From NCBI GenBank assembly GCA_024636585.1, contig JAGXGS010000025.1, positions 1 through 64,000 of the forward strand: 64,000 bases of DNA, read 5' to 3'. The translations under genes and the position numbers were made by a program. This stretch comes from Thiogranum sp. (GTDB taxonomy: Bacteria > Pseudomonadota > Gammaproteobacteria > DSM-19610). The notes beneath the pieces are model-generated. The model saw only the letters and a program-made list of their open reading frames with translations, was not told where the DNA came from and did not search any database. Positions 1 to 64,000 of the stretch are shown piece after piece; positions within the stretch are counted from its first letter, which is position 1; each line of letters starts with the position of its first letter.

Positions 1-28
1 ACATAACTTACTCCATGCCTTTAATACA

Positions 29-111
29 GTCATTGCGAGGTGCGCAGCGCCGCGGCAATCTCTTGCGGCGGCTGCACTGTCGGGAGATTGCCGCGCTTCG
101 CTCGCAATGAC
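29..111. repeat. Short palindromic dispersed repeat, copy 1
   Basis: Imperfect inverted repeat of about 83 bp. The left end starts GTCATTGCGAGG and runs to GGCAATCTC. The right end is the reverse complement, running from GAGATTGCCGCGC to CGCAATGAC. A related copy lies in opposite orientation at 18484-18559. The size, the terminal palindrome and the intergenic position suggest a REP- or MITE-like element with no coding capacity. It lies just downstream of the first gene on the minus strand and could also act as an RNA hairpin at that transcript's 3' end. Confidence 0.75.
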
Positions 112-118
112 GAGGCGA

Positions 119-784
119 TTATTGGTCCCGGGTGAAAAGCCGCGGGTTGCTCTTGATGAATGAGTGAATCCAGCGTTCGAGGAAGGATTTGTTTTTGGCG
201 GTTTTTATGTAGCCGTATCCAAGCACTGAGATTACCAGGGCACCGAGGGCGTCGACGATCAGATCCCACATGGTGTCGGTCAGGCCGGAAGGGTCGCCGA
301 GCATTTCCTTTTGCATGTTCATAGTGAAGAAACTGTCCATGGCGAATTCGAAGATTTCCCATAGGGTGCCCATTCCGACAGCGAACAGGAACGCAAAGAA
401 GGCAACGAACCCCGGTTTCATGTGGATGTCGATGTCTTCGGTTTCATTTAACACGTACACAAGCATGAAGCCGATAATTCCGAACAGGATTCCAGAACTG
501 GAGTGCAGCGCTATATCCCACCACCAGAAGCGGGCGTAATAGTCATGCACTTCGCCGAGAAACAGCGATGCGAATACGAACGCGATTGCCAGCAGAACGA
601 ATTCGGGAGGAATAAACACCTGGAAAAACTTTGCCAGGAACACTGGAGCCAGTGTTATGAGTATTATTCCAACTGTGACCACTGCTGTCAGCCACTGCTG
701 TTCCAGTACTGCAGCCACAGCTTCGATAACCAGAACCGCCTGAAGAAAAAAGGTCAATCGGCGGTGTATCAGCTGTGGCTTCAT
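119..784 (-). CDS. DUF2238/YjdF-like integral membrane protein
   Basis: The 221-residue product is strongly hydrophobic, with about five to six predicted membrane segments. It carries the pattern WWDIALHSSSG, then G.LWEIFEF, then DTMWDLIVDALGA, which I associate with DUF2238/YjdF-type inner-membrane proteins of unknown function. The conserved acidic, histidine and tryptophan residues sit near membrane borders. It is followed by the palindromic repeat. The ABC exporter pair lies 85 bp upstream on the same strand, so co-transcription is possible but not shown. The family call is by motif recall, and no function can be assigned. Confidence 0.7.
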   Translation of the reverse strand: MKPQLIHRRLTFFLQAVLVIEAVAAVLEQQWLTAVVTVGIILITLAPVFLAKFFQVFIPPEFVLLAIAFVFASLFLGEVHDYYARFWWWDIALHSSSGILFGIIGFMLVYVLNETEDIDIHMKPGFVAFFAFLFAVGMGTLWEIFEFAMDSFFTMNMQKEMLGDPSGLTDTMWDLIVDALGALVISVLGYGYIKTAKNKSFLERWIHSFIKSNPRLFTRDQ

Positions 785-868
785 TCAAACTCCAGGAGGT
801 GTCGGTACGCAAAAGAGTATCATTATCGCAATCATGACCGCACGCCTGTATCTGAATGCTGGCCAATT

Positions 869-1897
869 TCACATCAACCACCGCCGCTTCATCAACCACC
901 ACGACAGGAAAGAGGCAAGCAATCCGACTCCGACAAGGGCAAGCAACTGCAGAGGAAAATCCGCAACCTCACCACCGTCCAGAAGGATCGACCTGACCGG
1001 CTGGTAAAACTGGTATGAAGGGATCAGCGGCGCCACGCTGCTGAGTTTTTCAGAGAAGTCCGCCAACGCGGAAGGCAGAAGATGCGGCAGATAAAACAGC
1101 ACACCCAGGGTTCTCGCACTGGCCTGGGTGCGGCACAGAAAACCGACGAAGATTCCGAAGGCACTGAAACAGAACCCGCCCGCCAGCAGAAACACAAGGT
1201 AGCTCAGCCGGCCGCCAGGCTCTGAGTCGAATGTCATCAGAAGGTGGAGAAGCAGTGCCGCGATGGCGATCAGAATGGTCCCCAGAGCGATTTTCGCAAG
1301 CAACCACTCCGCCTCGCGAATTGGTGTTTGCAGCAAGCCTAGAAGCAGCTTTTTCTCTTTTTCTTCGGCGACCTGGGTCGGCAGAACAATGAATCCGACC
1401 AGCAGAACCAGCATCAGTATCCAGGTTGGCAGCATCTGCCGCTGGATTGCGGCATCCTGCAGCGGACGTATCTCGCTAATCCAGTTGCTGCGATCTTCCA
1501 CTGCCCGTTGCAACTCCGCGATGCTTTCGACGATGACCAGGGTTTCAAACGATGCTTTTTCCAGTACGATCAGGAGGCTGCCTCCAGACTCCTTCGTCGG
1601 CACCAGCACACCATCGCCGTTTCGCTCTTCCAACCAGCGGGTGCCCTGCTCTTCACTGACAAACCAGAACACCTCGAAAGCGCCTTCGGCCGTTTCAATA
1701 CTTTCCAGCAGACCGGCAGGATAATCGCCGTTTTCAATCAGGCCTATTTTTATCTGCTGAACGTCGGTCCCGTTGTTGTCGACCAGCTCCAGCGTTAAAA
1801 AAACAAACAACGGAATGAACAGTACCAGGTAAAGCGTCTTGTTTTTCAGTGCCATCGCCAGATCATTGAACGTCAGCAGCGCGATGTTTCTGATCAT
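869..1897 (-). CDS. ABC-2 type transporter permease
   Basis: This 342-residue membrane subunit of an ABC exporter has one N-terminal membrane helix (about residues 20-38), then a soluble extracytoplasmic region to about residue 155. A C-terminal bundle of about five helices follows. The motif VAEEKEKKLLLGLLQTP at the cytoplasmic coupling region is typical of ABC-2/NatB-like permeases. Its ATG overlaps the stop of the upstream ATPase gene by 4 bp (ATGA), so the two are translationally coupled and surely form one transporter. The substrate cannot be told from sequence; candidates are Na+, a drug or a lipid-like molecule. Confidence 0.85.
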   Translation of the reverse strand: MIRNIALLTFNDLAMALKNKTLYLVLFIPLFVFLTLELVDNNGTDVQQIKIGLIENGDYPAGLLESIETAEGAFEVFWFVSEEQGTRWLEERNGDGVLVPTKESGGSLLIVLEKASFETLVIVESIAELQRAVEDRSNWISEIRPLQDAAIQRQMLPTWILMLVLLVGFIVLPTQVAEEKEKKLLLGLLQTPIREAEWLLAKIALGTILIAIAALLLHLLMTFDSEPGGRLSYLVFLLAGGFCFSAFGIFVGFLCRTQASARTLGVLFYLPHLLPSALADFSEKLSSVAPLIPSYQFYQPVRSILLDGGEVADFPLQLLALVGVGLLASFLSWWLMKRRWLM

Positions 1898-2574
1898 GAA
1901 TAAAGATTCTGATGAATATGCGATTCGAAATATTCTGCGGGAGAACCGTCGAAGACCAGACTTCCCTGATGAAGGACCATGATCCGTGTTGCGAGGGCTT
2001 TTATTTCCTCCGGGCGATGCGAAGTAAACAGAATGGTCTTCCCTGATGCATGAAGTCTTTCCAGCAGCAGGTAAATTTCCTTTGTCATATCAAAATCGAG
2101 CCCCGAAGTCGGCTCGTCAAAGAGCATGAGCGGCGGGTCCGCAAGCAGCGAACGTCCGATGCTGACTCGCTGCTTCAAGCCTTTCGACAACACCTGGACT
2201 TTGCTGCGACGAAACGGGATGAGATTGAATTCCGTCAAAGTCGCTTCGATACGCGCGACAGGGATTTTGAACAGACGGGCAAAAAGTATGAGGTTGTATT
2301 CAACCGAAAACAGATCGAAGAGATTCGGCGTTTCAGGTACGAATCCGATCTTCCTGACCAGCGCGCGCCTGTTTTTGAGATCAATCCCATCGACCCGAAC
2401 TTCGCCGGAATCAGGAATCAGCCAACCACCCAGGATTTTTAAAAGAGTCGACTTCCCCGCGCCATTGTGGCCCACCAGGGCAATGAGCTCACCCTGCTGG
2501 ATAGTGAATCCAGTGGCAAGAAGTCCTCGGTTTCCTTTGTAAATTTTGGAAAGGTCATGCACTTCGAGCTGCAT
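1894..2574 (-). CDS. ABC transporter ATP-binding protein
   Basis: This 226-residue ABC ATPase drives the permease encoded immediately downstream. Visible motifs are Walker A GHNGAGKST (about residues 35-43), a signature-like LSKGLKQRVSIGRSLL, and Walker B LMLFDEPTSGLD followed by the switch histidine in LFTSHRPEE. The length is normal for a stand-alone CcmA/NatA-type subunit. A 4-bp overlap with the permease gene marks an operon. No other exporter component is nearby, so this looks like a minimal two-gene ABC-2 exporter of unknown substrate. Confidence 0.92.
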   Translation of the reverse strand: MQLEVHDLSKIYKGNRGLLATGFTIQQGELIALVGHNGAGKSTLLKILGGWLIPDSGEVRVDGIDLKNRRALVRKIGFVPETPNLFDLFSVEYNLILFARLFKIPVARIEATLTEFNLIPFRRSKVQVLSKGLKQRVSIGRSLLADPPLMLFDEPTSGLDFDMTKEIYLLLERLHASGKTILFTSHRPEEIKALATRIMVLHQGSLVFDGSPAEYFESHIHQNLYS

Positions 2575-2631
2575 CGGGTCCTCCTGCCGGCCCCCGTTCC
2601 GATGACGGTGCGGGGACCGGACCCAAAGCGG

Positions 2632-2697
2632 CTATATACGCTGTGCCAGAAATACAACCAAAAGGACTAAAATAACTACCGTTAACACACCGGTCAT
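2632..2697 (-). CDS. 21-residue hydrophobic membrane peptide
   Basis: A very short reading frame encodes a peptide starting MTGVLTVVILVLL and ending in AQRI, followed by TAG. One membrane helix fills nearly the whole chain, with a polar, positively charged end. A good ribosome binding site (AAGGAT) lies seven bases before the ATG. The frame sits between the ABC ATPase and a small lipoprotein on the same strand, so it may share their transcript. No family is recognised. It resembles the one-helix stress peptides of other bacteria in size and composition only. The evidence is the start site and composition; expression is not shown. Confidence 0.5.
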   Translation of the reverse strand: MTGVLTVVILVLLVVFLAQRI

Positions 2698-2766
2698 GGT
2701 GATATCCTTATTTTTAGTGATTTCTGCAGGTTAGCGCAGATTGAAGGGTACATCTTTGCACGAATT

Positions 2767-2961
2767 CTAGTTCGTGTCGCCCTGCGCTGCATCTTCGATA
2801 GTTTCACCAGCGTCTTCTATTTCATCTCCAGCCCTGGCGGCCGCGTCATCGATACTCTCGCCCGCACTTTCCGCCGGACCCTGCTGTGTGTCACACCCGG
2901 GAAGCGCCAGAAAAAATACGCTCGCAAGCAAGGCTGCACTGATGGTCTGAACTGATTTCAT
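2767..2961 (-). CDS. Small entericidin-like lipoprotein
   Basis: This 64-residue lipoprotein has an N-terminal signal MKSVQTISAALLASVFFLALPGC with a lipobox-like LPGC. The mature part is acidic and Ala/Glu/Asp-rich, with a repeated IDDAAARAGDEIEDAGETIEDAA pattern. The repeat resembles the short mature part of entericidin A/B-type lipoproteins, which also carry GE.IE.AG motifs. I chose the ATG at 2961 because AAGGAAAG lies just upstream and the signal peptide begins there; the longer open frame to 3072 has no signal-like start. It is probably anchored to the membrane by its lipidated Cys. A role in stress or toxicity is only inferred. Confidence 0.75.
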   Translation of the reverse strand: MKSVQTISAALLASVFFLALPGCDTQQGPAESAGESIDDAAARAGDEIEDAGETIEDAAQGDTN

Positions 2962-3220
2962 ATTACTTTCCTTGTTGTTATTCATGATTGCCGAAGGCGG
3001 CATCATTATGGGCTCTCTGCTATTCGAAGCGCAAATGTCACCTCCTTGAGACAAGGTGTTGCAGCTTATCATCGGAAATACGGCGGAGTCAGTTCTTGAT
3101 CAGCTCGCGTGTTCGGTACTCGCTTTGAAGCCTCCCGGGCTTGTATCGCCGGTAAAGCTGAACGGATAATTCAGGTGGAAAACTTCGCTTGCCAAACCCA
3201 GCAGTACGCCAGGAACGGGA

Positions 3221-4099
3221 TTACGGCGCCGATTCAGACGGCGTCATAATGCTGAGCAACAGCACAGCCTGGGCGGTCGCATGGAAGTTCGAATCCGGGG
3301 CACGCAGAGTGAATCCCCGCGGGCCAAAAGTTATGTGATGATCGCCGACCCGCAGCAGTGGATCGTATCCGCTCCAACCACCATCGGGCCGCTGGGCATC
3401 AATCAGATTCTGAAGCCAGACCGGCTTGATCAACTCGGATCCCCCCGACTCAGCCAGCATAAGAACACGTTGCAGATAGACGTCGACGACACGTGGATCC
3501 CAGATTAGCTGGCGTACGATCCGCCGCTGCAGTTGCTGGACTGTATTCTGAACCTCGACCTGATCGCCACACTCGATTTCCTGCAACATCCGGATACCCA
3601 TGAGCTGATGGGTGACACAGGCAGGCCTGAATGGCCGGCTGTCGCAGAAATCCGGGCTGTTCTGTGCGGCAATCTCCGGCCGTTTTCCAAGCTCATGATC
3701 GCAGGTCATGGCATAAACGAAATGCTGCCTGTAATAGGACAGGCCATTTACCACCTCATCAGGAATCGGAACCCATGCTCCGGGATAGAATAACGGTCGC
3801 CATACTGCGGAATGATTCGCGAGGTATCGTTTTTCGTAGGCGCCAAACAATTCCTGCAGGCGGACGTCGCCGGTGATTTCGCCCGACTGTTGCACAAATC
3901 GCCAAAGTGAAGGGGCGGTTCTTTTCTTCAACAGGTCGTCACGATTCTCCTGCAGCCATTGAATAGTTTTTTCAAGTGCAACGGCCACTTCTTCCTGTTC
4001 GGGCGGCAATACGTCACGATTATTTTTCCATACAAGATAGCCATAAGAAGCGCCGATCAGCAGACCTGCGAAAAGTCCCAGTTTTAGCAAAACTTTCAT
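3221..4099 (-). CDS. Membrane-anchored protein of unknown function with a QW-like motif
   Basis: The 292-residue product starts with one membrane anchor (about residues 4-22). An alpha-helical periplasmic domain follows, with several cysteines (motifs MTCDHELG, PDFCDSRPFRPACVTHQL, EIECGDQ) that could form disulfides. Near the C-terminus, LIDAQRPDGGWSGYDPLL resembles the DGGW segment of QW repeats in terpene cyclase-like alpha/alpha barrels, but only one such repeat is visible. I do not recognise the family. It is transcribed divergently from the PEBP gene, with 238 bp between them. It is not a certain enzyme, and the QW resemblance may be superficial. Confidence 0.7.
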   Translation of the reverse strand: MKVLLKLGLFAGLLIGASYGYLVWKNNRDVLPPEQEEVAVALEKTIQWLQENRDDLLKKRTAPSLWRFVQQSGEITGDVRLQELFGAYEKRYLANHSAVWRPLFYPGAWVPIPDEVVNGLSYYRQHFVYAMTCDHELGKRPEIAAQNSPDFCDSRPFRPACVTHQLMGIRMLQEIECGDQVEVQNTVQQLQRRIVRQLIWDPRVVDVYLQRVLMLAESGGSELIKPVWLQNLIDAQRPDGGWSGYDPLLRVGDHHITFGPRGFTLRAPDSNFHATAQAVLLLSIMTPSESAP

Positions 4100-4337
4100 G
4101 ACGCTACTTTATAGGGTTTTTACCGGCTGTTCCAATTTTTGGCCAGCATGTTTCTAAGCAAAACCATGCGGGCTATCAGCATGTGATTCGGCGGCAGACT
4201 ATTATTGACCCTGTTAGGCCGCCAAGGAGATGGAATCAGGTCCATACTGATCAATGAACCAGCTCATGTTTGAGTATTGTCCCAGGCTCCTTTTAAAGTT
4301 TTTACTCTGACCCCAAATATCCAGAGAGGTTTTAGAG

Positions 4338-4811
4338 ATGGCACTTGAGATTCATTCAGCTGTTTTTGAAGATGGTGGCGATATTCCGTCGAGGTACACT
4401 TGCGAGGGCGATGACGTTTCGCCACCGTTAGGGTGGAGCGGCGTGCCCGATGATGCGGAAAGCCTGGTGCTGATCGTGGATGATCCGGACGCACCGGACC
4501 CGGCGGCGCCGCGCATGATCTGGGTGCATTGGGTGCTGTATAACCTGCCGGGGGACGCGCTGGATTTACCGGAAGGCGTCACTGTGAAGCAACTGCCGGT
4601 TGGCACGCATGAAGGTCTGAACAACTGGGGCCGCACCGGCTATGGTGGCCCCTGCCCCCCGGCTGAAAAACATCGGTATTTTCACACGCTGTACGCGCTG
4701 GACACCTTGCTGGATTTTAAGCAGCCGACCCGGGAACAGGTGGCGAACGCAATGGAAGGTCACGTGCTCGCGCAGGCACAGTTGCTGGGGATGTATGAAA
4801 AACGCGGCTAG
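4338..4811 (+). CDS. YbhB/YbcL family Raf kinase inhibitor-like protein (PEBP)
   Basis: This 157-residue protein of the phosphatidylethanolamine-binding protein fold has the family pattern PSRYTCEGDDVSPPLGW near residue 20. It then shows VDDPDAPDP, WVHWVLYNLP and the anion-site segment GRTGYGGPCPP, and ends with the ALD..L helix region. The length matches bacterial YbhB. There is no signal peptide, so it should be cytoplasmic. The true ligand of these bacterial proteins is not settled. It stands alone on the plus strand; the next gene on this side is convergent, only 5 bp away. Confidence 0.92.
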   Translation: MALEIHSAVFEDGGDIPSRYTCEGDDVSPPLGWSGVPDDAESLVLIVDDPDAPDPAAPRMIWVHWVLYNLPGDALDLPEGVTVKQLPVGTHEGLNNWGRTGYGGPCPPAEKHRYFHTLYALDTLLDFKQPTREQVANAMEGHVLAQAQLLGMYEKRG

Positions 4812-4816
4812 GCGCG

Positions 4817-5098
4817 TTATCTATGCACGCCGCGCAGGCGTTTGGACCAGAGGATGAATGCGGCGGGAATATGCACGATGCCGAAGCCGGTGAAGAATGC
4901 CACCAGCTGTACCAGCGGTTGATCTACACCGGTCCAGAGGATAGCGGTCCAGCCGACTGCAATGCCGACCACTGCCAGGATGATCCGTGCCAGTGTCGCC
5001 TGACGCTGCGTGGCGCTGTGAAACGGAATCCGATACTGTGCATAAGCCGCGATAGCCAGCACCACCAGCATCAGAATCAGGTTGAATGCAGTCGCCAT
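4817..5098 (-). CDS. Small three-helix membrane protein at the end of the molybdenum hydroxylase operon
   Basis: This 93-residue product has three predicted membrane helices (about residues 5-20, 38-56 and 63-84) and a basic C-terminus (SKRLRGVHR). Its start lies only 2 bp after the stop of the FAD-subunit gene on the same strand, so it is almost certainly the last gene of that operon. I do not recognise a named family. It lacks histidine pairs typical of a cytochrome b, so a role as an electron acceptor is not supported. A membrane-docking role for the hydroxylase is possible but pure inference. Confidence 0.7.
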   Translation of the reverse strand: MATAFNLILMLVVLAIAAYAQYRIPFHSATQRQATLARIILAVVGIAVGWTAILWTGVDQPLVQLVAFFTGFGIVHIPAAFILWSKRLRGVHR

Positions 5099-5100
5099 GG

Positions 5101-6078
5101 CTAGGCGCTGACGATCTTGCCGAACTCTTCTCTCAGCAATCCTTCGAACAACGGAATCTTGTATGCATTGTTGCTCATGGGCCGGGCGTCGGCGACTGCA
5201 GCCCTGGCCGCTGCACGGATGTTTCCATCATTGAGGGTATTGCCGCGCAGTACCTCCTCGGCTTCACGTGAACGCCAGGGCACCGGTGCGGCAGCCGCGA
5301 GCACCACACGACAATCGCGGACCTGATCGCCTTCCATGTCGAATGCCAACGCACAACCGGCCACGGCGAAATCCCAGGAACGCCGGGTGCGAATCTTGCG
5401 ATAGCTGCTGTACCGGCCGGCGGCTGCCGGCGGCAGATGAATTGCGGTGATGACCTCCGCATCCTGCAGGACCGTCTCGCGGGTGGGATCTTTTTCCGGC
5501 GGCATGTGCAGTTCCGACACCGGCAGTCGCCGCCTGCCGCCTGGACCGACGATGGCGACTTCAGCATCCAGCGCCACCAGTGCCGGGGCCGGGTCCGAGG
5601 GATGCACAATGAAGCAGTTGGCGCCGCCCATGATGCAGTGATATTCGTTTTCTCCATTCACGGCAAAGCACTTGTAGCCGCCCTTGCGCAAACAGTCGAA
5701 GTCGCCGCGGTAATACCAGCAACGCGGTTTCTGGCAGAGATTTCCGCCGAGGGTGCCCTGGTTACGCAGTTGCGGACTGGCGACATCAGCCGCGGCCTGC
5801 GCCAGTCCAGCATACTTCCGCTGGATCAACGGGTGTTCGGCCACGTCGGTAATAGTCGTCAGCGCGCCGATGACCAGGCCGCCGTCCGAGGTTTCGCTGA
5901 CGCCGGAGATATCTTTCAGGCCTGACAGGCTGACCAGCTTGTCGGCAGAGAACACGTCGTCGCGCAGGCAGCCAAGCAGATCAGTACCACCGGCATGTAT
6001 AAATGCATTTTTGTCGCCCAGCGCGGTAACCACGTCCTCGACGGAGCCCGGTTGAATATAGGCAAAAGGAGTGAACAT
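5101..6078 (-). CDS. Molybdenum hydroxylase FAD-binding subunit (PaoB/YagS-like)
   Basis: This 325-residue subunit carries FAD and passes electrons from the Fe-S clusters to the acceptor. The N-terminal FAD-binding segments HAGGTDLL (residues 28-35) and LRNQGTLGGNL (about 104-114) are clear. A cysteine-rich insertion follows, with Cys at about 115, 120, 129, 137, 148 and 155. It matches the position where PaoB and the 4-hydroxybenzoyl-CoA reductase beta subunit hold an extra [4Fe-4S] cluster. A CO-dehydrogenase flavoprotein C-terminal domain completes it. It sits 2 bp after the Mo subunit gene. The likely reaction is aldehyde or heterocycle oxidation; the substrate is unknown. Confidence 0.9.
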   Translation of the reverse strand: MFTPFAYIQPGSVEDVVTALGDKNAFIHAGGTDLLGCLRDDVFSADKLVSLSGLKDISGVSETSDGGLVIGALTTITDVAEHPLIQRKYAGLAQAAADVASPQLRNQGTLGGNLCQKPRCWYYRGDFDCLRKGGYKCFAVNGENEYHCIMGGANCFIVHPSDPAPALVALDAEVAIVGPGGRRRLPVSELHMPPEKDPTRETVLQDAEVITAIHLPPAAAGRYSSYRKIRTRRSWDFAVAGCALAFDMEGDQVRDCRVVLAAAAPVPWRSREAEEVLRGNTLNDGNIRAAARAAVADARPMSNNAYKIPLFEGLLREEFGKIVSA

Positions 6079-6080
6079 GC

Positions 6081-8387
6081 TTAGCCCTCCTGGCTGGCAA
6101 GTGGATCGATGAGCGTGACCGGGTTGATCGGCGTATCGCGCATGCGAATGCCGGTAGCCGCATAAACAGCGTTTGCGATGGCGCCGCCGGTAGGAATGGT
6201 AACGGGTTCGCCGAGTCCCTTGGCGCCAACGATATTGGCCTGTTCATCGCTCAGCATAATGGGTTCGGAGATGATCTCCGCCGGCACATCCAGTGCAGTC
6301 GGCAGCTTGTAGTCATGCCAGTTGCGATTGCACAGCTTCCCGGTGGGACCATCCAGCACGCGCTGCTCGGTGGTGGCATAACCGACACCCATGGTGATGC
6401 CACCGATCACTTGTCCGTCCCAGGTCAGGCGATTGATCACGCGTCCGCTTTCATTGGTGCCGAGCATGCGCAGCAGCCGTATTTCGCCAGTGCGCCGGTT
6501 GACTTCCACTTCACAGAACTGTGCGGCAAATGGCGTGATGCTGACATCCTGCCGATTCGGCTGGCGCTCGCCGACGCCCACCACCACTTTCTGTTTTTTG
6601 AGTTCGTCGAGTTCCGGGATCGCCAGGCTCTCCAGTCCGTCCGCAGTGCGCAGGCGGTCGCCGGCAAATATGATTTCATCACGCTCGCGCCCGAGTTGCC
6701 GGGCCGCCATGTCCATCAGCCGATCCTTGGCCGCCAGGCAGGCGCGGCGCACCGCGGGCGCCTCGGTAGGCACTGTCTTGCTGCCGCCGGACGGTGTCGC
6801 GAACTGTGTGGTTGCGGTGTCGGCGTGCTCGATCTGAACGGCATCGGGCTCCATACCGAACTCTTCCGCTACCACCATCGCCATCACTGTCTTGGTGCCG
6901 GTACCGATGTCAGACGCGCCCATATTGAGATTGGCCGTACCGTCGGCATACAGCCGCAGAATCACGGTCGACGGGGGTCCGCCATCGCCGACGAACCAGT
7001 TGGCCGCCGCCATCCCGACACCGCGTTGCAAATGACCATTGCCGCGCGGCGCGGCTTTCGCCTGATCCCAGCCAAAGGCTTTGGCGCCCTGCTCGATACA
7101 CAGGCGCAGGCCATCTGTGGTGTAGGGTTTGTTGCCGCGGGCCTGGGTGCCGTCCGGAATATTAAGCAGCCGCAGCGCCACCGGGTCCATGTCCAGTTGT
7201 TCCGCCAGCGCATCCATCATCTGTTCCATTGCCCAGGAACATTGCACATAACCGGGTGCGCGAAATGGCCGGGCCGGCTGCGCATTGATATAAACGTCGG
7301 TGAGCTCAGTGCTGACGTTGTCGCACTGATAGAGATCCTTGGCCAGCCAGTCGAGCAGCGAGGTGCCACCGGCCTTGTAGGCGCCGCTGGCGCCGATGCC
7401 CTTGAACTGTATCGCGGTGAGCGTGCCGTCTTTTTTTGCGCCGGCCTTGATGGTCATGGTAGTGGGTGGCCGATTGCCCATCGAGACCAGGGTCTGCTCG
7501 CGGGTCATGAACAGTTTGACGGGACGATTGCTGCGCCGCGACAGCATCGCGGCGGCGATAGCGTATTTGTCGGTGCGCAGTTTGGAGCCGAAGGCACCGC
7601 CGACATAATGGCCGATCACCCGCACCCGCGCCAAGGGCATGTTCAGCGTCTCGGCGATCTTCGACTGCACGGCAAACACACCCTGCGTCGACTCCCAGAC
7701 CGTGAGCCGGTCCGCTTCCCAGCGTGCCACGCAGCCGTGTGGTTCCAGCGGTGTCTGCATTTCACTGGCCGAGCGATATGTCTCTTCCAGCACCACATCG
7801 GCTGCGGCGAAGCCCTGTTCGATATTGCCGCGCGAATAACTCTGGTGGCCGGCTTCGTTGCCGCCGTCGTGCACTTCGGGCGCACCGGATTCCAGCGCCG
7901 CCAGTTCATCGGAAACGAACGGCAGCGTTTCGTATTCGACTTCGATGGCACGCAATGCGTCATGCGCCCGGTACGATGAGTCGGCCGCCACCGCCGCGAC
8001 GAAATCACCTTCGAAGCGGCAGTGATCGTAGAACAGCTTGCCGGGGTAATCGCTGCCGTAATCCCAGTCCGGATTCGCGTCCTCGGTGTTGCGGCTGATC
8101 ACCGCATAGACACCTGACAACTTTTCCGCCTTCGACGTATCCACAGACTTCACGCGCGCATTGGCATGCGGACTTGTCAGCACCGCAGCGTGCAGCATGC
8201 CGGGCAACATCACATCGGAGGGAAATATCGCGCTGCCGCTGACGCGCTCGAAGGCATCGACGCGCGGCTGGCGGCTGCCCACCACGCGCGTCTTTTCACC
8301 CCAGGGCTGCGGATCACCGGCAGCCCCCGCATCCGGGGCCTGCGGATAGCGCACCTGACCTTCGATCTCCTGTTCGGACTCAGTCAT
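6081..8387 (-). CDS. Molybdenum hydroxylase molybdopterin-binding subunit (PaoC/YagR-like)
   Basis: This 768-residue catalytic subunit belongs to the xanthine dehydrogenase family. It has an N-terminal a/b hammerhead domain (about residues 45-160) followed by two molybdopterin-binding domains. Visible motifs are GGAFGSK near residue 266, RPFRAPGY near 370, SDIGTGTKTV, and GLGEP near the C-terminus, whose Glu (about residue 727) is the expected catalytic base. The length is slightly above E. coli PaoC because of the N-terminal extension. The gene is 3 bp from the 2Fe-2S gene and 2 bp from the FAD gene, giving the order 2Fe-2S, Mo, FAD as in paoABC. No XdhC/PaoD chaperone gene is in the window. 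Confidence 0.95.
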   Translation of the reverse strand: MTESEQEIEGQVRYPQAPDAGAAGDPQPWGEKTRVVGSRQPRVDAFERVSGSAIFPSDVMLPGMLHAAVLTSPHANARVKSVDTSKAEKLSGVYAVISRNTEDANPDWDYGSDYPGKLFYDHCRFEGDFVAAVAADSSYRAHDALRAIEVEYETLPFVSDELAALESGAPEVHDGGNEAGHQSYSRGNIEQGFAAADVVLEETYRSASEMQTPLEPHGCVARWEADRLTVWESTQGVFAVQSKIAETLNMPLARVRVIGHYVGGAFGSKLRTDKYAIAAAMLSRRSNRPVKLFMTREQTLVSMGNRPPTTMTIKAGAKKDGTLTAIQFKGIGASGAYKAGGTSLLDWLAKDLYQCDNVSTELTDVYINAQPARPFRAPGYVQCSWAMEQMMDALAEQLDMDPVALRLLNIPDGTQARGNKPYTTDGLRLCIEQGAKAFGWDQAKAAPRGNGHLQRGVGMAAANWFVGDGGPPSTVILRLYADGTANLNMGASDIGTGTKTVMAMVVAEEFGMEPDAVQIEHADTATTQFATPSGGSKTVPTEAPAVRRACLAAKDRLMDMAARQLGRERDEIIFAGDRLRTADGLESLAIPELDELKKQKVVVGVGERQPNRQDVSITPFAAQFCEVEVNRRTGEIRLLRMLGTNESGRVINRLTWDGQVIGGITMGVGYATTEQRVLDGPTGKLCNRNWHDYKLPTALDVPAEIISEPIMLSDEQANIVGAKGLGEPVTIPTGGAIANAVYAATGIRMRDTPINPVTLIDPLASQEG

Positions 8388-8390
8388 GAT

Positions 8391-9044
8391 TTACCCCTTG
8401 CGCAGAACTGCTGCATCCGCGACCGCAGTGAATATATTGGTGTAGGCGCCGCAACGGCACAGATTGCCACTCATGCCGCGGCGTATTTCGTCAAAAGAGG
8501 GATTCGGATTGTGCCGCAGCAGGCCTTCGGCGGCCATCACCTGACCCGGCGTGCAATAGCCGCATTGCAGGCCGTCTTCCTTCATGAAGCTGGCTTGCAC
8601 CGCGCCCAGCTGGTCGCCATTCACCAGTCCTTCAGCAGTCTCGATGCGGTGTCCTTCGGCCTCCACCGCCAGGACCATGCAGGCATAACGGGGAAGATCG
8701 TCGACCAGTACCGTGCAGGAACCGCACTCGCCGCGCTCGCAGCCGATCTTCGCCGCGGTCAGGCCAAGTTGTTCGCGCATGACACTGAGCAGCGTCCAGC
8801 GCGGCTCGACCAGCACCGCATGTGATTTGCCATTGACGTTGAGCCTCAGCTGCACTGGTTCGTCTCCGGCCAGCGCCTCATTCGGCTGTTTGACCTCGGC
8901 GGCCATGGCATTATGTCCGATCGCCAGGGCCACGCCGCCGGCACTCCACGACTTGATGAATTCCCGGCGTGTGAATCCAAACCGGTCACCGGACGTTGCA
9001 CCACTCTGCCGACCCTGATCCTGACTGCGTTTACTGGCACACAT
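8391..9044 (-). CDS. Molybdenum hydroxylase 2Fe-2S subunit with Tat-type leader (PaoA/YagT-like)
   Basis: This 217-residue iron-sulfur subunit has an N-terminal twin-arginine-like leader TRREFIKSWSAGGVALAIG (residues 25-43), which implies export of the folded complex to the periplasm as for PaoABC. The first [2Fe-2S] cluster ligands are Cys102, Cys107, Cys110 and Cys122. The second cluster ligands are Cys161, Cys164, Cys196 and Cys198, in the motifs QCGYCTPG and NLCRCG. It is the first gene of the operon and is followed after 3 bp by the Mo subunit. Its role is to transfer electrons from Mo to FAD. Confidence 0.95.
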   Translation of the reverse strand: MCASKRSQDQGRQSGATSGDRFGFTRREFIKSWSAGGVALAIGHNAMAAEVKQPNEALAGDEPVQLRLNVNGKSHAVLVEPRWTLLSVMREQLGLTAAKIGCERGECGSCTVLVDDLPRYACMVLAVEAEGHRIETAEGLVNGDQLGAVQASFMKEDGLQCGYCTPGQVMAAEGLLRHNPNPSFDEIRRGMSGNLCRCGAYTNIFTAVADAAVLRKG

Positions 9045-9164
9045 GTTCGCCTCCTGTGGCGGGGTTTCGGGAGCCTCTATTATTTATAGCAGCCATGATC
9101 CGGCGCGCACGCCGACCCGCAGGAGGAGGGATTGATATTTCTCAATCGGTGGTGACGGAATCGA

Positions 9165-9863
9165 TCAGGTGGGAGTGTACAGTTGCGAACTCAGGCCTTC
9201 GGCCTGCATCAGTTCAAGGCCATATTCTATGGCAATGGCGTAGGACACATTGCTTTCGCGCGCCTCCAGTTTTTCGGTGCTGGTGCTTGTGGCCGTGACG
9301 ATTTCGGTGGGTTCGAAACGACCGCTGACGATGCCAATAATGTGGCCGTCGCCGACATGCACCAGCGGTCCGCCGCGATCGCCCTCATGGAAAGCCGAAT
9401 CATAAAGGAGCATCGCCGTATCATTGCGCGAGCGGATCTTGGCGCTCACTACCGCGTTGTAACCCATCAGACTGTGCACCTGCTGATGCCCGAATGAATA
9501 ACCGAGGCTCATGACACTGGCGCCGGGACGCACCGCCTGAGTGGCGCCGAGAAAATCATCCGGCACGCCGATCTCGATATCCTGCTCGATGCGCAACAAC
9601 GCAACATCGTGAGCGACATCGACCTGCCGCACCTGCACCGGCATAGCCGCAACGCGCTGAAAACTCATCGGGCTGTATTCTTCGCTGTAGGTGGTCGGCA
9701 CCACTACCAGGTCCTTCTCCTCAGTGGTGAGATGCGCTGCGGTCAACAGATAGCCGCCGCTGTGCACCAGAAATGCCGAACCGATAAAGTTGATCGTTTC
9801 GTCTCCGCTGCGCGCCAGCATCATAACCCCGCTACGGAATTTGTGACTGATCCCCTGAAGCAT
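9165..9863 (-). CDS. Trypsin-fold protein lacking the catalytic serine (pseudo-protease)
   Basis: The 232-residue product has the chymotrypsin/DegP-like layout: LLTAAHLT with catalytic His44, then HDVALL with Asp86, then the segment normally reading GDSGGPL. Here that segment is GDRGGPLVHV, so the nucleophile position (163) is Arg (codon CGC). Hydrolysis by the usual mechanism is not expected. There is no signal peptide and no PDZ domain. It lies 18 bp after the BCCT carrier gene and ends the porin/binding-protein/BCCT operon. It may be a regulatory or binding scaffold. A single AGC-to-CGC change would explain the loss, so a sequence error is also possible. Confidence 0.82.
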   Translation of the reverse strand: MLQGISHKFRSGVMMLARSGDETINFIGSAFLVHSGGYLLTAAHLTTEEKDLVVVPTTYSEEYSPMSFQRVAAMPVQVRQVDVAHDVALLRIEQDIEIGVPDDFLGATQAVRPGASVMSLGYSFGHQQVHSLMGYNAVVSAKIRSRNDTAMLLYDSAFHEGDRGGPLVHVGDGHIIGIVSGRFEPTEIVTATSTSTEKLEARESNVSYAIAIEYGLELMQAEGLSSQLYTPT

Positions 9864-9881
9864 GTTGTCTCCGTTTGCGTT

Positions 9882-11564
9882 TTATTTGCTGTCTATGGAA
9901 TGCTTTTCGCCGCGCGGCTCCGTGGGTCCGATCCAGAACGTGCGGCGACCAAAGGTGGGCATGCGCCGGGTTGCGCGGGTTCGATATTCCTGCCCCTCAT
10001 ATTGCTCGATCGCCACTGAAAACGTCTGGCCTTCGCGGTATTCGGCCATACCCTTGTGCAGCGCGTAACACATACCCAGCAGTATGATCGCAAACGGCAG
10101 TCCGGTGGCGATGGCCGCCGTCTGTAACGCTACCAGCCCGCCGCCCAGCAGCAGCACGCCTGCGACCAGACCTTCCATGACTGCCCAGAATACACGCTGT
10201 ACCACGGGCGGTTCCGGATTGCCGCCGGCAGTGATGATATCGATCACCAGCGAACCCGAGTCCGAGGAGGTAACGAAAAACGTCACCACTACCGCTACTG
10301 CCAGACTTGCGGTAAGCATATCCAGCGGGAGCTGCTCCAGCAGCACGAACAGCGAGACCGGAATATTTTCCTGAACCGCCTCAACAATGCCACCGGCGCC
10401 GAACAACTCGATATTCAGGGCAGTGTTGCCGAAGACTGTCATCCAGCCAAAGGTCACCAGCGTCGGGATGAACAGCACGCCCTTGATGAACTCACGCACA
10501 GTACGGCCGTAGGACACGCGCGCGATAAACATGCCGACAAACGGCGACCAGGATATCCACCAGCCCCAGTAGAATATCGTCCAGCCGTTCTGCCACTCGG
10601 TCTCTTCATAGGTCTCGTTCCAGGTGCTGAGCTGCGCAAAATTCTGAATGTAATACCCGATGTTTTCCACAAACCCGTTGAAGATGAACAGCGTCGGTCC
10701 GGCCAGCAGCACAAACAGCATCAGCGCCCCGGCAATAACCACATTGATCTGACTCAGCAGTCGAATGCCGCCTTCCAGCCCACGCACTACTGACCAGGTG
10801 GCGAGTGCCGTGATGGCAGCAATGAGGGTCAGCTGCACACCGATGGTCTCCGGGACATCGAGCAGATGATTCAGGCCCGCGTTGACCTGCTGCACGCCGA
10901 GCCCGAGCGAAGTCGCCACACCGAACATGGTCGCCACAGTGGCCATAATATCGATTACATTGCCGATCCAGCCATAGATGCGTTCCCCGAACAGCGGGTA
11001 GAAAACCGAACGGACGGACAATGGCAGATTGCGATTGAAAGCGAAAAAGGCCAGCGCCAGCCCGACCAGCGTGTATAGCGCCCAGGGGTGCAGCCCCCAG
11101 TGCAAAAAGGTGAAATCCATGGCCATGCGCGCGGCTTCCGGGGTTCCCGATTCGACCAGCGGCGAAGTGCCGAAATGGAACATGGGCTCAGCCACGCCAT
11201 AGAACAACAGGCCGATACCCATGCCGGCGCTGAACAGCATGGCGTACCAGGAGGCGCTGGAAAATTCCGGTTCGGCGCCTTCGCCACCCAGGCGAATATT
11301 GCCGAAGCGACCCAGCAGCAGCGAGATGACGAAGATGAGAATGATGTTCATGGTAGCAACGAAGAACCAGCCGGCATAGATGGAGACGCCGTTCTGCACC
11401 ACGGAAAACAGGTTATCCACCTGGGCTTCAAAAAACAGCGTCAACGCCACGAACACGACAATCAAAGCTGCCGAAATAAAGAACACATAAGGGTGGACGT
11501 CGAGTTTCAGCCAGCCGTCCGGTTGCTCGTCCGACAGGCTGTTGCCTGAATTATTTTCTGCCAT
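9882..11564 (-). CDS. BCCT family quaternary-amine transporter
   Basis: This 560-residue secondary carrier of the betaine/choline/carnitine family has 12 expected membrane helices. Family marks are GMGIGLLFYGVAEP in TM3 (cation and substrate site) and the aromatic-box helix YWGWWISWSPFVGMFIARVS, whose Trp residues bind trimethylammonium groups in BetP. It also has TSSDSGSLVIDII. I chose the ATG at 11564 because it follows the binding-protein stop by 8 bp; the longer frame starts inside that gene. The C-terminal tail is cytoplasmic and charged, as in osmo-sensing relatives. The substrate is likely a betaine-like compound; coupling ion is not decided. Confidence 0.93.
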   Translation of the reverse strand: MAENNSGNSLSDEQPDGWLKLDVHPYVFFISAALIVVFVALTLFFEAQVDNLFSVVQNGVSIYAGWFFVATMNIILIFVISLLLGRFGNIRLGGEGAEPEFSSASWYAMLFSAGMGIGLLFYGVAEPMFHFGTSPLVESGTPEAARMAMDFTFLHWGLHPWALYTLVGLALAFFAFNRNLPLSVRSVFYPLFGERIYGWIGNVIDIMATVATMFGVATSLGLGVQQVNAGLNHLLDVPETIGVQLTLIAAITALATWSVVRGLEGGIRLLSQINVVIAGALMLFVLLAGPTLFIFNGFVENIGYYIQNFAQLSTWNETYEETEWQNGWTIFYWGWWISWSPFVGMFIARVSYGRTVREFIKGVLFIPTLVTFGWMTVFGNTALNIELFGAGGIVEAVQENIPVSLFVLLEQLPLDMLTASLAVAVVVTFFVTSSDSGSLVIDIITAGGNPEPPVVQRVFWAVMEGLVAGVLLLGGGLVALQTAAIATGLPFAIILLGMCYALHKGMAEYREGQTFSVAIEQYEGQEYRTRATRRMPTFGRRTFWIGPTEPRGEKHSIDSK

Positions 11565-11572
11565 AGTTTCTT

Positions 11573-12688
11573 TCAGCGCGGCAGTCGTCGGGGTACCTGG
11601 ACGGGCTGCTGCAACCACTCCTCAAAGCGTTTATTGATGCGTTCATGATGTTCAGCCCACCAGCGCGAATTTACCTTCAGGGCAGTGGCGAAATTGTCTG
11701 GCGCGGTCGGCAGGCTCGAGCCCAGCCGCGGATCGAGCTGCGCCAGCGACGAGCGGCGCACCGGACCGTAAGGGATGTGACGTGCCTGCTCCGCAAGCTG
11801 TTCGGGCGCAGTGGCGAAATGTATAAATTCCATCGCCTGTTCGCGGCGGGGATTGCCCCTGGGTATTCCCAGCAGGTCGATGTTCCAGACCTGGTGATCC
11901 CAGATGATTTCCAGCGGCTGATTGCGGGCGACTACCGCATCATGAATGCGTCCATTGTAGGATGACGTCATCACGACCCGGCCGGTCTCGAGCAGCCGCG
12001 GTGCCTCGATACCCGCTTCCCACCACACCAGCCCGGGCTTGATCCGGTCGAGCACCCGCAGCGCACGCTCCACGCCCTCGGAGGTTTCCAGTACGTCATA
12101 GACGCGTTGCTGCGCTACACCATCGGCAATCAACGCCCACTCCATGTTGGCCCGCGGGGTGCGCCGCAAACCGCGCGCGCCCGGGAAGCGCTCTATATCA
12201 AAAAAATCTTCCAGACGTTCCGGCGCTGCGCCGGACAGTGCGTCGCGATCATAGGCAATCACGGTCGACCAGATCACTGTGCCGACGGCACAATCGGTCA
12301 GACTGCCGGGGAGGAAATCTTCCGTCACCGCACCACCACCGGGAGGTGGCGCCAGTGCTTCGACCGGAATCGGCTCCAGCAATCCCTCCGCGCAGCCGCG
12401 AATCGCGTCGCTGAGTTCCAGGTCGATAACGTCCCAGCGAAAATTCAGCGAACGCACCTGGTTGCGCAGCTCAGCCAGGCCGCCGTTGTAGTCTTCCATG
12501 TTGATGCGCACGCCGGTCTCGGCTTCATAAGGTCTGGCAAACGCAAGAATCTGACTGCGGGTGTAAGCTCCGCCCCATGACACCATGTCCAGTTGCTGAG
12601 CGGCGGTCGATACCGGCAGCCACAACAGCAGCGCGAGCCAGGCTACCCGTCGCGCAACAGAACACAGACTGTGCAGAGATTCGCTCAT
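11573..12688 (-). CDS. PotD-like periplasmic substrate-binding protein
   Basis: This 371-residue binding protein has a signal peptide (residues about 9-30) and starts its mature part with LDMVSWGGAYTRSQ, typical of the spermidine/putrescine-type (SBP_bac) family. Other family segments are RWDVIDLE and the C-terminal AMEFIHFATAPEQLAEQ. No ABC permease or ATPase gene is adjacent. Instead it sits between a porin gene (3 bp upstream) and a BCCT carrier gene (8 bp downstream). It may deliver an amine to another ABC system encoded elsewhere, or assist the BCCT route. The latter would be unusual and is inferred only from gene order. Confidence 0.88.
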   Translation of the reverse strand: MSESLHSLCSVARRVAWLALLLWLPVSTAAQQLDMVSWGGAYTRSQILAFARPYEAETGVRINMEDYNGGLAELRNQVRSLNFRWDVIDLELSDAIRGCAEGLLEPIPVEALAPPPGGGAVTEDFLPGSLTDCAVGTVIWSTVIAYDRDALSGAAPERLEDFFDIERFPGARGLRRTPRANMEWALIADGVAQQRVYDVLETSEGVERALRVLDRIKPGLVWWEAGIEAPRLLETGRVVMTSSYNGRIHDAVVARNQPLEIIWDHQVWNIDLLGIPRGNPRREQAMEFIHFATAPEQLAEQARHIPYGPVRRSSLAQLDPRLGSSLPTAPDNFATALKVNSRWWAEHHERINKRFEEWLQQPVQVPRRLPR

Positions 12689-12691
12689 GCG

Positions 12692-13966
12692 CTACCAGTA
12701 GTAACCCACATTGATGTTGTAGCGCGTTTCCCAGCTGTTATCACCGGCGCCCGCCAGCGAACCATCGCCGAAAAAGATCATATTCTTGCCCCTGATGATA
12801 TCGATGTAGGTGAAAGTAGGTCCGGCACCGATGGCGCAACCGGTAGTGTTCAGATACGAATTGTCGAAATTGTCCGGATCCTTGTCGAGTACGCTGAAAT
12901 CATTGTAACAGGTCAGCAGATTCACGCCGGGCCAGCGCACCGGCAGATTATAAGCAATATTGAATACGCCAAAATTACCGTCTGCAGCGACTTCATGTAC
13001 GCCGCCGAAAGCCCCGAAAGTAATGCTGTCGCTACTTATGCCGGCGGGATTGCGCGGATCATACGCATAACGCCCGCCCTCCAGTTGCAGGTTCCAGCGG
13101 CCACAGCGGCTGTCGATATGCACGGCCGCCGCCCAGTAGTCGCCGTTATTGTCAGTATCACGGTTATAGAGCTGTCCCCACATGCCCGAGCCGCCCAGCT
13201 CATGCGAACAGTCGCTGCCCTGCTCAAGGTTGTAAACGAGTCGTGCATTCACTGTGTTGGTCTGTTCATTGCGGGCATCGCCACTGGCTACCGGATCGTA
13301 TGAATAGCGATCGAGGTTCGATGCATCACCCAGTTCGGCATTCTTGAAGCCAGCCAGCTGCAGGTTCCAGGCGCCGAAATCGGCCAGGTATTTGACGCCC
13401 GTGTCATAGTCATCTCCCAGCCCGATGTAATACGGGACCCCGAACCAGAAGTTGTGCGCTGCATAGGGCAACAGCCCGAACGGCACCTGGGTAATACCGC
13501 CCTGTATCTGACCGGCATCCCCGAAGTCATAGCCGATCCAGCCGTGATGAATGGTGTTCATGTACGTGTAGAAACGGTATTCAGCCGACAGCAGAATGTT
13601 ATCGCTCTGACCATCTATATTGAGTCGAAACAGGTCAAGGCCGATGTCGCCGCGCTTGGTGTCTGCGCTTTCGTCAAAGTCTCTCCAGACGTAATTGAAG
13701 CGCAACGCGCCGCCGACATCGAAGCCGTCCACTGCGGCTTCGGCAGTAACTTCATCCGTGGCTGCAGAGGCTTTGGCATCGAGGCTGCTCTGATCGGCGC
13801 CTGTCAGACGCTCTTCCAGTTCATTGATGCGCTGTTTGAGTTCTTCCAGTTCCAGGCGCAACGCATCGGTTTCGGGGGACGCCTGAGCCGGGCTGTAGCC
13901 CAGTGCCAGCAGTATTGCAAGCCGGCCGATCACGCTGATACCGCTTGTCGAGCTTGTTCTTGTCAT
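12692..13966 (-). CDS. Outer-membrane porin with N-terminal coiled coil
   Basis: This 424-residue protein has a signal peptide (cleavage near AQAS, about residue 30). A short heptad-like stretch follows, LRLELEELKQRINELEERL (about 36-55), and then a beta-barrel rich in alternating aromatic strands. The chain ends in NINVGYYW, with an aromatic C-terminal residue as expected for insertion by the BAM complex. The N-terminal coiled coil resembles those of trimeric porins in which it links to peptidoglycan. It is the first gene of the operon with the binding protein and BCCT carrier, so it probably admits their substrate. I assign no specific porin subfamily. Confidence 0.85.
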   Translation of the reverse strand: MTRTSSTSGISVIGRLAILLALGYSPAQASPETDALRLELEELKQRINELEERLTGADQSSLDAKASAATDEVTAEAAVDGFDVGGALRFNYVWRDFDESADTKRGDIGLDLFRLNIDGQSDNILLSAEYRFYTYMNTIHHGWIGYDFGDAGQIQGGITQVPFGLLPYAAHNFWFGVPYYIGLGDDYDTGVKYLADFGAWNLQLAGFKNAELGDASNLDRYSYDPVASGDARNEQTNTVNARLVYNLEQGSDCSHELGGSGMWGQLYNRDTDNNGDYWAAAVHIDSRCGRWNLQLEGGRYAYDPRNPAGISSDSITFGAFGGVHEVAADGNFGVFNIAYNLPVRWPGVNLLTCYNDFSVLDKDPDNFDNSYLNTTGCAIGAGPTFTYIDIIRGKNMIFFGDGSLAGAGDNSWETRYNINVGYYW

Positions 13967-14029
13967 CCGTCCAGTGTAGCAACGGCTGCCGGTGCCGGGT
14001 CAAGCACCAGCGGGCATGCGCACGGCTGA

Positions 14030-17136
<3,107 letters not shown>

Positions 17137-17140
<4 letters not shown>

Positions 17141-18318
17141 TGCGTCACTGCCTCCGCTGCCTCGGCAATGACGATTTGCGAACCGTCCCTGAGCAGTTGC
17201 TGTCCCAGCACCACCACCCGGTTACCCAGAGCCTCGCCGCTCACCTGGACCCGGTCATCCTGGCGGATGCCGACCTCCACCTCGCGCCAGACCACTGCGG
17301 CACCTTCTTCAGTCACCACGAACAGGCCGCGATTGCCGTCACGCGTTACCAGCGCCTGCTCCGGCACGATCTGCGCATCGGCGACGCGTTCCAGCACCAG
17401 CGCGATACGCGCGAAGATGCCGGGTTTGAGGCGCCGCTGCGGATTCGCAACCCGCACTTCGACCCGCGCCTGACGGGTGCTCGACTGGAACACCGGCGCG
17501 ATGCGCACGATTTCACCAGGGAACACCTCGCCGGGCCAGATATCAGTGCGGATTTCCGCCCTTTGGCCCACCTGCAACAGCGCGTAATCACGTTCGGTAA
17601 CGAAAAACACCGCGGTCAGCGGGTCGAGTTCCACGATCTGCAACAGCGGTGCATTGGCGGCCACCGTTTCGCCTTCATCGAGATAGCGCGCGCCCACCAG
17701 CCGCTGCGCACTGCCGCCGGTCCAGTCGGCGCTCACCCGTGTGTAGCCGAGGCGGATACGTGCCGTTTCCAGTGCCGCCCGAGCCCGCATCACCTGCGCC
17801 TTACTGACTTCCACAAGGGCTTTTTTGGCTGACTGATCGGCCCTTGCCAGATCCAGTTGGGATTCGGAACTGACACCCCGTTCGCGCAACCGGTCAAGGC
17901 GCTGAAGCTCTCGCTCGGCCAGTGTCAGCTGGCTGCGCGCCTCCGCCAGGTTCGCCTCGGCTACCGCCAGCTCCGCCTCTGCCAGCCGGACTGCCTGCAC
18001 GTACTCGGCGTCATCGAGCTGCGCCACCACCTGACCGCGCTCGACCGTGTCGCCGAGATCCACGAGCAGGTCCTCGACGCGCCCGCCGATTTTGGGAGCA
18101 ACCACAAACTCCGCATGCGCATTCAATGTACCGGTGAACATGCGCCGCAGCTCAATCGGGCCGCGCTGGATATCAGCCACTTCCACCGGGGCGCGGCGAT
18201 TCTCATTGGAGGCTGCATCGTCCGCGCGCTGTTCGGCAAGAAACCGTTCCGCGATGAGCCATCCCAGCCCCGCGACGACCACCAGCACCACGGGCAGGAC
18301 TATCGATTTTCTGGACAT
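17137..18318 (-). CDS. Efflux RND transporter periplasmic adaptor subunit
   Basis: This 393-residue membrane fusion protein has an N-terminal anchor or signal (residues 6-28). A barrel-sandwich lipoyl-like hairpin is marked by [20 protein letters not shown] long alpha-helical coiled-coil hairpin (about residues 100-190) and the beta-barrel and membrane-proximal domains follow. It bridges the RND permease to an outer-membrane channel. The gene precedes and overlaps the permease gene. Its start faces the glycogen operon across a 363-bp divergent region, which is where its promoter must lie. Confidence 0.94.
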
Positions 18319-18681
18319 GATTTCATGATTCGATGTACTTCAGAGTCAAGAGGTTGCGCCATAATAAATGCGGGCGCAGGCGGTCGTCACGTTAGCATCG
18401 TTTCCGGTTCTCCACCACATCAGCTTCGTCATGTCTTGACCCGAAGGATGAGGTACCCGTAATGAACCCCGAAGGGGTTCTATGGGCGAAGCGCGGCAAT
18501 CTCCTGAATAGCGCGGCCGCCGCCAAAGATTGCCGCGGCGCTGCACGCCCCGCAATGACGGGGAGACCCGCGGTGTTGCCCGGATTGAAATTTATCAATG
18601 CACCTGCACCGGCATTTCCACACACTTTCGACATCATCTTGCACACCAGGCGCCGGCATGAGTCGGCTATGGAGACGGACA
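18319..18681. other. Divergent intergenic region between the RND pump and the glg operon
   Basis: This 363-bp stretch has no convincing gene. It should hold the promoters of both flanking operons. Positions 18464-18480 form a small perfect hairpin with a 7-bp stem (GAACCCC and GGGGTTC) and a GAA loop. Next to it, 18484-18559 is the second copy of the short palindromic repeat. A purine-rich GGAG at 18671 serves as ribosome binding site for glgB. I see no clear -35/-10 pair that I would defend. Confidence 0.6.
18484..18559. repeat. Short palindromic dispersed repeat, copy 2 (inverted, one end lost)
   Basis: This element matches the repeat at 29-111 in reverse orientation. Its right arm, read as reverse complement, is GTCATTGCG then GG, GCAGCGCCGCGGCAATC, nearly identical to the left arm of copy 1. 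Its left arm GCGAAGCGCGGCAATCTC matches the other arm but lacks the terminal GTCATTGCGA. The central spacers also share a GGCGGC core. Two related copies 18 kb apart support a dispersed family rather than chance. Confidence 0.72.
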
Positions 18682-20619
<1,938 letters not shown>

Positions 20620-22620
20620 ATGATCATGATCGCGGACATCAGCGACGGCCGGCAACGCGCGGTTATCGAAAACCTGACGCCGAACGTCGACGCCGGCCGG
20701 TTTCCTGTCAAGCGCAGCCTCGGTGAACAGCTGGTGGCAGAAGCCACTGTGTTCGCCGACGGTCATGATCATCTTGGCGTAGTGCTCCAGTATCGCCATG
20801 CAGAAACTGCCGACTGGCAGGAGACGCCGATGCAGGCGCTGGGAAATGACCGCTGGCGTGGTGCGTTTGCAGTCGATCGAATCGGCACCTGGCATTACAC
20901 GGTAACTGCCTGGGTCGATGATTTTTCCACCTGGCGCTATGAGCTGTCCAGGCGCGAGCAGGCGGATGACATCGCCCTGGCGCTGCTGAGCGGTGCGGAA
21001 CTTATGGAACAGGCCGCCAGCCGCGCCGCGGGCGAACATCGCGACCGCCTGTCCGGCTGGGCCACGGCGTTGCGCGCCGACACCGCACTGGAAGATCGCA
21101 CCGCACTGGCACTGAGCGATGCCGTGGCCGACACCATGGCGCGTTACCCGGACCGCCGGCTGGCAACCCGCTACTTCCGCGAGTACCGGGTTGTAGTCGA
21201 CCGTGAGCGGGCGCGTTTCAGCACCTGGTATGAACTGTTTCCGCGCTCCTGCATTCCCGGCTCGGACACGCACGGCACGTTCGATGATTGCAAGGGCCGG
21301 CTCGCGGAAATCGCCGCCATGGGGTTTGACATCATCTATCTACCACCCATTCATCCGATCGGCCACACCAACCGCAAGGGCCGCAACAATACGCTGGTTG
21401 CAGAGCCAGGCGATCCGGGCAGCCCCTGGGCGATAGGCAGCGAGGCCGGCGGGCATAAAGCCGTGCATCCGGATCTCGGCAGCCTGGAAAGTTTCCGCGG
21501 GTTTGTCGACAGCGCACGCGGTCTCGGAATGGAAGTGGCGCTGGATATCGCCTTTCAGTGTTCGCCCGATCACCCTTATGTCAAGGAACATCCGCAGTGG
21601 TTTCGCCGCCGCCCGGACGGGTCCGTGCAATACGCAGAGAATCCGCCGAAAAAATATCAGGACATCTATCCCATCTATTTCGAGACCGACGACTGGCAAG
21701 CCCTGTGGGAAGAGCTGAAAAGCGTATTCGAGTTCTGGATCGAACAGGGCGTACTGGTGTTCCGGGTGGACAATCCGCACACCAAACCCTTTGCTTTCTG
21801 GGAATGGCTGATCACTGAAATCAGACAGCAACATCCCGAAGTGCTGTTCCTGGCCGAGGCTTTCGCCCGTCCCAGCATTATGTATCGCCTTGCCAAGCTC
21901 GGCTTTACCCAGTCATACACCTACTTCACCTGGCGCAATACGCGCTGGGAAATCACCCACTACCTGTCGGAACTGACGCGCACTGAGGTGCGGGAGTTTT
22001 TCCGGCCCAACTTCTGGCCCAACACGCCGGACATCCTGCACGAATATTTGCAGTTCGGCAGCCGCCCGGCGTTCATGACACGCCTGGTACTGGCATCCAC
22101 GCTGGCCGCCAATTACGGCATCTATGGGCCTGCCTACGAACTGCAGGAACGTGAACCTCGCGAATTCGGCAGTGAGGAATATCTGAATTCGGAGAAATAT
22201 GAAGTGCGCCGCTGGGACACCGGACGCGCGGAAAGCCTGAGGGATTTCATCAGCCGGGTGAATCACATCCGCCGCGACCACCCAGCCCTGCAGCAGGACC
22301 TGAACCTCGAGTTTTATCCGGTGGATAACGAACAAATCATCTGTTACGGAAAATGGAACGAAGACCGCACAGACATTATTATCGGCCTGGTGAATCTGGA
22401 TCCCTATCACCGCCAGTCCGGCTGGGTGGAGTTGCCGCTGGAGACGCTGGACATCGATTCACATCATCCTTATCAAATGCATGACCTGCTTACCGGCGCG
22501 CGTTATCTGTGGAATGGCGCCCGCAATTATGTCGAACTCGATCCGCAGGGCGCGCAGGCGCACATCTTCCACCTGCTAAGGCGCGTTCGCACCGAACGCG
22601 ACTTCGAATACTTTTTCTAA
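20620..22620 (+). CDS. glgE: Alpha-1,4-glucan:maltose-1-phosphate maltosyltransferase
   Basis: This 666-residue GH13_3 enzyme extends alpha-1,4-glucans with maltose 1-phosphate. The N-terminal beta domain (IENLTPNVDAGRFPVKRSLGE) and the barrel motifs IYLPPIHPIG, DIAFQCSPDHPYV and FRVDNPHTKPF are hallmarks of GlgE. The expected nucleophile is Asp384 and the acid/base is Glu413 (LFLAEAF). Its ATG directly follows the glgB stop, so translation is likely coupled. Maltose 1-phosphate would come from the kinase domain of the next gene. There is no glgA or glgC nearby, so glucan here is probably made by the GlgE route. Confidence 0.96.
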   Translation: MIMIADISDGRQRAVIENLTPNVDAGRFPVKRSLGEQLVAEATVFADGHDHLGVVLQYRHAETADWQETPMQALGNDRWRGAFAVDRIGTWHYTVTAWVDDFSTWRYELSRREQADDIALALLSGAELMEQAASRAAGEHRDRLSGWATALRADTALEDRTALALSDAVADTMARYPDRRLATRYFREYRVVVDRERARFSTWYELFPRSCIPGSDTHGTFDDCKGRLAEIAAMGFDIIYLPPIHPIGHTNRKGRNNTLVAEPGDPGSPWAIGSEAGGHKAVHPDLGSLESFRGFVDSARGLGMEVALDIAFQCSPDHPYVKEHPQWFRRRPDGSVQYAENPPKKYQDIYPIYFETDDWQALWEELKSVFEFWIEQGVLVFRVDNPHTKPFAFWEWLITEIRQQHPEVLFLAEAFARPSIMYRLAKLGFTQSYTYFTWRNTRWEITHYLSELTRTEVREFFRPNFWPNTPDILHEYLQFGSRPAFMTRLVLASTLAANYGIYGPAYELQEREPREFGSEEYLNSEKYEVRRWDTGRAESLRDFISRVNHIRRDHPALQQDLNLEFYPVDNEQIICYGKWNEDRTDIIIGLVNLDPYHRQSGWVELPLETLDIDSHHPYQMHDLLTGARYLWNGARNYVELDPQGAQAHIFHLLRRVRTERDFEYFF

Positions 22621-22639
22621 CCCGACGGGCTATAAACCT

Positions 22640-25600
22640 ATGGTGGCACGCACAGATCCTGCGACAACAGAGCACTCCGACAGCTATTCGTGGGCGGATG
22701 ATCCCCTGTGGTACAAGGATGCCATCATCTATCAGTTGCACGTCAAGGCATTCTTCGATTCCGACAATGACGGCAACGGCGACTTCAACGGCCTGACCCA
22801 GAAGCTGGATTACATCGCTGATCTGGGTGTGAACACCATCTGGTTACTGCCCTTCTATCCGTCGCCCATGCGTGATGATGGTTACGACATTTCCGATTAT
22901 CGAAACATTTATCCCGACTACGGCACTCGTCGGGATTTCCGCCAGTTTGTGCGCGAGGTGCATCGACGGGGTCTCAAGATCATTACCGAGCTGGTCATCA
23001 ATCATACTTCGGATCAACACCACTGGTTCCAGGCGGCCCGGCATGCGCCGCCCGGTTCGGCCAAGCGCGACTATTACGTGTGGAGCGACGACGACAAAAA
23101 GTTTCCCGAGACACGAATCATTTTTTCCGATACCGAAGTTTCAAACTGGGCCTGGGATCCGGTCGCACAGGCCTATTACTGGCACCGCTTTTTCTCCCAT
23201 CAGCCGGACCTCAATCACAACAACCCGCAGGTGGTAAAAGCCGTCATCCGCACCATGCGTTTCTGGCTGGATCAGGGCGTCGACGGTCTGCGCCTGGATG
23301 CTATCCCTTACCTGTGCGTGCGCGAAGGCACGACCAATGAAAACCTGCCGGAGACCCACGCGGTGATCCGGCAGATGCGCGAGGCGGTGGATGCCCATTA
23401 CAGTAACCGCATGTTTCTCGCCGAGGCCAATCAGTGGCCGGAAGACGTGCGCGAATACTTCGGCGACGACGATGAATGCCACATGGCATACCACTTTCCC
23501 CTCATGCCGCGCATGTACATGGCGATCGCCCAGGAGGATCGCCATCCGATTGTGGAAATCATGAACCAGACGCCCGATATCCCGGCCACCTGTCAGTGGG
23601 CAGTGTTCCTGCGCAACCATGATGAACTGACGCTTGAAATGGTCACCGATCGCGAGCGCGATTACATGTACGAACAGTATGCCAGCGATGCGCGGATGCG
23701 CGTCAATGTCGGAATACGCCGCCGGTTTGCTCCGTTGATGGACAACGACGTCAACAAGATCCAGCTTATGAACAGCCTGTTATTGTCGATGCCCGGTTCG
23801 CCTATTATCTACTACGGCGATGAAATCGGCATGGGCGATAATTTCTACCTCGGCGATCGCAACGGCGTGCGCACACCCATGCAGTGGAGCCCCGATCGCA
23901 ATGGCGGATTTTCCAAGGCCGATCCGCAACTGCTGTATCTGCCGCCGGTCATGGACCCGGTGTACGGCTATACCGCCATCAATGTCGAGGCGCAGAGTCG
24001 CGATCGTTCGTCACTGCTCAACTGGATGAAGCGGCTGATTGCCGTGCGCAAGGCTCACCAGGCGTTCGGCCGCGGCAGCCTCGAGTTTCTGGGTCCCGGA
24101 AATCGCAAGATCCTTGCCTATATTCGCGAGTATGAGAATGAGGCGATCTTGTGCGTGGCCAACCTGTCGCGCAGCGCTCAGCCCGTGGAACTCGATCTGG
24201 CACGCTTCAAGCGCCGGGTGCCGGTGGAGTTGCTCGGCCATACTCCGTTCCCGCCGATCGGCGACCTGCCCTACCTGTTGACCCTGCCCGGCCATGGCGT
24301 GTACTGGTTTCAGTTGCATGAAGAGGCCGACGAACCCACCTGGCACGAGGAAGTCCTGCCGCCGATCGAACTCCCGGTACTGGTGATGGTGGAAGGCTGG
24401 CGCAGCTTTTTCCCGCAGGAGGTACAGCCACAGCGGCGGGCGCTGGTGCAAAAGCTCAACGAACAGCTGGAGCAACGCGTGTTACCTGATTTTTTCGCCG
24501 CCCAGCGCTGGTTCGCCGCCAAGGATTCTCACATCGAACGGGTCGAACTGGCCCAGCGTACCGTCTGGCAGGATCAGGATGATGAATGGCTGCTGGGTCT
24601 GGCCGAGGTCCACATCAGGAATGCACCGTCGCAGGCGTATTTCCTGCCGCTGGCCAACGACTGGGAAGACGACGAGGATCGTATCCGGCCATTACTGACC
24701 TTTACGCTCGCAAAGGTACGTCAGTATTCCCGCGTCGGCATACTCTTCGATGCGTTCGCCGACTCCAGGTTCTGCAATACTCTGGTAAAGGCGATGCTTG
24801 AAAACCAGAGCATCCCCTTCGGCAGCGGAACGCTGCAATTCTCCTCTACTGCTGCGGCCAGCGGCATGATTGGCGAGCCCGGACCTGATTTCGAAATGCG
24901 CCGCCCCAAGGCTCTCGGCACCAACACCGCAGTGATCCTGGGTGACCGGTTGTTTCTCAAGGGTTACCGGCGCTTTCAGGATGGCGCGAATCCGGAACTG
25001 GAAATCGGCCGCTTTCTGACTGAAGTTTCGCCCTATCCACATATCATTCCGGTGCTGGGGGCGATGGAATATCATGGCGAAAACGGCAACCGCGCCACTC
25101 TGGCCCTGTTGCAGTCTTATGTCGCCAACCAGGGAGACGCCTGGACCTACACGCTGGATCACCTGGAGCGCGTACTCGAGCAATGTGCAGTGACACCCGA
25201 GGAAGCGTCCAGCGAAAATGGCGCGCTCTACAGCAGTTATCTGATCCTGATGCGGCGTCTGGGCCAACGCACCGGCGAACTGCATCAGGCGCTGGCAAAA
25301 TCCAGCGGCGATCCGGCCTTCGATCCCGAGCCGGTCACGGCGACTGATCTCGAGGAGTGGGCGGCGCATGTGCGCACCGACCTGCACAACACGCTGCGCA
25401 ATCTGCAAAGCCCCGAGCTGCCGGTCGCCGCCCGCGCCGCAGCGCAGCAAATCATCGACCGGCAGACCGACATCGAAGCGTGCATCGATGCGGTGACGCA
25501 ACGGCCCATTACGGCAATCAGGACGCGGCACCACGGCGATTATCATCTCGGACAGGTGCTGGTGACGGAGAATGATTTCGTGATTATTGATTTCGAGGGC

Positions 25601-25981
25601 GAACCGGCCCGGCCGATTGCCGAACGCAGCCGCAAGCACTCCGCACTGCGCGACGTTGCCGGCATGTTGCGCTCCATTGATTACGCGGCACACGTCGCCG
25701 TGGATAATCTGACCCAGGAACGTCCGCAGGATCGCGAGGTCCTTGCTCCGTTCGCCGCGCAGTGGCGCGCCATGACGGCCGATGCCTTTCTCGAAGGTTA
25801 TGAGGAAGCGGTGGCCGGCAGTGGCGTATATCCTGAGAACCGGGAGGATGGCCGTGCCCTCATCGACTTCTTTGTGCTGGAAAAAGCGCTGTACGAAATC
25901 ACCTATGAATTGCGCAGTCGTCCGGCCTGGGTAACCGTGCCGCTGGACGGTCTGCTGGATCTGCTGCGCGCAAGCCCCTGA
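22640..25981 (+). CDS. treS: Trehalose synthase / maltokinase fusion protein
   Basis: This 1113-residue two-enzyme protein joins a GH13 trehalose synthase (residues about 20-560) to a maltokinase (about 610-1113). The first interconverts trehalose and maltose: nucleophile Asp220 (GLRLDAIPY), acid/base Glu262 (FLAEANQW) and the conserved FLRNHDELTLEMV. The second phosphorylates maltose with ATP: HHGDYHLGQ with catalytic Asp967 and metal-binding IDFEGEP with Asp984. Fusion channels maltose straight to GlgE's substrate. The gene lies 19 bp after glgE and 5 bp before malQ. Such fusions are known in proteobacteria, while mycobacteria keep separate TreS and Pep2. Confidence 0.96.
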   Translation: MVARTDPATTEHSDSYSWADDPLWYKDAIIYQLHVKAFFDSDNDGNGDFNGLTQKLDYIADLGVNTIWLLPFYPSPMRDDGYDISDYRNIYPDYGTRRDFRQFVREVHRRGLKIITELVINHTSDQHHWFQAARHAPPGSAKRDYYVWSDDDKKFPETRIIFSDTEVSNWAWDPVAQAYYWHRFFSHQPDLNHNNPQVVKAVIRTMRFWLDQGVDGLRLDAIPYLCVREGTTNENLPETHAVIRQMREAVDAHYSNRMFLAEANQWPEDVREYFGDDDECHMAYHFPLMPRMYMAIAQEDRHPIVEIMNQTPDIPATCQWAVFLRNHDELTLEMVTDRERDYMYEQYASDARMRVNVGIRRRFAPLMDNDVNKIQLMNSLLLSMPGSPIIYYGDEIGMGDNFYLGDRNGVRTPMQWSPDRNGGFSKADPQLLYLPPVMDPVYGYTAINVEAQSRDRSSLLNWMKRLIAVRKAHQAFGRGSLEFLGPGNRKILAYIREYENEAILCVANLSRSAQPVELDLARFKRRVPVELLGHTPFPPIGDLPYLLTLPGHGVYWFQLHEEADEPTWHEEVLPPIELPVLVMVEGWRSFFPQEVQPQRRALVQKLNEQLEQRVLPDFFAAQRWFAAKDSHIERVELAQRTVWQDQDDEWLLGLAEVHIRNAPSQAYFLPLANDWEDDEDRIRPLLTFTLAKVRQYSRVGILFDAFADSRFCNTLVKAMLENQSIPFGSGTLQFSSTAAASGMIGEPGPDFEMRRPKALGTNTAVILGDRLFLKGYRRFQDGANPELEIGRFLTEVSPYPHIIPVLGAMEYHGENGNRATLALLQSYVANQGDAWTYTLDHLERVLEQCAVTPEEASSENGALYSSYLILMRRLGQRTGELHQALAKSSGDPAFDPEPVTATDLEEWAAHVRTDLHNTLRNLQSPELPVAARAAAQQIIDRQTDIEACIDAVTQRPITAIRTRHHGDYHLGQVLVTENDFVIIDFEGEPARPIAERSRKHSALRDVAGMLRSIDYAAHVAVDNLTQERPQDREVLAPFAAQWRAMTADAFLEGYEEAVAGSGVYPENREDGRALIDFFVLEKALYEITYELRSRPAWVTVPLDGLLDLLRASP

Positions 25982-25986
25982 CAACC

Positions 25987-27549
25987 ATGCTGCCCAGAAC
26001 CAGCGGCATTCTGCTACACCCCACGTCCCTGCCGGGACCCTTTGGAATCGGCGACCTCGGCCACGACGCCTTCCGGTTCGTGGATTTTCTGCGCGAGACC
26101 GGCCAGAGCCTCTGGCAGGTGCTGCCGTTGGGCCCCACCGGCTACGGCAATTCACCTTACATGTGTTTTTCCGCCTTCGGTGGCAATCCGTTACTGATCA
26201 GCCTGCAGAAGCTGGTCGAGGACGGGTTTCTCGAACCGCAGGCCATCGCCGAACCGCCCGCTTTTCCCGCTCACCACGTCGACTACGGCGCCGCCTACCG
26301 CTGGAAAAAACCGCTGCTGGAGCAGGCCTTCCGACGCTTCAGCGAGCAGAGCAGAAACAGTTACAGGGAAGACTTCTACCGCTTCTGTGAGCAACAGGCA
26401 TTCTGGCTGGATGACTACGCGCTGTTCATGGCGCTCAAGGATGAGCACCAGGGTCGCACCTGGACTCAGTGGGACGCTGGTGCGGCCCATGCGCGCTCCG
26501 ATGCACTGCTCCACTGGCACAACAAGCTGACGACGGCAATCCAGTACCGCAAGTTTGTCCAGTATATTTTTTTCAGGCAATGGGGTGAGCTGAAACATTA
26601 CTGCCATGCGCAAGGCATCAGGCTGATCGGCGATCTGCCAATCTATGTCGCCTATGACAGCGCCGATGTCTGGTCCAACCATAATTATTTTCAGCTCGAT
26701 GAGCAGGGCTCTCCGATCGCGGTGGCCGGCGTGCCACCTGATTATTTCAGTGCCAGCGGCCAGCGCTGGGGCAATCCGCTGTACCGCTGGGATGCCATGG
26801 CCGAGGATGACTACCGCTGGTGGATCAATCGCTTTCGGGTCAATTTTTCCCTGGTGGACATACTGCGGCTGGACCATTTCCGTGGCTTTGAGGCCTTCTG
26901 GGAAGTACCGGCCGCCGAAACCACGACCGTCAACGGATCCTGGGTCAAGGGTCCCGGAGCACCTTTCTTTCACAAGGTCCAGGAGGTGCTGGGCCAGCAT
27001 GGCATTCAGTTCGATGTCATCGCCGAAGATCTCGGCGTAATCACCGTCGAAGTCGACGACCTGCGTGACAACCTGAACTTCCCCGGCATGCGGATTCTGC
27101 AGATGGCTTTCGGCCAGGACCCCAAAGCGCAGGAATATCGCCCGCATAACCACCGCTACCACAGCGTGGTCTACACCGCCACGCACGACCACAACACCAG
27201 CCAGGGCTGGTTCACCATCGAGCCCGGACGCCAGACCACCCAGACCGCGCAGCAGGTGCAGGAAGAGCGCGCTCACGTGCTCGCCTATCTCGGCACCAGT
27301 GGCGAAGACATTCACTGGGACATGATACGTCTGGCGCTGGGATCGGTGGCAGCACGGGCAATCATACCGTTGCAGGACCTGCTGGGACTGGGCAGCGATG
27401 CGCGCATGAACATGCCGGGAAGCTCTGCGGGTAACTGGGAATGGCGGTTCCGCTGGGAGCAACTGAACTCATCTGTGTGCGCGGAATTCAGGGACCTGAC
27501 AGCAATATATGAACGCAATCCCCGGCTACTGAACAATGATGCCGACTGA
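25987..27549 (+). CDS. malQ: 4-alpha-glucanotransferase (amylomaltase)
   Basis: This 520-residue GH77 enzyme transfers malto-oligosaccharide units between alpha-1,4-glucans. It starts with RTSGILLHPTSLPGPFGIGDLG, typical of the short Thermus-type MalQ. Catalytic segments are ILRLDHFRGFEAFW (nucleophile Asp), VIAEDLGVIT (acid/base Glu) and YTATHDHNTSQGW (third Asp). It is the last of the four tightly spaced glucan genes and may recycle short chains left by GlgE and GlgB. The 89-bp gap after it makes co-transcription with the next small gene uncertain. Confidence 0.95.
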   Translation: MLPRTSGILLHPTSLPGPFGIGDLGHDAFRFVDFLRETGQSLWQVLPLGPTGYGNSPYMCFSAFGGNPLLISLQKLVEDGFLEPQAIAEPPAFPAHHVDYGAAYRWKKPLLEQAFRRFSEQSRNSYREDFYRFCEQQAFWLDDYALFMALKDEHQGRTWTQWDAGAAHARSDALLHWHNKLTTAIQYRKFVQYIFFRQWGELKHYCHAQGIRLIGDLPIYVAYDSADVWSNHNYFQLDEQGSPIAVAGVPPDYFSASGQRWGNPLYRWDAMAEDDYRWWINRFRVNFSLVDILRLDHFRGFEAFWEVPAAETTTVNGSWVKGPGAPFFHKVQEVLGQHGIQFDVIAEDLGVITVEVDDLRDNLNFPGMRILQMAFGQDPKAQEYRPHNHRYHSVVYTATHDHNTSQGWFTIEPGRQTTQTAQQVQEERAHVLAYLGTSGEDIHWDMIRLALGSVAARAIIPLQDLLGLGSDARMNMPGSSAGNWEWRFRWEQLNSSVCAEFRDLTAIYERNPRLLNNDAD

Positions 27550-27638
27550 GCTATTGCGTTTTTTCAATGCACCGCCAGGTGCTGCCGGTCACTGTTGAAG
27601 CCCCTGTACCACGCTGTGCGAACACGGAGAAAATACCA

Positions 27639-27830
27639 ATGGATATACAGGTTGGTGGTTTTTTAGGCTTTATCATACTGGTCCTGGACATCTGGGCCAT
27701 CGTAAAGATTTTCCAGAGCGGTGCCGGGGCCGGCAGCAAGACGCTGTGGATTGTGGTAATTCTGCTGTTGCCGCTGCTCGGACTGATCATATGGTTCTTC
27801 TTCGGACCGCGCGGCCGCGGCGCAACATAG
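27639..27830 (+). CDS. PLDc_N-like two-helix membrane peptide
   Basis: This 63-residue product has two membrane helices (about residues 7-24 and 34-53) and the pattern DIWAIVKI...LWIVVILLLPLLGLIIWFFFGPR. It matches the stand-alone form of the phospholipase D N-terminal (PLDc_N) domain seen in cardiolipin synthase and many small proteins. No phosphodiesterase domain follows. I chose the ATG at 27639 because GGAG lies upstream and the first helix starts there. Its function as an isolated peptide is unknown. It sits between the glucan operon and the ATP-grasp gene. Confidence 0.8.
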   Translation: MDIQVGGFLGFIILVLDIWAIVKIFQSGAGAGSKTLWIVVILLLPLLGLIIWFFFGPRGRGAT

Positions 27831-27869
27831 GACTGGTGCCCAATACGCTCATCTGCGCATGGCATTGCC

Positions 27870-29156
27870 ATGAAGAACATTTTCGTCCTGGGTCTCGACG
27901 ATTTCAATCTGGCACAGATGAAAGCGCTGGAGAGTGCGCAGGGATACCGCTTCCACGCACTGTTTCGCCATGAAGAGGTAAAGCGGAGTTCGGGACTGAA
28001 TGTCGAGGAACTCTACCAGGGCGCGCTGCAGCGGCTGCACGATTTCCCAGACCCGATCGACGCTATCGTCGGCTACTGGGACTTTCCGGTCAGCACCATG
28101 CTGCCACTGTTGCGCAAGCCCTTCGACCTGCCCTCGCCCAGCTTCGAAGCGGTGCTCAAATGCGAACACAAGTACTGGAGTCGGGTGGAACAACAGCAGG
28201 TCGTGCCGGACCACATCCCGGATTTTGGCGTCATCGATCCGTTTGCCGACCAGCCACGCCGACAGACTACCGTAAAGTATCCGTTCTGGATCAAACCGGT
28301 AAAGGCGGCTTCATCACATCTGGGTTTCAAGGTGCGCAACGATGCCGAGTTCGACCATGCCATACAGATGATCCGCAGGGACATCAGTCGTTGGGCCGAA
28401 CCTTTCAACTATCTGCTTCAGTACGCGGATTTACCGGACCGGATCGCACCCATCGACGGCAGTCACTGCGTGGTGGAGGGCATCATTTCGCGCGGTCGCC
28501 AGTGCACGCTGGAAGGCTATGTCTATCACGGCGAGACACATGTGTACGGCGCGATCGACTCGATTCGGGAGGGAAAGCACCGGTCGAGTTTCTCGCGCTA
28601 CCAGTATCCATCGACAATCCCGCAGCGCATTCAGGAAAAAATGGTCGCCGTTACCCGCAAGGTCATGCGCCGGAACGGCTTCGACAACGGCCCGTTCAAT
28701 ATTGAGTTTTACTGGGACAGCGAAGACGACAGTATCTGGTTACTGGAAATCAATAGCCGCATATCTAAATCGCACTGCCCGTTATTTCGCGATGTCGACG
28801 GCGCAACCCATCATCAGGTGATGCTGGATCTGGCGCTGGGAAAACGACCGGATTTTCCGCATCGGCGCGGCCGCTACCGTTGCGCGGCGAAATTCATGTG
28901 GCGCACCGATACCGATGCGGAAGTGCGTCACCTGCCGAGCGAGGAGCAGCTGCAGACGCTGCAACAGCGGTTCCCGGACCTCGAAATCCAGATGGCGGTT
29001 CACGAGGGTATGCGCCTGTCGGATCTCGCCGACCAGGACAGCTACAGTTATGAAATCGCCGTCATCTTTCTCGGTGGCGACAGCCAGAAGGAATTGTTGC
29101 AAAAGTACCGGGCGGTTCGTGAGGCGTTGCCGCTGGAGCTTGCACCGGTTGACTGA
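27870..29156 (+). CDS. ATP-grasp domain protein (putative carboxylate-amine ligase)
   Basis: The 428-residue product starts with a Rossmann-like segment NIFVLGLDDFNLAQMKAL. A typical ATP-grasp domain follows, from about residue 95 to 310, with KYPFWIKPVKAASSHLGFKV (ATP lysine region). The metal-binding strand FNIEFYWDSEDD..WLLEINSRIS shows the conserved Glu and Asn residues. About 110 extra C-terminal residues are of unknown fold. Such enzymes activate a carboxylate as acyl phosphate and join it to an amine or thiol. The substrate is not known. The gene is followed after 27 bp by a CocE/NonD hydrolase, suggesting that the two act on the same bond class. Confidence 0.82.
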   Translation: MKNIFVLGLDDFNLAQMKALESAQGYRFHALFRHEEVKRSSGLNVEELYQGALQRLHDFPDPIDAIVGYWDFPVSTMLPLLRKPFDLPSPSFEAVLKCEHKYWSRVEQQQVVPDHIPDFGVIDPFADQPRRQTTVKYPFWIKPVKAASSHLGFKVRNDAEFDHAIQMIRRDISRWAEPFNYLLQYADLPDRIAPIDGSHCVVEGIISRGRQCTLEGYVYHGETHVYGAIDSIREGKHRSSFSRYQYPSTIPQRIQEKMVAVTRKVMRRNGFDNGPFNIEFYWDSEDDSIWLLEINSRISKSHCPLFRDVDGATHHQVMLDLALGKRPDFPHRRGRYRCAAKFMWRTDTDAEVRHLPSEEQLQTLQQRFPDLEIQMAVHEGMRLSDLADQDSYSYEIAVIFLGGDSQKELLQKYRAVREALPLELAPVD

Positions 29157-29183
29157 TGTCAGGACGCAAACAGGAGCTCGGTG

Positions 29184-31196
29184 ATGGAGACTGACCGCAG
29201 CTTGCCGCACCGGGTGCGACACATCGAACACAGCTGGATACCCATGCCCGATGGCGCGCGCCTGGCGGCACGCATCTGGATGCCCGAGGGCGCCAATGCG
29301 CAGCCGGTGCCGGCACTTCTGGAATATATCCCCTACCGCAAGCGTGACGGCGTGCGCTTGCGCGACGAAACCATGCACCCCTGGTTCGCCGGTCACGGCT
29401 ACGCCTGTCTGCGTGTCGACATACGCGGCAGCGGTGATTCGGACGGGGTGTTGACCGATGAATACCTGCAACAGGAACTCGACGACGGCATCGCCATCCT
29501 CGAATGGCTGGCACAGCAACCCTGGTGTGACGGCAAGGTCGGCATCATCGGCATTTCCTGGGGTGGTTTCAACGGACTGCAGCTGGCGGCCCTGCAACCG
29601 CCGCAGCTCAGGGCGGTGGTCAGCGTCTGTTCCACCGATGACCGCTATGCCGATGACGTGCACTACATGGGTGGCTGTCTGCTCGGCGACAATCTCTCAT
29701 GGGCATCAACCATGTTCGCCTATAACTCGCTGCCGCCGGACCCGGACCTGGTCGGCGACGGGTGGCGCGACACCTGGTTCGAACGCCTGCGCAACAGCGG
29801 ACTGTGGCTCGATACCTGGCTGCAACATCAGCACCGCGATGCGTACTGGCGGCACGGCTCGATCTGCGAGGATCACTCGCGCGTGCAGGTCCCGGTGATG
29901 GCGGTGAGCGGCTGGGCGGATGGCTACAGCAATGCGGTATTCCGCCTGCTGCGCGACCTGTCCGGACCGCGGCTGGGCCTGATCGGTCCCTGGAGCCATC
30001 GCTACCCGCACCTGGGAATGCCCGGCCCGGCGATCGGGTTCCTGCAGGAATGTCTGCGCTGGTGGGACTACTGGCTGAAGGACACCGACACCGGCATTAT
30101 GAATGAACCGATGCTACGGGCGTGGATGCTGGACAGTATGCCGCCCTCGACCACCTATCACCAACGCTACGGCCGCTGGATCGGCGAGCCTTCCTGGCCA
30201 TCACCGAATATCGAACCCCTGGTGTTTATGCTCGCTGAACATCGCCTCGCAGATGCCGGCACCGAGGTTACGAAAAAGGCCCTCGCGCTGCAGTCCCCGC
30301 TGAGCACCGGGCTGTTTGCCGGCAAGTGGTGTTCGTACAGCGCAACGCCGGATCTGCCCCATGACCAGCGCGAGGAAGACGGCGGTGCACTGTTGTTCAC
30401 CAGCGCGCCACTCGAGGAAACGCTGGAGATACTCGGGGCACCGGTGGTGGAGCTCGAACTGTCCGCCAGCCGCCCGGTTGCGATGATCGCCGTACGCCTG
30501 TCCGACATGCGGCCGGACAACAAGGTGGCGAGAGTCACGTATGGATTGCTCAACCTTACCCACCGCGACAGCCATGCTGAACCGACACCGCTCGAGATCG
30601 ACAGGCGTTATAAAGTTCGCGTGCAACTGAATGACGTGGCGCAGAGCTTCCCGCGCGGACACCGCCTCAGGGTCGCCATTTCGACGTCCTATTTTCCTCT
30701 GGCCTGGCCGCCTCCCGCCTCTACCCAGTTGCGTATCTACACCGGCACCAGCCGACTGATCCTGCCGGTACGAGCACCACGGGAACAGGTCATTGCGTTC
30801 CCGCCAGCCGAATTCCCTGCCGTCGGCGGCCTCCGGCAGATCAAAAGCGGACAGCATAACTGGCGGGTGATCCGGGAGCTGGACAAGGATTTCTCGACCC
30901 TGGAAGTCATCAATGATGGCGGCATCTACCGGCTGGAGGAGATCGACCTGGTCGTGCAGCGCAAAGTGGAGGAATGGTATTCCTACCAGGCAGACGATTT
31001 CGAATCGCCGCGCGGCGAAACGATCTGGCGGCGCGGCCTCAGGCGGCGCGGCTGGTCGATATCCACAATCACCCGCACGGTGCTGCACTGCGACCAGAAT
31101 AATTTTTACCTGGATGCGGAGCTGGATGCCTATGAAGCCGACCGACGCGTTTTTTCACGCAACTGGAACCGTCGTATCCCGCGCAAGCTGGTCTGA
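29184..31196 (+). CDS. CocE/NonD family hydrolase
   Basis: This 670-residue alpha/beta hydrolase of the X-Pro dipeptidyl-peptidase/cocaine esterase class has the nucleophile Ser at about residue 125 in GISWGGFNG. The Asp lies probably in SGWADGYSN and the His in GPWSHRYPHLG. A C-terminal PepX_C jelly-roll domain starts near residue 350. The ATG at 29184 follows CAGGAG; an in-frame GTG lies just before it. There is no signal peptide. Known members cleave esters, peptides or acylated amino acids. Its pairing with the ATP-grasp gene hints at a make-and-break couple, which is inference. Confidence 0.9.
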   Translation: METDRSLPHRVRHIEHSWIPMPDGARLAARIWMPEGANAQPVPALLEYIPYRKRDGVRLRDETMHPWFAGHGYACLRVDIRGSGDSDGVLTDEYLQQELDDGIAILEWLAQQPWCDGKVGIIGISWGGFNGLQLAALQPPQLRAVVSVCSTDDRYADDVHYMGGCLLGDNLSWASTMFAYNSLPPDPDLVGDGWRDTWFERLRNSGLWLDTWLQHQHRDAYWRHGSICEDHSRVQVPVMAVSGWADGYSNAVFRLLRDLSGPRLGLIGPWSHRYPHLGMPGPAIGFLQECLRWWDYWLKDTDTGIMNEPMLRAWMLDSMPPSTTYHQRYGRWIGEPSWPSPNIEPLVFMLAEHRLADAGTEVTKKALALQSPLSTGLFAGKWCSYSATPDLPHDQREEDGGALLFTSAPLEETLEILGAPVVELELSASRPVAMIAVRLSDMRPDNKVARVTYGLLNLTHRDSHAEPTPLEIDRRYKVRVQLNDVAQSFPRGHRLRVAISTSYFPLAWPPPASTQLRIYTGTSRLILPVRAPREQVIAFPPAEFPAVGGLRQIKSGQHNWRVIRELDKDFSTLEVINDGGIYRLEEIDLVVQRKVEEWYSYQADDFESPRGETIWRRGLRRRGWSISTITRTVLHCDQNNFYLDAELDAYEADRRVFSRNWNRRIPRKLV

Positions 31197-31272
31197 TCTG
31201 ATTGACGGATCGCAATGCCTGCACCGCCGGCAGTTTCTAGCATGAGCCGATGAAAATCGCCCGGCCAGGATC

Positions 31273-31392
31273 ATGTACCTGCTAATCCTCATATCGCTGC
31301 TGGCGATCAACGCCTGGTTGGTGCAGCCTGGCCTTAAATACGGCAGCGTGGGATTTTTCGGACGACAGCCTGTGGAGCCGGAGTCGCCATGA
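31273..31392 (+). CDS. 39-residue single-helix membrane peptide
   Basis: This short frame encodes MYLLILISLLAINAWLVQPGLKYGSVGFF and ends in PVEPESP. One membrane helix (about residues 2-17) precedes a short soluble tail. Its TGA overlaps the ATG of the following epimerase gene by 4 bp (ATGA), a sign of translational coupling. A weak AGGA lies upstream. I do not recognise a family. It may be a real peptide or mainly a coupling leader for the next gene. Confidence 0.5.
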   Translation: MYLLILISLLAINAWLVQPGLKYGSVGFFGRQPVEPESP

Positions 31393-32315
31393 ACACCGCT
31401 GCTCCAGACGCTACTATCCGACAGGTGCTGGTGACCGGCGGCACCGGCTTTATCGGCACCGCGCTGTGCAGGCGGCTGCTGGATGACGGGGTGCGCGTGA
31501 GCGTGCTGACGCGCAATCGCGAGCGGGCCCGCAGGCATTTCCAGAACCAGGTCGCGGCGTTCGAGCACCTGGGCGAGATCGAGGCAAAGGACGCCCCGGA
31601 CGTCATCGTTAATCTTGCCGGACAGAACCTCGGCGCCAAACGCTGGAATGAGCAGACCAAACGCGACATGATCGCCAGCCGCGTGAACACCACCCGTCAG
31701 GTGGTCGACTACATAGCACATGCGGAAATCCGGCCAAAGCTGCTGATCAGCGGTTCGGCAGTCGGCTACTATGGTGCCCGCGGCGATGAGGAACTGACCG
31801 AGGATGCGCCAGCAGGCGATGAATACCAGTCGCGGCTGTGCGTCGAATGGGAGCAGGCCGCGCACGACGCCGAAACCTATGGCGTGCGGCTGTGTATTTC
31901 GCGAACCGGTGTAGTCATCGGCCGCGGCGGCGGCATGCTGGCCGGTCTGACCCCGATGTTCCGCCGCGGACTGGGAGCCATCGCCGGCAGCGGCAATCAA
32001 TGGGTGTCATGGGTACACCTCGAGGACCTGGTGGCGCTGTTTCTGCGGTTCATGCACGATGAGACACTGGTGGGTCCATTCAATAACACTGCGCCGATAC
32101 CCGCCACCAACCACGAACTTTCCGGGAGCATCGGCCATGCGCTGCATCGGCCGGTGCTGCTGCGCACGCCCGGCTGGATGCTGCGCATCCTGTATGGCGA
32201 AATGGCGCACCTCTACGTCACCGGACAAAAAGTGATTCCGGCCCGGCACCTGCAAAGGGATTATGATTATCAATATCCGGACATCGAATCCGCGGTCCGC
32301 GAGGCGCTGCAGTGA
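31389..32315 (+). CDS. TIGR01777 family NAD(P)-dependent epimerase/oxidoreductase
   Basis: This 308-residue extended short-chain dehydrogenase has the nucleotide loop VTGGTGFIGTALCRRLL (about residues 14-30). It also shows VNLAGQNLGAKRW, the active-site region SGSAVGYYGARGDEELTE, and RTGVVIGRGGGML. These fit the TIGR01777/YfcH family, which also contains plant SulA-type proteins. The C-terminal DUF1731 region (PGWMLRILYGEMA) is present. The substrate is unknown. The gene is coupled to a small membrane peptide upstream. Confidence 0.92.
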   Translation: MNTAAPDATIRQVLVTGGTGFIGTALCRRLLDDGVRVSVLTRNRERARRHFQNQVAAFEHLGEIEAKDAPDVIVNLAGQNLGAKRWNEQTKRDMIASRVNTTRQVVDYIAHAEIRPKLLISGSAVGYYGARGDEELTEDAPAGDEYQSRLCVEWEQAAHDAETYGVRLCISRTGVVIGRGGGMLAGLTPMFRRGLGAIAGSGNQWVSWVHLEDLVALFLRFMHDETLVGPFNNTAPIPATNHELSGSIGHALHRPVLLRTPGWMLRILYGEMAHLYVTGQKVIPARHLQRDYDYQYPDIESAVREALQ

Positions 32316-32403
32316 ACCATGGCGCATGACCTCACCTGCGTTTGCCTTTCTTTAATGCGGTGACGTTGGTATCCTCCCGGCCCGACGGAGACCGGGCACC
32401 ACA

Positions 32404-33684
32404 ATGCTGAGAACAGTTTCTTCCATTTTTTCGCTGTTAATCGCGGTGGCGATACTGCTGCTGGGTTCGGGACTCCTTGGTACCGTCATCGCCCTGCGTG
32501 CCAGTGCGGAATTCATGTCCAGCAATATCACCGGCCTGATCATGTCCGGCTTCTTTGTGGGCTATGTAATCGGCTCCTACATCTGCCCCCGCATCCAGCA
32601 GAACGTTGGTCACATCCGCAGTTTTTCGACCTTCGCCGCCATCGGGTCCGCCGCAGTCATCCTCAACGGCCTGTGGATCGACCCGCTGGTGTGGTGGCTA
32701 TTGCGCGTCATTACCGGCATCAGCATGCTGGGCATGTATCTGGCAATCGAATCCTGGCTGGGCAATCTCGCGACCAACCAGAATCGCGGCCGTCTGTTCG
32801 CCGTCTACATGACGGTCAACCTGCTCGCGCTCGGGCTGGGCCAGTACATGCTCATGATCTACGGCTACGAGGGCATCGCCCCGTTCACCCTGAGCGCGCT
32901 GTTCTTTTCACTGGCGCTGGTGCCGATTGCGCTGACGCGCATGCGCGAACCCGGCTTCGTAACGGTGCCGCATCTGGGACTGCGCAATCTATATGCCACC
33001 TCGCCACTGGGTGTGATCGCGGTACTGATCTCCGGACTGGTTACCGGTGGCTTCTGGGGAATGGGTCCGATCTATGCAACCGGGGCAGGATTGTCGGAGC
33101 GCGGCGTCGCGTTGTTCATGAGTGCGGTCATATTCGGCGGCGCATTGCTGCAATGGCCGATCGGTCACCTCTCCGACAATCATGATCGACGCCTGGTACT
33201 GGCGAATGTCAGCCTGATCGGTGCGGCCGCTGCCCTGGTAGTGTATTTCATCGCCGCCAACCATCTCGCCGGGGCACTGATCGTTTCCGTCGCATTCGGT
33301 GGCTGCGCATTTTCTGTCTACTCACTGGCAGTGGCGCATACCAATGACCACGTGGACGCCAGTCAGATGCTGGAGGCCAGTCGTGGCCTGCTGCTGTTGA
33401 GCGGCATCGGTGCCAGTATCGGTCCGATACTGGCGGGTTTCGCCGTGGCCTGGGGCGGCAGCCATGGCCTGATGCTGTACTTCGCTGTGCTGCTGGTGAT
33501 TCTGTCCGGCTATACAGTGCTGCGCCGGCGCATAGGTGCTGTCATTCCCACAGAGGATCAGGGCGAGTTCGTCGCCATGGCCCGAACCTCGGCCGCGGTA
33601 CTGGAACTCGATCCGCGGGTCGAACCGGAAGAGGACGAGGTCATCGAAACCCCTCCTCCGAGCGTCGATCAACGCTCCGGCTGA
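32404..33684 (+). CDS. MFS transporter (YcaD-like)
   Basis: This 426-residue major facilitator protein has twelve membrane helices. It shows the motif GLIMSGFFVGYVIGSYICPR early and WRVITG/ESWLG-like sequence (GMYLAIESWLGNLATNQNRGRLFAVY) after TM4. These resemble the YcaD subgroup. A second-half LQWPIGHLSDNHDRR matches the repeated MFS loop motif. The last 50 residues form an acidic, Pro/Glu-rich cytoplasmic tail. It stands as a single gene; the substrate is unknown. Confidence 0.9.
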   Translation: MLRTVSSIFSLLIAVAILLLGSGLLGTVIALRASAEFMSSNITGLIMSGFFVGYVIGSYICPRIQQNVGHIRSFSTFAAIGSAAVILNGLWIDPLVWWLLRVITGISMLGMYLAIESWLGNLATNQNRGRLFAVYMTVNLLALGLGQYMLMIYGYEGIAPFTLSALFFSLALVPIALTRMREPGFVTVPHLGLRNLYATSPLGVIAVLISGLVTGGFWGMGPIYATGAGLSERGVALFMSAVIFGGALLQWPIGHLSDNHDRRLVLANVSLIGAAAALVVYFIAANHLAGALIVSVAFGGCAFSVYSLAVAHTNDHVDASQMLEASRGLLLLSGIGASIGPILAGFAVAWGGSHGLMLYFAVLLVILSGYTVLRRRIGAVIPTEDQGEFVAMARTSAAVLELDPRVEPEEDEVIETPPPSVDQRSG

Positions 33685-33866
33685 CCGCAACCCCCCGGAT
33701 ACCATTTGTCTGAACCGGACGCCGGCATCCGACTTCTCCGCAGGTTAAAAACGTTTCTTCTCTCGCATTAAAAAATATCAATGCTGCGCGTGGCGAAGCC
33801 GGGCAGGCTTGACTCTCGCACCGTCAACAGGACGCGCAACCGCATCAGCGGTTCAGGGAGAAAACT

Positions 33867-34115
33867 ATGCGATATCAACAACTGGGTCTTCTGTCCGTGC
33901 TGGGTCTGCCGGCATTCGCAAGCGCCCATGTGGGACAGCACAGCAGCATGACTCTGGCTGAACAGCTCGTGCACGCAGCGGCTCAGCCTGCTGCACTGAT
34001 TGTGGCGGGCGCCATTGTGGCCGGTCTGCTGCTGTCGAAAAACATCCGCACCCGGCGCAGCGCCAGCCGGCTGCGCAGTCGCGACGAGGTCCGCCGGCCG
34101 GAGCACCGGAGATGA
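33867..34115 (+). CDS. Small exported one-helix protein coupled to the persulfide dioxygenase-like gene
   Basis: The 82-residue product has a signal-like N-terminus (MRYQQLGLLSVLGLPAFASAH). A short His-containing segment HVGQHSSM, one membrane helix (about residues 38-58) and a basic tail follow. Its stop overlaps the start of the next gene by 4 bp, so the two are probably translated together. No family is recognised. It could tether or assist the sulfur hydrolase at the membrane, but only gene order supports this. Confidence 0.65.
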   Translation: MRYQQLGLLSVLGLPAFASAHVGQHSSMTLAEQLVHAAAQPAALIVAGAIVAGLLLSKNIRTRRSASRLRSRDEVRRPEHRR

Positions 34116-35509
34116 TCTTCAAGCAGTTCTACGAGCCAAGCCTGGGACATGCCTCCTACCTGATCGGCTCAGAACAGACTGGAGAAGCCCTGGTGCTCGA
34201 CGTGCGTCGGGACGTGGATGATTACTACGATTTTGCCCGCGAACAGGGCCTGCGTATTGCCTATGCGGCGGACACTCATCAGCACAACGATTACCTGACC
34301 GGCATCACCGAGCTGGAAACGCGCTCGCCGCTGGAACTGCTGTCCGGCGCACGCGCCGAACTGGGTTATCAGTCGCGCCCGCTGGAAGACCGCGAACGCC
34401 TCAGCATGGGCGAAATAGAATTCGAGACCCTGCATACACCGGGGCATACGCCGGAGCACATCAGTCTGCTGGTGCGCGACAGGACCCGCGGCGAGGAACC
34501 GGTAATGCTGCTGTCGGGGGGTGCGCTGCTGGTGGCGGACGTGGCGCGTCCCGATCTGCTTGGCGACGAGGCCGAAAAGCGCAGGAACGCCAAATCCATG
34601 TGCAAAACCCTGAAGGAAAAAATCCTGCCGCTGCCCGATCATGTGCTGGTGTTTCCTACCCACGTGGCCGGTTCACTCTGCGGTGGCAACATCGGCAGCA
34701 TGCTGGTGACCACCATCGGCTATGAACGCAAGCTCAACGACATGCTGGTAGCCATTGGTAATGAGCAGGACTTCGAAGATCGCTGCCTCGACCTCGGCCC
34801 GTTGCCGACCGTACCACCCTACTGGCGGCGCATGCGCAAGCAAAACCAGGACGGTCCGGCGCGTCTCGACACGCTGGCGGAACCGCCGGCGTTGCAGCCA
34901 GCCGAGTTTGCGCGACGCATTTCCGAAGGTGCAGTGGTGGTCGATTGCCGCGCGCCGGAAGCTTTCGCAGGCGCTCATATTCCCGGTTCGTTGAATGTTG
35001 GCGCCGGCACTTCCTTTCCTACCTGGGCTGGTTCGGTGGTGCCCGATGAGGCGGACATTCTGCTGGTGGTAGACGATCCCGGTCAGCTCTGGGGCATCTA
35101 CTGGAAGCTGCTGCGCATCGGCTATCGGGAACCGGTCGGATGGCTGGCGGGCGGCATGCGTGCCTGGCGGACCGCCGCGCAACCGCTGGGCTCATTGCCA
35201 CAGTGGACGCCGAAGGAACTGGAAACGCGCCGCCGCGAAAATAACGGCCTGTACATTCTGGACGTCCGGCAACCGGCGGAGTGGCATGCCGGACACGTGC
35301 CCCAGGCACACCATATTTCGGGTTCCGAACTGCCCGGGCGCATCGATGATGTGCCCAAAGACCAGCCGATCGCCGTGTACTGCGGCAGCGGCTATCGCTC
35401 ATCGGTAGCGGCCAGCCTGCTGCGTCGCACCGGCCACCGCAATGTCTACAACGTCATTGGAGGCTTCACCGCCTGGGAGGCGGAACAGCTCCCGGTTGAA
35501 GGCCGCTGA
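34112..35509 (+). CDS. Metallo-beta-lactamase fold / double rhodanese protein (persulfide dioxygenase-like)
   Basis: The 465-residue fusion has an N-terminal ETHE1-like hydrolase domain (about 1-240). Its metal motif reads THQHNDYLTG (His56, His58, Asp60), with HTPGHTPEH (His112) further on. The usual second His of HxHxDH is Tyr here, as in a known HxHNDY subgroup. Two rhodanese domains follow. The first (about 265-355) has no Cys in its active loop (VVDDPGQLWG) and is probably inactive. The second has CGSGYRSS with Cys424. A role in oxidising glutathione persulfide and moving sulfane sulfur is likely. An AF1514-like gene follows. Confidence 0.9.
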   Translation: MIFKQFYEPSLGHASYLIGSEQTGEALVLDVRRDVDDYYDFAREQGLRIAYAADTHQHNDYLTGITELETRSPLELLSGARAELGYQSRPLEDRERLSMGEIEFETLHTPGHTPEHISLLVRDRTRGEEPVMLLSGGALLVADVARPDLLGDEAEKRRNAKSMCKTLKEKILPLPDHVLVFPTHVAGSLCGGNIGSMLVTTIGYERKLNDMLVAIGNEQDFEDRCLDLGPLPTVPPYWRRMRKQNQDGPARLDTLAEPPALQPAEFARRISEGAVVVDCRAPEAFAGAHIPGSLNVGAGTSFPTWAGSVVPDEADILLVVDDPGQLWGIYWKLLRIGYREPVGWLAGGMRAWRTAAQPLGSLPQWTPKELETRRRENNGLYILDVRQPAEWHAGHVPQAHHISGSELPGRIDDVPKDQPIAVYCGSGYRSSVAASLLRRTGHRNVYNVIGGFTAWEAEQLPVEGR

Positions 35510-35538
35510 ACACTGTAAGCAGTTATCAGGAGAAGATT

Positions 35539-35931
35539 ATGGAGAGCATGAATGTATCTGTCGAAAACCAACCGGTTGATTTTCTCGCGGCCCGCCGCCA
35601 GGCGGCCGGCAAGGCCGGCGAGATTCTCTCCGATCCGGTGATCGTTGCCTGGAAGGACGACAAGACCGGGCGCTCCGGTCCGGAAATTCCCGGCGGCGCC
35701 AGCGATCGCTGGCATGACTACGGCGAAAGTAATGGCGGAAAGCTGGAGATGACGGTCGGCGACGACTTCCATTTCATCTTCTCCGAGGCCGCCGAGTTCG
35801 AATCACCCGATCTCAACCTGTCGAGCATCTCGGAATCGGACGGCTCAGTCATTCTGTGCCTGAATGACGCCTGCACAGACGAAGACCTGGAAAAGATGGG
35901 CTACTTCAAAGGCGGCGGCATGGGCGGCTAG
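35539..35931 (+). CDS. AF1514-like (DUF5619-type) small protein
   Basis: The 130-residue acidic soluble protein contains ILSDPVIVAWKDDKTGRSGPEIPGG and a later YGESNGGKLEMTVGDDFHFIF. I associate these with AF1514 family proteins of unknown function. The tail ends in Gly-rich KGGGMGG. It starts from an ATG after GGAGAAG, 29 bp after the MBL/rhodanese gene, so it is probably in that operon. A link to sulfur metabolism rests on this neighbourhood alone. The family name is from memory and should be treated as tentative. Confidence 0.6.
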   Translation: MESMNVSVENQPVDFLAARRQAAGKAGEILSDPVIVAWKDDKTGRSGPEIPGGASDRWHDYGESNGGKLEMTVGDDFHFIFSEAAEFESPDLNLSSISESDGSVILCLNDACTDEDLEKMGYFKGGGMGG

Positions 35932-35978
35932 TTCGCAGCGCGAACCAGATTCATTCAGGCACATAAATCCGTCGACCG

Positions 35979-38516
35979 GTGGCATCTCCCGCGCTTTATG
36001 ATCGCCTGATTCTGAAACACCCCGGTGTCGTGCTGCTCGTGGTTGCGCTGGTAATCGCGTTCGCGGGCTGGCACGCCAGCGATTTCCGCCTCGATGCATC
36101 GGCGGATTCACTGGTTCTGGAAGAGGACGCGACGTTACGCTACTACCGCGCGATCCGCGCCCGCTATGGATCAGACGATTTTCTGATCGTCACTTATACG
36201 CCCGAAGCGCCGCTGTTCGATGCCGCCACCCTGGACGACCTGCAGCAGCTGCGTGACCAGCTGGCCGGGCTCGAACATGTCGAGTCCGTTACCAGCATTC
36301 TGGATGTTCCGCTGATCCGCAGTCCGCCGGTATCGCTGGCCGAGCTGCGCGAAAATACCCCGACACTGGAAAGTGACACGACCGACCGGGCGCTGGCGCG
36401 CCGCGAACTGCTGAACAGTCCGCTGTACCGCAACCTGTTGATCAGCCCGGACGGCAGCACCACGGCACTGCAGGTTAATCCACAGCGCGACCCGGAATAC
36501 CAGCGGCTGCTGGAGCGGCGCAGCGTCCTGCGCGAACAGCGCCTGAAGGAAAGTCTGTCGCCGCAGCAGCGCCGCGAACTTGCGCAGGTGTCGCAGCAGC
36601 TGCAACGGCGCAGTAGCAGTATGCAGGGAGCGCTGCGCAAGGATGTGCAGCGCATTCGTGACATCATGGGCCAACATCGTGACCAGGCCGAACTGCATTT
36701 AGGCGGCGTGCCCATGATAGTCGCTGATTCGATTGGCTACATTCGCCATGACCTGCTGATGTTCGGGGCCGGCGTATTTGTTTTCCTGGTGGGCATACTC
36801 GCCATCGCATTCCGAAAACCGCGCTGGGTGATACTGCCGTTGCTGACCTGCGCCGCCAGCGGCATCATCATGACCGGCCTGCTCGGCCTGCTCGATTGGC
36901 CCGTTACTGTGGTGTCAGCGAACTTTCTTCCCCTGCTGCTGATTATCACCCTGTCATTAACTATCCACCTGCTGGTCCGCTACCGCGAACTGCACACGCA
37001 GCACCCGGACGCGAGTCAATACCAGCTGGTGCATGATGCCGTGCATAGCAAGGTGCGCCCCAGTTTTTATACCGCCATCACCACCATGGCGGCGTTCAGT
37101 TCGCTGCTGTTCAGCGATGTGCGCCCGGTGATCGATTTCGGCTGGATGATGACGCTGGGCGTCGCCATTGCCTTCCTGCTGGCGTTCACGCTGTTTCCCT
37201 GCGCGGCGCTGTTTTTCACACCTGGACAACCGCGCGCCCGGCGTGACCTGGTGCATGCGCTGACCGGTCGCTTGGCGCAACTGATCGACCGGCATGGCAA
37301 TGCCACACTTGCGGCGTTCGCAGCGCTGGCTGTGTTCAGTGCTACGGGCATCAGCTTTCTTACGGTGGAAAATCGCTTCATCGATTATTTCAAGGAATCA
37401 ACTGAAATTCACCAGGGCATGAAACTCATCGATCGCAAGCTCGGCGGCACCACGCCGCTGGACGTGATCGTGGATGCGCCGGCCGGTTTCGAAGCTACCG
37501 CTCCAGGCGCGACGGAAGATCCCTTTGCAGAAGATCCGTTCGCGTCCGGTCCGGGCGCGGGGGCCGGCAGCGGCGGCGGCATTACCGCCACCAGCTACTG
37601 GTTCAATCCGTCCAGGCTCGATCAGGTAGCTGCCATGCATGAGGACATCGATCAACTCGATGCCACGGGCAAGGTACTTTCCATCGCCACTACCATGCGC
37701 ATGCTGCGTCAGCTCGAAGACCAGGAGTCCATTGACAGTTTTTTCCTGTCTATCCTGTACCGGCGCCTTCCGGAGTCGATCCGGGAGCGATTATTCAAAC
37801 CCTATATGTCAGAGGATGGCAATCAGCTGCGGTTCGCGGTACGCGTGTTCGAAACGCAGCCGGGTCTCGACCGCGATCGCCTCCTCAACAATATCCGTCA
37901 ACTGCTGATCGAGGAACACGGCCTGAATCCGGCACAGATCCATCTGACCGGCATGCTGGTGCTTTACAACAACGTGCTGCACAGTCTGTTCCGATCGCAG
38001 ATCCTGACGCTTGGGGCGGTGTTCCTCGCCATCCTGCTGATGTTTGTCGTCCTGTTTCGAAATCTTCAGCTGGCACTGGTCGCCATCATCCCGAATCTGT
38101 TCGCCGCGGGACTGGTGCTGGGTCTGATGGGCTGGCTGGCGGTTCCGCTGGACCTGATGACCATCACTATCGCAGCAATCAGCATCGGCATCGCGGTAGA
38201 CGACACGATTCACTATGTGCACCGCTATCGACGTGAATTCCGCAAGGACCGTGACTACCACGCCGCCGTGACCCGCGCGCATGCCAGCATTGGCAGAGCA
38301 CTGTTCTACACGACCTTGACAATAACCCTGGGATTCTCGATTCTGGCACTGTCGAATTTTGTGCCTACGATCTACTTTGGCGTGTTTACCGGGATAGCCA
38401 TGGTGGCGGCGCTGGTTGCAGACCTGACACTGTTGCCACTGTTGATTGTCCGCTTCCAGCCGCTCGGGCAGCCCGGCCTGATGCGCACTACCCCCGCGTG
38501 CGAGACATCGATATGA
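35979..38516 (+). CDS. MMPL/RND family exporter
   Basis: The 845-residue inner-membrane protein has two halves, each with one helix, a large periplasmic loop and five more helices, as in MMPL and HpnN-type RND proteins. It begins from a GTG. Helix segments such as NFLPLLLIITLSLTIHLLVRYRE and IAAISIGIAVDDTIHYVHRYRRE carry the intramembrane polar residues of the family. The second loop contains an odd low-complexity stretch (about 505-535) with repeated EDPFA units and Gly. It overlaps the MlaC-like gene by 4 bp. The pair resembles the HpnN/HpnM arrangement, so export of a lipid or hydrophobic molecule is likely. Confidence 0.9.
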   Translation: MASPALYDRLILKHPGVVLLVVALVIAFAGWHASDFRLDASADSLVLEEDATLRYYRAIRARYGSDDFLIVTYTPEAPLFDAATLDDLQQLRDQLAGLEHVESVTSILDVPLIRSPPVSLAELRENTPTLESDTTDRALARRELLNSPLYRNLLISPDGSTTALQVNPQRDPEYQRLLERRSVLREQRLKESLSPQQRRELAQVSQQLQRRSSSMQGALRKDVQRIRDIMGQHRDQAELHLGGVPMIVADSIGYIRHDLLMFGAGVFVFLVGILAIAFRKPRWVILPLLTCAASGIIMTGLLGLLDWPVTVVSANFLPLLLIITLSLTIHLLVRYRELHTQHPDASQYQLVHDAVHSKVRPSFYTAITTMAAFSSLLFSDVRPVIDFGWMMTLGVAIAFLLAFTLFPCAALFFTPGQPRARRDLVHALTGRLAQLIDRHGNATLAAFAALAVFSATGISFLTVENRFIDYFKESTEIHQGMKLIDRKLGGTTPLDVIVDAPAGFEATAPGATEDPFAEDPFASGPGAGAGSGGGITATSYWFNPSRLDQVAAMHEDIDQLDATGKVLSIATTMRMLRQLEDQESIDSFFLSILYRRLPESIRERLFKPYMSEDGNQLRFAVRVFETQPGLDRDRLLNNIRQLLIEEHGLNPAQIHLTGMLVLYNNVLHSLFRSQILTLGAVFLAILLMFVVLFRNLQLALVAIIPNLFAAGLVLGLMGWLAVPLDLMTITIAAISIGIAVDDTIHYVHRYRREFRKDRDYHAAVTRAHASIGRALFYTTLTITLGFSILALSNFVPTIYFGVFTGIAMVAALVADLTLLPLLIVRFQPLGQPGLMRTTPACETSI

Positions 38517-39133
38517 AAACGTTTTTCATTCCCCTGTGCACCCTGTTCCTGCTGGCCGGCTGGCTGATCGGCGGCGTCGCCGCACCCCAGGACGCGGAGG
38601 CCCTGATGCGTGATATCACCGACAACATAATTTCCCGGCTCGAGGCGGAGCCGGAACTGCGCGAAGACCGCGCTGCGCTGGTCGACCTGATCGAAGCGGA
38701 AGTGTTTCCACACGTCGATTTTGAACGCGTCGCACGCCTCACGCTGGGTCGCCACTGGCCACAGGCAAACGCGACACAGCAGGCGCAATTCGTCGATAAG
38801 ATGAAAATCATACTCGTCTGCACGTATTCCGCAGCATTCGCCGCCTACTCCGATCAGCAGGTTGAATATCTCGATCCGCGCTGGTCAGAAGACCGGGATC
38901 ATATCGAGATTCCGGTACGCATTATGTCGAGCGGCGAACCGCCGGTTCCGGTCAAATACCGGCTGCACCTGAATGACGGCGCGTGGAAGGTCTATGATAT
39001 ATTGGTAGAAGGTGTGAGCCTGGTAGCTAACTACCGCTCCACTTTTCGACAGAAACTCAGGGAGCAGGATCTTGATGCGCTGATCGCCGATCTCGGCAAG
39101 CGCAGCGCAGAGACCTGCAAGCGGGACAGCTAA
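38513..39133 (+). CDS. MlaC-like periplasmic lipid-binding protein
   Basis: The 206-residue product has a signal peptide (about 1-24). The MlaC/Ttg2D/HpnM fold is marked by EVFPHVDFERVARLTLGRHWPQANATQQAQF, and the C-terminal part contains GAWKVYDILVEGVSLVANYRSTF. These proteins carry phospholipids or related molecules across the periplasm. I chose the ATG at 38513, which overlaps the exporter stop (ATGA) and starts the signal peptide directly. Here the partner is an MMPL exporter rather than an MlaFEDB complex. Confidence 0.92.
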   Translation: MKTFFIPLCTLFLLAGWLIGGVAAPQDAEALMRDITDNIISRLEAEPELREDRAALVDLIEAEVFPHVDFERVARLTLGRHWPQANATQQAQFVDKMKIILVCTYSAAFAAYSDQQVEYLDPRWSEDRDHIEIPVRIMSSGEPPVPVKYRLHLNDGAWKVYDILVEGVSLVANYRSTFRQKLREQDLDALIADLGKRSAETCKRDS

Positions 39134-39148
39134 AAAATTTTTATTAAA

Positions 39149-39165
39149 AAAGGAGAAAAATAATA
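39149..39165 (+). promoter_or_regulatory. Strong ribosome binding site in an AT-rich leader
   Basis: Between the MlaC-like gene and the cytochrome-porin gene lies a 32-base AT-rich leader with AAAAAATTTTT and then AAAAAAGGAG. The AAGGAG core sits about ten bases before the ATG at 39166. The low GC content is unlike the surroundings and should keep the start site unstructured, favouring strong translation. Confidence 0.6.
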
Positions 39166-40455
39166 ATGCCGATCCAGCTTCGATTCGTGATCCACGCCGT
39201 ACTGCTCAGTATCTGTCTGTTGCCCGGCCTGTTGCCGGTCACGGCCGAGGCGGCTCCCATGTTCGCACGCAAATACAATATGAGCTGTGCGTCCTGCCAT
39301 TCGGCGTTTCCGCGACTGAACAGCTTCGGAGAACAGTTCCGCGCCAGTAACATGCGTTTGCCAAACTGGCGCGACGACACCCTGGAAACCGGAGATCCAC
39401 GGCTGGCGCTGCCGTCAGCCGTGCCGCTGGCGATTCGCGCCCAGGCCTACGTCCAGGCTCGTGAGGGTAAATCCATTGATCCGGTTACCGGTGATACCGT
39501 TGAGGCAAGCTCCGATTTCCAGTCACCTTACCTGATCAAGCTGTTATCCAGCGCGCCACTCAGTGACCACATCACCTATTACTTCTACGGCATCTTTGCC
39601 GAGAAAGGCGGCAATGGCGAGACAATCATTGAAGATGCCTGGTTCCGGCATGACGACGTGTTCGCCACCGGGGTCGGCTTGCAACTCGGCCAGTTCCAGG
39701 TCTCTGACCTGATGTTTCCGCGCGAAGTCCGCCTGCCGTTCCAGGACTTCATGGTCTATCGCATGGCCGGCATCACCTATGACCGGGGCGTACTGTTCGA
39801 CCGCGGGATCGGGGGCCTCGATGTCTCGCTGGGTCTGGTCAACGGCAACGGGATAGACCAGAACTTCGACGTAAACAGTCCAGGCTATCGGCGCCCCGAC
39901 AACATGTTCGATAACAACAGCGACAAAAGTGTGTTTGGACGCATCGCCACGACACTGGGACCGGTGTCGGTCGGCCTGTTCGGACTTGCCGGTGAACAGG
40001 CCAACGCAACCGGTCCGGCCGGTATCGACAGCGGTGACCGAGATACCGACAAACGTATCGTCGGGCTGGATTTATCGGGCACTCTGCGTGGCAAGACCCA
40101 CTGGTATACGCAGCTTCTCTGGAACACCTGGGAAGGTTTTCTCGAGCCGGACCAGGACTACGACTGGTGGGGCGGATTCGCAGGCGTGGATTACATCTTC
40201 AATGATTTCTGGGCATTTTCCGCCCTGTACAATTATGCAGACGCCGATGATCTGGATGCTACCGACACGATCTATGAAGGCATCGATATCAACAGCCTTT
40301 CATTCACTGCGTCCTATTACTTCATGCGCAATGTGAAAGGCGTCGCCGAAATCAACATCGACCTGCTGGATGACGAGTCCAGAAGCGGAACCTACTACAC
40401 CGGACACCTGGACCGCGAAGGCTATATTTTGTTCGGCTTTGATGCGGCATTCTAG
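39166..40455 (+). CDS. Monoheme cytochrome c-porin fusion, Cyc2-like
   Basis: The 429-residue product has a signal peptide (about 1-30). A single heme site C-A-S-C-H (Cys41, Cys44, His45) sits within FARKYNMSCASCHSAFPRLNSFGEQF, and a long beta-barrel ends in FGFDAAF. The N-terminal motif (FAR..., CxxCH, FPRLN.FG..F) and overall size resemble Cyc2-type outer-membrane cytochrome-porins that pass electrons through the outer membrane. Related porin-like cytochromes also occur outside iron oxidisers, so iron oxidation cannot be claimed. It follows the MMPL/MlaC-like pair by 32 bp and may be in the same operon. Confidence 0.8.
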   Translation: MPIQLRFVIHAVLLSICLLPGLLPVTAEAAPMFARKYNMSCASCHSAFPRLNSFGEQFRASNMRLPNWRDDTLETGDPRLALPSAVPLAIRAQAYVQAREGKSIDPVTGDTVEASSDFQSPYLIKLLSSAPLSDHITYYFYGIFAEKGGNGETIIEDAWFRHDDVFATGVGLQLGQFQVSDLMFPREVRLPFQDFMVYRMAGITYDRGVLFDRGIGGLDVSLGLVNGNGIDQNFDVNSPGYRRPDNMFDNNSDKSVFGRIATTLGPVSVGLFGLAGEQANATGPAGIDSGDRDTDKRIVGLDLSGTLRGKTHWYTQLLWNTWEGFLEPDQDYDWWGGFAGVDYIFNDFWAFSALYNYADADDLDATDTIYEGIDINSLSFTASYYFMRNVKGVAEINIDLLDDESRSGTYYTGHLDREGYILFGFDAAF

Positions 40456-40476
40456 CCGCAGCCGATCCCGGCATGG

Positions 40477-41133
40477 CTAGTCGATACCCAGCTGCCCGAA
40501 GCGTTTTTCCAGCTTGTCGATATCCTTCCGGTGCGCCACCACCAGGACCCGGTCGTCCTCCCTGAGCTGGTCATCATCGTCGACGATAAGCGATTCATCG
40601 CCGCGGGTGATTACAATGATCCGGGCCTGCCCCGGCAGGTCGATACTACCGACCCTGCCGGCGTCCTTATCGCGCACAATGAACTGAAAAAACCGGATGC
40701 CGCTTTCCACTGCAGCATCCAGTTCGGCCACATCGTGGCCCTCCAGCATATCGGCGAGGCGCTCGGCCACGTCACGATCGGGCACCAGCACGTTCTCCAG
40801 CCCCAGCTTGGTGCAGATGCCCTGAAAATCAGGGTCCTCGATCTTGGTGATGACCCGGCCAAAGTGCACGGTCTGCCCCACCAGTGATGCAATGATGTTG
40901 TCCTGGTCGTCATTGGACAGACAGAACAGCACGTCCCTTTCGCCGGCAGAAACTTCCTCGAGTACCGCTGGCCGGCTGCCATCGCCGTGGATAAAACCAC
41001 AGTCGAGCGTCTCCGAAAGCTCTGCTATCCGTTCCTCGTCCTTGTCGATGATAACCACGTCGTGCCCGGCTTTGATCAGGCATCTTGTGGTCATGACAGT
41101 CAAGGTACTGGTCCCAACGAATATCGCACGCAT
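40477..41133 (-). CDS. Potassium uptake regulatory subunit (TrkA/KtrA-like)
   Basis: The 218-residue protein has one RCK unit: an N-terminal Rossmann domain (1-135) and a TrkA-C domain (140-218, GSIDLPGQARIIVITRG). It is half the length of E. coli TrkA and fits the KtrA type. The glycine-rich nucleotide loop is unusual, reading FVGTSTLTVMTT instead of GxGxxG, though the following acidic strand end (VVIIDKDEERI) is normal. It gates the channel subunit encoded 5 bp upstream. The altered loop may weaken nucleotide binding or reflect a known variant subgroup. Confidence 0.9.
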   Translation of the reverse strand: MRAIFVGTSTLTVMTTRCLIKAGHDVVIIDKDEERIAELSETLDCGFIHGDGSRPAVLEEVSAGERDVLFCLSNDDQDNIIASLVGQTVHFGRVITKIEDPDFQGICTKLGLENVLVPDRDVAERLADMLEGHDVAELDAAVESGIRFFQFIVRDKDAGRVGSIDLPGQARIIVITRGDESLIVDDDDQLREDDRVLVVAHRKDIDKLEKRFGQLGID

Positions 41134-41138
41134 AGTGA

Positions 41139-42599
41139 TTAACCCCGTTTTCTTCCTAACCAGCTGCGCGGATACAGCAGCACCAGAACAGCAATAACTT
41201 CGACACGGCCCATGAGCATGACCAGGCAGAGTACCGCCTTGAGGGCAGGATCGAGACCTTCGGACACCACACCGACCGACAGTCCGGAAGTCGAAAGTGC
41301 TGAAACTACGTCAAACAGCGCATCCAGCGGTGCATGGCCGGACGCCAGAAATAGCGCCCAGGACAGCAACGTCACCAGTAGATAGACCACCAGCAGAGCG
41401 ACCGTCCAGTTCACCTCGCTGGACTCGAGGGTGTTGCCAGCGACGGTCGCCGAAATGCGGCCGGCGGCCGGGATTGCCGTTTGCTGCACCAGCAATCGCA
41501 CCAGGCTGAGCAGCACCATGAGACGCAGCACTTTCAGGCCACCCGAGGTGGAACCTACCTCGCCACCGATGAACATGGAGACGATAAGAGTAAGTTTACT
41601 GCCGGCGTCGAGTTCTGCCAGCGGCAGGCTTGAGAAGCCGGTCGTGGTCTGTGCCGAGATACCGATGAATGCCGCGTCGGCGAGATTTTCCATTGCCCGC
41701 TCCGGGCGGGCCAGCGACATGAAAACAAACAGAACCAGCACGCTTGCCGCGCACAGCACCAGCAGGGCGCGGAACTGCGGTTCGCGCAGCAATGATGACA
41801 GGTGACGGTAATAGCCGAGGTAGTACCAGGAAAATGAAATGGCGCCAGCCAGCGATAACAGTGTAATGAGCACCTTCGCTGCGATCGATTCAACGCCGGC
41901 CAGGCTGGTATCGTAGTTTGAGAAACCGCCGGTAGATACCGCCGCCAGTCCATGCACGATCGCGTCGAGAATCGGTTCGCCCGCAGCCAGCAATACGAGA
42001 ATTCCGATTGCGGTAATGATTACGTAGACCTGCGCGACCCGGCGCAGGTGCGAGCGCGTGCCGCCGACAAGGTCTACCCGTTCGCCAAACCCCAGCCGCC
42101 TGACCGCCAGACCGGGTTCGATCAGCAGGGCCAGCACCAGTGCCAACACCCCCAGACCACCAACCCACTGTAACCAGGCGCGAGCGAACAGGAAGGCAGC
42201 AGGCCGCTCCTCCAGATTTCCGAGTGTCGTCAATCCGGTCGTGGTGACGCCGGACACCGCCTCGAACAGTGCATCGATAAAAGCAATGCCATATCCCATC
42301 AGCGGATAGCTCATGGCACCCGCCGACAGCGCAAACACCAGGGCTGTAATGACCAGCGCCTCGTTGCGCTGCATGTTCGGGGGTACGCGAATCCATGCCG
42401 TGAGGCCGCCGCAGATCGCAAACACCAGAATGACGACAAGATAGCGCAATGCCACACCGCTGTTGCCGCCGACTGCTGCCACGGTCGCCGGCACGGTGGT
42501 CAGCACCGCCAGCACCAGAAACGCCTGACCCAGGTATTTGGCAATGATCGGTACACGGACTGCGAATCGAAGTCCGCGAATCGCAGAGGCTCCCGCCAT
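41139..42599 (-). CDS. Potassium channel subunit (TrkH/KtrB-like)
   Basis: The 486-residue membrane protein has four membrane-pore-membrane repeats. Selectivity-loop segments are visible as EAVSGVTTTGLTTL, GLAAVSTGGFSNYD, GISAQTTTGFSSL and DVVSALSTSGLSVG. The lumenal basic residue pattern and length fit the TrkH/KtrB superfamily. It forms a two-gene operon with the KtrA-like subunit. The gene is divergent from the PmpA-like gene, with about 150 bp between starts. Confidence 0.93.
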   Translation of the reverse strand: MAGASAIRGLRFAVRVPIIAKYLGQAFLVLAVLTTVPATVAAVGGNSGVALRYLVVILVFAICGGLTAWIRVPPNMQRNEALVITALVFALSAGAMSYPLMGYGIAFIDALFEAVSGVTTTGLTTLGNLEERPAAFLFARAWLQWVGGLGVLALVLALLIEPGLAVRRLGFGERVDLVGGTRSHLRRVAQVYVIITAIGILVLLAAGEPILDAIVHGLAAVSTGGFSNYDTSLAGVESIAAKVLITLLSLAGAISFSWYYLGYYRHLSSLLREPQFRALLVLCAASVLVLFVFMSLARPERAMENLADAAFIGISAQTTTGFSSLPLAELDAGSKLTLIVSMFIGGEVGSTSGGLKVLRLMVLLSLVRLLVQQTAIPAAGRISATVAGNTLESSEVNWTVALLVVYLLVTLLSWALFLASGHAPLDALFDVVSALSTSGLSVGVVSEGLDPALKAVLCLVMLMGRVEVIAVLVLLYPRSWLGRKRG

Positions 42600-42753
42600 T
42601 TAGTATCTCATCGTAGATTATGCCAATGGACCGATGTTCAGCATAACGCCGGGCGGGTCTTGCGCACTGACAAATATCAATGACGCTCAGCTCCGGCTTG
42701 CGGAGACTTTCCGCTCTGGAATAAATGGCGCACCGGCAGGCCGGATGGCAGTT

Positions 42754-43182
42754 ATGGAAGGTTTCACACCAGTATTATCAAGTATCGGCGGCATTCTGAT
42801 CGGACTGGCCGCGGTAGCCCTGCTGCTTGTCAACGGCCGCATTGCCGGGATCAGCGGTATCACTGCCGGGGTGCTGCATCCGACCCAGGGCAATACCCTG
42901 TGGCGGGTAGTATTCCTGGGCGGCATGCTGGTCGGCGCCATGCTGATCCGCTGGTTGCATCCCGAGGCGCTGGCAATACGCATCGATGTGTCCAACGCGG
43001 CAGTACTGCTAGGTGGATTTCTGGTCGGCATCGGCACCCGCATCGGCAATGGCTGCACCAGCGGTCACGGCGTCTGCGGGGTGGGTCGACTGGCGCCCCG
43101 CTCCATGGTCGCCAGTGCCGTGTTTTTCAGCGTAGCAGTGTTTACCAGCTGGTTGATACGCCATGTCACAGGAGGGTTCTAG
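42754..43182 (+). CDS. YeeE/YedE family half-transporter (PmpA-like)
   Basis: The 142-residue membrane protein has four to five helices and the diagnostic motif RIGNGCTSGHGVCGVGRL near residue 95. Its cysteine is thought to relay thiosulfate- or sulfide-derived sulfur in this family. I chose the ATG at 42754 because relatives begin with ME.FTP; in-frame starts further upstream exist (42745, 42634). The next gene supplies the second half, with its ATG right after this stop. Together they form a two-part channel as in PmpAB. Confidence 0.88.
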   Translation: MEGFTPVLSSIGGILIGLAAVALLLVNGRIAGISGITAGVLHPTQGNTLWRVVFLGGMLVGAMLIRWLHPEALAIRIDVSNAAVLLGGFLVGIGTRIGNGCTSGHGVCGVGRLAPRSMVASAVFFSVAVFTSWLIRHVTGGF

Positions 43183-43635
43183 ATGAAATACCTCGCAATA
43201 TTTTCTTCCGGCCTGCTATTCGCAGTCGGGCTGGGCGTTTCGGGTATGACGCTGCCGCAAAAGGTTATCGGCTTTCTCGACTTCAGTGGTGAAAACTGGG
43301 ACCCGAGCCTCGGCCTCGTCATGATCACTTCCGCGGGCGTTTTCATGTTGCTGCACCGCCGGGTCCTGCGGCGTCCGACGCCGCTGTTCGATACCGATTT
43401 CCACGTGCCGACGCGCAACGATATCGACGGGCCACTGGTGTTCGGCTCGATCTTGTTCGGCATCGGCTGGGGCATGGTAGGTTTCTGTCCCGGTCCCACC
43501 GTCACTGCACTGGTTTCAGGTCAGACGCAGGTCTGGATTTTTTTTGTAGCGATGGTCGCAGGGATGTATGCCGAAGGCAGCCTGGCGGTCAGCAATCGGT
43601 TGCTCACGCAGCGCGGAGACACAGTCGATGGATAA
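43183..43635 (+). CDS. YeeE/YedE family half-transporter (PmpB-like)
   Basis: The 150-residue partner of the preceding protein has the motif GWGMVGFCPGPTVTAL, the second conserved cysteine region of the YeeE/YedE fold, and an N-terminal GLLFAVGLGVSGMTLPQKVIGFLD. It overlaps the downstream hydrolase gene by 8 bp. In the bigR operons of plant-associated bacteria, such membrane proteins accompany a persulfide-oxidising hydrolase. The same grouping is seen here, without a visible BigR regulator. Confidence 0.9.
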   Translation: MKYLAIFSSGLLFAVGLGVSGMTLPQKVIGFLDFSGENWDPSLGLVMITSAGVFMLLHRRVLRRPTPLFDTDFHVPTRNDIDGPLVFGSILFGIGWGMVGFCPGPTVTALVSGQTQVWIFFVAMVAGMYAEGSLAVSNRLLTQRGDTVDG

Positions 43636-44368
43636 GAGTCAGGCAATACAACGTCACACACTGGAGCACGAGTTTCAGGAACTGACCACGAACGTCCGTT
43701 CGCTGAAACTCGGGGACATGGACAATCTGGTCTACCTGATCGAAGAACCGGATACCGGCTGCGCGGCAGTTCTCGACCCTGCCTGGGACGTCGAAGCGAT
43801 ACTGGACGCGGCAGGCGATACAGTCATTACCGATATCCTGATCTCGCACTGGCACGATGATCATCTCAATGGCGTCGAGGAACTGGTGGCGGCAACCGGT
43901 GCGCCAGTGCATCTACTGGACAGCGAAGCGGCGTTCTGGGAAGTCGACAAAGACTACTTTGTACGCCATGCCGACGGCGAATGTATTGCGCTTGGCGGAG
44001 TCGGCATCCAGGTCCTGCACACGCCGGGGCATTCGCCCGGTTCGGCCTGCTTCAACGTCAATGGAAAGCTGTTCACCGGGGGTACGATGTTTATTTACGG
44101 TTGCGGGCGCTGCGATATGCCGGGTGGCGACGCGATTGCCCTGTATCACAGTCTGAATCGGCTGACTAAAATGTTTCCGCCGGAAACGCTGGTGTATCCC
44201 GGCCATGATTATGCACGCAAACAGGTGTCGACGCTCGGCGAACAGATACGCCTGAACCCATTCCTGCATCAGCCATCCGCAGAAGCTTTCGCGGCCTTCC
44301 GTGCCGCACACGACGAACACCGGCAGCCGCCCTACCAGCCGGTGTTGCGCGGAGATCCGGTCTGGTAG
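43628..44368 (+). CDS. MBL-fold hydrolase, persulfide dioxygenase-like (Blh/ETHE1-type)
   Basis: The 246-residue protein has the metal motif SHWHDDHLNG, the second ligand region HTPGHSPGSACF and the GCGRCDMPGGD segment common to ETHE1/GloB relatives. Its third histidine lies in VYPGHDY. I chose the ATG at 43628, which overlaps the PmpB-like gene end; the frame extends upstream without a good start. It probably oxidises persulfide sulfur or hydrolyses a glutathione thioester. The PmpAB-like neighbours favour the sulfur role. Confidence 0.88.
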   Translation: MDKSQAIQRHTLEHEFQELTTNVRSLKLGDMDNLVYLIEEPDTGCAAVLDPAWDVEAILDAAGDTVITDILISHWHDDHLNGVEELVAATGAPVHLLDSEAAFWEVDKDYFVRHADGECIALGGVGIQVLHTPGHSPGSACFNVNGKLFTGGTMFIYGCGRCDMPGGDAIALYHSLNRLTKMFPPETLVYPGHDYARKQVSTLGEQIRLNPFLHQPSAEAFAAFRAAHDEHRQPPYQPVLRGDPVW

Positions 44369-44372
44369 CCGT

Positions 44373-45897
44373 TTACGCAGCGTCAAACGGCCACAACAGC
44401 GGGACCACCGTCGCAATCACCAATAACGTGAGCACTGCCATGCCACTCCCGAACCGCAGGTAGTCGCTGCTCCGGTAACCACCGGAACCGCGCACCAGCA
44501 GCGGAGCCGGATGACCGGCTGGAAGCAGTACACTCATGGACGCCGCGACCAGCACTGCCACCGCGACGCTCTTCGGATTGACGCCAAGCTGCGCGGCGGC
44601 ATCCAGCGCCACCGGCATCATCACGGCTGCGACCGCGGCGTTGTGCAGTGCCTGGGTGAGCGCAAGCGCGATACCCGCTACCGCCATCATTACCGCCAGC
44701 GGACCCCAGTGCCCGAGTCCGTCGGTGAGCCAGGCGGCCAGATCTGCGGAGGCACCAGTGATATTCAGCGCGGTCGCGAACGGCAACATCGCCGCAATCA
44801 ACACCAGGGTACTCCAGTCGATCCGGGCATAGGCGCGATCCGCCTCCAGTGCGCCGATCAGCGTTACGGCAAGCGCCCCCGCCAATGCGGTCACAGCTAC
44901 AGGAAACCAGTCGAGCGCAGCGGTCACGATCACCAGCACAAAAATCAGCACCGTCCAGGGAGCCAGACGTCGCACCTTCGCAGGGGCCGCGGCCTTGCGC
45001 GGCGGCCGCAGCCAGTGCCTCGACACGATCACGGCGCCCCCCCAGCAGCAGTACGTCGCCGGCAGCGAAAACAGACGCCGGGTCCAGATGCGGTCGATGT
45101 TGATCGGCGCGTATCAGTGATATCAGGCTCAGCCCGTACTCTTCAGTGAGCCGCAGCGAGCCGACTTCGCTGCCGATCAGCGGCGAATCCGATAGTACTT
45201 CGAGCTCCCATACACGTTCGGAAAAAGCGTAGCGCCGGATCAGCTCACGCGTCTGGTCGCTCTGACCCTCGCCGCCCTCCACGTCGTGCGCCGGCAGCAA
45301 CCAGCGTGCGGTAGCCAGCGAATAGACAGTTGCCATAGCAATCATCACCAGCCCGAGCGGCGCGAACTCAAAAAATCCGAATGCCTCGCCAGTGCGTTGC
45401 TGAAGGATGTCATTGACGACAAGATTGTGTGAAGCACCTATCAGGGTGAGATTTGCCCCTGCCATGGCGACGTAGGCCATCGGCAGTAACAGATGTGCCG
45501 GCGATTGCCGCGCCTTGAGCGCCAGCCTCAGTAATACCGGGATGAACACCGACACAGTCGCGATGATATTGATCACACCCGATAGCAGGGCCGGAGCCAA
45601 AGTACCCGCCAATAACATGCGTGTTTGACTTTTCCCCGCCAGCCGATGCAAACCATCGGCAATCCAGCGCACCACACCGCTGCGCTCGATCGCGGCACCC
45701 AGCACCAGCAGCGAAGCAATCGCGATGACGGCAGGACTGGAAAAGCCGGCCAGCGCATCACCCGGATTGATAGTTCCCGCCAGTACCAGGGCGAGCAATC
45801 CGCCCAGGGCAGCGGCATCCGGCCTCACGCGGTCACTGATGAACAGAATCACAACGCCGCCGAGCACCAGCCACACGATGGCAGCTTCTAACTCCAC
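44373..45897 (-). pseudogene. SLC13-type permease with TrkA-C domains, frameshifted
   Basis: Two reading frames together make one DASS/SLC13 anion permease. The 5' part (45897 to about 45030, likely GTG start after GAGGGT) encodes the first helices, with FISDRVRPDAAALGGLLAL. It goes on to a soluble TrkA-C segment ending DVLLLGGRRDRVEAL. The 3' part (about 45030 to 44373) is in another frame and encodes the remaining helices, from RRLAPWTVLIFV to PLLWPFDAA. The shift lies between the C7 run at 45037-45043 and about 44985. It may be a true mutation or a homopolymer/GC sequencing error. The first frame stays open to 44383 by chance. Confidence 0.8.
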
Positions 45898-46024
45898 GAT
45901 ACAGGTACCCTCAGACGCGCACGTCGCACCGGATCGATGCAACTGCGCTTTGCGAGCAGCCTAACTCGTGACACCTGCCGCGCATTGTCAAATGTCAATG
46001 CAAGCGGCGTTCTCCGGGAACCGG

Positions 46025-47389
46025 CTACTCAGCCAGCGTCAGTCCGCTCGGGACGGCTCTGGGAACGTCATTGCGTAGATCCAGACTCCGCGGATCGGTG
46101 AGCGCACTGAGAAAATCAAGAATGCGATCCACCTCCACATCACTGTAATTCATTGGTGCCAGTTCCGTATACGCCGCCAGAGCAGCAACCCGTGCCGGGT
46201 TATCCATCAGGATGAAGTCCAGCGCATCGAGATCGGCGCGGGAAGGCAGCACCGCCTGTGACTTGTCATAGCTGGTGACAGCTGTCACGCAATTCAGATG
46301 ATGTTCGACCACTGCCCGCAAGCTGTTATATGCACCGCTGTGACCGTAAGGCGCTGTCAGCGAGACATTCCGCAAGGTCGGCGTACGGAACTTGTAGCGG
46401 TCATTGATATCGCCGGTTACCTGCTCCCGTCCGAAGTCATCACGGCCATCGAAATCACTGCCTCGACCGGCGCCGATCTGCGGCATGGCAATCGCGTGGA
46501 AGCTGTGATCGGTCTGGAAGCGACCGCTGTGGCAGCTGCTACAGCTGTTGCCATTACCGTTTTGGCCATAGAAAAGTTTCATGCCGTCGATCGCGTCCTT
46601 GCTCATCGCCTGAGCATTGCCGCGCAGATAGCGGTCGAATGGACTGTCGTCGGCGCGCCAGGCCACACGTTCAAAAGCGGATATTGCGTTGGCGGCATGG
46701 GCAAAAGTGATATCCGCGGCCGAATTCACGTCATCGAAAGCATCGATGAACAACGTTACGTAGCCAGGAATCGACTGGAGGCGATGAGCCAGCTGTTCCC
46801 ATACGCCGCCGGGACCTGCCAGATTGCCGACTGCCGCGGCATCGGCAACCGGATTCTCGCCTGCCTGGCCCGCCATTTCAGTTGCGGAGGTCACCGGGAA
46901 CATGGCCTGGGCGGCGAGCACATTTTCGAGCGTCAGCGGCAAATCATCGCCGGCGGGGGATAAAAATCCGCTCAACTGCGTCGGATCGACAGCGACGCGC
47001 CCGTCGTGGAACAGTACTTCAAATTCCCGGGCGCCGAGATTAAAAACCGGAGGTGCATTGCGCGGCACCCGCTCATGGATGCCGTCCGCTCCGGTTCCGA
47101 CATCGCGGGTTATCCCAAGACCGCGGCCACCCTCTCCCACCGGCAAAGACAGACCATCGCCGGTGCCGCTCAGCGAATGATGACAGCTGGCACAGGATAT
47201 GTTTCGGTTGCCACTAAGAATCTTGTCGAACATCAGCAGCTTGCCAAGCTCGACCCTGGCGGACGCGGGCGCACCGTCATCGTGAAAATCCGAGTCGGAT
47301 AGCGGCTCCATTTTCGCGGCCATGGCATTCGCAGCAATCAGCAGCAGACCCGGCAGCACCCAGCCAGTGAGAGTTTTTCTTGCAGACAT
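46025..47389 (-). CDS. Diheme cytochrome c peroxidase / MauG-like protein
   Basis: The 454-residue periplasmic protein has a signal peptide (about 1-24). Heme sites are CASCH (Cys66, Cys69, His70) and CSSCH (Cys283, Cys286, His287), with the family segments GKLLMFDKILSGN and FRTPTLRNVSLTAPYGHSG. It should reduce peroxide or carry out a MauG-like oxidation. I chose the ATG at 47389, preceded by GGGGAA, because the signal peptide starts there; the open frame extends to 47434. It is divergent from a secreted HbpS-like gene, and the two may share regulation. Confidence 0.9.
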   Translation of the reverse strand: MSARKTLTGWVLPGLLLIAANAMAAKMEPLSDSDFHDDGAPASARVELGKLLMFDKILSGNRNISCASCHHSLSGTGDGLSLPVGEGGRGLGITRDVGTGADGIHERVPRNAPPVFNLGAREFEVLFHDGRVAVDPTQLSGFLSPAGDDLPLTLENVLAAQAMFPVTSATEMAGQAGENPVADAAAVGNLAGPGGVWEQLAHRLQSIPGYVTLFIDAFDDVNSAADITFAHAANAISAFERVAWRADDSPFDRYLRGNAQAMSKDAIDGMKLFYGQNGNGNSCSSCHSGRFQTDHSFHAIAMPQIGAGRGSDFDGRDDFGREQVTGDINDRYKFRTPTLRNVSLTAPYGHSGAYNSLRAVVEHHLNCVTAVTSYDKSQAVLPSRADLDALDFILMDNPARVAALAAYTELAPMNYSDVEVDRILDFLSALTDPRSLDLRNDVPRAVPSGLTLAE

Positions 47390-47609
47390 TTTGATTTTCC
47401 CCACAGGCTGCTGAAGCAACCTCTTGTTCGTCAACAGTTATATGTTCGGCAGCTTCTCCGGCTGCGGTTTTCTTACCCGTTCTTTTGTGTGGGAAGGATA
47501 CCCGGCCATCGGCTGTCAATCAAGTACAGCTTGCGCCATTCTAAATCACACGATGGATATATACTTACTGAAGTTGCTGCGACCATCTGACACCCGGAGG
47601 AATTGCATT

Positions 47610-48113
47610 ATGAATAAATCATTACCCGCACTTGTCCTGTTTCTGGTAACACTGTCTCCCTGGGCTGTTGCAGCCGAAGACGACGCGCTGGTCACCTTCA
47701 AATCCATGAAGCCGGAACTCGCGCTGGAACTGGCGCAGCAGACATTGCAGGCCTGCCGAAAGGCGGGTTTCCAGGTGGCGGTGGCGGTTGTCGATCGTGC
47801 GGGCGTTGTACAGGTCATCCTGCGCGACCGGCTGGCCGGTTCGCATACGCCCGAGACCGCACAGCGCAAAGCCTGGACCGCGGCCAGCTTTCGCACCGAC
47901 ACGCTCAGCATGATGGAAGAAACACAGTCGGGTAAACCGCAGTCCGGCATTCGTTTCGTCAGCGAAGCAATTATGGCCGGAGGAGGAGTTCCGGTGACTG
48001 CCGCCGGCGCGGTGGTTGGAGCTGTCGGTGTTTCCGGTGCGCCTGGAGGTGAAGAAGATCACCAGTGTGCGCTGATCGGCATCGAGGCAATCACCGAGAG
48101 CCTGATGTTCTAA
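47610..48113 (+). CDS. Secreted GlcG/HbpS family heme-binding-like protein
   Basis: The 167-residue protein has a signal peptide (about 1-21) and a GlcG/HbpS domain: GFQVAVAVVDRAGVVQVILRDRLAGSHTPETAQRKAWTA, then GGGVPV and GAVGVSGAPGGEEDHQCA. A strong GGAGG site precedes the chosen ATG; the open frame further upstream is ignored. HbpS-type proteins bind heme or sense redox state outside the membrane. The divergent diheme peroxidase supports a link to heme or peroxide. A hairpin terminator follows. Confidence 0.88.
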   Translation: MNKSLPALVLFLVTLSPWAVAAEDDALVTFKSMKPELALELAQQTLQACRKAGFQVAVAVVDRAGVVQVILRDRLAGSHTPETAQRKAWTAASFRTDTLSMMEETQSGKPQSGIRFVSEAIMAGGGVPVTAAGAVVGAVGVSGAPGGEEDHQCALIGIEAITESLMF

Positions 48114-48139
48114 GAGTTTGGGTATTCACTAGCGCACTG

Positions 48140-48179
48140 CTCATCCGGCATTTACCTGAAAGGGCAAATGCCGGATGAG
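48140..48179 (+). terminator. Hairpin terminator after the GlcG/HbpS gene
   Basis: There is a perfect 14-bp stem (CTCATCCGGCATTT pairing with AAATGCCGGATGAG) with a 12-base loop, 26 bp after the stop codon. No strong T-run follows, so it could be a weak intrinsic terminator or a 3'-end stabiliser. The internal T/A-rich step could work in either direction. Confidence 0.6.
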
Positions 48180-48264
48180 TGGCATTCAATCACAGGATTT
48201 CCGCACGCAGGGCGAACGCAGCGTCTTTTCAAGCGCACACCGTTGCCAGGCATAGATCACCTCC

Positions 48265-48696
48265 ATGACACCGTTGTTCAATACAGGATTTGAATTCATA
48301 GGCGAATACACGGTGTGGCTGGTCGGGCTTTCTATACTGAGTTTCATTGCAGGATTGATCCTGGTGCCCGTGTTCATCGCTCGCATCCCCGCAGATTATT
48401 TCTCTCACCCGCGACGCCAGAGACCAACCCGGTCTCGCCATCCGCTTTTTCACCTGGCTCTGGTGGGTCTGAAAAATCTTTTTGGAGCAGCCCTGGTGAT
48501 GGCGGGACTGCTGATGCTCGTCACTCCCGGACAGGGCCTGCTCACCTTGCTCATCGGTCTGATGATCATGAACTACCCAGGGAAATTCGCTCTCGAACGC
48601 TGGCTGGTGACGCGCCCTCACATCCTGCCCGCAATCAACTGGCTGCGTACCCGTTATGGGCTTACGCCACTGCTGCCGCCCGGGAGGCCGGAATGA
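48265..48696 (+). CDS. PGPGW-like transmembrane protein
   Basis: The 143-residue product has two N-terminal helices' worth of hydrophobic sequence (about 12-40). A basic loop (HPRRQRPTRSRHP) and a C-terminal hairpin VMAGLLMLVTPGQGLLTLLIGLMIMNYPGK follow. The hairpin resembles the PGPGW transmembrane family, with PGQG in place of PGPG. Its function is unknown. Its stop TGA directly abuts the opposing stop of the ATPase gene in a TGATCA palindrome, so the two genes converge with no gap. Confidence 0.75.
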   Translation: MTPLFNTGFEFIGEYTVWLVGLSILSFIAGLILVPVFIARIPADYFSHPRRQRPTRSRHPLFHLALVGLKNLFGAALVMAGLLMLVTPGQGLLTLLIGLMIMNYPGKFALERWLVTRPHILPAINWLRTRYGLTPLLPPGRPE

Positions 48697-51528
48697 TCAG
48701 CTATGGCGCGATTTACTGATCAACCTTGCAACTGCTTTTTCCAGCTCGACCAGAAACAGAACCGAAGAAGCCACCAGCACGATAATACCCCAGGTCGAGG
48801 CGCTGATCGCCGCAGTACCGAACAACAGCTGCATGACGCCAAGATAGGTAAACGCGAGCTGGAACACCACGAGGAGCGCCACAGCAATCAGGATATGCCT
48901 ATTCCCGAACAGACCATTCCAGCTGAAGATCGGCGCATTTATATAGCGCGAGTTGAATACATAGAAGATTTCAAACATGACCAGCGTATTCACGGCGACA
49001 GTGCGTGCCAGCTCGATACTGGAACCCTGATTGAGCTGCCAGATAAACAGTCCAAAGGTTCCCGTAACCAGGACTAGCGATACGAAGACAATGCGCCAGA
49101 TGTAGAAGCCGGTCAGTATCGGTTCTCGAGGATCGCGGGGAGGTCGCCGCATGACGTCCGGTTCCGAGGGTTCGAATGCCAGCGTCAGGGCCAGCGTCAC
49201 AGTAGTGACCATGTTGACCCACAGGATCTGTACCGGCGTGATCGGCAAGGTTCGGCCAAGCGCAATCGCAGCAATGATGACCAGCGCCTCACCGCCATTG
49301 GTGGGGAGAATGAACAGCAAAGCTTTCCGCAAGTTATCGTAGACCGTGCGTCCTTCTTCCACTGCGCGCGCAATCGAAGAAAAATTGTCGTCGGCCAGCA
49401 CCATTTCCGCCGCTTCTTTTGCCGCTTCGGTGCCGCTATGTCCCATGGCGGTTCCGACGTCCGCACGTTTCAACGCAGGGGCATCGTTGACGCCATCACC
49501 GGTCATTGCCACCACATGACCATTCGCCTGCAGCGCCTTCACCAGGCGCAGTTTATGTTCCGGACTGGAGCGTGCGAAGATGTCCACACGCGTCACCTCG
49601 GCGCGCAACTGCTCATCATCGATGTGCTCGATATCCTGCCCAGTCAGCACGCTCACCGCGTCTCCAATCCCCATTTGCGCACCGATGGCAAGGGCCGTTA
49701 TTGCGTGATCTCCAGTTATCATCTTGACCTGTATTCCGGCCGACTGGCAGAGTTTTACCGCCTCGATGGCATCCTCACGTGGCGGGTCGATCATGCCGAC
49801 GACGCCCAGCAAAGTCAGGTCCTTTTCCACATCTGCAAATTGAAGATCCGTTTGAGAATCGGGAATCGGTTTGCGGGCAATCGCGAGAAGCCGCTGTCCG
49901 TGCTGCGCCATGAACTTCATCCGTTCATTCCAGTAATCCTTGACCAGCGGAGTAGCGCCTGAATGAGTGAGTTGCCGGGAACACATCTCCAGCAGGCGCT
50001 CCGGGGCACCCTTCACGTAAGCGAATGCATGGCCCGCATGATCATGATGCAGCGTGGCCATGAAGCGGTGCTGGGATTCGAATGGAATGCTATCGGTGCG
50101 ACGCCAGGCTTCGTTTTCGAATAACGGATCGAGACCCGCCTTGATTCCTAATGTCAACAGCGCACCCTCGGTAGGGTCCCCCTGCAGCACCCACTCCCCG
50201 TCACGCTGGTGCAGTGCCGAATCGTTACACAACACCGCCGCGCGCGTGAGTTCCGCCAGCAGCGGCCGATCGTCCGGCGTAATATCGTCGTGATCGGAGT
50301 TGAAACCGCCGTGCGGATCATAGCCGACGCCCGAAACCGCAAACAGGCTGCGGGCAGTGGCAACCGCCTGTACGGTCATTTCATTGCGTGTCAACGTGCC
50401 GGTTTTGTCGGAACAGATAACCGTTACCGAACCCAGCGTCTCGACTGCGGGAAGGCGCCGGATGATAGCCCTCCGCCGTGCCATGCGCTGCACGCCAATA
50501 GCCAGAGTGATGGTCATGATTGCCGGCAGACCCTCCGGTATCGCTGCAACCATCAGTCCCACCGCAGCCAGAAACATGTCGGGCATAGAGTAACCGCGCG
50601 CATACACGCCGAACAGGAAGCTGCCAGCAGCAACCGCTATAATCGCACCAGTCAGCCACCGGGCGAATTGCCCCATCTGCCGCAGTAGTGGCGTAGTCAG
50701 GCTTTCCACTGTCGAAAGCATCGAGCTGATGCGACCCAGCTCAGTCGCCGCGCCAGTCGCCACCACCAGACCCCGGCCCTGGCCATAGGTCACCAGCGTG
50801 CCGGAATACGCCATGCTGTACCGGTCGCCCAGCGACGCATCGGCGTCAGTTGGTGCAACTTGCTTCTCGACTGCAAGCGACTCACCAGTCAGTGCCGCTT
50901 CCTGTATCTGCAATGATTTTACCGTTACCAGACGCAGATCAGCCGGCACCTTGTCACCCGACTGCAGCAGCACGATGTCCCCTGGCACCAGCTCTCCTGC
51001 CGGCATTTTGAGGCGCTGGTTATCGCGCAGCACAATCGTGTATGGAGACAGCATCTGACGTATCGCACGGAGGGCATCTTCGGCTTTGCCTTCCTGAACA
51101 AAGCCGATCACCGCATTGATTATGACCACACCGAGAATGACGCCGGCGTCCAGCCAGTGCCCCAGCAGCATGGTAACCATCGCAGCCACCAGCAGTACGT
51201 AGATCAGGAGATTGTGGAACTGGACAAGAAAGCGCAAAACAGGTCTGCGCTGTCGTGGTTCCGGTAGGGAATTCGGACCATATTGGTCCAGGCGCCGCTT
51301 CACTTCACTGTTCGACAGGCCATTGTCGTCAGCCTCGAGGGCCGCAAACACTTCCGTAAGCTCATATGCGTGCCAGGGCTGCTCAGCGGGGCTATCCGCG
51401 GGGTCGCGAGCTGTATTCAAGCGCTTCCCCTTACCCAGCGTTCGCAGCGAAAATCCTGCGATTGCCAGGACCCCCAGCACCGCCATTACCAGCAGGACCG
51501 AGTCCATGGCCAATCCCCATCCAGTCAT
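48697..51528 (-). CDS. P-type cation ATPase (Ca2+/PMCA-SERCA-like, PacL type)
   Basis: The 943-residue pump has an N-terminal cation ATPase domain (about 50-120) and the actuator TGES (214-217). TM4 reads PEGLPA (331-336), and the phosphorylation site DKTGTLT has Asp374. Also present are the nucleotide-domain KGAPERLLEMC, then MITGDH and the hinge MTGDGVNDAPALK. PEGLPA and the general order fit type II Ca2+-type pumps of bacteria. An extra hydrophobic helix (about 8-26) precedes the usual N-terminus, which is uncommon. The exported ion is not proven; Ca2+ or Mn2+ are the main options. Confidence 0.92.
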   Translation of the reverse strand: MTGWGLAMDSVLLVMAVLGVLAIAGFSLRTLGKGKRLNTARDPADSPAEQPWHAYELTEVFAALEADDNGLSNSEVKRRLDQYGPNSLPEPRQRRPVLRFLVQFHNLLIYVLLVAAMVTMLLGHWLDAGVILGVVIINAVIGFVQEGKAEDALRAIRQMLSPYTIVLRDNQRLKMPAGELVPGDIVLLQSGDKVPADLRLVTVKSLQIQEAALTGESLAVEKQVAPTDADASLGDRYSMAYSGTLVTYGQGRGLVVATGAATELGRISSMLSTVESLTTPLLRQMGQFARWLTGAIIAVAAGSFLFGVYARGYSMPDMFLAAVGLMVAAIPEGLPAIMTITLAIGVQRMARRRAIIRRLPAVETLGSVTVICSDKTGTLTRNEMTVQAVATARSLFAVSGVGYDPHGGFNSDHDDITPDDRPLLAELTRAAVLCNDSALHQRDGEWVLQGDPTEGALLTLGIKAGLDPLFENEAWRRTDSIPFESQHRFMATLHHDHAGHAFAYVKGAPERLLEMCSRQLTHSGATPLVKDYWNERMKFMAQHGQRLLAIARKPIPDSQTDLQFADVEKDLTLLGVVGMIDPPREDAIEAVKLCQSAGIQVKMITGDHAITALAIGAQMGIGDAVSVLTGQDIEHIDDEQLRAEVTRVDIFARSSPEHKLRLVKALQANGHVVAMTGDGVNDAPALKRADVGTAMGHSGTEAAKEAAEMVLADDNFSSIARAVEEGRTVYDNLRKALLFILPTNGGEALVIIAAIALGRTLPITPVQILWVNMVTTVTLALTLAFEPSEPDVMRRPPRDPREPILTGFYIWRIVFVSLVLVTGTFGLFIWQLNQGSSIELARTVAVNTLVMFEIFYVFNSRYINAPIFSWNGLFGNRHILIAVALLVVFQLAFTYLGVMQLLFGTAAISASTWGIIVLVASSVLFLVELEKAVARLISKSRHS

Positions 51529-51606
51529 TCTTTTAAAGTTTAGCAGCTCTAGCCATTTAGCCGGGGGACATATGACGCTCTCGTTTCCGTTATCTGTAAA
51601 CGCAGA

Positions 51607-51638
51607 AAGCTGCCATCGCCAGTTGGCGATGGCAGCTT
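51607..51638 (-). terminator. Hairpin between the small membrane peptide and the ATPase gene
   Basis: A perfect 14-bp stem (AAGCTGCCATCGCC pairing with GGCGATGGCAGCTT) closes on a four-base AGTT loop. It lies 28 bp downstream of the 54-residue gene on the minus strand and 79 bp before the ATPase start. On the minus strand it is followed by TTCTGCG rather than a long T-run. It probably ends or attenuates transcription from the small gene. Confidence 0.65.
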
Positions 51639-51666
51639 CTTCAGCGGCCGCTGCTCTGGTGCCGAT

Positions 51667-51831
51667 CTAGGTTTTGTGCGCTACGACCTTCGCGCCCCGT
51701 CTTTTTTCATAGTACGTGGCGACGAAAAACCCTGTCATAAATACCAGCGCACATATCAGTCCGTACCCGGTCACGACATCAAATGTCATCAGACCACCCA
51801 TGATCTCAACTTCAGCGACTTCCAGAAACAT
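51667..51831 (-). CDS. 54-residue single-helix membrane peptide
   Basis: The frame encodes a short acidic N-terminus (MFLEVAEVEIMGG), one membrane helix (about residues 22-41, GLICALVFMTGFFVATYY) and a basic tail EKRRGAKVVAHKT. A GAGGA site lies eight bases before the ATG at 51831, better than for the longer open frame. It is on the same strand as the Ca2+-type ATPase but separated from it by a hairpin. I know of no family. Regulation of the pump by a micropeptide is conceivable but rests on adjacency only. Confidence 0.6.
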   Translation of the reverse strand: MFLEVAEVEIMGGLMTFDVVTGYGLICALVFMTGFFVATYYEKRRGAKVVAHKT

Positions 51832-51993
51832 CGGTAATTCCTCAGCATAATGTATCGATAAACTGAGGCAGTAGCGGCAAATGCCTCTTCCGACTGAACT
51901 CGACATGGCTTAAGAGACCTTTGGGGCTGCCGATGCTTACCGGACAATAAACGCTAGTGTTCTTAAAATCTTAGTGTATGGAGCCTGATACGC

Positions 51994-54231
51994 ATGGCAC
52001 GTTCGCCTCACTTCCAGAAATTACTCGACGATTGCCAGGACATGCAATTCAGTCACCTTCGGCCGCTGCTCGATCGCATGTTCGAAAATGCCGACATTGC
52101 ACTGCTCGATTTCGCTGAAAAAGCGGAAAGCAATATGACCCAGTCGGTATTTTTCGACGCCATGAACGAACTGAGAAAGAAGCGAAAACTAGTCGAGCAA
52201 ACGTTCTTCTCGGAAATCAGGCGCAGCTACGAGAATTTTCCAACGGCACCGGACGACCGAAAGAAATTGCCCGATACGGAGAACATTTCTGGCCGTCTTT
52301 CCTTGATTGAGACCGATGAAATGGAAACCACGGTGGCGACGCTCAACGCGACCGGCAAACTGACGCACCGCATCATGGACCGAATCTTTGCGCTGAAACA
52401 GCGTCTCACCATTATCAATGATGGCCACGCAATCAGTAAAAAGCAGATTCCAGGCGGCCCCAGCTGGCTCGGCGCGGCCTTCCAGCGCTCCGTAGAACAA
52501 CTGGACCTGCAGAACAAGACTCGACTCGTATTCATTGCAGTATTCGACAAGTATGTACTGAGTCAGGCCGTTGCGATGTTCGACGAATACAACAAACAGT
52601 TCGTCATGGCGGAAATATTGCCCAATCTACGTTATGAAATCCGCAAGCAGCCCGACGGCAACAGGCAGGGTCGCAAAACCGGCCACGGCGTCGCGGAGGA
52701 TCAAGCACCGAACGAAGCGATGCTGAATGATTCGCAGACGCCTTCTGAACTGGGGGATGAATTGTTTGGACAAATCTGCGCACTGATGGCAGGACGTGAC
52801 ACTGGAAATGGTAATGCAGCTGGACGGAATCCAGCTAAAGCCGGAAAAACCGCTGGCAGCCGCGCCCGATCTTCCTCGGCAGTGCCGGCACTGCTGTCCC
52901 AGCTGAGCGCAGCCCAGTCTGCCGTTCGAGCAGAATCGAAAAACAGATCCAGCTCCGAATACATCGAAAACATAGAGATCGATCAGAACTTCATTGATCG
53001 ACTCCAGATTACACTGGTCGACGAGCGCGAGCGGATATTCGGTGGCGTCGATCGCCTGCAACTCCCGGACGCTGACAACAACCTCATCGAGTTGGTTGGC
53101 ATGTTATTCGAATACATGCTCAGAGAAGACGCCCTGCCAAATGTCGTCAAAGCCCTGTTAAGCCGCTTACATACGCCGCTGCTCAAGGTTGCGGTACTTG
53201 ATCGCCAGTTTTTTACGCGAACCCGACACCCTGCGCGTAAACTCTTGAACGATATGACCTCCGCAGGCATACGTTGGGTCGATGAAGCCCAGCCCGACCG
53301 ACTGGTATTTCCGAAGATGAAGGAAATTGTCGACTCCATCCTTCGGGACTTCGATCATGACGTAACTCTGTTCGAGAAATTCTCGAAGGAATTTTCCAGC
53401 CATATCGATGAACTCCGACAGCGCGCCGAACTGGTTGAAAAACGGGCATCCGAAGCGGCTAACGGTCAGGACAAATTGTTATCCGCACGCGGTAGAGCGC
53501 AGGAAGAACTCGACAACCTTCAACAGGGCAAGCCTGTCGTAGACGCCGTGCAGGAATTTCTGCAACGGCTATGGGCGGATAAGCTCACCTTTATACTGTT
53601 ACGTGATCCGAAAGGCACCGAAAGCGAGAACTGGCGCCAGACAACCGCTCTCGCAAAAGCGATCGTTGAATCAGGCATGCCCACTGCGGATGCGGAGCAG
53701 CGCGAAAAACGATCGCAGGAGCTGGGCAGCTTGCAGGAGCAACTGCGCGAGGCCACCAAAACCCTTCAGCAGGCCGATAAGGAAAAACTGCTCATCGCAC
53801 TGTTCAGCAGGCAGCAACAGGTTCTGGAACAACTCGCGCCAGAGCATTCTGCGCCGATTGCCACCCCCCCGCCTGAAACTGTGCCACCCAGACCGCCGAC
53901 GGCACCAGTAGCGCGATTAACCAGTGAACAAACCGCAATGATCGAAAGACTCAAAGCCGTGCCCTTCGGCACCTGGTTTGAATTTTCTGCAGAAGGAAAT
54001 CAAAAACAGCGGGCCAAGCTATCGTGGCGCAGTACGGTTACAGATAAGTTCATGTTTGTCGACCAGATGGGGATAAAAGCCGCCGTAATCTCCATGCAGG
54101 AACTGGCCGACAAAATGCTCAACGAAAGCGCCCATATTGTAGCGATCGACAAGAAGCCTTTCGTGGATCGAGCGTTGTCCGCGATCCACAAGATGCTCGA
54201 CAGAACTACCCGCACAACAGCCTCGGCCTGA
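51994..54231 (+). CDS. DUF1631 family protein
   Basis: The 745-residue soluble protein is mostly alpha-helical and charged. The segments FHFQKLLDDCQ-like at the start, ADIALLDFAEKAESNMTQSVFFDAM and the C-terminal PFGTWFEFSAEGNQKQRAKLSWRS fit DUF1631. That family includes proteins sometimes mislabelled as thymidine phosphorylase. The C-terminal RAKLSWRS...MFVDQMGIKA region resembles a degenerate PilZ-like barrel. A middle linker (about 215-310) is low in complexity. It is followed after 16 bp by a PilZ gene, which points to c-di-GMP-linked behaviour. Confidence 0.85.
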   Translation: MARSPHFQKLLDDCQDMQFSHLRPLLDRMFENADIALLDFAEKAESNMTQSVFFDAMNELRKKRKLVEQTFFSEIRRSYENFPTAPDDRKKLPDTENISGRLSLIETDEMETTVATLNATGKLTHRIMDRIFALKQRLTIINDGHAISKKQIPGGPSWLGAAFQRSVEQLDLQNKTRLVFIAVFDKYVLSQAVAMFDEYNKQFVMAEILPNLRYEIRKQPDGNRQGRKTGHGVAEDQAPNEAMLNDSQTPSELGDELFGQICALMAGRDTGNGNAAGRNPAKAGKTAGSRARSSSAVPALLSQLSAAQSAVRAESKNRSSSEYIENIEIDQNFIDRLQITLVDERERIFGGVDRLQLPDADNNLIELVGMLFEYMLREDALPNVVKALLSRLHTPLLKVAVLDRQFFTRTRHPARKLLNDMTSAGIRWVDEAQPDRLVFPKMKEIVDSILRDFDHDVTLFEKFSKEFSSHIDELRQRAELVEKRASEAANGQDKLLSARGRAQEELDNLQQGKPVVDAVQEFLQRLWADKLTFILLRDPKGTESENWRQTTALAKAIVESGMPTADAEQREKRSQELGSLQEQLREATKTLQQADKEKLLIALFSRQQQVLEQLAPEHSAPIATPPPETVPPRPPTAPVARLTSEQTAMIERLKAVPFGTWFEFSAEGNQKQRAKLSWRSTVTDKFMFVDQMGIKAAVISMQELADKMLNESAHIVAIDKKPFVDRALSAIHKMLDRTTRTTASA

Positions 54232-54247
54232 CATTGAGGACCAGAAA

Positions 54248-54598
54248 ATGACTATATCAGAAAGTACAAATCGTGCAGACATGAGAAAGAACCCCAGGCT
54301 GGACACACCTGATCAGGTAGCTGTAAGGGATCGTCATAGCGGCGATGTCGTCGGCCAACTCGTTAATCTTTCAGTCGACGGCCTGATGTTGATGGGATCC
54401 GCCGGTCTCGAACCCGGAACCCTGTGTGAATTTCGTGTGCCGCTCGACGACGGAAAACAAATCACAGAACTTCTTATCGGTGCGGAAGTGCTCTGGTGCC
54501 AGGACGCCAATCATTCAGGATCGTACTGGAGTGGGTTCCACATCATCGATATTTCACCAGAACATCAGGCTATTCTGGCTGCTATGGTAGGAGATTAA
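54248..54598 (+). CDS. PilZ domain protein (c-di-GMP binding)
   Basis: The 116-residue single-domain protein keeps both c-di-GMP contact motifs: RKNPR near residue 16 (RxxxR) and NLSVDGLML near residue 39 (N/DxSxxG). It should therefore be able to bind the second messenger. It is downstream of the DUF1631 gene with a 16-bp gap, likely in one operon. Its stop codon overlaps the opposing glutaredoxin stop by 4 bp. Confidence 0.9.
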   Translation: MTISESTNRADMRKNPRLDTPDQVAVRDRHSGDVVGQLVNLSVDGLMLMGSAGLEPGTLCEFRVPLDDGKQITELLIGAEVLWCQDANHSGSYWSGFHIIDISPEHQAILAAMVGD

Positions 54599-54861
54599 TC
54601 CGCGTCGGCATTCACAAGCTCATCGAGCTTTTTGTCCATGTGTAACTCGGTCAGCTCCGTAAAACTACCGATCCACTTTCCGTCGATGACGATCTGTGGA
54701 ACGGTGCGCGCGCCGTTTGTCAGCCGCACCATCTCAATTAGCCCGACGCGATCCTGATCGACCCTCACTTCCCGATAGGCTATCCGCCATTTGGTCAGCA
54801 ACTGCTTTGTCTTTTCACAAATCGGGCAGCGCCCGGTACTGTATATCTTCACTCTATCCAT
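54595..54861 (-). CDS. Glutaredoxin-like protein
   Basis: The 88-residue thioredoxin-fold protein has the dithiol site CPIC (Cys12, Cys15), the cis-proline loop RTVPQIVIDG and the glutathione-site GSFTEL. The length matches GrxC. It should reduce disulfides or protein-glutathione adducts in the cytoplasm. It is the last gene of the methyltransferase-rnhA-dnaQ run, 12 bp after dnaQ. Confidence 0.92.
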   Translation of the reverse strand: MDRVKIYSTGRCPICEKTKQLLTKWRIAYREVRVDQDRVGLIEMVRLTNGARTVPQIVIDGKWIGSFTELTELHMDKKLDELVNADAD

Positions 54862-54873
54862 ATCGTCTGCTCA

Positions 54874-55596
54874 TCAGCTCGTCGTTTCGAACTTCTCCCA
54901 GATTGCGGGGATTCCTGCGGATTGACTAATGGCTTCGATACGCGAGCGATGCGCGGCAAGCTCATCATCATCTGCACGTATGACCCGGAGCTGTTCGCGA
55001 CTGCCAGACAGCCGTCGCAGTGGCGCGGCCTGTGACATTGTTGCATGCGATTCCGATCCGCCCCCAAGCGATAGCGTAACCTGGCCACCCGTCATGGCCA
55101 GATAGACGTCAGCCAGAATCTCGGCATCCAGCAACGCCCCGTGCAAGTCCCGCCGCGAATTGTCTATCTCATAACGTCGGCACAAGGCATCGAGATTATT
55201 TTTCTGGCCCGGATGCATGGTACGCGCCAATGCCAGCGTATCGAGTATTGCGCAGAGATCAGGGATCTGTTTGCCGAAGCGGCAGTGCAACAACTCATGG
55301 TTCAGGAAGCCGACGTCGAATGGCGCATTATGGATAATCAGCTGGGCGCCACCGACGTAGGTTATGAATTCGTTGACGACGTCCTTGAACAGTGGCTTGT
55401 CAGCCAGGAATTCATTGCTGATCCCGTGGACCTGCATGGCACCGGCATCAATCTCACGCTCCGGCTGCAGATACTGATGAAAATTATTTCCGGTCAGTCG
55501 GCGATTGATCAATTCGACACACCCGATCTCGATGATACGATGGCCCTGCCTGGGATCGAGGCCGGTTGTTTCAGTGTCCAGAACGATCTGTCGCAT
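54874..55596 (-). CDS. dnaQ: DNA polymerase III epsilon subunit (3'-5' proofreading exonuclease)
   Basis: The 240-residue DEDDh exonuclease removes mismatched bases behind the replicative polymerase. Motif I is LDTETTGLD (Asp7, Glu9), motif II is HNAPFDVGF and motif III is HGALLDAE with its His. The C-terminal tail that binds the alpha subunit is present. The gene follows rnhA by 6 bp on the same strand. In E. coli the two are divergent; the tandem order is common in other gammaproteobacteria. Confidence 0.96.
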   Translation of the reverse strand: MRQIVLDTETTGLDPRQGHRIIEIGCVELINRRLTGNNFHQYLQPEREIDAGAMQVHGISNEFLADKPLFKDVVNEFITYVGGAQLIIHNAPFDVGFLNHELLHCRFGKQIPDLCAILDTLALARTMHPGQKNNLDALCRRYEIDNSRRDLHGALLDAEILADVYLAMTGGQVTLSLGGGSESHATMSQAAPLRRLSGSREQLRVIRADDDELAAHRSRIEAISQSAGIPAIWEKFETTS

Positions 55597-55602
55597 AGTT
55601 CT

Positions 55603-56034
55603 CTATAGCTCCTCTATACCGCGATTCGCGAGCTCATCGGCACGCTCATTTTCTACATGGCCGTTATGCCCCTTGACCCAGTGCCAGGATACGTTGTGCC
55701 GCTGAACGGCCTCATCGAGACGCCGCCAGAGATCAGCATTTTTGACCGGCTTGCGGGCTGCCGTCATCCAGCCGCGCTTCTTCCAGTTGGGTAGCCATTC
55801 CGTGATGCCGCTTTTCACGTACACTGAATCAGTCGTCAATTTGACCGAGCATGGGCGCTTTAAACTTTCCAGCGCCCGAATTGCCGCCATCAGCTCCATG
55901 CGATTATTGGTCGTCAGTGTTTCCCCACCGTACAGTTCTTTTTCGACGGTTCCGTAACGCAGCAGAGCGCCCCAGCCACCGGGCCCCGGATTGCCTTTGC
56001 AGGCGCCATCAGTAAAAACTTCAACTTCATTCAT
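55603..56034 (-). CDS. rnhA: Ribonuclease HI
   Basis: The 143-residue enzyme cuts the RNA strand of RNA-DNA hybrids. Catalytic carboxylates appear in [17 protein letters not shown] (Asp9), [13 protein letters not shown] (Glu) and [15 protein letters not shown] (Asp). The basic handle [19 protein letters not shown] and the C-terminal [17 protein letters not shown] (His, Asp) complete the fold. It overlaps the methyltransferase gene by 8 bp. Confidence 0.97.
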
Positions 56035-56800
56035 TTGACGATACCCTGCCCTGATGGGGTTCTGCCATTCCGGGAAGCATTCCTCGCCGATGTTTCCAGC
56101 GCGGTTTTATCGGCGTTAGCGTAGTCAGACGCTTGCGTGCCACCAGCACATACGCGCCCGCGAATAACGGCCAGCGTTCATGGTGCAGGCGTTGCAATAT
56201 TTTCCAGTTCGTGTTCTCGCTTCCGTATTGCCACGGCGGGTACGGGAAAAAATACTGAGTCTGAACAATGTCGAAACCCAGTAGCGAAAGCCAGTCCTTC
56301 AGGCGCGACATGCCAACAAACGGCAGCGACCAGGGAACGCGTGGGCGCGAGCCGGAAATCAGTCGCCTCAGACCCCACCATCCGAAAGGATTGAAACCCA
56401 GTATGACAACGTGCCCTTCGCCGACCAGACATCTGTCGACCTCCCGCAATACCTGGTGTTTATCAGCCGCGACTTCCAGCACATGTGGCAACACAAAAGC
56501 ATCAATAGAATCCGACTGGAACGGGAGTGCCTCGGCCTGCGCAATCAGCCCCGGCGTATCCGGAAGATCTCCTGCTTCGCGAGTCTGTAGCACGCGATGC
56601 ATGATCCGACTCGCGCCAAGAGCATCCGGATTGCAGGGAGGATCAAGGACCACGAGATGGTAACCGAACAGGTCACTCAGGATATCAGCCAGCAGCGTCT
56701 CTTCCGCCCTGGCGAGTTGCATTCCGAGTGGCTGCCTGCACCAGCCGCGCAACTCCCGCAGTCGCTTGCTGCATGCGTCAGCGTTCCTGTTGCTCGTCAT
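56027..56800 (-). CDS. Class I SAM-dependent methyltransferase
   Basis: The 257-residue protein has a degenerate N-terminal SAM region ([14 protein letters not shown]) and the methyltransferase-11 core: [37 protein letters not shown], then [19 protein letters not shown]. This is the conserved gene next to rnhA in many gammaproteobacteria (YafS-like). Its substrate is unknown. In relatives a glyoxalase II gene usually lies between it and mltD; that gene is absent here. Confidence 0.9.
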
Positions 56801-56973
56801 AACCTGCTAATTCACCATCCTGTATTTGCCGCATGATAACCTGTTTCAGGTTTCGGAGGATACGCCTTGACTGACCCGGCAATGCCTGTCAGGATCGCGT
56901 GAAATAACCCATTTTTCCTATATTGATCATTAAGTTGGATTAAACCGAGTGTGGATCCTGCCGCTAGCGGAAT

Positions 56974-58554
56974 ATGCAAAAGCAATCACCGAAATACCTA
57001 GCGCTCCTGACCCTGTTGCTGAGCGCCTGCGCCAGCCAGAACACTGTCCCACCCGGCGCGGAAGCAGATCCCGGCACCGCACTACCGGAACCCGCCCCCT
57101 CGCATTCGACTCTGTTCTTAACCACGCAATCGGCCATCGTGCAGACGCCGGATTTCTGGGCCGGACTTCGCACCGGGTTCATGCTTCCCGAGCTTGATAA
57201 CGCCATTGTCGCTCAACATCGCAACTGGTATATCAAACACCCGGAATACCTGGAGCGAGTGGCCGAGCGCGCGCAGCAGTATGCCTGGTACATCAGCAGC
57301 GAAATTCTGAATCGCGACATGCCCGCCGAGATAGCCCTGCTGCCCATAGTGGAAAGCGCCTATGATCCATTTGCGTACTCCCACGGCCGCGCCGCCGGAT
57401 TGTGGCAATTTATTCCGGCCACCGGAAAGCATTTCGGACTGAGACAGGACTGGTGGTACGACGGGCGACGCGACGTTGTCGATTCGACTCGCGCCGCGCT
57501 CGATTACCTGGAATACCTGCACAAACGTTTCGATGGAGACTGGTTGCTCGCGCTGGCAGCCTACAATTCGGGGGAAGGAACCGTTTCCAAAGCCCAGCGG
57601 AAAAACCGAAAAAAGGGCAAGCCTACCGACTTCTCGCACCTGGATCTGCCCCGTGAAACCCGCAACTATGTGCCAAAACTTGTAGCGCTCAAACAACTGG
57701 TTGCAGCGCCGGAACATTACGGCGTCGAACTGGCATCCATAGGCAGCCATCCGTATTTCGGGATTGTCGACACGGGTACACAGATCGATCTGGCAGTCGC
57801 TGCCGATCTGGCCGGAATAGCACTTGATTCATTGTATCGCCTGAATCCCGGCTTCAATCAGTGGGCCACAGCGCCCGAAGGACCGCACCGGCTACTGATA
57901 CCCGTGGCACAGCTGGAAGTCTTCCGTCAGGCAATTGCCACGCTCCCCGTAGAGCAGCGCCTCAAATGGACTCGCCACAAGGTCAGCAACGGCGAGACAC
58001 TCAGCCATATTGCAAAGCGCTACAACACGACCATTTCAGCACTGAAAACCGCGAATGATCTGACCAGCCACTCGATCCGGGCAGGCAGTCATATCATGGT
58101 TCCCCTGTCGAGTCAGGAGCCGGGGAATTATCAGTTGAGTGCCGGACAAAGATTGAATGACAAGCAGAACCAGGCGCGGCGCGGACAGAAAATCCAGCAC
58201 CGGATCGGCGCCGGCGACACCCTCTGGGACCTGTCCCGGCACTACAAAGTCGGAGTGCGGAAACTGGCTTCGTGGAACGGCATGGCGCCGGGTGACACGC
58301 TGCGCCTGGGGCAAAAACTCGTCATCTGGATCGATCAATCCAGCGCATCCAGATCTGCGCATCCCGGCGACCAACTGCGCGCCGTACATTACACCGTGCG
58401 TAAAGGCGACTCCCTCTCGACTATCTCCAGCCGATTCAGGGTCAGCGTCACTGACCTGCGCAACTGGAACGGGCTGACCAAAGGCAAATACCTGCAGCCG
58501 GGTCAGCGCCTGAAACTTTACGTCAATGTCACGCAGCAGGCATCTGGAGCCTGA
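56974..58554 (+). CDS. mltD: Membrane-bound lytic murein transglycosylase D
   Basis: The 526-residue lipoprotein has a signal ending in LLLSAC with lipidated Cys19. An SLT domain follows (about 115-215) with catalytic Glu127 (LPIVESAYDP), GLWQFIPATG and ALAAYNSGEG. Three LysM repeats (about 333-373, 409-453 and 474-518) bind peptidoglycan. It cleaves the glycan strand to 1,6-anhydro ends during wall growth. It is divergent from the methyltransferase gene across 173 bp, the usual gene order in this class. Confidence 0.95.
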   Translation: MQKQSPKYLALLTLLLSACASQNTVPPGAEADPGTALPEPAPSHSTLFLTTQSAIVQTPDFWAGLRTGFMLPELDNAIVAQHRNWYIKHPEYLERVAERAQQYAWYISSEILNRDMPAEIALLPIVESAYDPFAYSHGRAAGLWQFIPATGKHFGLRQDWWYDGRRDVVDSTRAALDYLEYLHKRFDGDWLLALAAYNSGEGTVSKAQRKNRKKGKPTDFSHLDLPRETRNYVPKLVALKQLVAAPEHYGVELASIGSHPYFGIVDTGTQIDLAVAADLAGIALDSLYRLNPGFNQWATAPEGPHRLLIPVAQLEVFRQAIATLPVEQRLKWTRHKVSNGETLSHIAKRYNTTISALKTANDLTSHSIRAGSHIMVPLSSQEPGNYQLSAGQRLNDKQNQARRGQKIQHRIGAGDTLWDLSRHYKVGVRKLASWNGMAPGDTLRLGQKLVIWIDQSSASRSAHPGDQLRAVHYTVRKGDSLSTISSRFRVSVTDLRNWNGLTKGKYLQPGQRLKLYVNVTQQASGA

Positions 58555-58565
58555 TGGCGCCGCGG

Positions 58566-58901
58566 TCACCAGTGGATATGTAATGGCGCCTGTTCAAGTT
58601 CCTTGATGACAGTGTCTATGCTGTTCGCGTAAGGCAAGTGAGGATAAGGAGCCCAGCCTCCACGCTGATCAGGGCAGAACAGCTTCCACCCGCCATCGCA
58701 ATAGCTGACTCGCACCAGCGGGTTGAGAGCTTTAGTGCATGAAGGCACGCCCGGCAGACGGGTTTCCATCAGCAACAGATCGTCTCCATCCTGCACACAA
58801 CATAACTGTTTTGCCAGGCCCCGCATGCCAAGATTGCGTCTTTCACAAAATGCATCGAGCGCTTTGCGCGCGCGTTTTATTTCCATCGATGTAACAGACA
58901 T
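58566..58901 (-). CDS. DUF3024 domain protein
   Basis: This 111-residue soluble product, read from the ATG at 58901, shows the DUF3024 pattern KALDAFCERRN at the start, then VRVSYCDGGWKLFCPDQRGGWAPYPHLP and a final L.IHW. The frame is open further upstream into hemH, but the first in-frame ATG after the hemH stop (17 bp away) is the natural start. The function of DUF3024 is unknown. It is the last gene of the tmcA-hemH run. Confidence 0.82.
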   Translation of the reverse strand: MSVTSMEIKRARKALDAFCERRNLGMRGLAKQLCCVQDGDDLLLMETRLPGVPSCTKALNPLVRVSYCDGGWKLFCPDQRGGWAPYPHLPYANSIDTVIKELEQAPLHIHW

Positions 58902-58917
58902 AACTGAAGGCGTATTT

Positions 58918-60006
58918 TCAGGTCTTCGCACCCTGCAACCTGGCGCGGGAACGCGTCGATTCAAGATCATTTTCCGGGCGTTCCGTCCAACCCGACATAT
59001 GTCGCATCGCCAGATCCGCCAACGCGGTGACATGATCATCGCGATCGTTGAGCGCCGGAATATACCTGAGGTCCTGCCCTCCCGCTTCCAGAAACAGTTC
59101 GCGGTTCTGCTCTGCAATTTCCTCCAGCGTCTCCAGGCAATCCGCGCTGAATCCCGGACAAATCACATCCACTCGTGGTATGCGTTCCTGACCCCATTGA
59201 GTCAGCATCGCACTGGTATAGGGCTGCAGCCATTCTTCCCGCCCGAAGCGCGACTGAAAGGTCAGCTTCCATTCGTCGTCCTGAAGTTGCAGTCTTTCGG
59301 CCAACAATCGCGCGGTTTTGCTGCACTCACAATAATAGGGATCACCGGACAACAGGCATCGTTTGGGCAAACCGTGAAACGACATCATCAGGCGGTCCGG
59401 CCGACCCGCCTGCTCCCAATGCTCCCGCACGCTGTTCGCCAGCGCTTCGATGTAACCCGGATCGTCGTGGTAATTCTGAATGAAGCGGAACTCAGGAATC
59501 CAGCGCCATCCACGCAGCACCCGCGTTACCTCATCGAACACCGTCGCAGTGGTGGTCGCGGAATACTGCGGATACATCGGCAACACCAGCAGACGGCGCA
59601 TGCCGCGCTGTCGCAGTTCGTTCAGCGCATGCTCGATGGACGGCGTGCCATAGCGCATTGCCAGGGCCACCTCGACTTTTTCCGGCGCCAGCTCAGCCAG
59701 ACGCTGTTGCAGTGACTTTGTCTGTCGGCGGGAAAACACCATGAGCGGAGAACCGTCTTCCATCCACACGCTCTGGTAGGCTTTGGCAACTTTGCCGGGA
59801 CGCAGGCGCAGAATCACGCCGTGCAGTATCAGCCACCAGAGGAGCCGGGGTATTTCGACAACCCGGGCATCCCATAAAAATTCGCCTAGATATCGCCGCA
59901 CCGCTTGCGCTGTCGGCGCTTCGGGTGTGCCGAGGTTAACCAGCAGCAGGCCCGTACAGGACGGGGCGTCATGTTTGAATTGGGTCTCACCCTGATAGTG
60001 CGCCAT
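58918..60006 (-). CDS. hemH: Ferrochelatase
   Basis: The 362-residue enzyme inserts Fe2+ into protoporphyrin IX, the last step of heme b synthesis. It has the start GLLLVNLGTPEAP, the catalytic His211 in MMSFHGLPKR, an ECSKTARLLAERL segment and the conserved VICPGFSADCLETLEEIAEQN with the metal-site Glu. The length is normal for proteobacteria. It lies 28 bp after tmcA on the same strand. Confidence 0.96.
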   Translation of the reverse strand: MAHYQGETQFKHDAPSCTGLLLVNLGTPEAPTAQAVRRYLGEFLWDARVVEIPRLLWWLILHGVILRLRPGKVAKAYQSVWMEDGSPLMVFSRRQTKSLQQRLAELAPEKVEVALAMRYGTPSIEHALNELRQRGMRRLLVLPMYPQYSATTTATVFDEVTRVLRGWRWIPEFRFIQNYHDDPGYIEALANSVREHWEQAGRPDRLMMSFHGLPKRCLLSGDPYYCECSKTARLLAERLQLQDDEWKLTFQSRFGREEWLQPYTSAMLTQWGQERIPRVDVICPGFSADCLETLEEIAEQNRELFLEAGGQDLRYIPALNDRDDHVTALADLAMRHMSGWTERPENDLESTRSRARLQGAKT

Positions 60007-60034
60007 TGATTGCTTCAGGTTCCGTTGCAGTCGA

Positions 60035-62209
60035 CTATTCGTCCCGGGAATAATAACTGATCAACTGCCCAACGGCACGGCGTAATACCTTCAGCGCCTC
60101 GGCCCGACCTTTGGCAGCGATCAAACCGGCGCAATGCTGCCAGGAATGTCTTTGCAGCACTCGCGCCACCAGCAGCGTTATTTCCTCAGGCTTCAGTCGG
60201 GATATGCACGCCTTGTCTGTACTGGCGAAGCAGGTCACTCGCCACAACGCGCCGATGGACGTTTCCAGTTCGCGCCGGCCAAAAGCGAAGCTGCGCGCAT
60301 CCTGCCAGTCCGCTTCATCGGGTTGCAGACCGGCTGCATCAGCATTTCCGAACAGTTCCATCACCAGATCCACGTCCATATCTTTCAGGCTGTCACTCAG
60401 CTGATGCGGGAAATTTCCGGAAAAGTGCGCCCGTGCGCGGGCATGCAGCTCATTCCCCGCTAATGACACTGGATACAGGATCAGAACCGAATGACAACCG
60501 CTGGTAGCGCCGCGCTGAAAGCCCACTCGCACGGTCGCCGCGCCTGACCGGTGCCAGAAGTGCAACACATCATATGTCGCGCCGAAGCTGCTACCGAAGT
60601 AGTCATGGCCCGCTTTCCGGGACGTTTCTGCTACGTATCTCACCAGTTGTGTACCCAGCCCATGACGCTGTGCGGCAGGATGCACAGCGATACGCACGAT
60701 GCGCATGGCCTTTAGCTGGAGCGCTTCGCACAGGCCCTGGTGTGCGGCGAGAGTTTCCGGTAACAGATGGCCATGCGGACGGCTGATTCCGGCGCAGATC
60801 GCTTCATTCTTCGATACCTCGAGTTCGCCCTCTTCGGCAAGCAGCACGACACCGGCCACATGACCCGCCAGCTTCAAAACGTGAATCGAAAGGTTTGGAC
60901 CATCCAGAAGATGCCGCAGGTCCAGCGGACGGGTTCGATAATGCGCCAGCACCAGCAGACCGAACAGTTCATCCAGACAATCGGGATCATTCAGCAGCCG
61001 ATCACGATCAAGCTGCTCGATTGTATAATCACTGTAGTCAGCCTGTGCGAAACTGTGATCAGGCGCGGCACTGGCATCGAGCAGCAACAGCCGGAATGTC
61101 AGACGCTCCAGCGGATCACCCGGTGCCCAACGGATCGGTGTCGACATGGGAATGGTTCTCCAGCTGTTCGCGTGCTGGTCGAGCATGCGCGCGAAACGCA
61201 GGGCAAAGCCCCTGCCGGTACCCTCGTAGCCGTGCACGGTAGTCGCGAACGCGATACGCGCATACTGTTTCAAAAGCGCCAGCAACATCGGAGTTGGCAA
61301 CGCTGCTGCTTCGTCGACCAGCAGCAGATCAACCGCCTGTGGAGCGCGCACCAGAACATCGGGTGGCACGAACTCGATGGCCGCATGCAACTCCCCCGGC
61401 AGCATCGCTCTGGCATGATCGAGCACCGCCTGCACAGATTCCTGCCCCGGACCGGTAACCAGCACTTTTCGACAACCGCCTGATATGAGCTGTGCCGCCG
61501 CAATACCGAATGCCGCCGACTTGCCGCGTCCACGATCAGCAGTGAGAACCACTGGCCGACGCCGGTGGCCGGTCACGACGTGTCGCACTGCTTCAACAGC
61601 TCGTTTCTGGTCGGCAGTTCGATAGGGCGCCTCCACCGGTTCCTCTGACACCGCCATCGGTTCCGGGCGTGTCGCCTGCATGGAAATCGACTTCCCCTCT
61701 TCGATGTGCAACAGGTCTGGATCGGTGGCAAGAATTCCGGCCAGGCGTTTGATATAGCGAGTGCTCAATTGCTCCGGGGAATGGGGCTCTACAGTTACGC
61801 GAGCATTCTGCGGATCCGGAATATTCGGCCACTCGCGCAGCGGCGGAATCAACAACAGCAACAGGCCGCCGGCGCGAACCGTGCCGCTCAGCGCACCGAA
61901 TGCATCCGGATCGAATCCTGACCAGGCATCGAACACCAGCGCATCGAATTCGGTCCCGAGCAGGCGCAATGCCGCACCGCCGTGGCTGGATGCTGCACCG
62001 GCAGGCGCAGCGTCGCTGAACCAGTGAGTATCTGACAACGGAAGTGTATCGAGTGCCCTCGAAGCTGAACGGATGCACCAGTCTCTGGAGCCGGCCAGCA
62101 GCAACACACGTCGCTGGCCGCTGCGGCGTGCTGTCAGCTGGAGTTGTCGAATCGCATCCAGAAATGACTGCGATGCGTCGGGCTGTTGCGATTCATCCGA
62201 GAAGTGCAT
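60035..62209 (-). CDS. tmcA: tRNA(Met) cytidine acetyltransferase
   Basis: The 724-residue enzyme makes N4-acetylcytidine at the wobble position of elongator tRNA-Met, using acetyl-CoA and ATP. The helicase part has Walker A TADRGRGKS (about 223-231) and a Walker B-like LLLVDEAAALP. The GNAT domain carries VRIAVHPAAQRHGLGTQLV. A C-terminal tRNA-binding region follows. The length is near that of E. coli TmcA. It is transcribed toward hemH. Confidence 0.95.
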   Translation of the reverse strand: MHFSDESQQPDASQSFLDAIRQLQLTARRSGQRRVLLLAGSRDWCIRSASRALDTLPLSDTHWFSDAAPAGAASSHGGAALRLLGTEFDALVFDAWSGFDPDAFGALSGTVRAGGLLLLLIPPLREWPNIPDPQNARVTVEPHSPEQLSTRYIKRLAGILATDPDLLHIEEGKSISMQATRPEPMAVSEEPVEAPYRTADQKRAVEAVRHVVTGHRRRPVVLTADRGRGKSAAFGIAAAQLISGGCRKVLVTGPGQESVQAVLDHARAMLPGELHAAIEFVPPDVLVRAPQAVDLLLVDEAAALPTPMLLALLKQYARIAFATTVHGYEGTGRGFALRFARMLDQHANSWRTIPMSTPIRWAPGDPLERLTFRLLLLDASAAPDHSFAQADYSDYTIEQLDRDRLLNDPDCLDELFGLLVLAHYRTRPLDLRHLLDGPNLSIHVLKLAGHVAGVVLLAEEGELEVSKNEAICAGISRPHGHLLPETLAAHQGLCEALQLKAMRIVRIAVHPAAQRHGLGTQLVRYVAETSRKAGHDYFGSSFGATYDVLHFWHRSGAATVRVGFQRGATSGCHSVLILYPVSLAGNELHARARAHFSGNFPHQLSDSLKDMDVDLVMELFGNADAAGLQPDEADWQDARSFAFGRRELETSIGALWRVTCFASTDKACISRLKPEEITLLVARVLQRHSWQHCAGLIAAKGRAEALKVLRRAVGQLISYYSRDE

Positions 62210-62291
62210 GGGTCTGCCAGTAGAAGCGAGAATTCGCTACCATGCCGAAGGGCAACCTCCAGCGCAAGTCGGGGTTCTTGCGCCGGTCGCG

Positions 62292-63737
62292 TCAGTTTTT
62301 CCTGGGCCGCTGAGCGATATGAATTGCCCGGCCCTGTGCAGCCAGTGCCGCTTCGTGAAATGCCTCCGATAGCGTCGGATGCGCGAAGACAGTCAAGGCA
62401 ACGTCTTCGGAACTCGCACCCAGGTGCATCGCGGTTACGGCTTCAGCGATCAATTCAGAGCAATGTGGACCGATCATATGTACCCCCAGGATCCGGTCGC
62501 TGGTTGCATCTGCCAGAACTTTGATGAAGCCGCTGGTATCGTTCATCGCACGCGCCCGACCCGATGCAGCAAATGGAAACACGCCGGTCGTATAATCAAT
62601 TGCAGCGGCTTTCAGCTGCTGCTCCGTCTCGCCCACCCATGCCACTTCAGGCAAGGTATAGATAACCGAAGGTATCAGACCGTAATTCATTGTCGCCGCA
62701 TGTCCAGCGATCAGCTCCGCAACCATCATGCCCTCTTCCGAACCCTTGTGCGCCAACATAGGTCCACGCACTGCATCACCGATGGCATAAACGCCAGGAA
62801 GATTGGTGCGGCACTGCTCGTCGACATGAATGAAACCCCATTCATCCAGCAGCAGGGTTGCTTCGTCAGCCGCCAGTCCCCTGCTATTGGGTCGGCGGCC
62901 TACTGCCACAATAAGTTTGTCGAATTGCACCTGGTGGTCGTGCTTGCCGTTCTTGTAGGTGATATTGACGACTCCGTCCTTCAGTTCGCAGTCAGTGACC
63001 CGGCTGTCGAGCTGAACATCCAGACCCTGCTGCGTGTACAGCCGCAGCGCCTCCCGGGCGACCTGGCTATCGACGAAAGGCAGAAAACTGTCCTGGGCTT
63101 CCAGCAGCGTGACGGACTCGGCACCGAGACGGCGCCAGACACTACCCAGTTCCAGGCCAATGACACCTGCACCAATGATACCGAGACGTCTCGGCACTTC
63201 GCGAAACTCGAGAGCGCCGGTTGAATCGACGACAATATCGTCCTGCAATGGCACATTACCGAGCTCCACCGCCGATGAACCGGGCGCCAGGATTACATGG
63301 TCGGCACTCAGTACCCGGGGCTTCTCCTTGCCCTCTTCCGATACGGCGATGCGCCGGTTTGCCTGCAGCTGTCCGGTGCCTGGAATCCAGGTGACTTTGT
63401 TCGCCTTGAGCAGCTGCTCGATCCCCTGTGTCAGCTCCCTGACCACCTTGTCCTTGTGCGCGAGCATGCGCTCGAGATCAAGCTCTACGCCCGTGACCTT
63501 GATCCCCCGGTCGACAAGACCCTGACGCAACTCGTCAAACCGCTCCGACGATTCCAGCAGTGCCTTGGATGGAATACAGCCGACGTTGAGGCAGGTGCCG
63601 CCCAATGCCGGTTTGCCTTTCGCGTCTACCCAGCGATCGATGCAGGCGGTCTTGAGGCCCAGTTGCGCACAGCGAATGGCTGCCACATAACCGGCCGGTC
63701 CACCGCCAATGATAACGACCTGAAATTGATCTTTCAT
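62292..63737 (-). CDS. lpdA: Dihydrolipoyl dehydrogenase (E3)
   Basis: The 481-residue flavoenzyme reoxidises dihydrolipoamide and passes electrons to NAD+. It has the FAD loop IGGGPAGYVAA, redox disulfide GGTCLNVGCIPSK (Cys49, Cys54), NAD loop GAGVIGLELGSVW and FAD segment VYAIGDAVRG. The C-terminal AHPTLSEAFHEA holds the catalytic His-Glu pair. It is 3 bp after the E2 gene, marking the 2-oxoglutarate dehydrogenase operon. Confidence 0.96.
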   Translation of the reverse strand: MKDQFQVVIIGGGPAGYVAAIRCAQLGLKTACIDRWVDAKGKPALGGTCLNVGCIPSKALLESSERFDELRQGLVDRGIKVTGVELDLERMLAHKDKVVRELTQGIEQLLKANKVTWIPGTGQLQANRRIAVSEEGKEKPRVLSADHVILAPGSSAVELGNVPLQDDIVVDSTGALEFREVPRRLGIIGAGVIGLELGSVWRRLGAESVTLLEAQDSFLPFVDSQVAREALRLYTQQGLDVQLDSRVTDCELKDGVVNITYKNGKHDHQVQFDKLIVAVGRRPNSRGLAADEATLLLDEWGFIHVDEQCRTNLPGVYAIGDAVRGPMLAHKGSEEGMMVAELIAGHAATMNYGLIPSVIYTLPEVAWVGETEQQLKAAAIDYTTGVFPFAASGRARAMNDTSGFIKVLADATSDRILGVHMIGPHCSELIAEAVTAMHLGASSEDVALTVFAHPTLSEAFHEAALAAQGRAIHIAQRPRKN

Positions 63738-63740
63738 CGG

Positions 63741-64000
63741 CTATACCCCCAGCACCAGACGCGCGGGCTCTTCCAGCAGCTCTTTCACCGCCACCAGAAA
63801 CTGCACCGCCTCACGACCATCCACCAGCCGGTGATCGTACGACAGGGCAACGTTCATCATCGGTCGGATCACTACCTGCCCCTGCTCGGCAACCGGGCGC
63901 TCCTGAATCTTGTGCATGCCGAGTATCCCGGCCTGCGGCGGGTTCAGGATCGGTGTTGAGAGCAGTGAGCCAAAGATGCCGCCGTTGGTAATCGTAAAGG
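63741..64000 (-). CDS. sucB: Dihydrolipoyllysine succinyltransferase (E2), 3' end only
   Basis: The C-terminal 85 or so residues of an E2 acyltransferase are present, with the 5' part beyond the window. Reading from the edge gives [19 protein letters not shown]-like sequence, [12 protein letters not shown], then [15 protein letters not shown] with the catalytic His-Arg motif. The end is [10 protein letters not shown]. The combination with lpd and the FGS..STPI pattern fits the 2-oxoglutarate (SucB/OdhB) rather than the pyruvate enzyme. It transfers succinyl groups from lipoamide to CoA. Confidence 0.9.

Follow-up and report, generated by a model that had tools for sequence, protein, structure and literature searches.

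A Cyc2-type fused cytochrome-porin of a distinct, conserved clade in Thiogranum sp.

The window (the whole stretch of 64,000 nucleotides of Thiogranum sp. analysed here) carries a gene for a monoheme c-type cytochrome fused to a predicted 16-stranded outer-membrane barrel. Judged from its sequence and a structure model, the protein is a member of the known Cyc2 family and belongs there to a distinct clade. We think it probable that this clade represents a cytochrome-porin from the Cluster 3 side of Cyc2, in which Fe2+ or a small donor would reduce the heme and the electron would pass to a periplasmic cytochrome. An initial annotation, made from the DNA letters, had described a Cyc2-like monoheme cytochrome with an outer-membrane barrel, and this description is supported by the motif, the length, the model, a profile match and a tree.

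The gene and its heme motif

The open reading frame starts with ATG and encodes 429 amino acids (Table 1). The span first given to it, 39134 to 40455, was right at its end and not at its start, as 39134 is the first base past the MlaC stop codon and the ATG lies at 39166. The AT-rich ribosome site was found again, as AAGGAG within an AT-rich leader. A single CxxCH behind a signal-peptide-like N-terminus had also been described and is present as CASCH in the context AAPMFARKYNMSCASCHSAFPRLNSFGEQF, and the barrel ending in Phe was confirmed within the 429 residues, with FDAAF as the C-terminus and 16 strands modelled. Cleavage of the signal peptide is likely after AEA, and in the alignment of relatives this is the least conserved segment, with a mean majority-residue fraction of 0.38. 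The mature part is acidic (56 D+E vs 31 K+R).

Table 1. Features of the cytochrome-porin gene and the two genes upstream of it, in window positions.
Feature	Position	Strand	Basis or remark
MMPL/RND transporter	35979..38516	+	PF03176, 2.6e-41; context
MlaC-family periplasmic protein	38498..39133	+	PF05494, 5e-50; stop 32 bp before cytochrome ATG
Ribosome-binding site AAGGAG	39150..39155	+	10 nt before ATG; read in sequence
Cyc2-type fused cytochrome-porin gene	39166..40455	+	ORF; 80 relatives; 16-strand model
Putative signal peptide, residues 1-29	39166..39252	+	Hydrophobic core, AEA preceding conserved P.FAR motif
Heme domain, residues 29-66	39250..39363	+	AXPXFAR[QK][TY]..CXXCH...PXL; residues invariant in 48 relatives
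CASCH heme-attachment site, residues 41-45	39286..39300	+	Sole CxxCH of the cytochrome-porin
Predicted barrel, residues 89-429	39430..40452	+	16 predicted strands (AlphaFold), Foldseek porin matches, Phe end
Putative loop 3 equivalent, residues 179-204, SDLMFPREVRLPFQDFMVYRMAG	39700..39777	+	Loop naming from the strand order of the model

Cyc2 has been defined by AXPXFAR[Q/K][T/Y] before CXXCH, PXL after it, a porin domain and a minimum length of 365 residues; the AXPXFAR[Q/K][T/Y] motif has been called unique to Cyc2 (PMC8406198). In the window protein AAPMFARKY is followed by NMS and then by CASCH, and CASCH is followed by SAF and PRL, which places PXL 4 residues past the single CXXCH. The length of 429 amino acids lies above the floor of 365, and the predicted model has a 16-stranded barrel fused to the heme domain. 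Homology extends beyond the motif: a profile-profile comparison (hhalign) with Gallionellaceae Cyc2 aligned 127 columns with a probability of 98.1 and an E-value of 1e-13. This match spans columns 13-142, that is the heme domain and the first strands, and ends there.

Curated families contributed little, with one weak OMP_b-brl match below the cut-off in Pfam and none in NCBIfam. A PDB sequence search with the window protein gave no match, and tblastn against plasmids gave only a weak 65-residue match.

Structure model

A structure model, proposed in the initial annotation as a check on the barrel, was computed with AlphaFold from a 48-sequence alignment. It has 16 predicted strands (pLDDT 80, pTM 0.80), and in the PDB it resembles porins most: Foldseek matched it to OmpU, Omp-Pst1/2, Omp32, OmpF/OmpC and, at rank 31, OprP, with E-values of 1e-11 to 1e-13. 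A canonical Gallionellaceae Cyc2 modelled likewise had a lower pLDDT of 65 and matched porins including OprP and OprO. The Cyc2 of PV-1 has been described as 16-stranded and OprP-like, and OprP served as structural analogue of Cyc2 (PMC8406198).

By model comparison, the general porins OmpU, OmpF/OmpC, Omp32 and OprP share the 16-strand barrel, whereas they are without a heme domain and have about 10-15% sequence identity to the window protein. Their likeness to the barrel would also suit an ordinary solute porin that carries CxxCH by chance and has no redox chemistry. We regard this as very improbable, since CxxCH, P.FAR and P.LN vary hardly or not at all among 48 relatives (effective number 38) and homology links the heme domain to the one in canonical Cyc2.

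Relatives and conservation

Scanning about 85,000 species genomes turned up 80 relatives with 47-76% identity, most of them matching over the full length, so that the clade counts at least 80 sequences. Their hosts are Gammaproteobacteria nearly throughout, including Thiogranum and Thiohalobacter MAGs, Woeseiaceae and many vent and sediment MAGs. The clade is also found in isolates, namely Thiohalobacter thiocyanaticus, Thiohalophilus thiocyanatoxydans, Rhodanobacter lindaniclasticus, Microbulbifer and Haliea. A few relatives come from MAGs labelled Gallionellaceae, Arcobacter, Persephonella or Bdellovibrionales, and binning errors may lie behind some of these members.

Across 48 members 77 alignment columns are invariant, including P31, F33, R35, C41, C44, H45, P49, L51 and N52. 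The 80 relatives together with these columns rule out a chance open reading frame. The mean column identity of the barrel is 64% in the window clade vs 39% in canonical Cyc2, in alignments that differ in breadth. Loop 3 is the best-conserved long loop, with a mean majority-residue fraction of 0.87 vs 0.58 for loops 1 and 8. In general porins loop 3 is the constriction loop, and its strong conservation here is as expected if loop 3 were the substrate site.

A divergent paralogue (L123) was seen in the genome of the Hainich gammaproteobacterium that also holds the relative L092. It carries SPHFTRQYEISCAVCHSAGPKLN, lies at the edge of the clade on a branch of 0.89, and has the same IRTQAYAR.R.G.YIDP.SG stretch as the window clade.

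Position among Cyc2 types

Two families supplied the canonical anchors of the tree. One is that to which a genome labelled Gallionellaceae belongs, with Cyc2-type matches in 42 of 60 genomes. The other is a family of the same phylum, f73, which we infer to be Zetaproteobacteria; nearly all of its sampled genomes with a match have one or two Cyc2 types. Rusticyanin (TIGR03095), sought as an Acidithiobacillus anchor for Cluster 2, gave nothing above the cut-off in 398 genomes of the phylum. The group called Cluster-2-like is presumed to be so solely by its CHVGGFGPQL signature.

The careful tree holds the window clade and the divergent paralogue L123 together at 100/100 on a branch of 1.65. Next to this clade stands a sequence of the same genus (L012), followed at 99/93 by the second f73 type (FARKYGM.C.SCHTMFPKL); Cluster 1 and the Cluster-2-like group lie elsewhere in the tree. 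The window clade does not group with the Cluster 1 Cyc2 of Gallionellaceae and f73, from which it is separate in two trees. When it was forced to join Cluster 1, the p-AU was 0.032; for the Cluster-2-like group the value was 0.05. On these two values, and in a tree where Cluster 3 is anchored by the presumed second type of Zetaproteobacteria and not by a named Leptospirillum or Siderophilus sequence, the Cluster 3 side is favoured for the window clade and not proven. The tree, like the model, had been suggested in the initial annotation, and neither gave the result named there as refuting: the model has 16 predicted strands that match porins, and the tree places the protein among Cyc2 types and not in a separate porin family without electron transfer.

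Cluster 3 has been considered the part of the Cyc2 family with the least certain function (PMC8406198). Cluster 3 cyc2 has been published from other gammaproteobacterial autotrophs, among them the organism that dominates an Fe(II)-oxidising, nitrate-reducing enrichment (PMC10993476), and MAGs of Gammaproteobacteria from sulfide deposits have Cluster 2/3 cyc2 (PMC11427306).

Comparison with known systems

The closest known system is Cluster 3 Cyc2, as in the second copy of Zetaproteobacteria, Cyt572 of Leptospirillum and gammaproteobacterial MAGs such as Ca. Siderophilus nitratireducens. Shared with it are the FARKY...CH.xFPKL form of the motif, the single heme, the fused 16-strand barrel and hosts that are sulfur or iron autotrophs. 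The window clade differs in being long and tight, in having N.RLPNW behind the motif, and in a far more conserved barrel. Cluster 1 (Mariprofundus, Gallionellaceae, Chlorobium) likewise has the N-terminal AxPxFAR, CxxCH and PxL, one heme and a porin-like 16-strand barrel, but reads FARQTG and is longer by one residue in CHxQxFP.

MtrAB, MtoAB and PioAB also carry out barrel-mediated electron transfer across the outer membrane, through decaheme cytochromes that are proteins of their own, set in a barrel of 26 strands. The window protein, having one heme in one polypeptide, lacks the multiheme cytochrome and separate porin of MtrCAB and MtoAB.

Gene neighbourhood

The MMPL/MlaC pair named as context in the initial annotation is indeed present upstream (PF03176, PF05494), but it does not hold as functional context, as it accompanies none of the 80 relatives. 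Genes for MMPL, MlaC and TrkA/TrkH are absent near all 80, within flanks of up to 10 kb on each side that are shorter at contig ends. The MlaC of the window is at best 40% identical to homologues in the genus, so the pair itself appears to be accessory. This neighbourhood is peculiar to the window genome and uninformative on function.

The tandem arrangement of the three genes, with 32 bp between MlaC and cytochrome genes that could thus be co-transcribed, might still suggest that the protein, its heme being incidental, serves MMPL/RND and MlaC as the outer-membrane component of lipid transport. We find this hardly credible, given the lack of MMPL/MlaC near any relative, the lack of a close orthologue of MlaC in the genus, and a heme site that is invariant among the aligned relatives. 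An MMPL-MlaC-barrel lipid-transport operon was rejected, as 0 of 80 relatives show the arrangement.

The cytochrome-porin gene usually stands alone, with neighbours that vary by genome and none conserved throughout the clade. Neither cyc1 nor another iron-oxidation operon was found beside the window gene. The sole recurrent direct partner is a small predicted secreted protein. Its gene immediately follows the cytochrome-porin gene in 17 of 80 loci, and the protein matches SHOCT in Pfam weakly, under the cut-off. In L036 (11250-11804) and 16 other loci this protein has a conserved PSAAEV.LIGG.AG.TPL and a SHOCT-like tail. As raw counts, two-component genes were found near 10 loci and RND pumps near 9, within several kilobases.

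None of the main open reading frames of the window has more than two CxxCH. The other c-type cytochrome of the window is a diheme cytochrome c peroxidase/MauG-type protein at 46025-47434 (-), matching PF03150. A beta-lactamase-fold/rhodanese fusion lies at 34112-35509, and at 42634-44368 (+) two small genes, the first a Sulf_transp gene (PF04143), adjoin a metallo-beta-lactamase gene. Together these are consistent with a sulfur-handling neighbourhood and with dsrA elsewhere in the genome. A CitMHS/SLC13-type transporter gene at 44373-45942 (-) has an apparent frameshift near 45000: PF03600 is matched by its N-terminal half, and what looks like the C-terminal half of a transporter is read in another frame of the same strand (ORF 44373-45032). 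It appears to be a pseudogene or an assembly error.

Host genome and genus

One copy of the cytochrome-porin was found in the host genome (2.6 Mb, 83% complete). Searches by family, from which all statements on the content of this genome are taken, gave RuBisCO, two ccoN (cbb3 oxidases), dsrA and 16 cytochrome c domain matches. The host is therefore a probable sulfur-oxidising autotroph, and the RuBisCO, the two cbb3 oxidases, dsrA and the many c-type cytochromes mean that an electron sink exists.

The window clade is present in 4 of the 17 genomes of the genus (G000-G016). A Cluster-2-like Cyc2 was found in 3 others, another type in 1, and no Cyc2 in 9; these counts come from a search with the window protein, which may overlook distant types, and several of the genomes are incomplete. 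At this search sensitivity none of the 17 genomes has two Cyc2 types together. The types look mutually exclusive between species of the genus, and such a distribution suggests a pattern of gain and loss.

Proposed function

Our proposal starts from what was computed, namely the gene, its heme site and motif, the predicted 16 strands, the family membership and the oxidases, RuBisCO and cytochromes of the genome. The protein would be located in the outer membrane, with its small N-terminal c-type heme domain loaded and plugging the periplasmic end of the 16-stranded barrel. A small soluble donor, most likely Fe2+, would enter the barrel from outside, pass the conserved loop 3 constriction and reduce the heme. 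The electron would then flow inwards to a periplasmic c-type cytochrome as partner, and from there reach a cbb3 oxidase or enter a reverse chain. Electron transfer of this kind would supply a sulfur-oxidising autotroph with an additional electron donor or an alternative one.

Several observations count against this proposal: no iron-oxidation operon is adjacent, only 4 of the 17 genomes of the genus have the clade, and Cluster 3 is where function in the family is least certain. Microbulbifer, Haliea and Rhodanobacter are known as heterotrophs and not as iron oxidisers. With isolates of these genera carrying the clade and a barrel that is unusually conserved, another substrate is possible, and conservation beyond that of canonical Cyc2 could point to a different, specific function. 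The clade might thus keep the Cyc2 architecture for another job, acting on another metal ion or an electron-carrying molecule in detoxification or signalling and not in iron energy metabolism. We consider this conceivable, if on the unlikely side. It would agree with the long-branched, tight clade apart from canonical Cyc2 (branch 1.65, 100/100), with its presence in the heterotroph isolates, with the unusual conservation of barrel and loop 3, and with the two-component system or heavy-metal-type RND pump near some relatives. However, the clade agrees with Cyc2 throughout its heme motif, chemolithotroph lineages supply many members, and neighbours vary, none being conserved throughout the clade. 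Unlikely as well is a distinct cytochrome-porin, widespread in Gammaproteobacteria including heterotrophs, whose substrate would be other than respiratory Fe(II) and whose loop 3 constriction would form a specific site. A Cyc2 cytochrome-porin of the Cluster 3 side remains our preferred reading.

The Cyc2 family and gammaproteobacterial Cluster 3 cyc2 were known already, and the architecture found here is no new kind of system. Cyc2 is a marker gene for microbial iron oxidation. As the clade is large and tightly conserved, is encoded by a standalone gene and occurs in isolates, it offers a practical test of what Cluster 3 Cyc2 means. The question it puts is whether Cluster 3 Cyc2 stands for iron oxidation, or whether surveys based on this marker are over-counting iron oxidisers.
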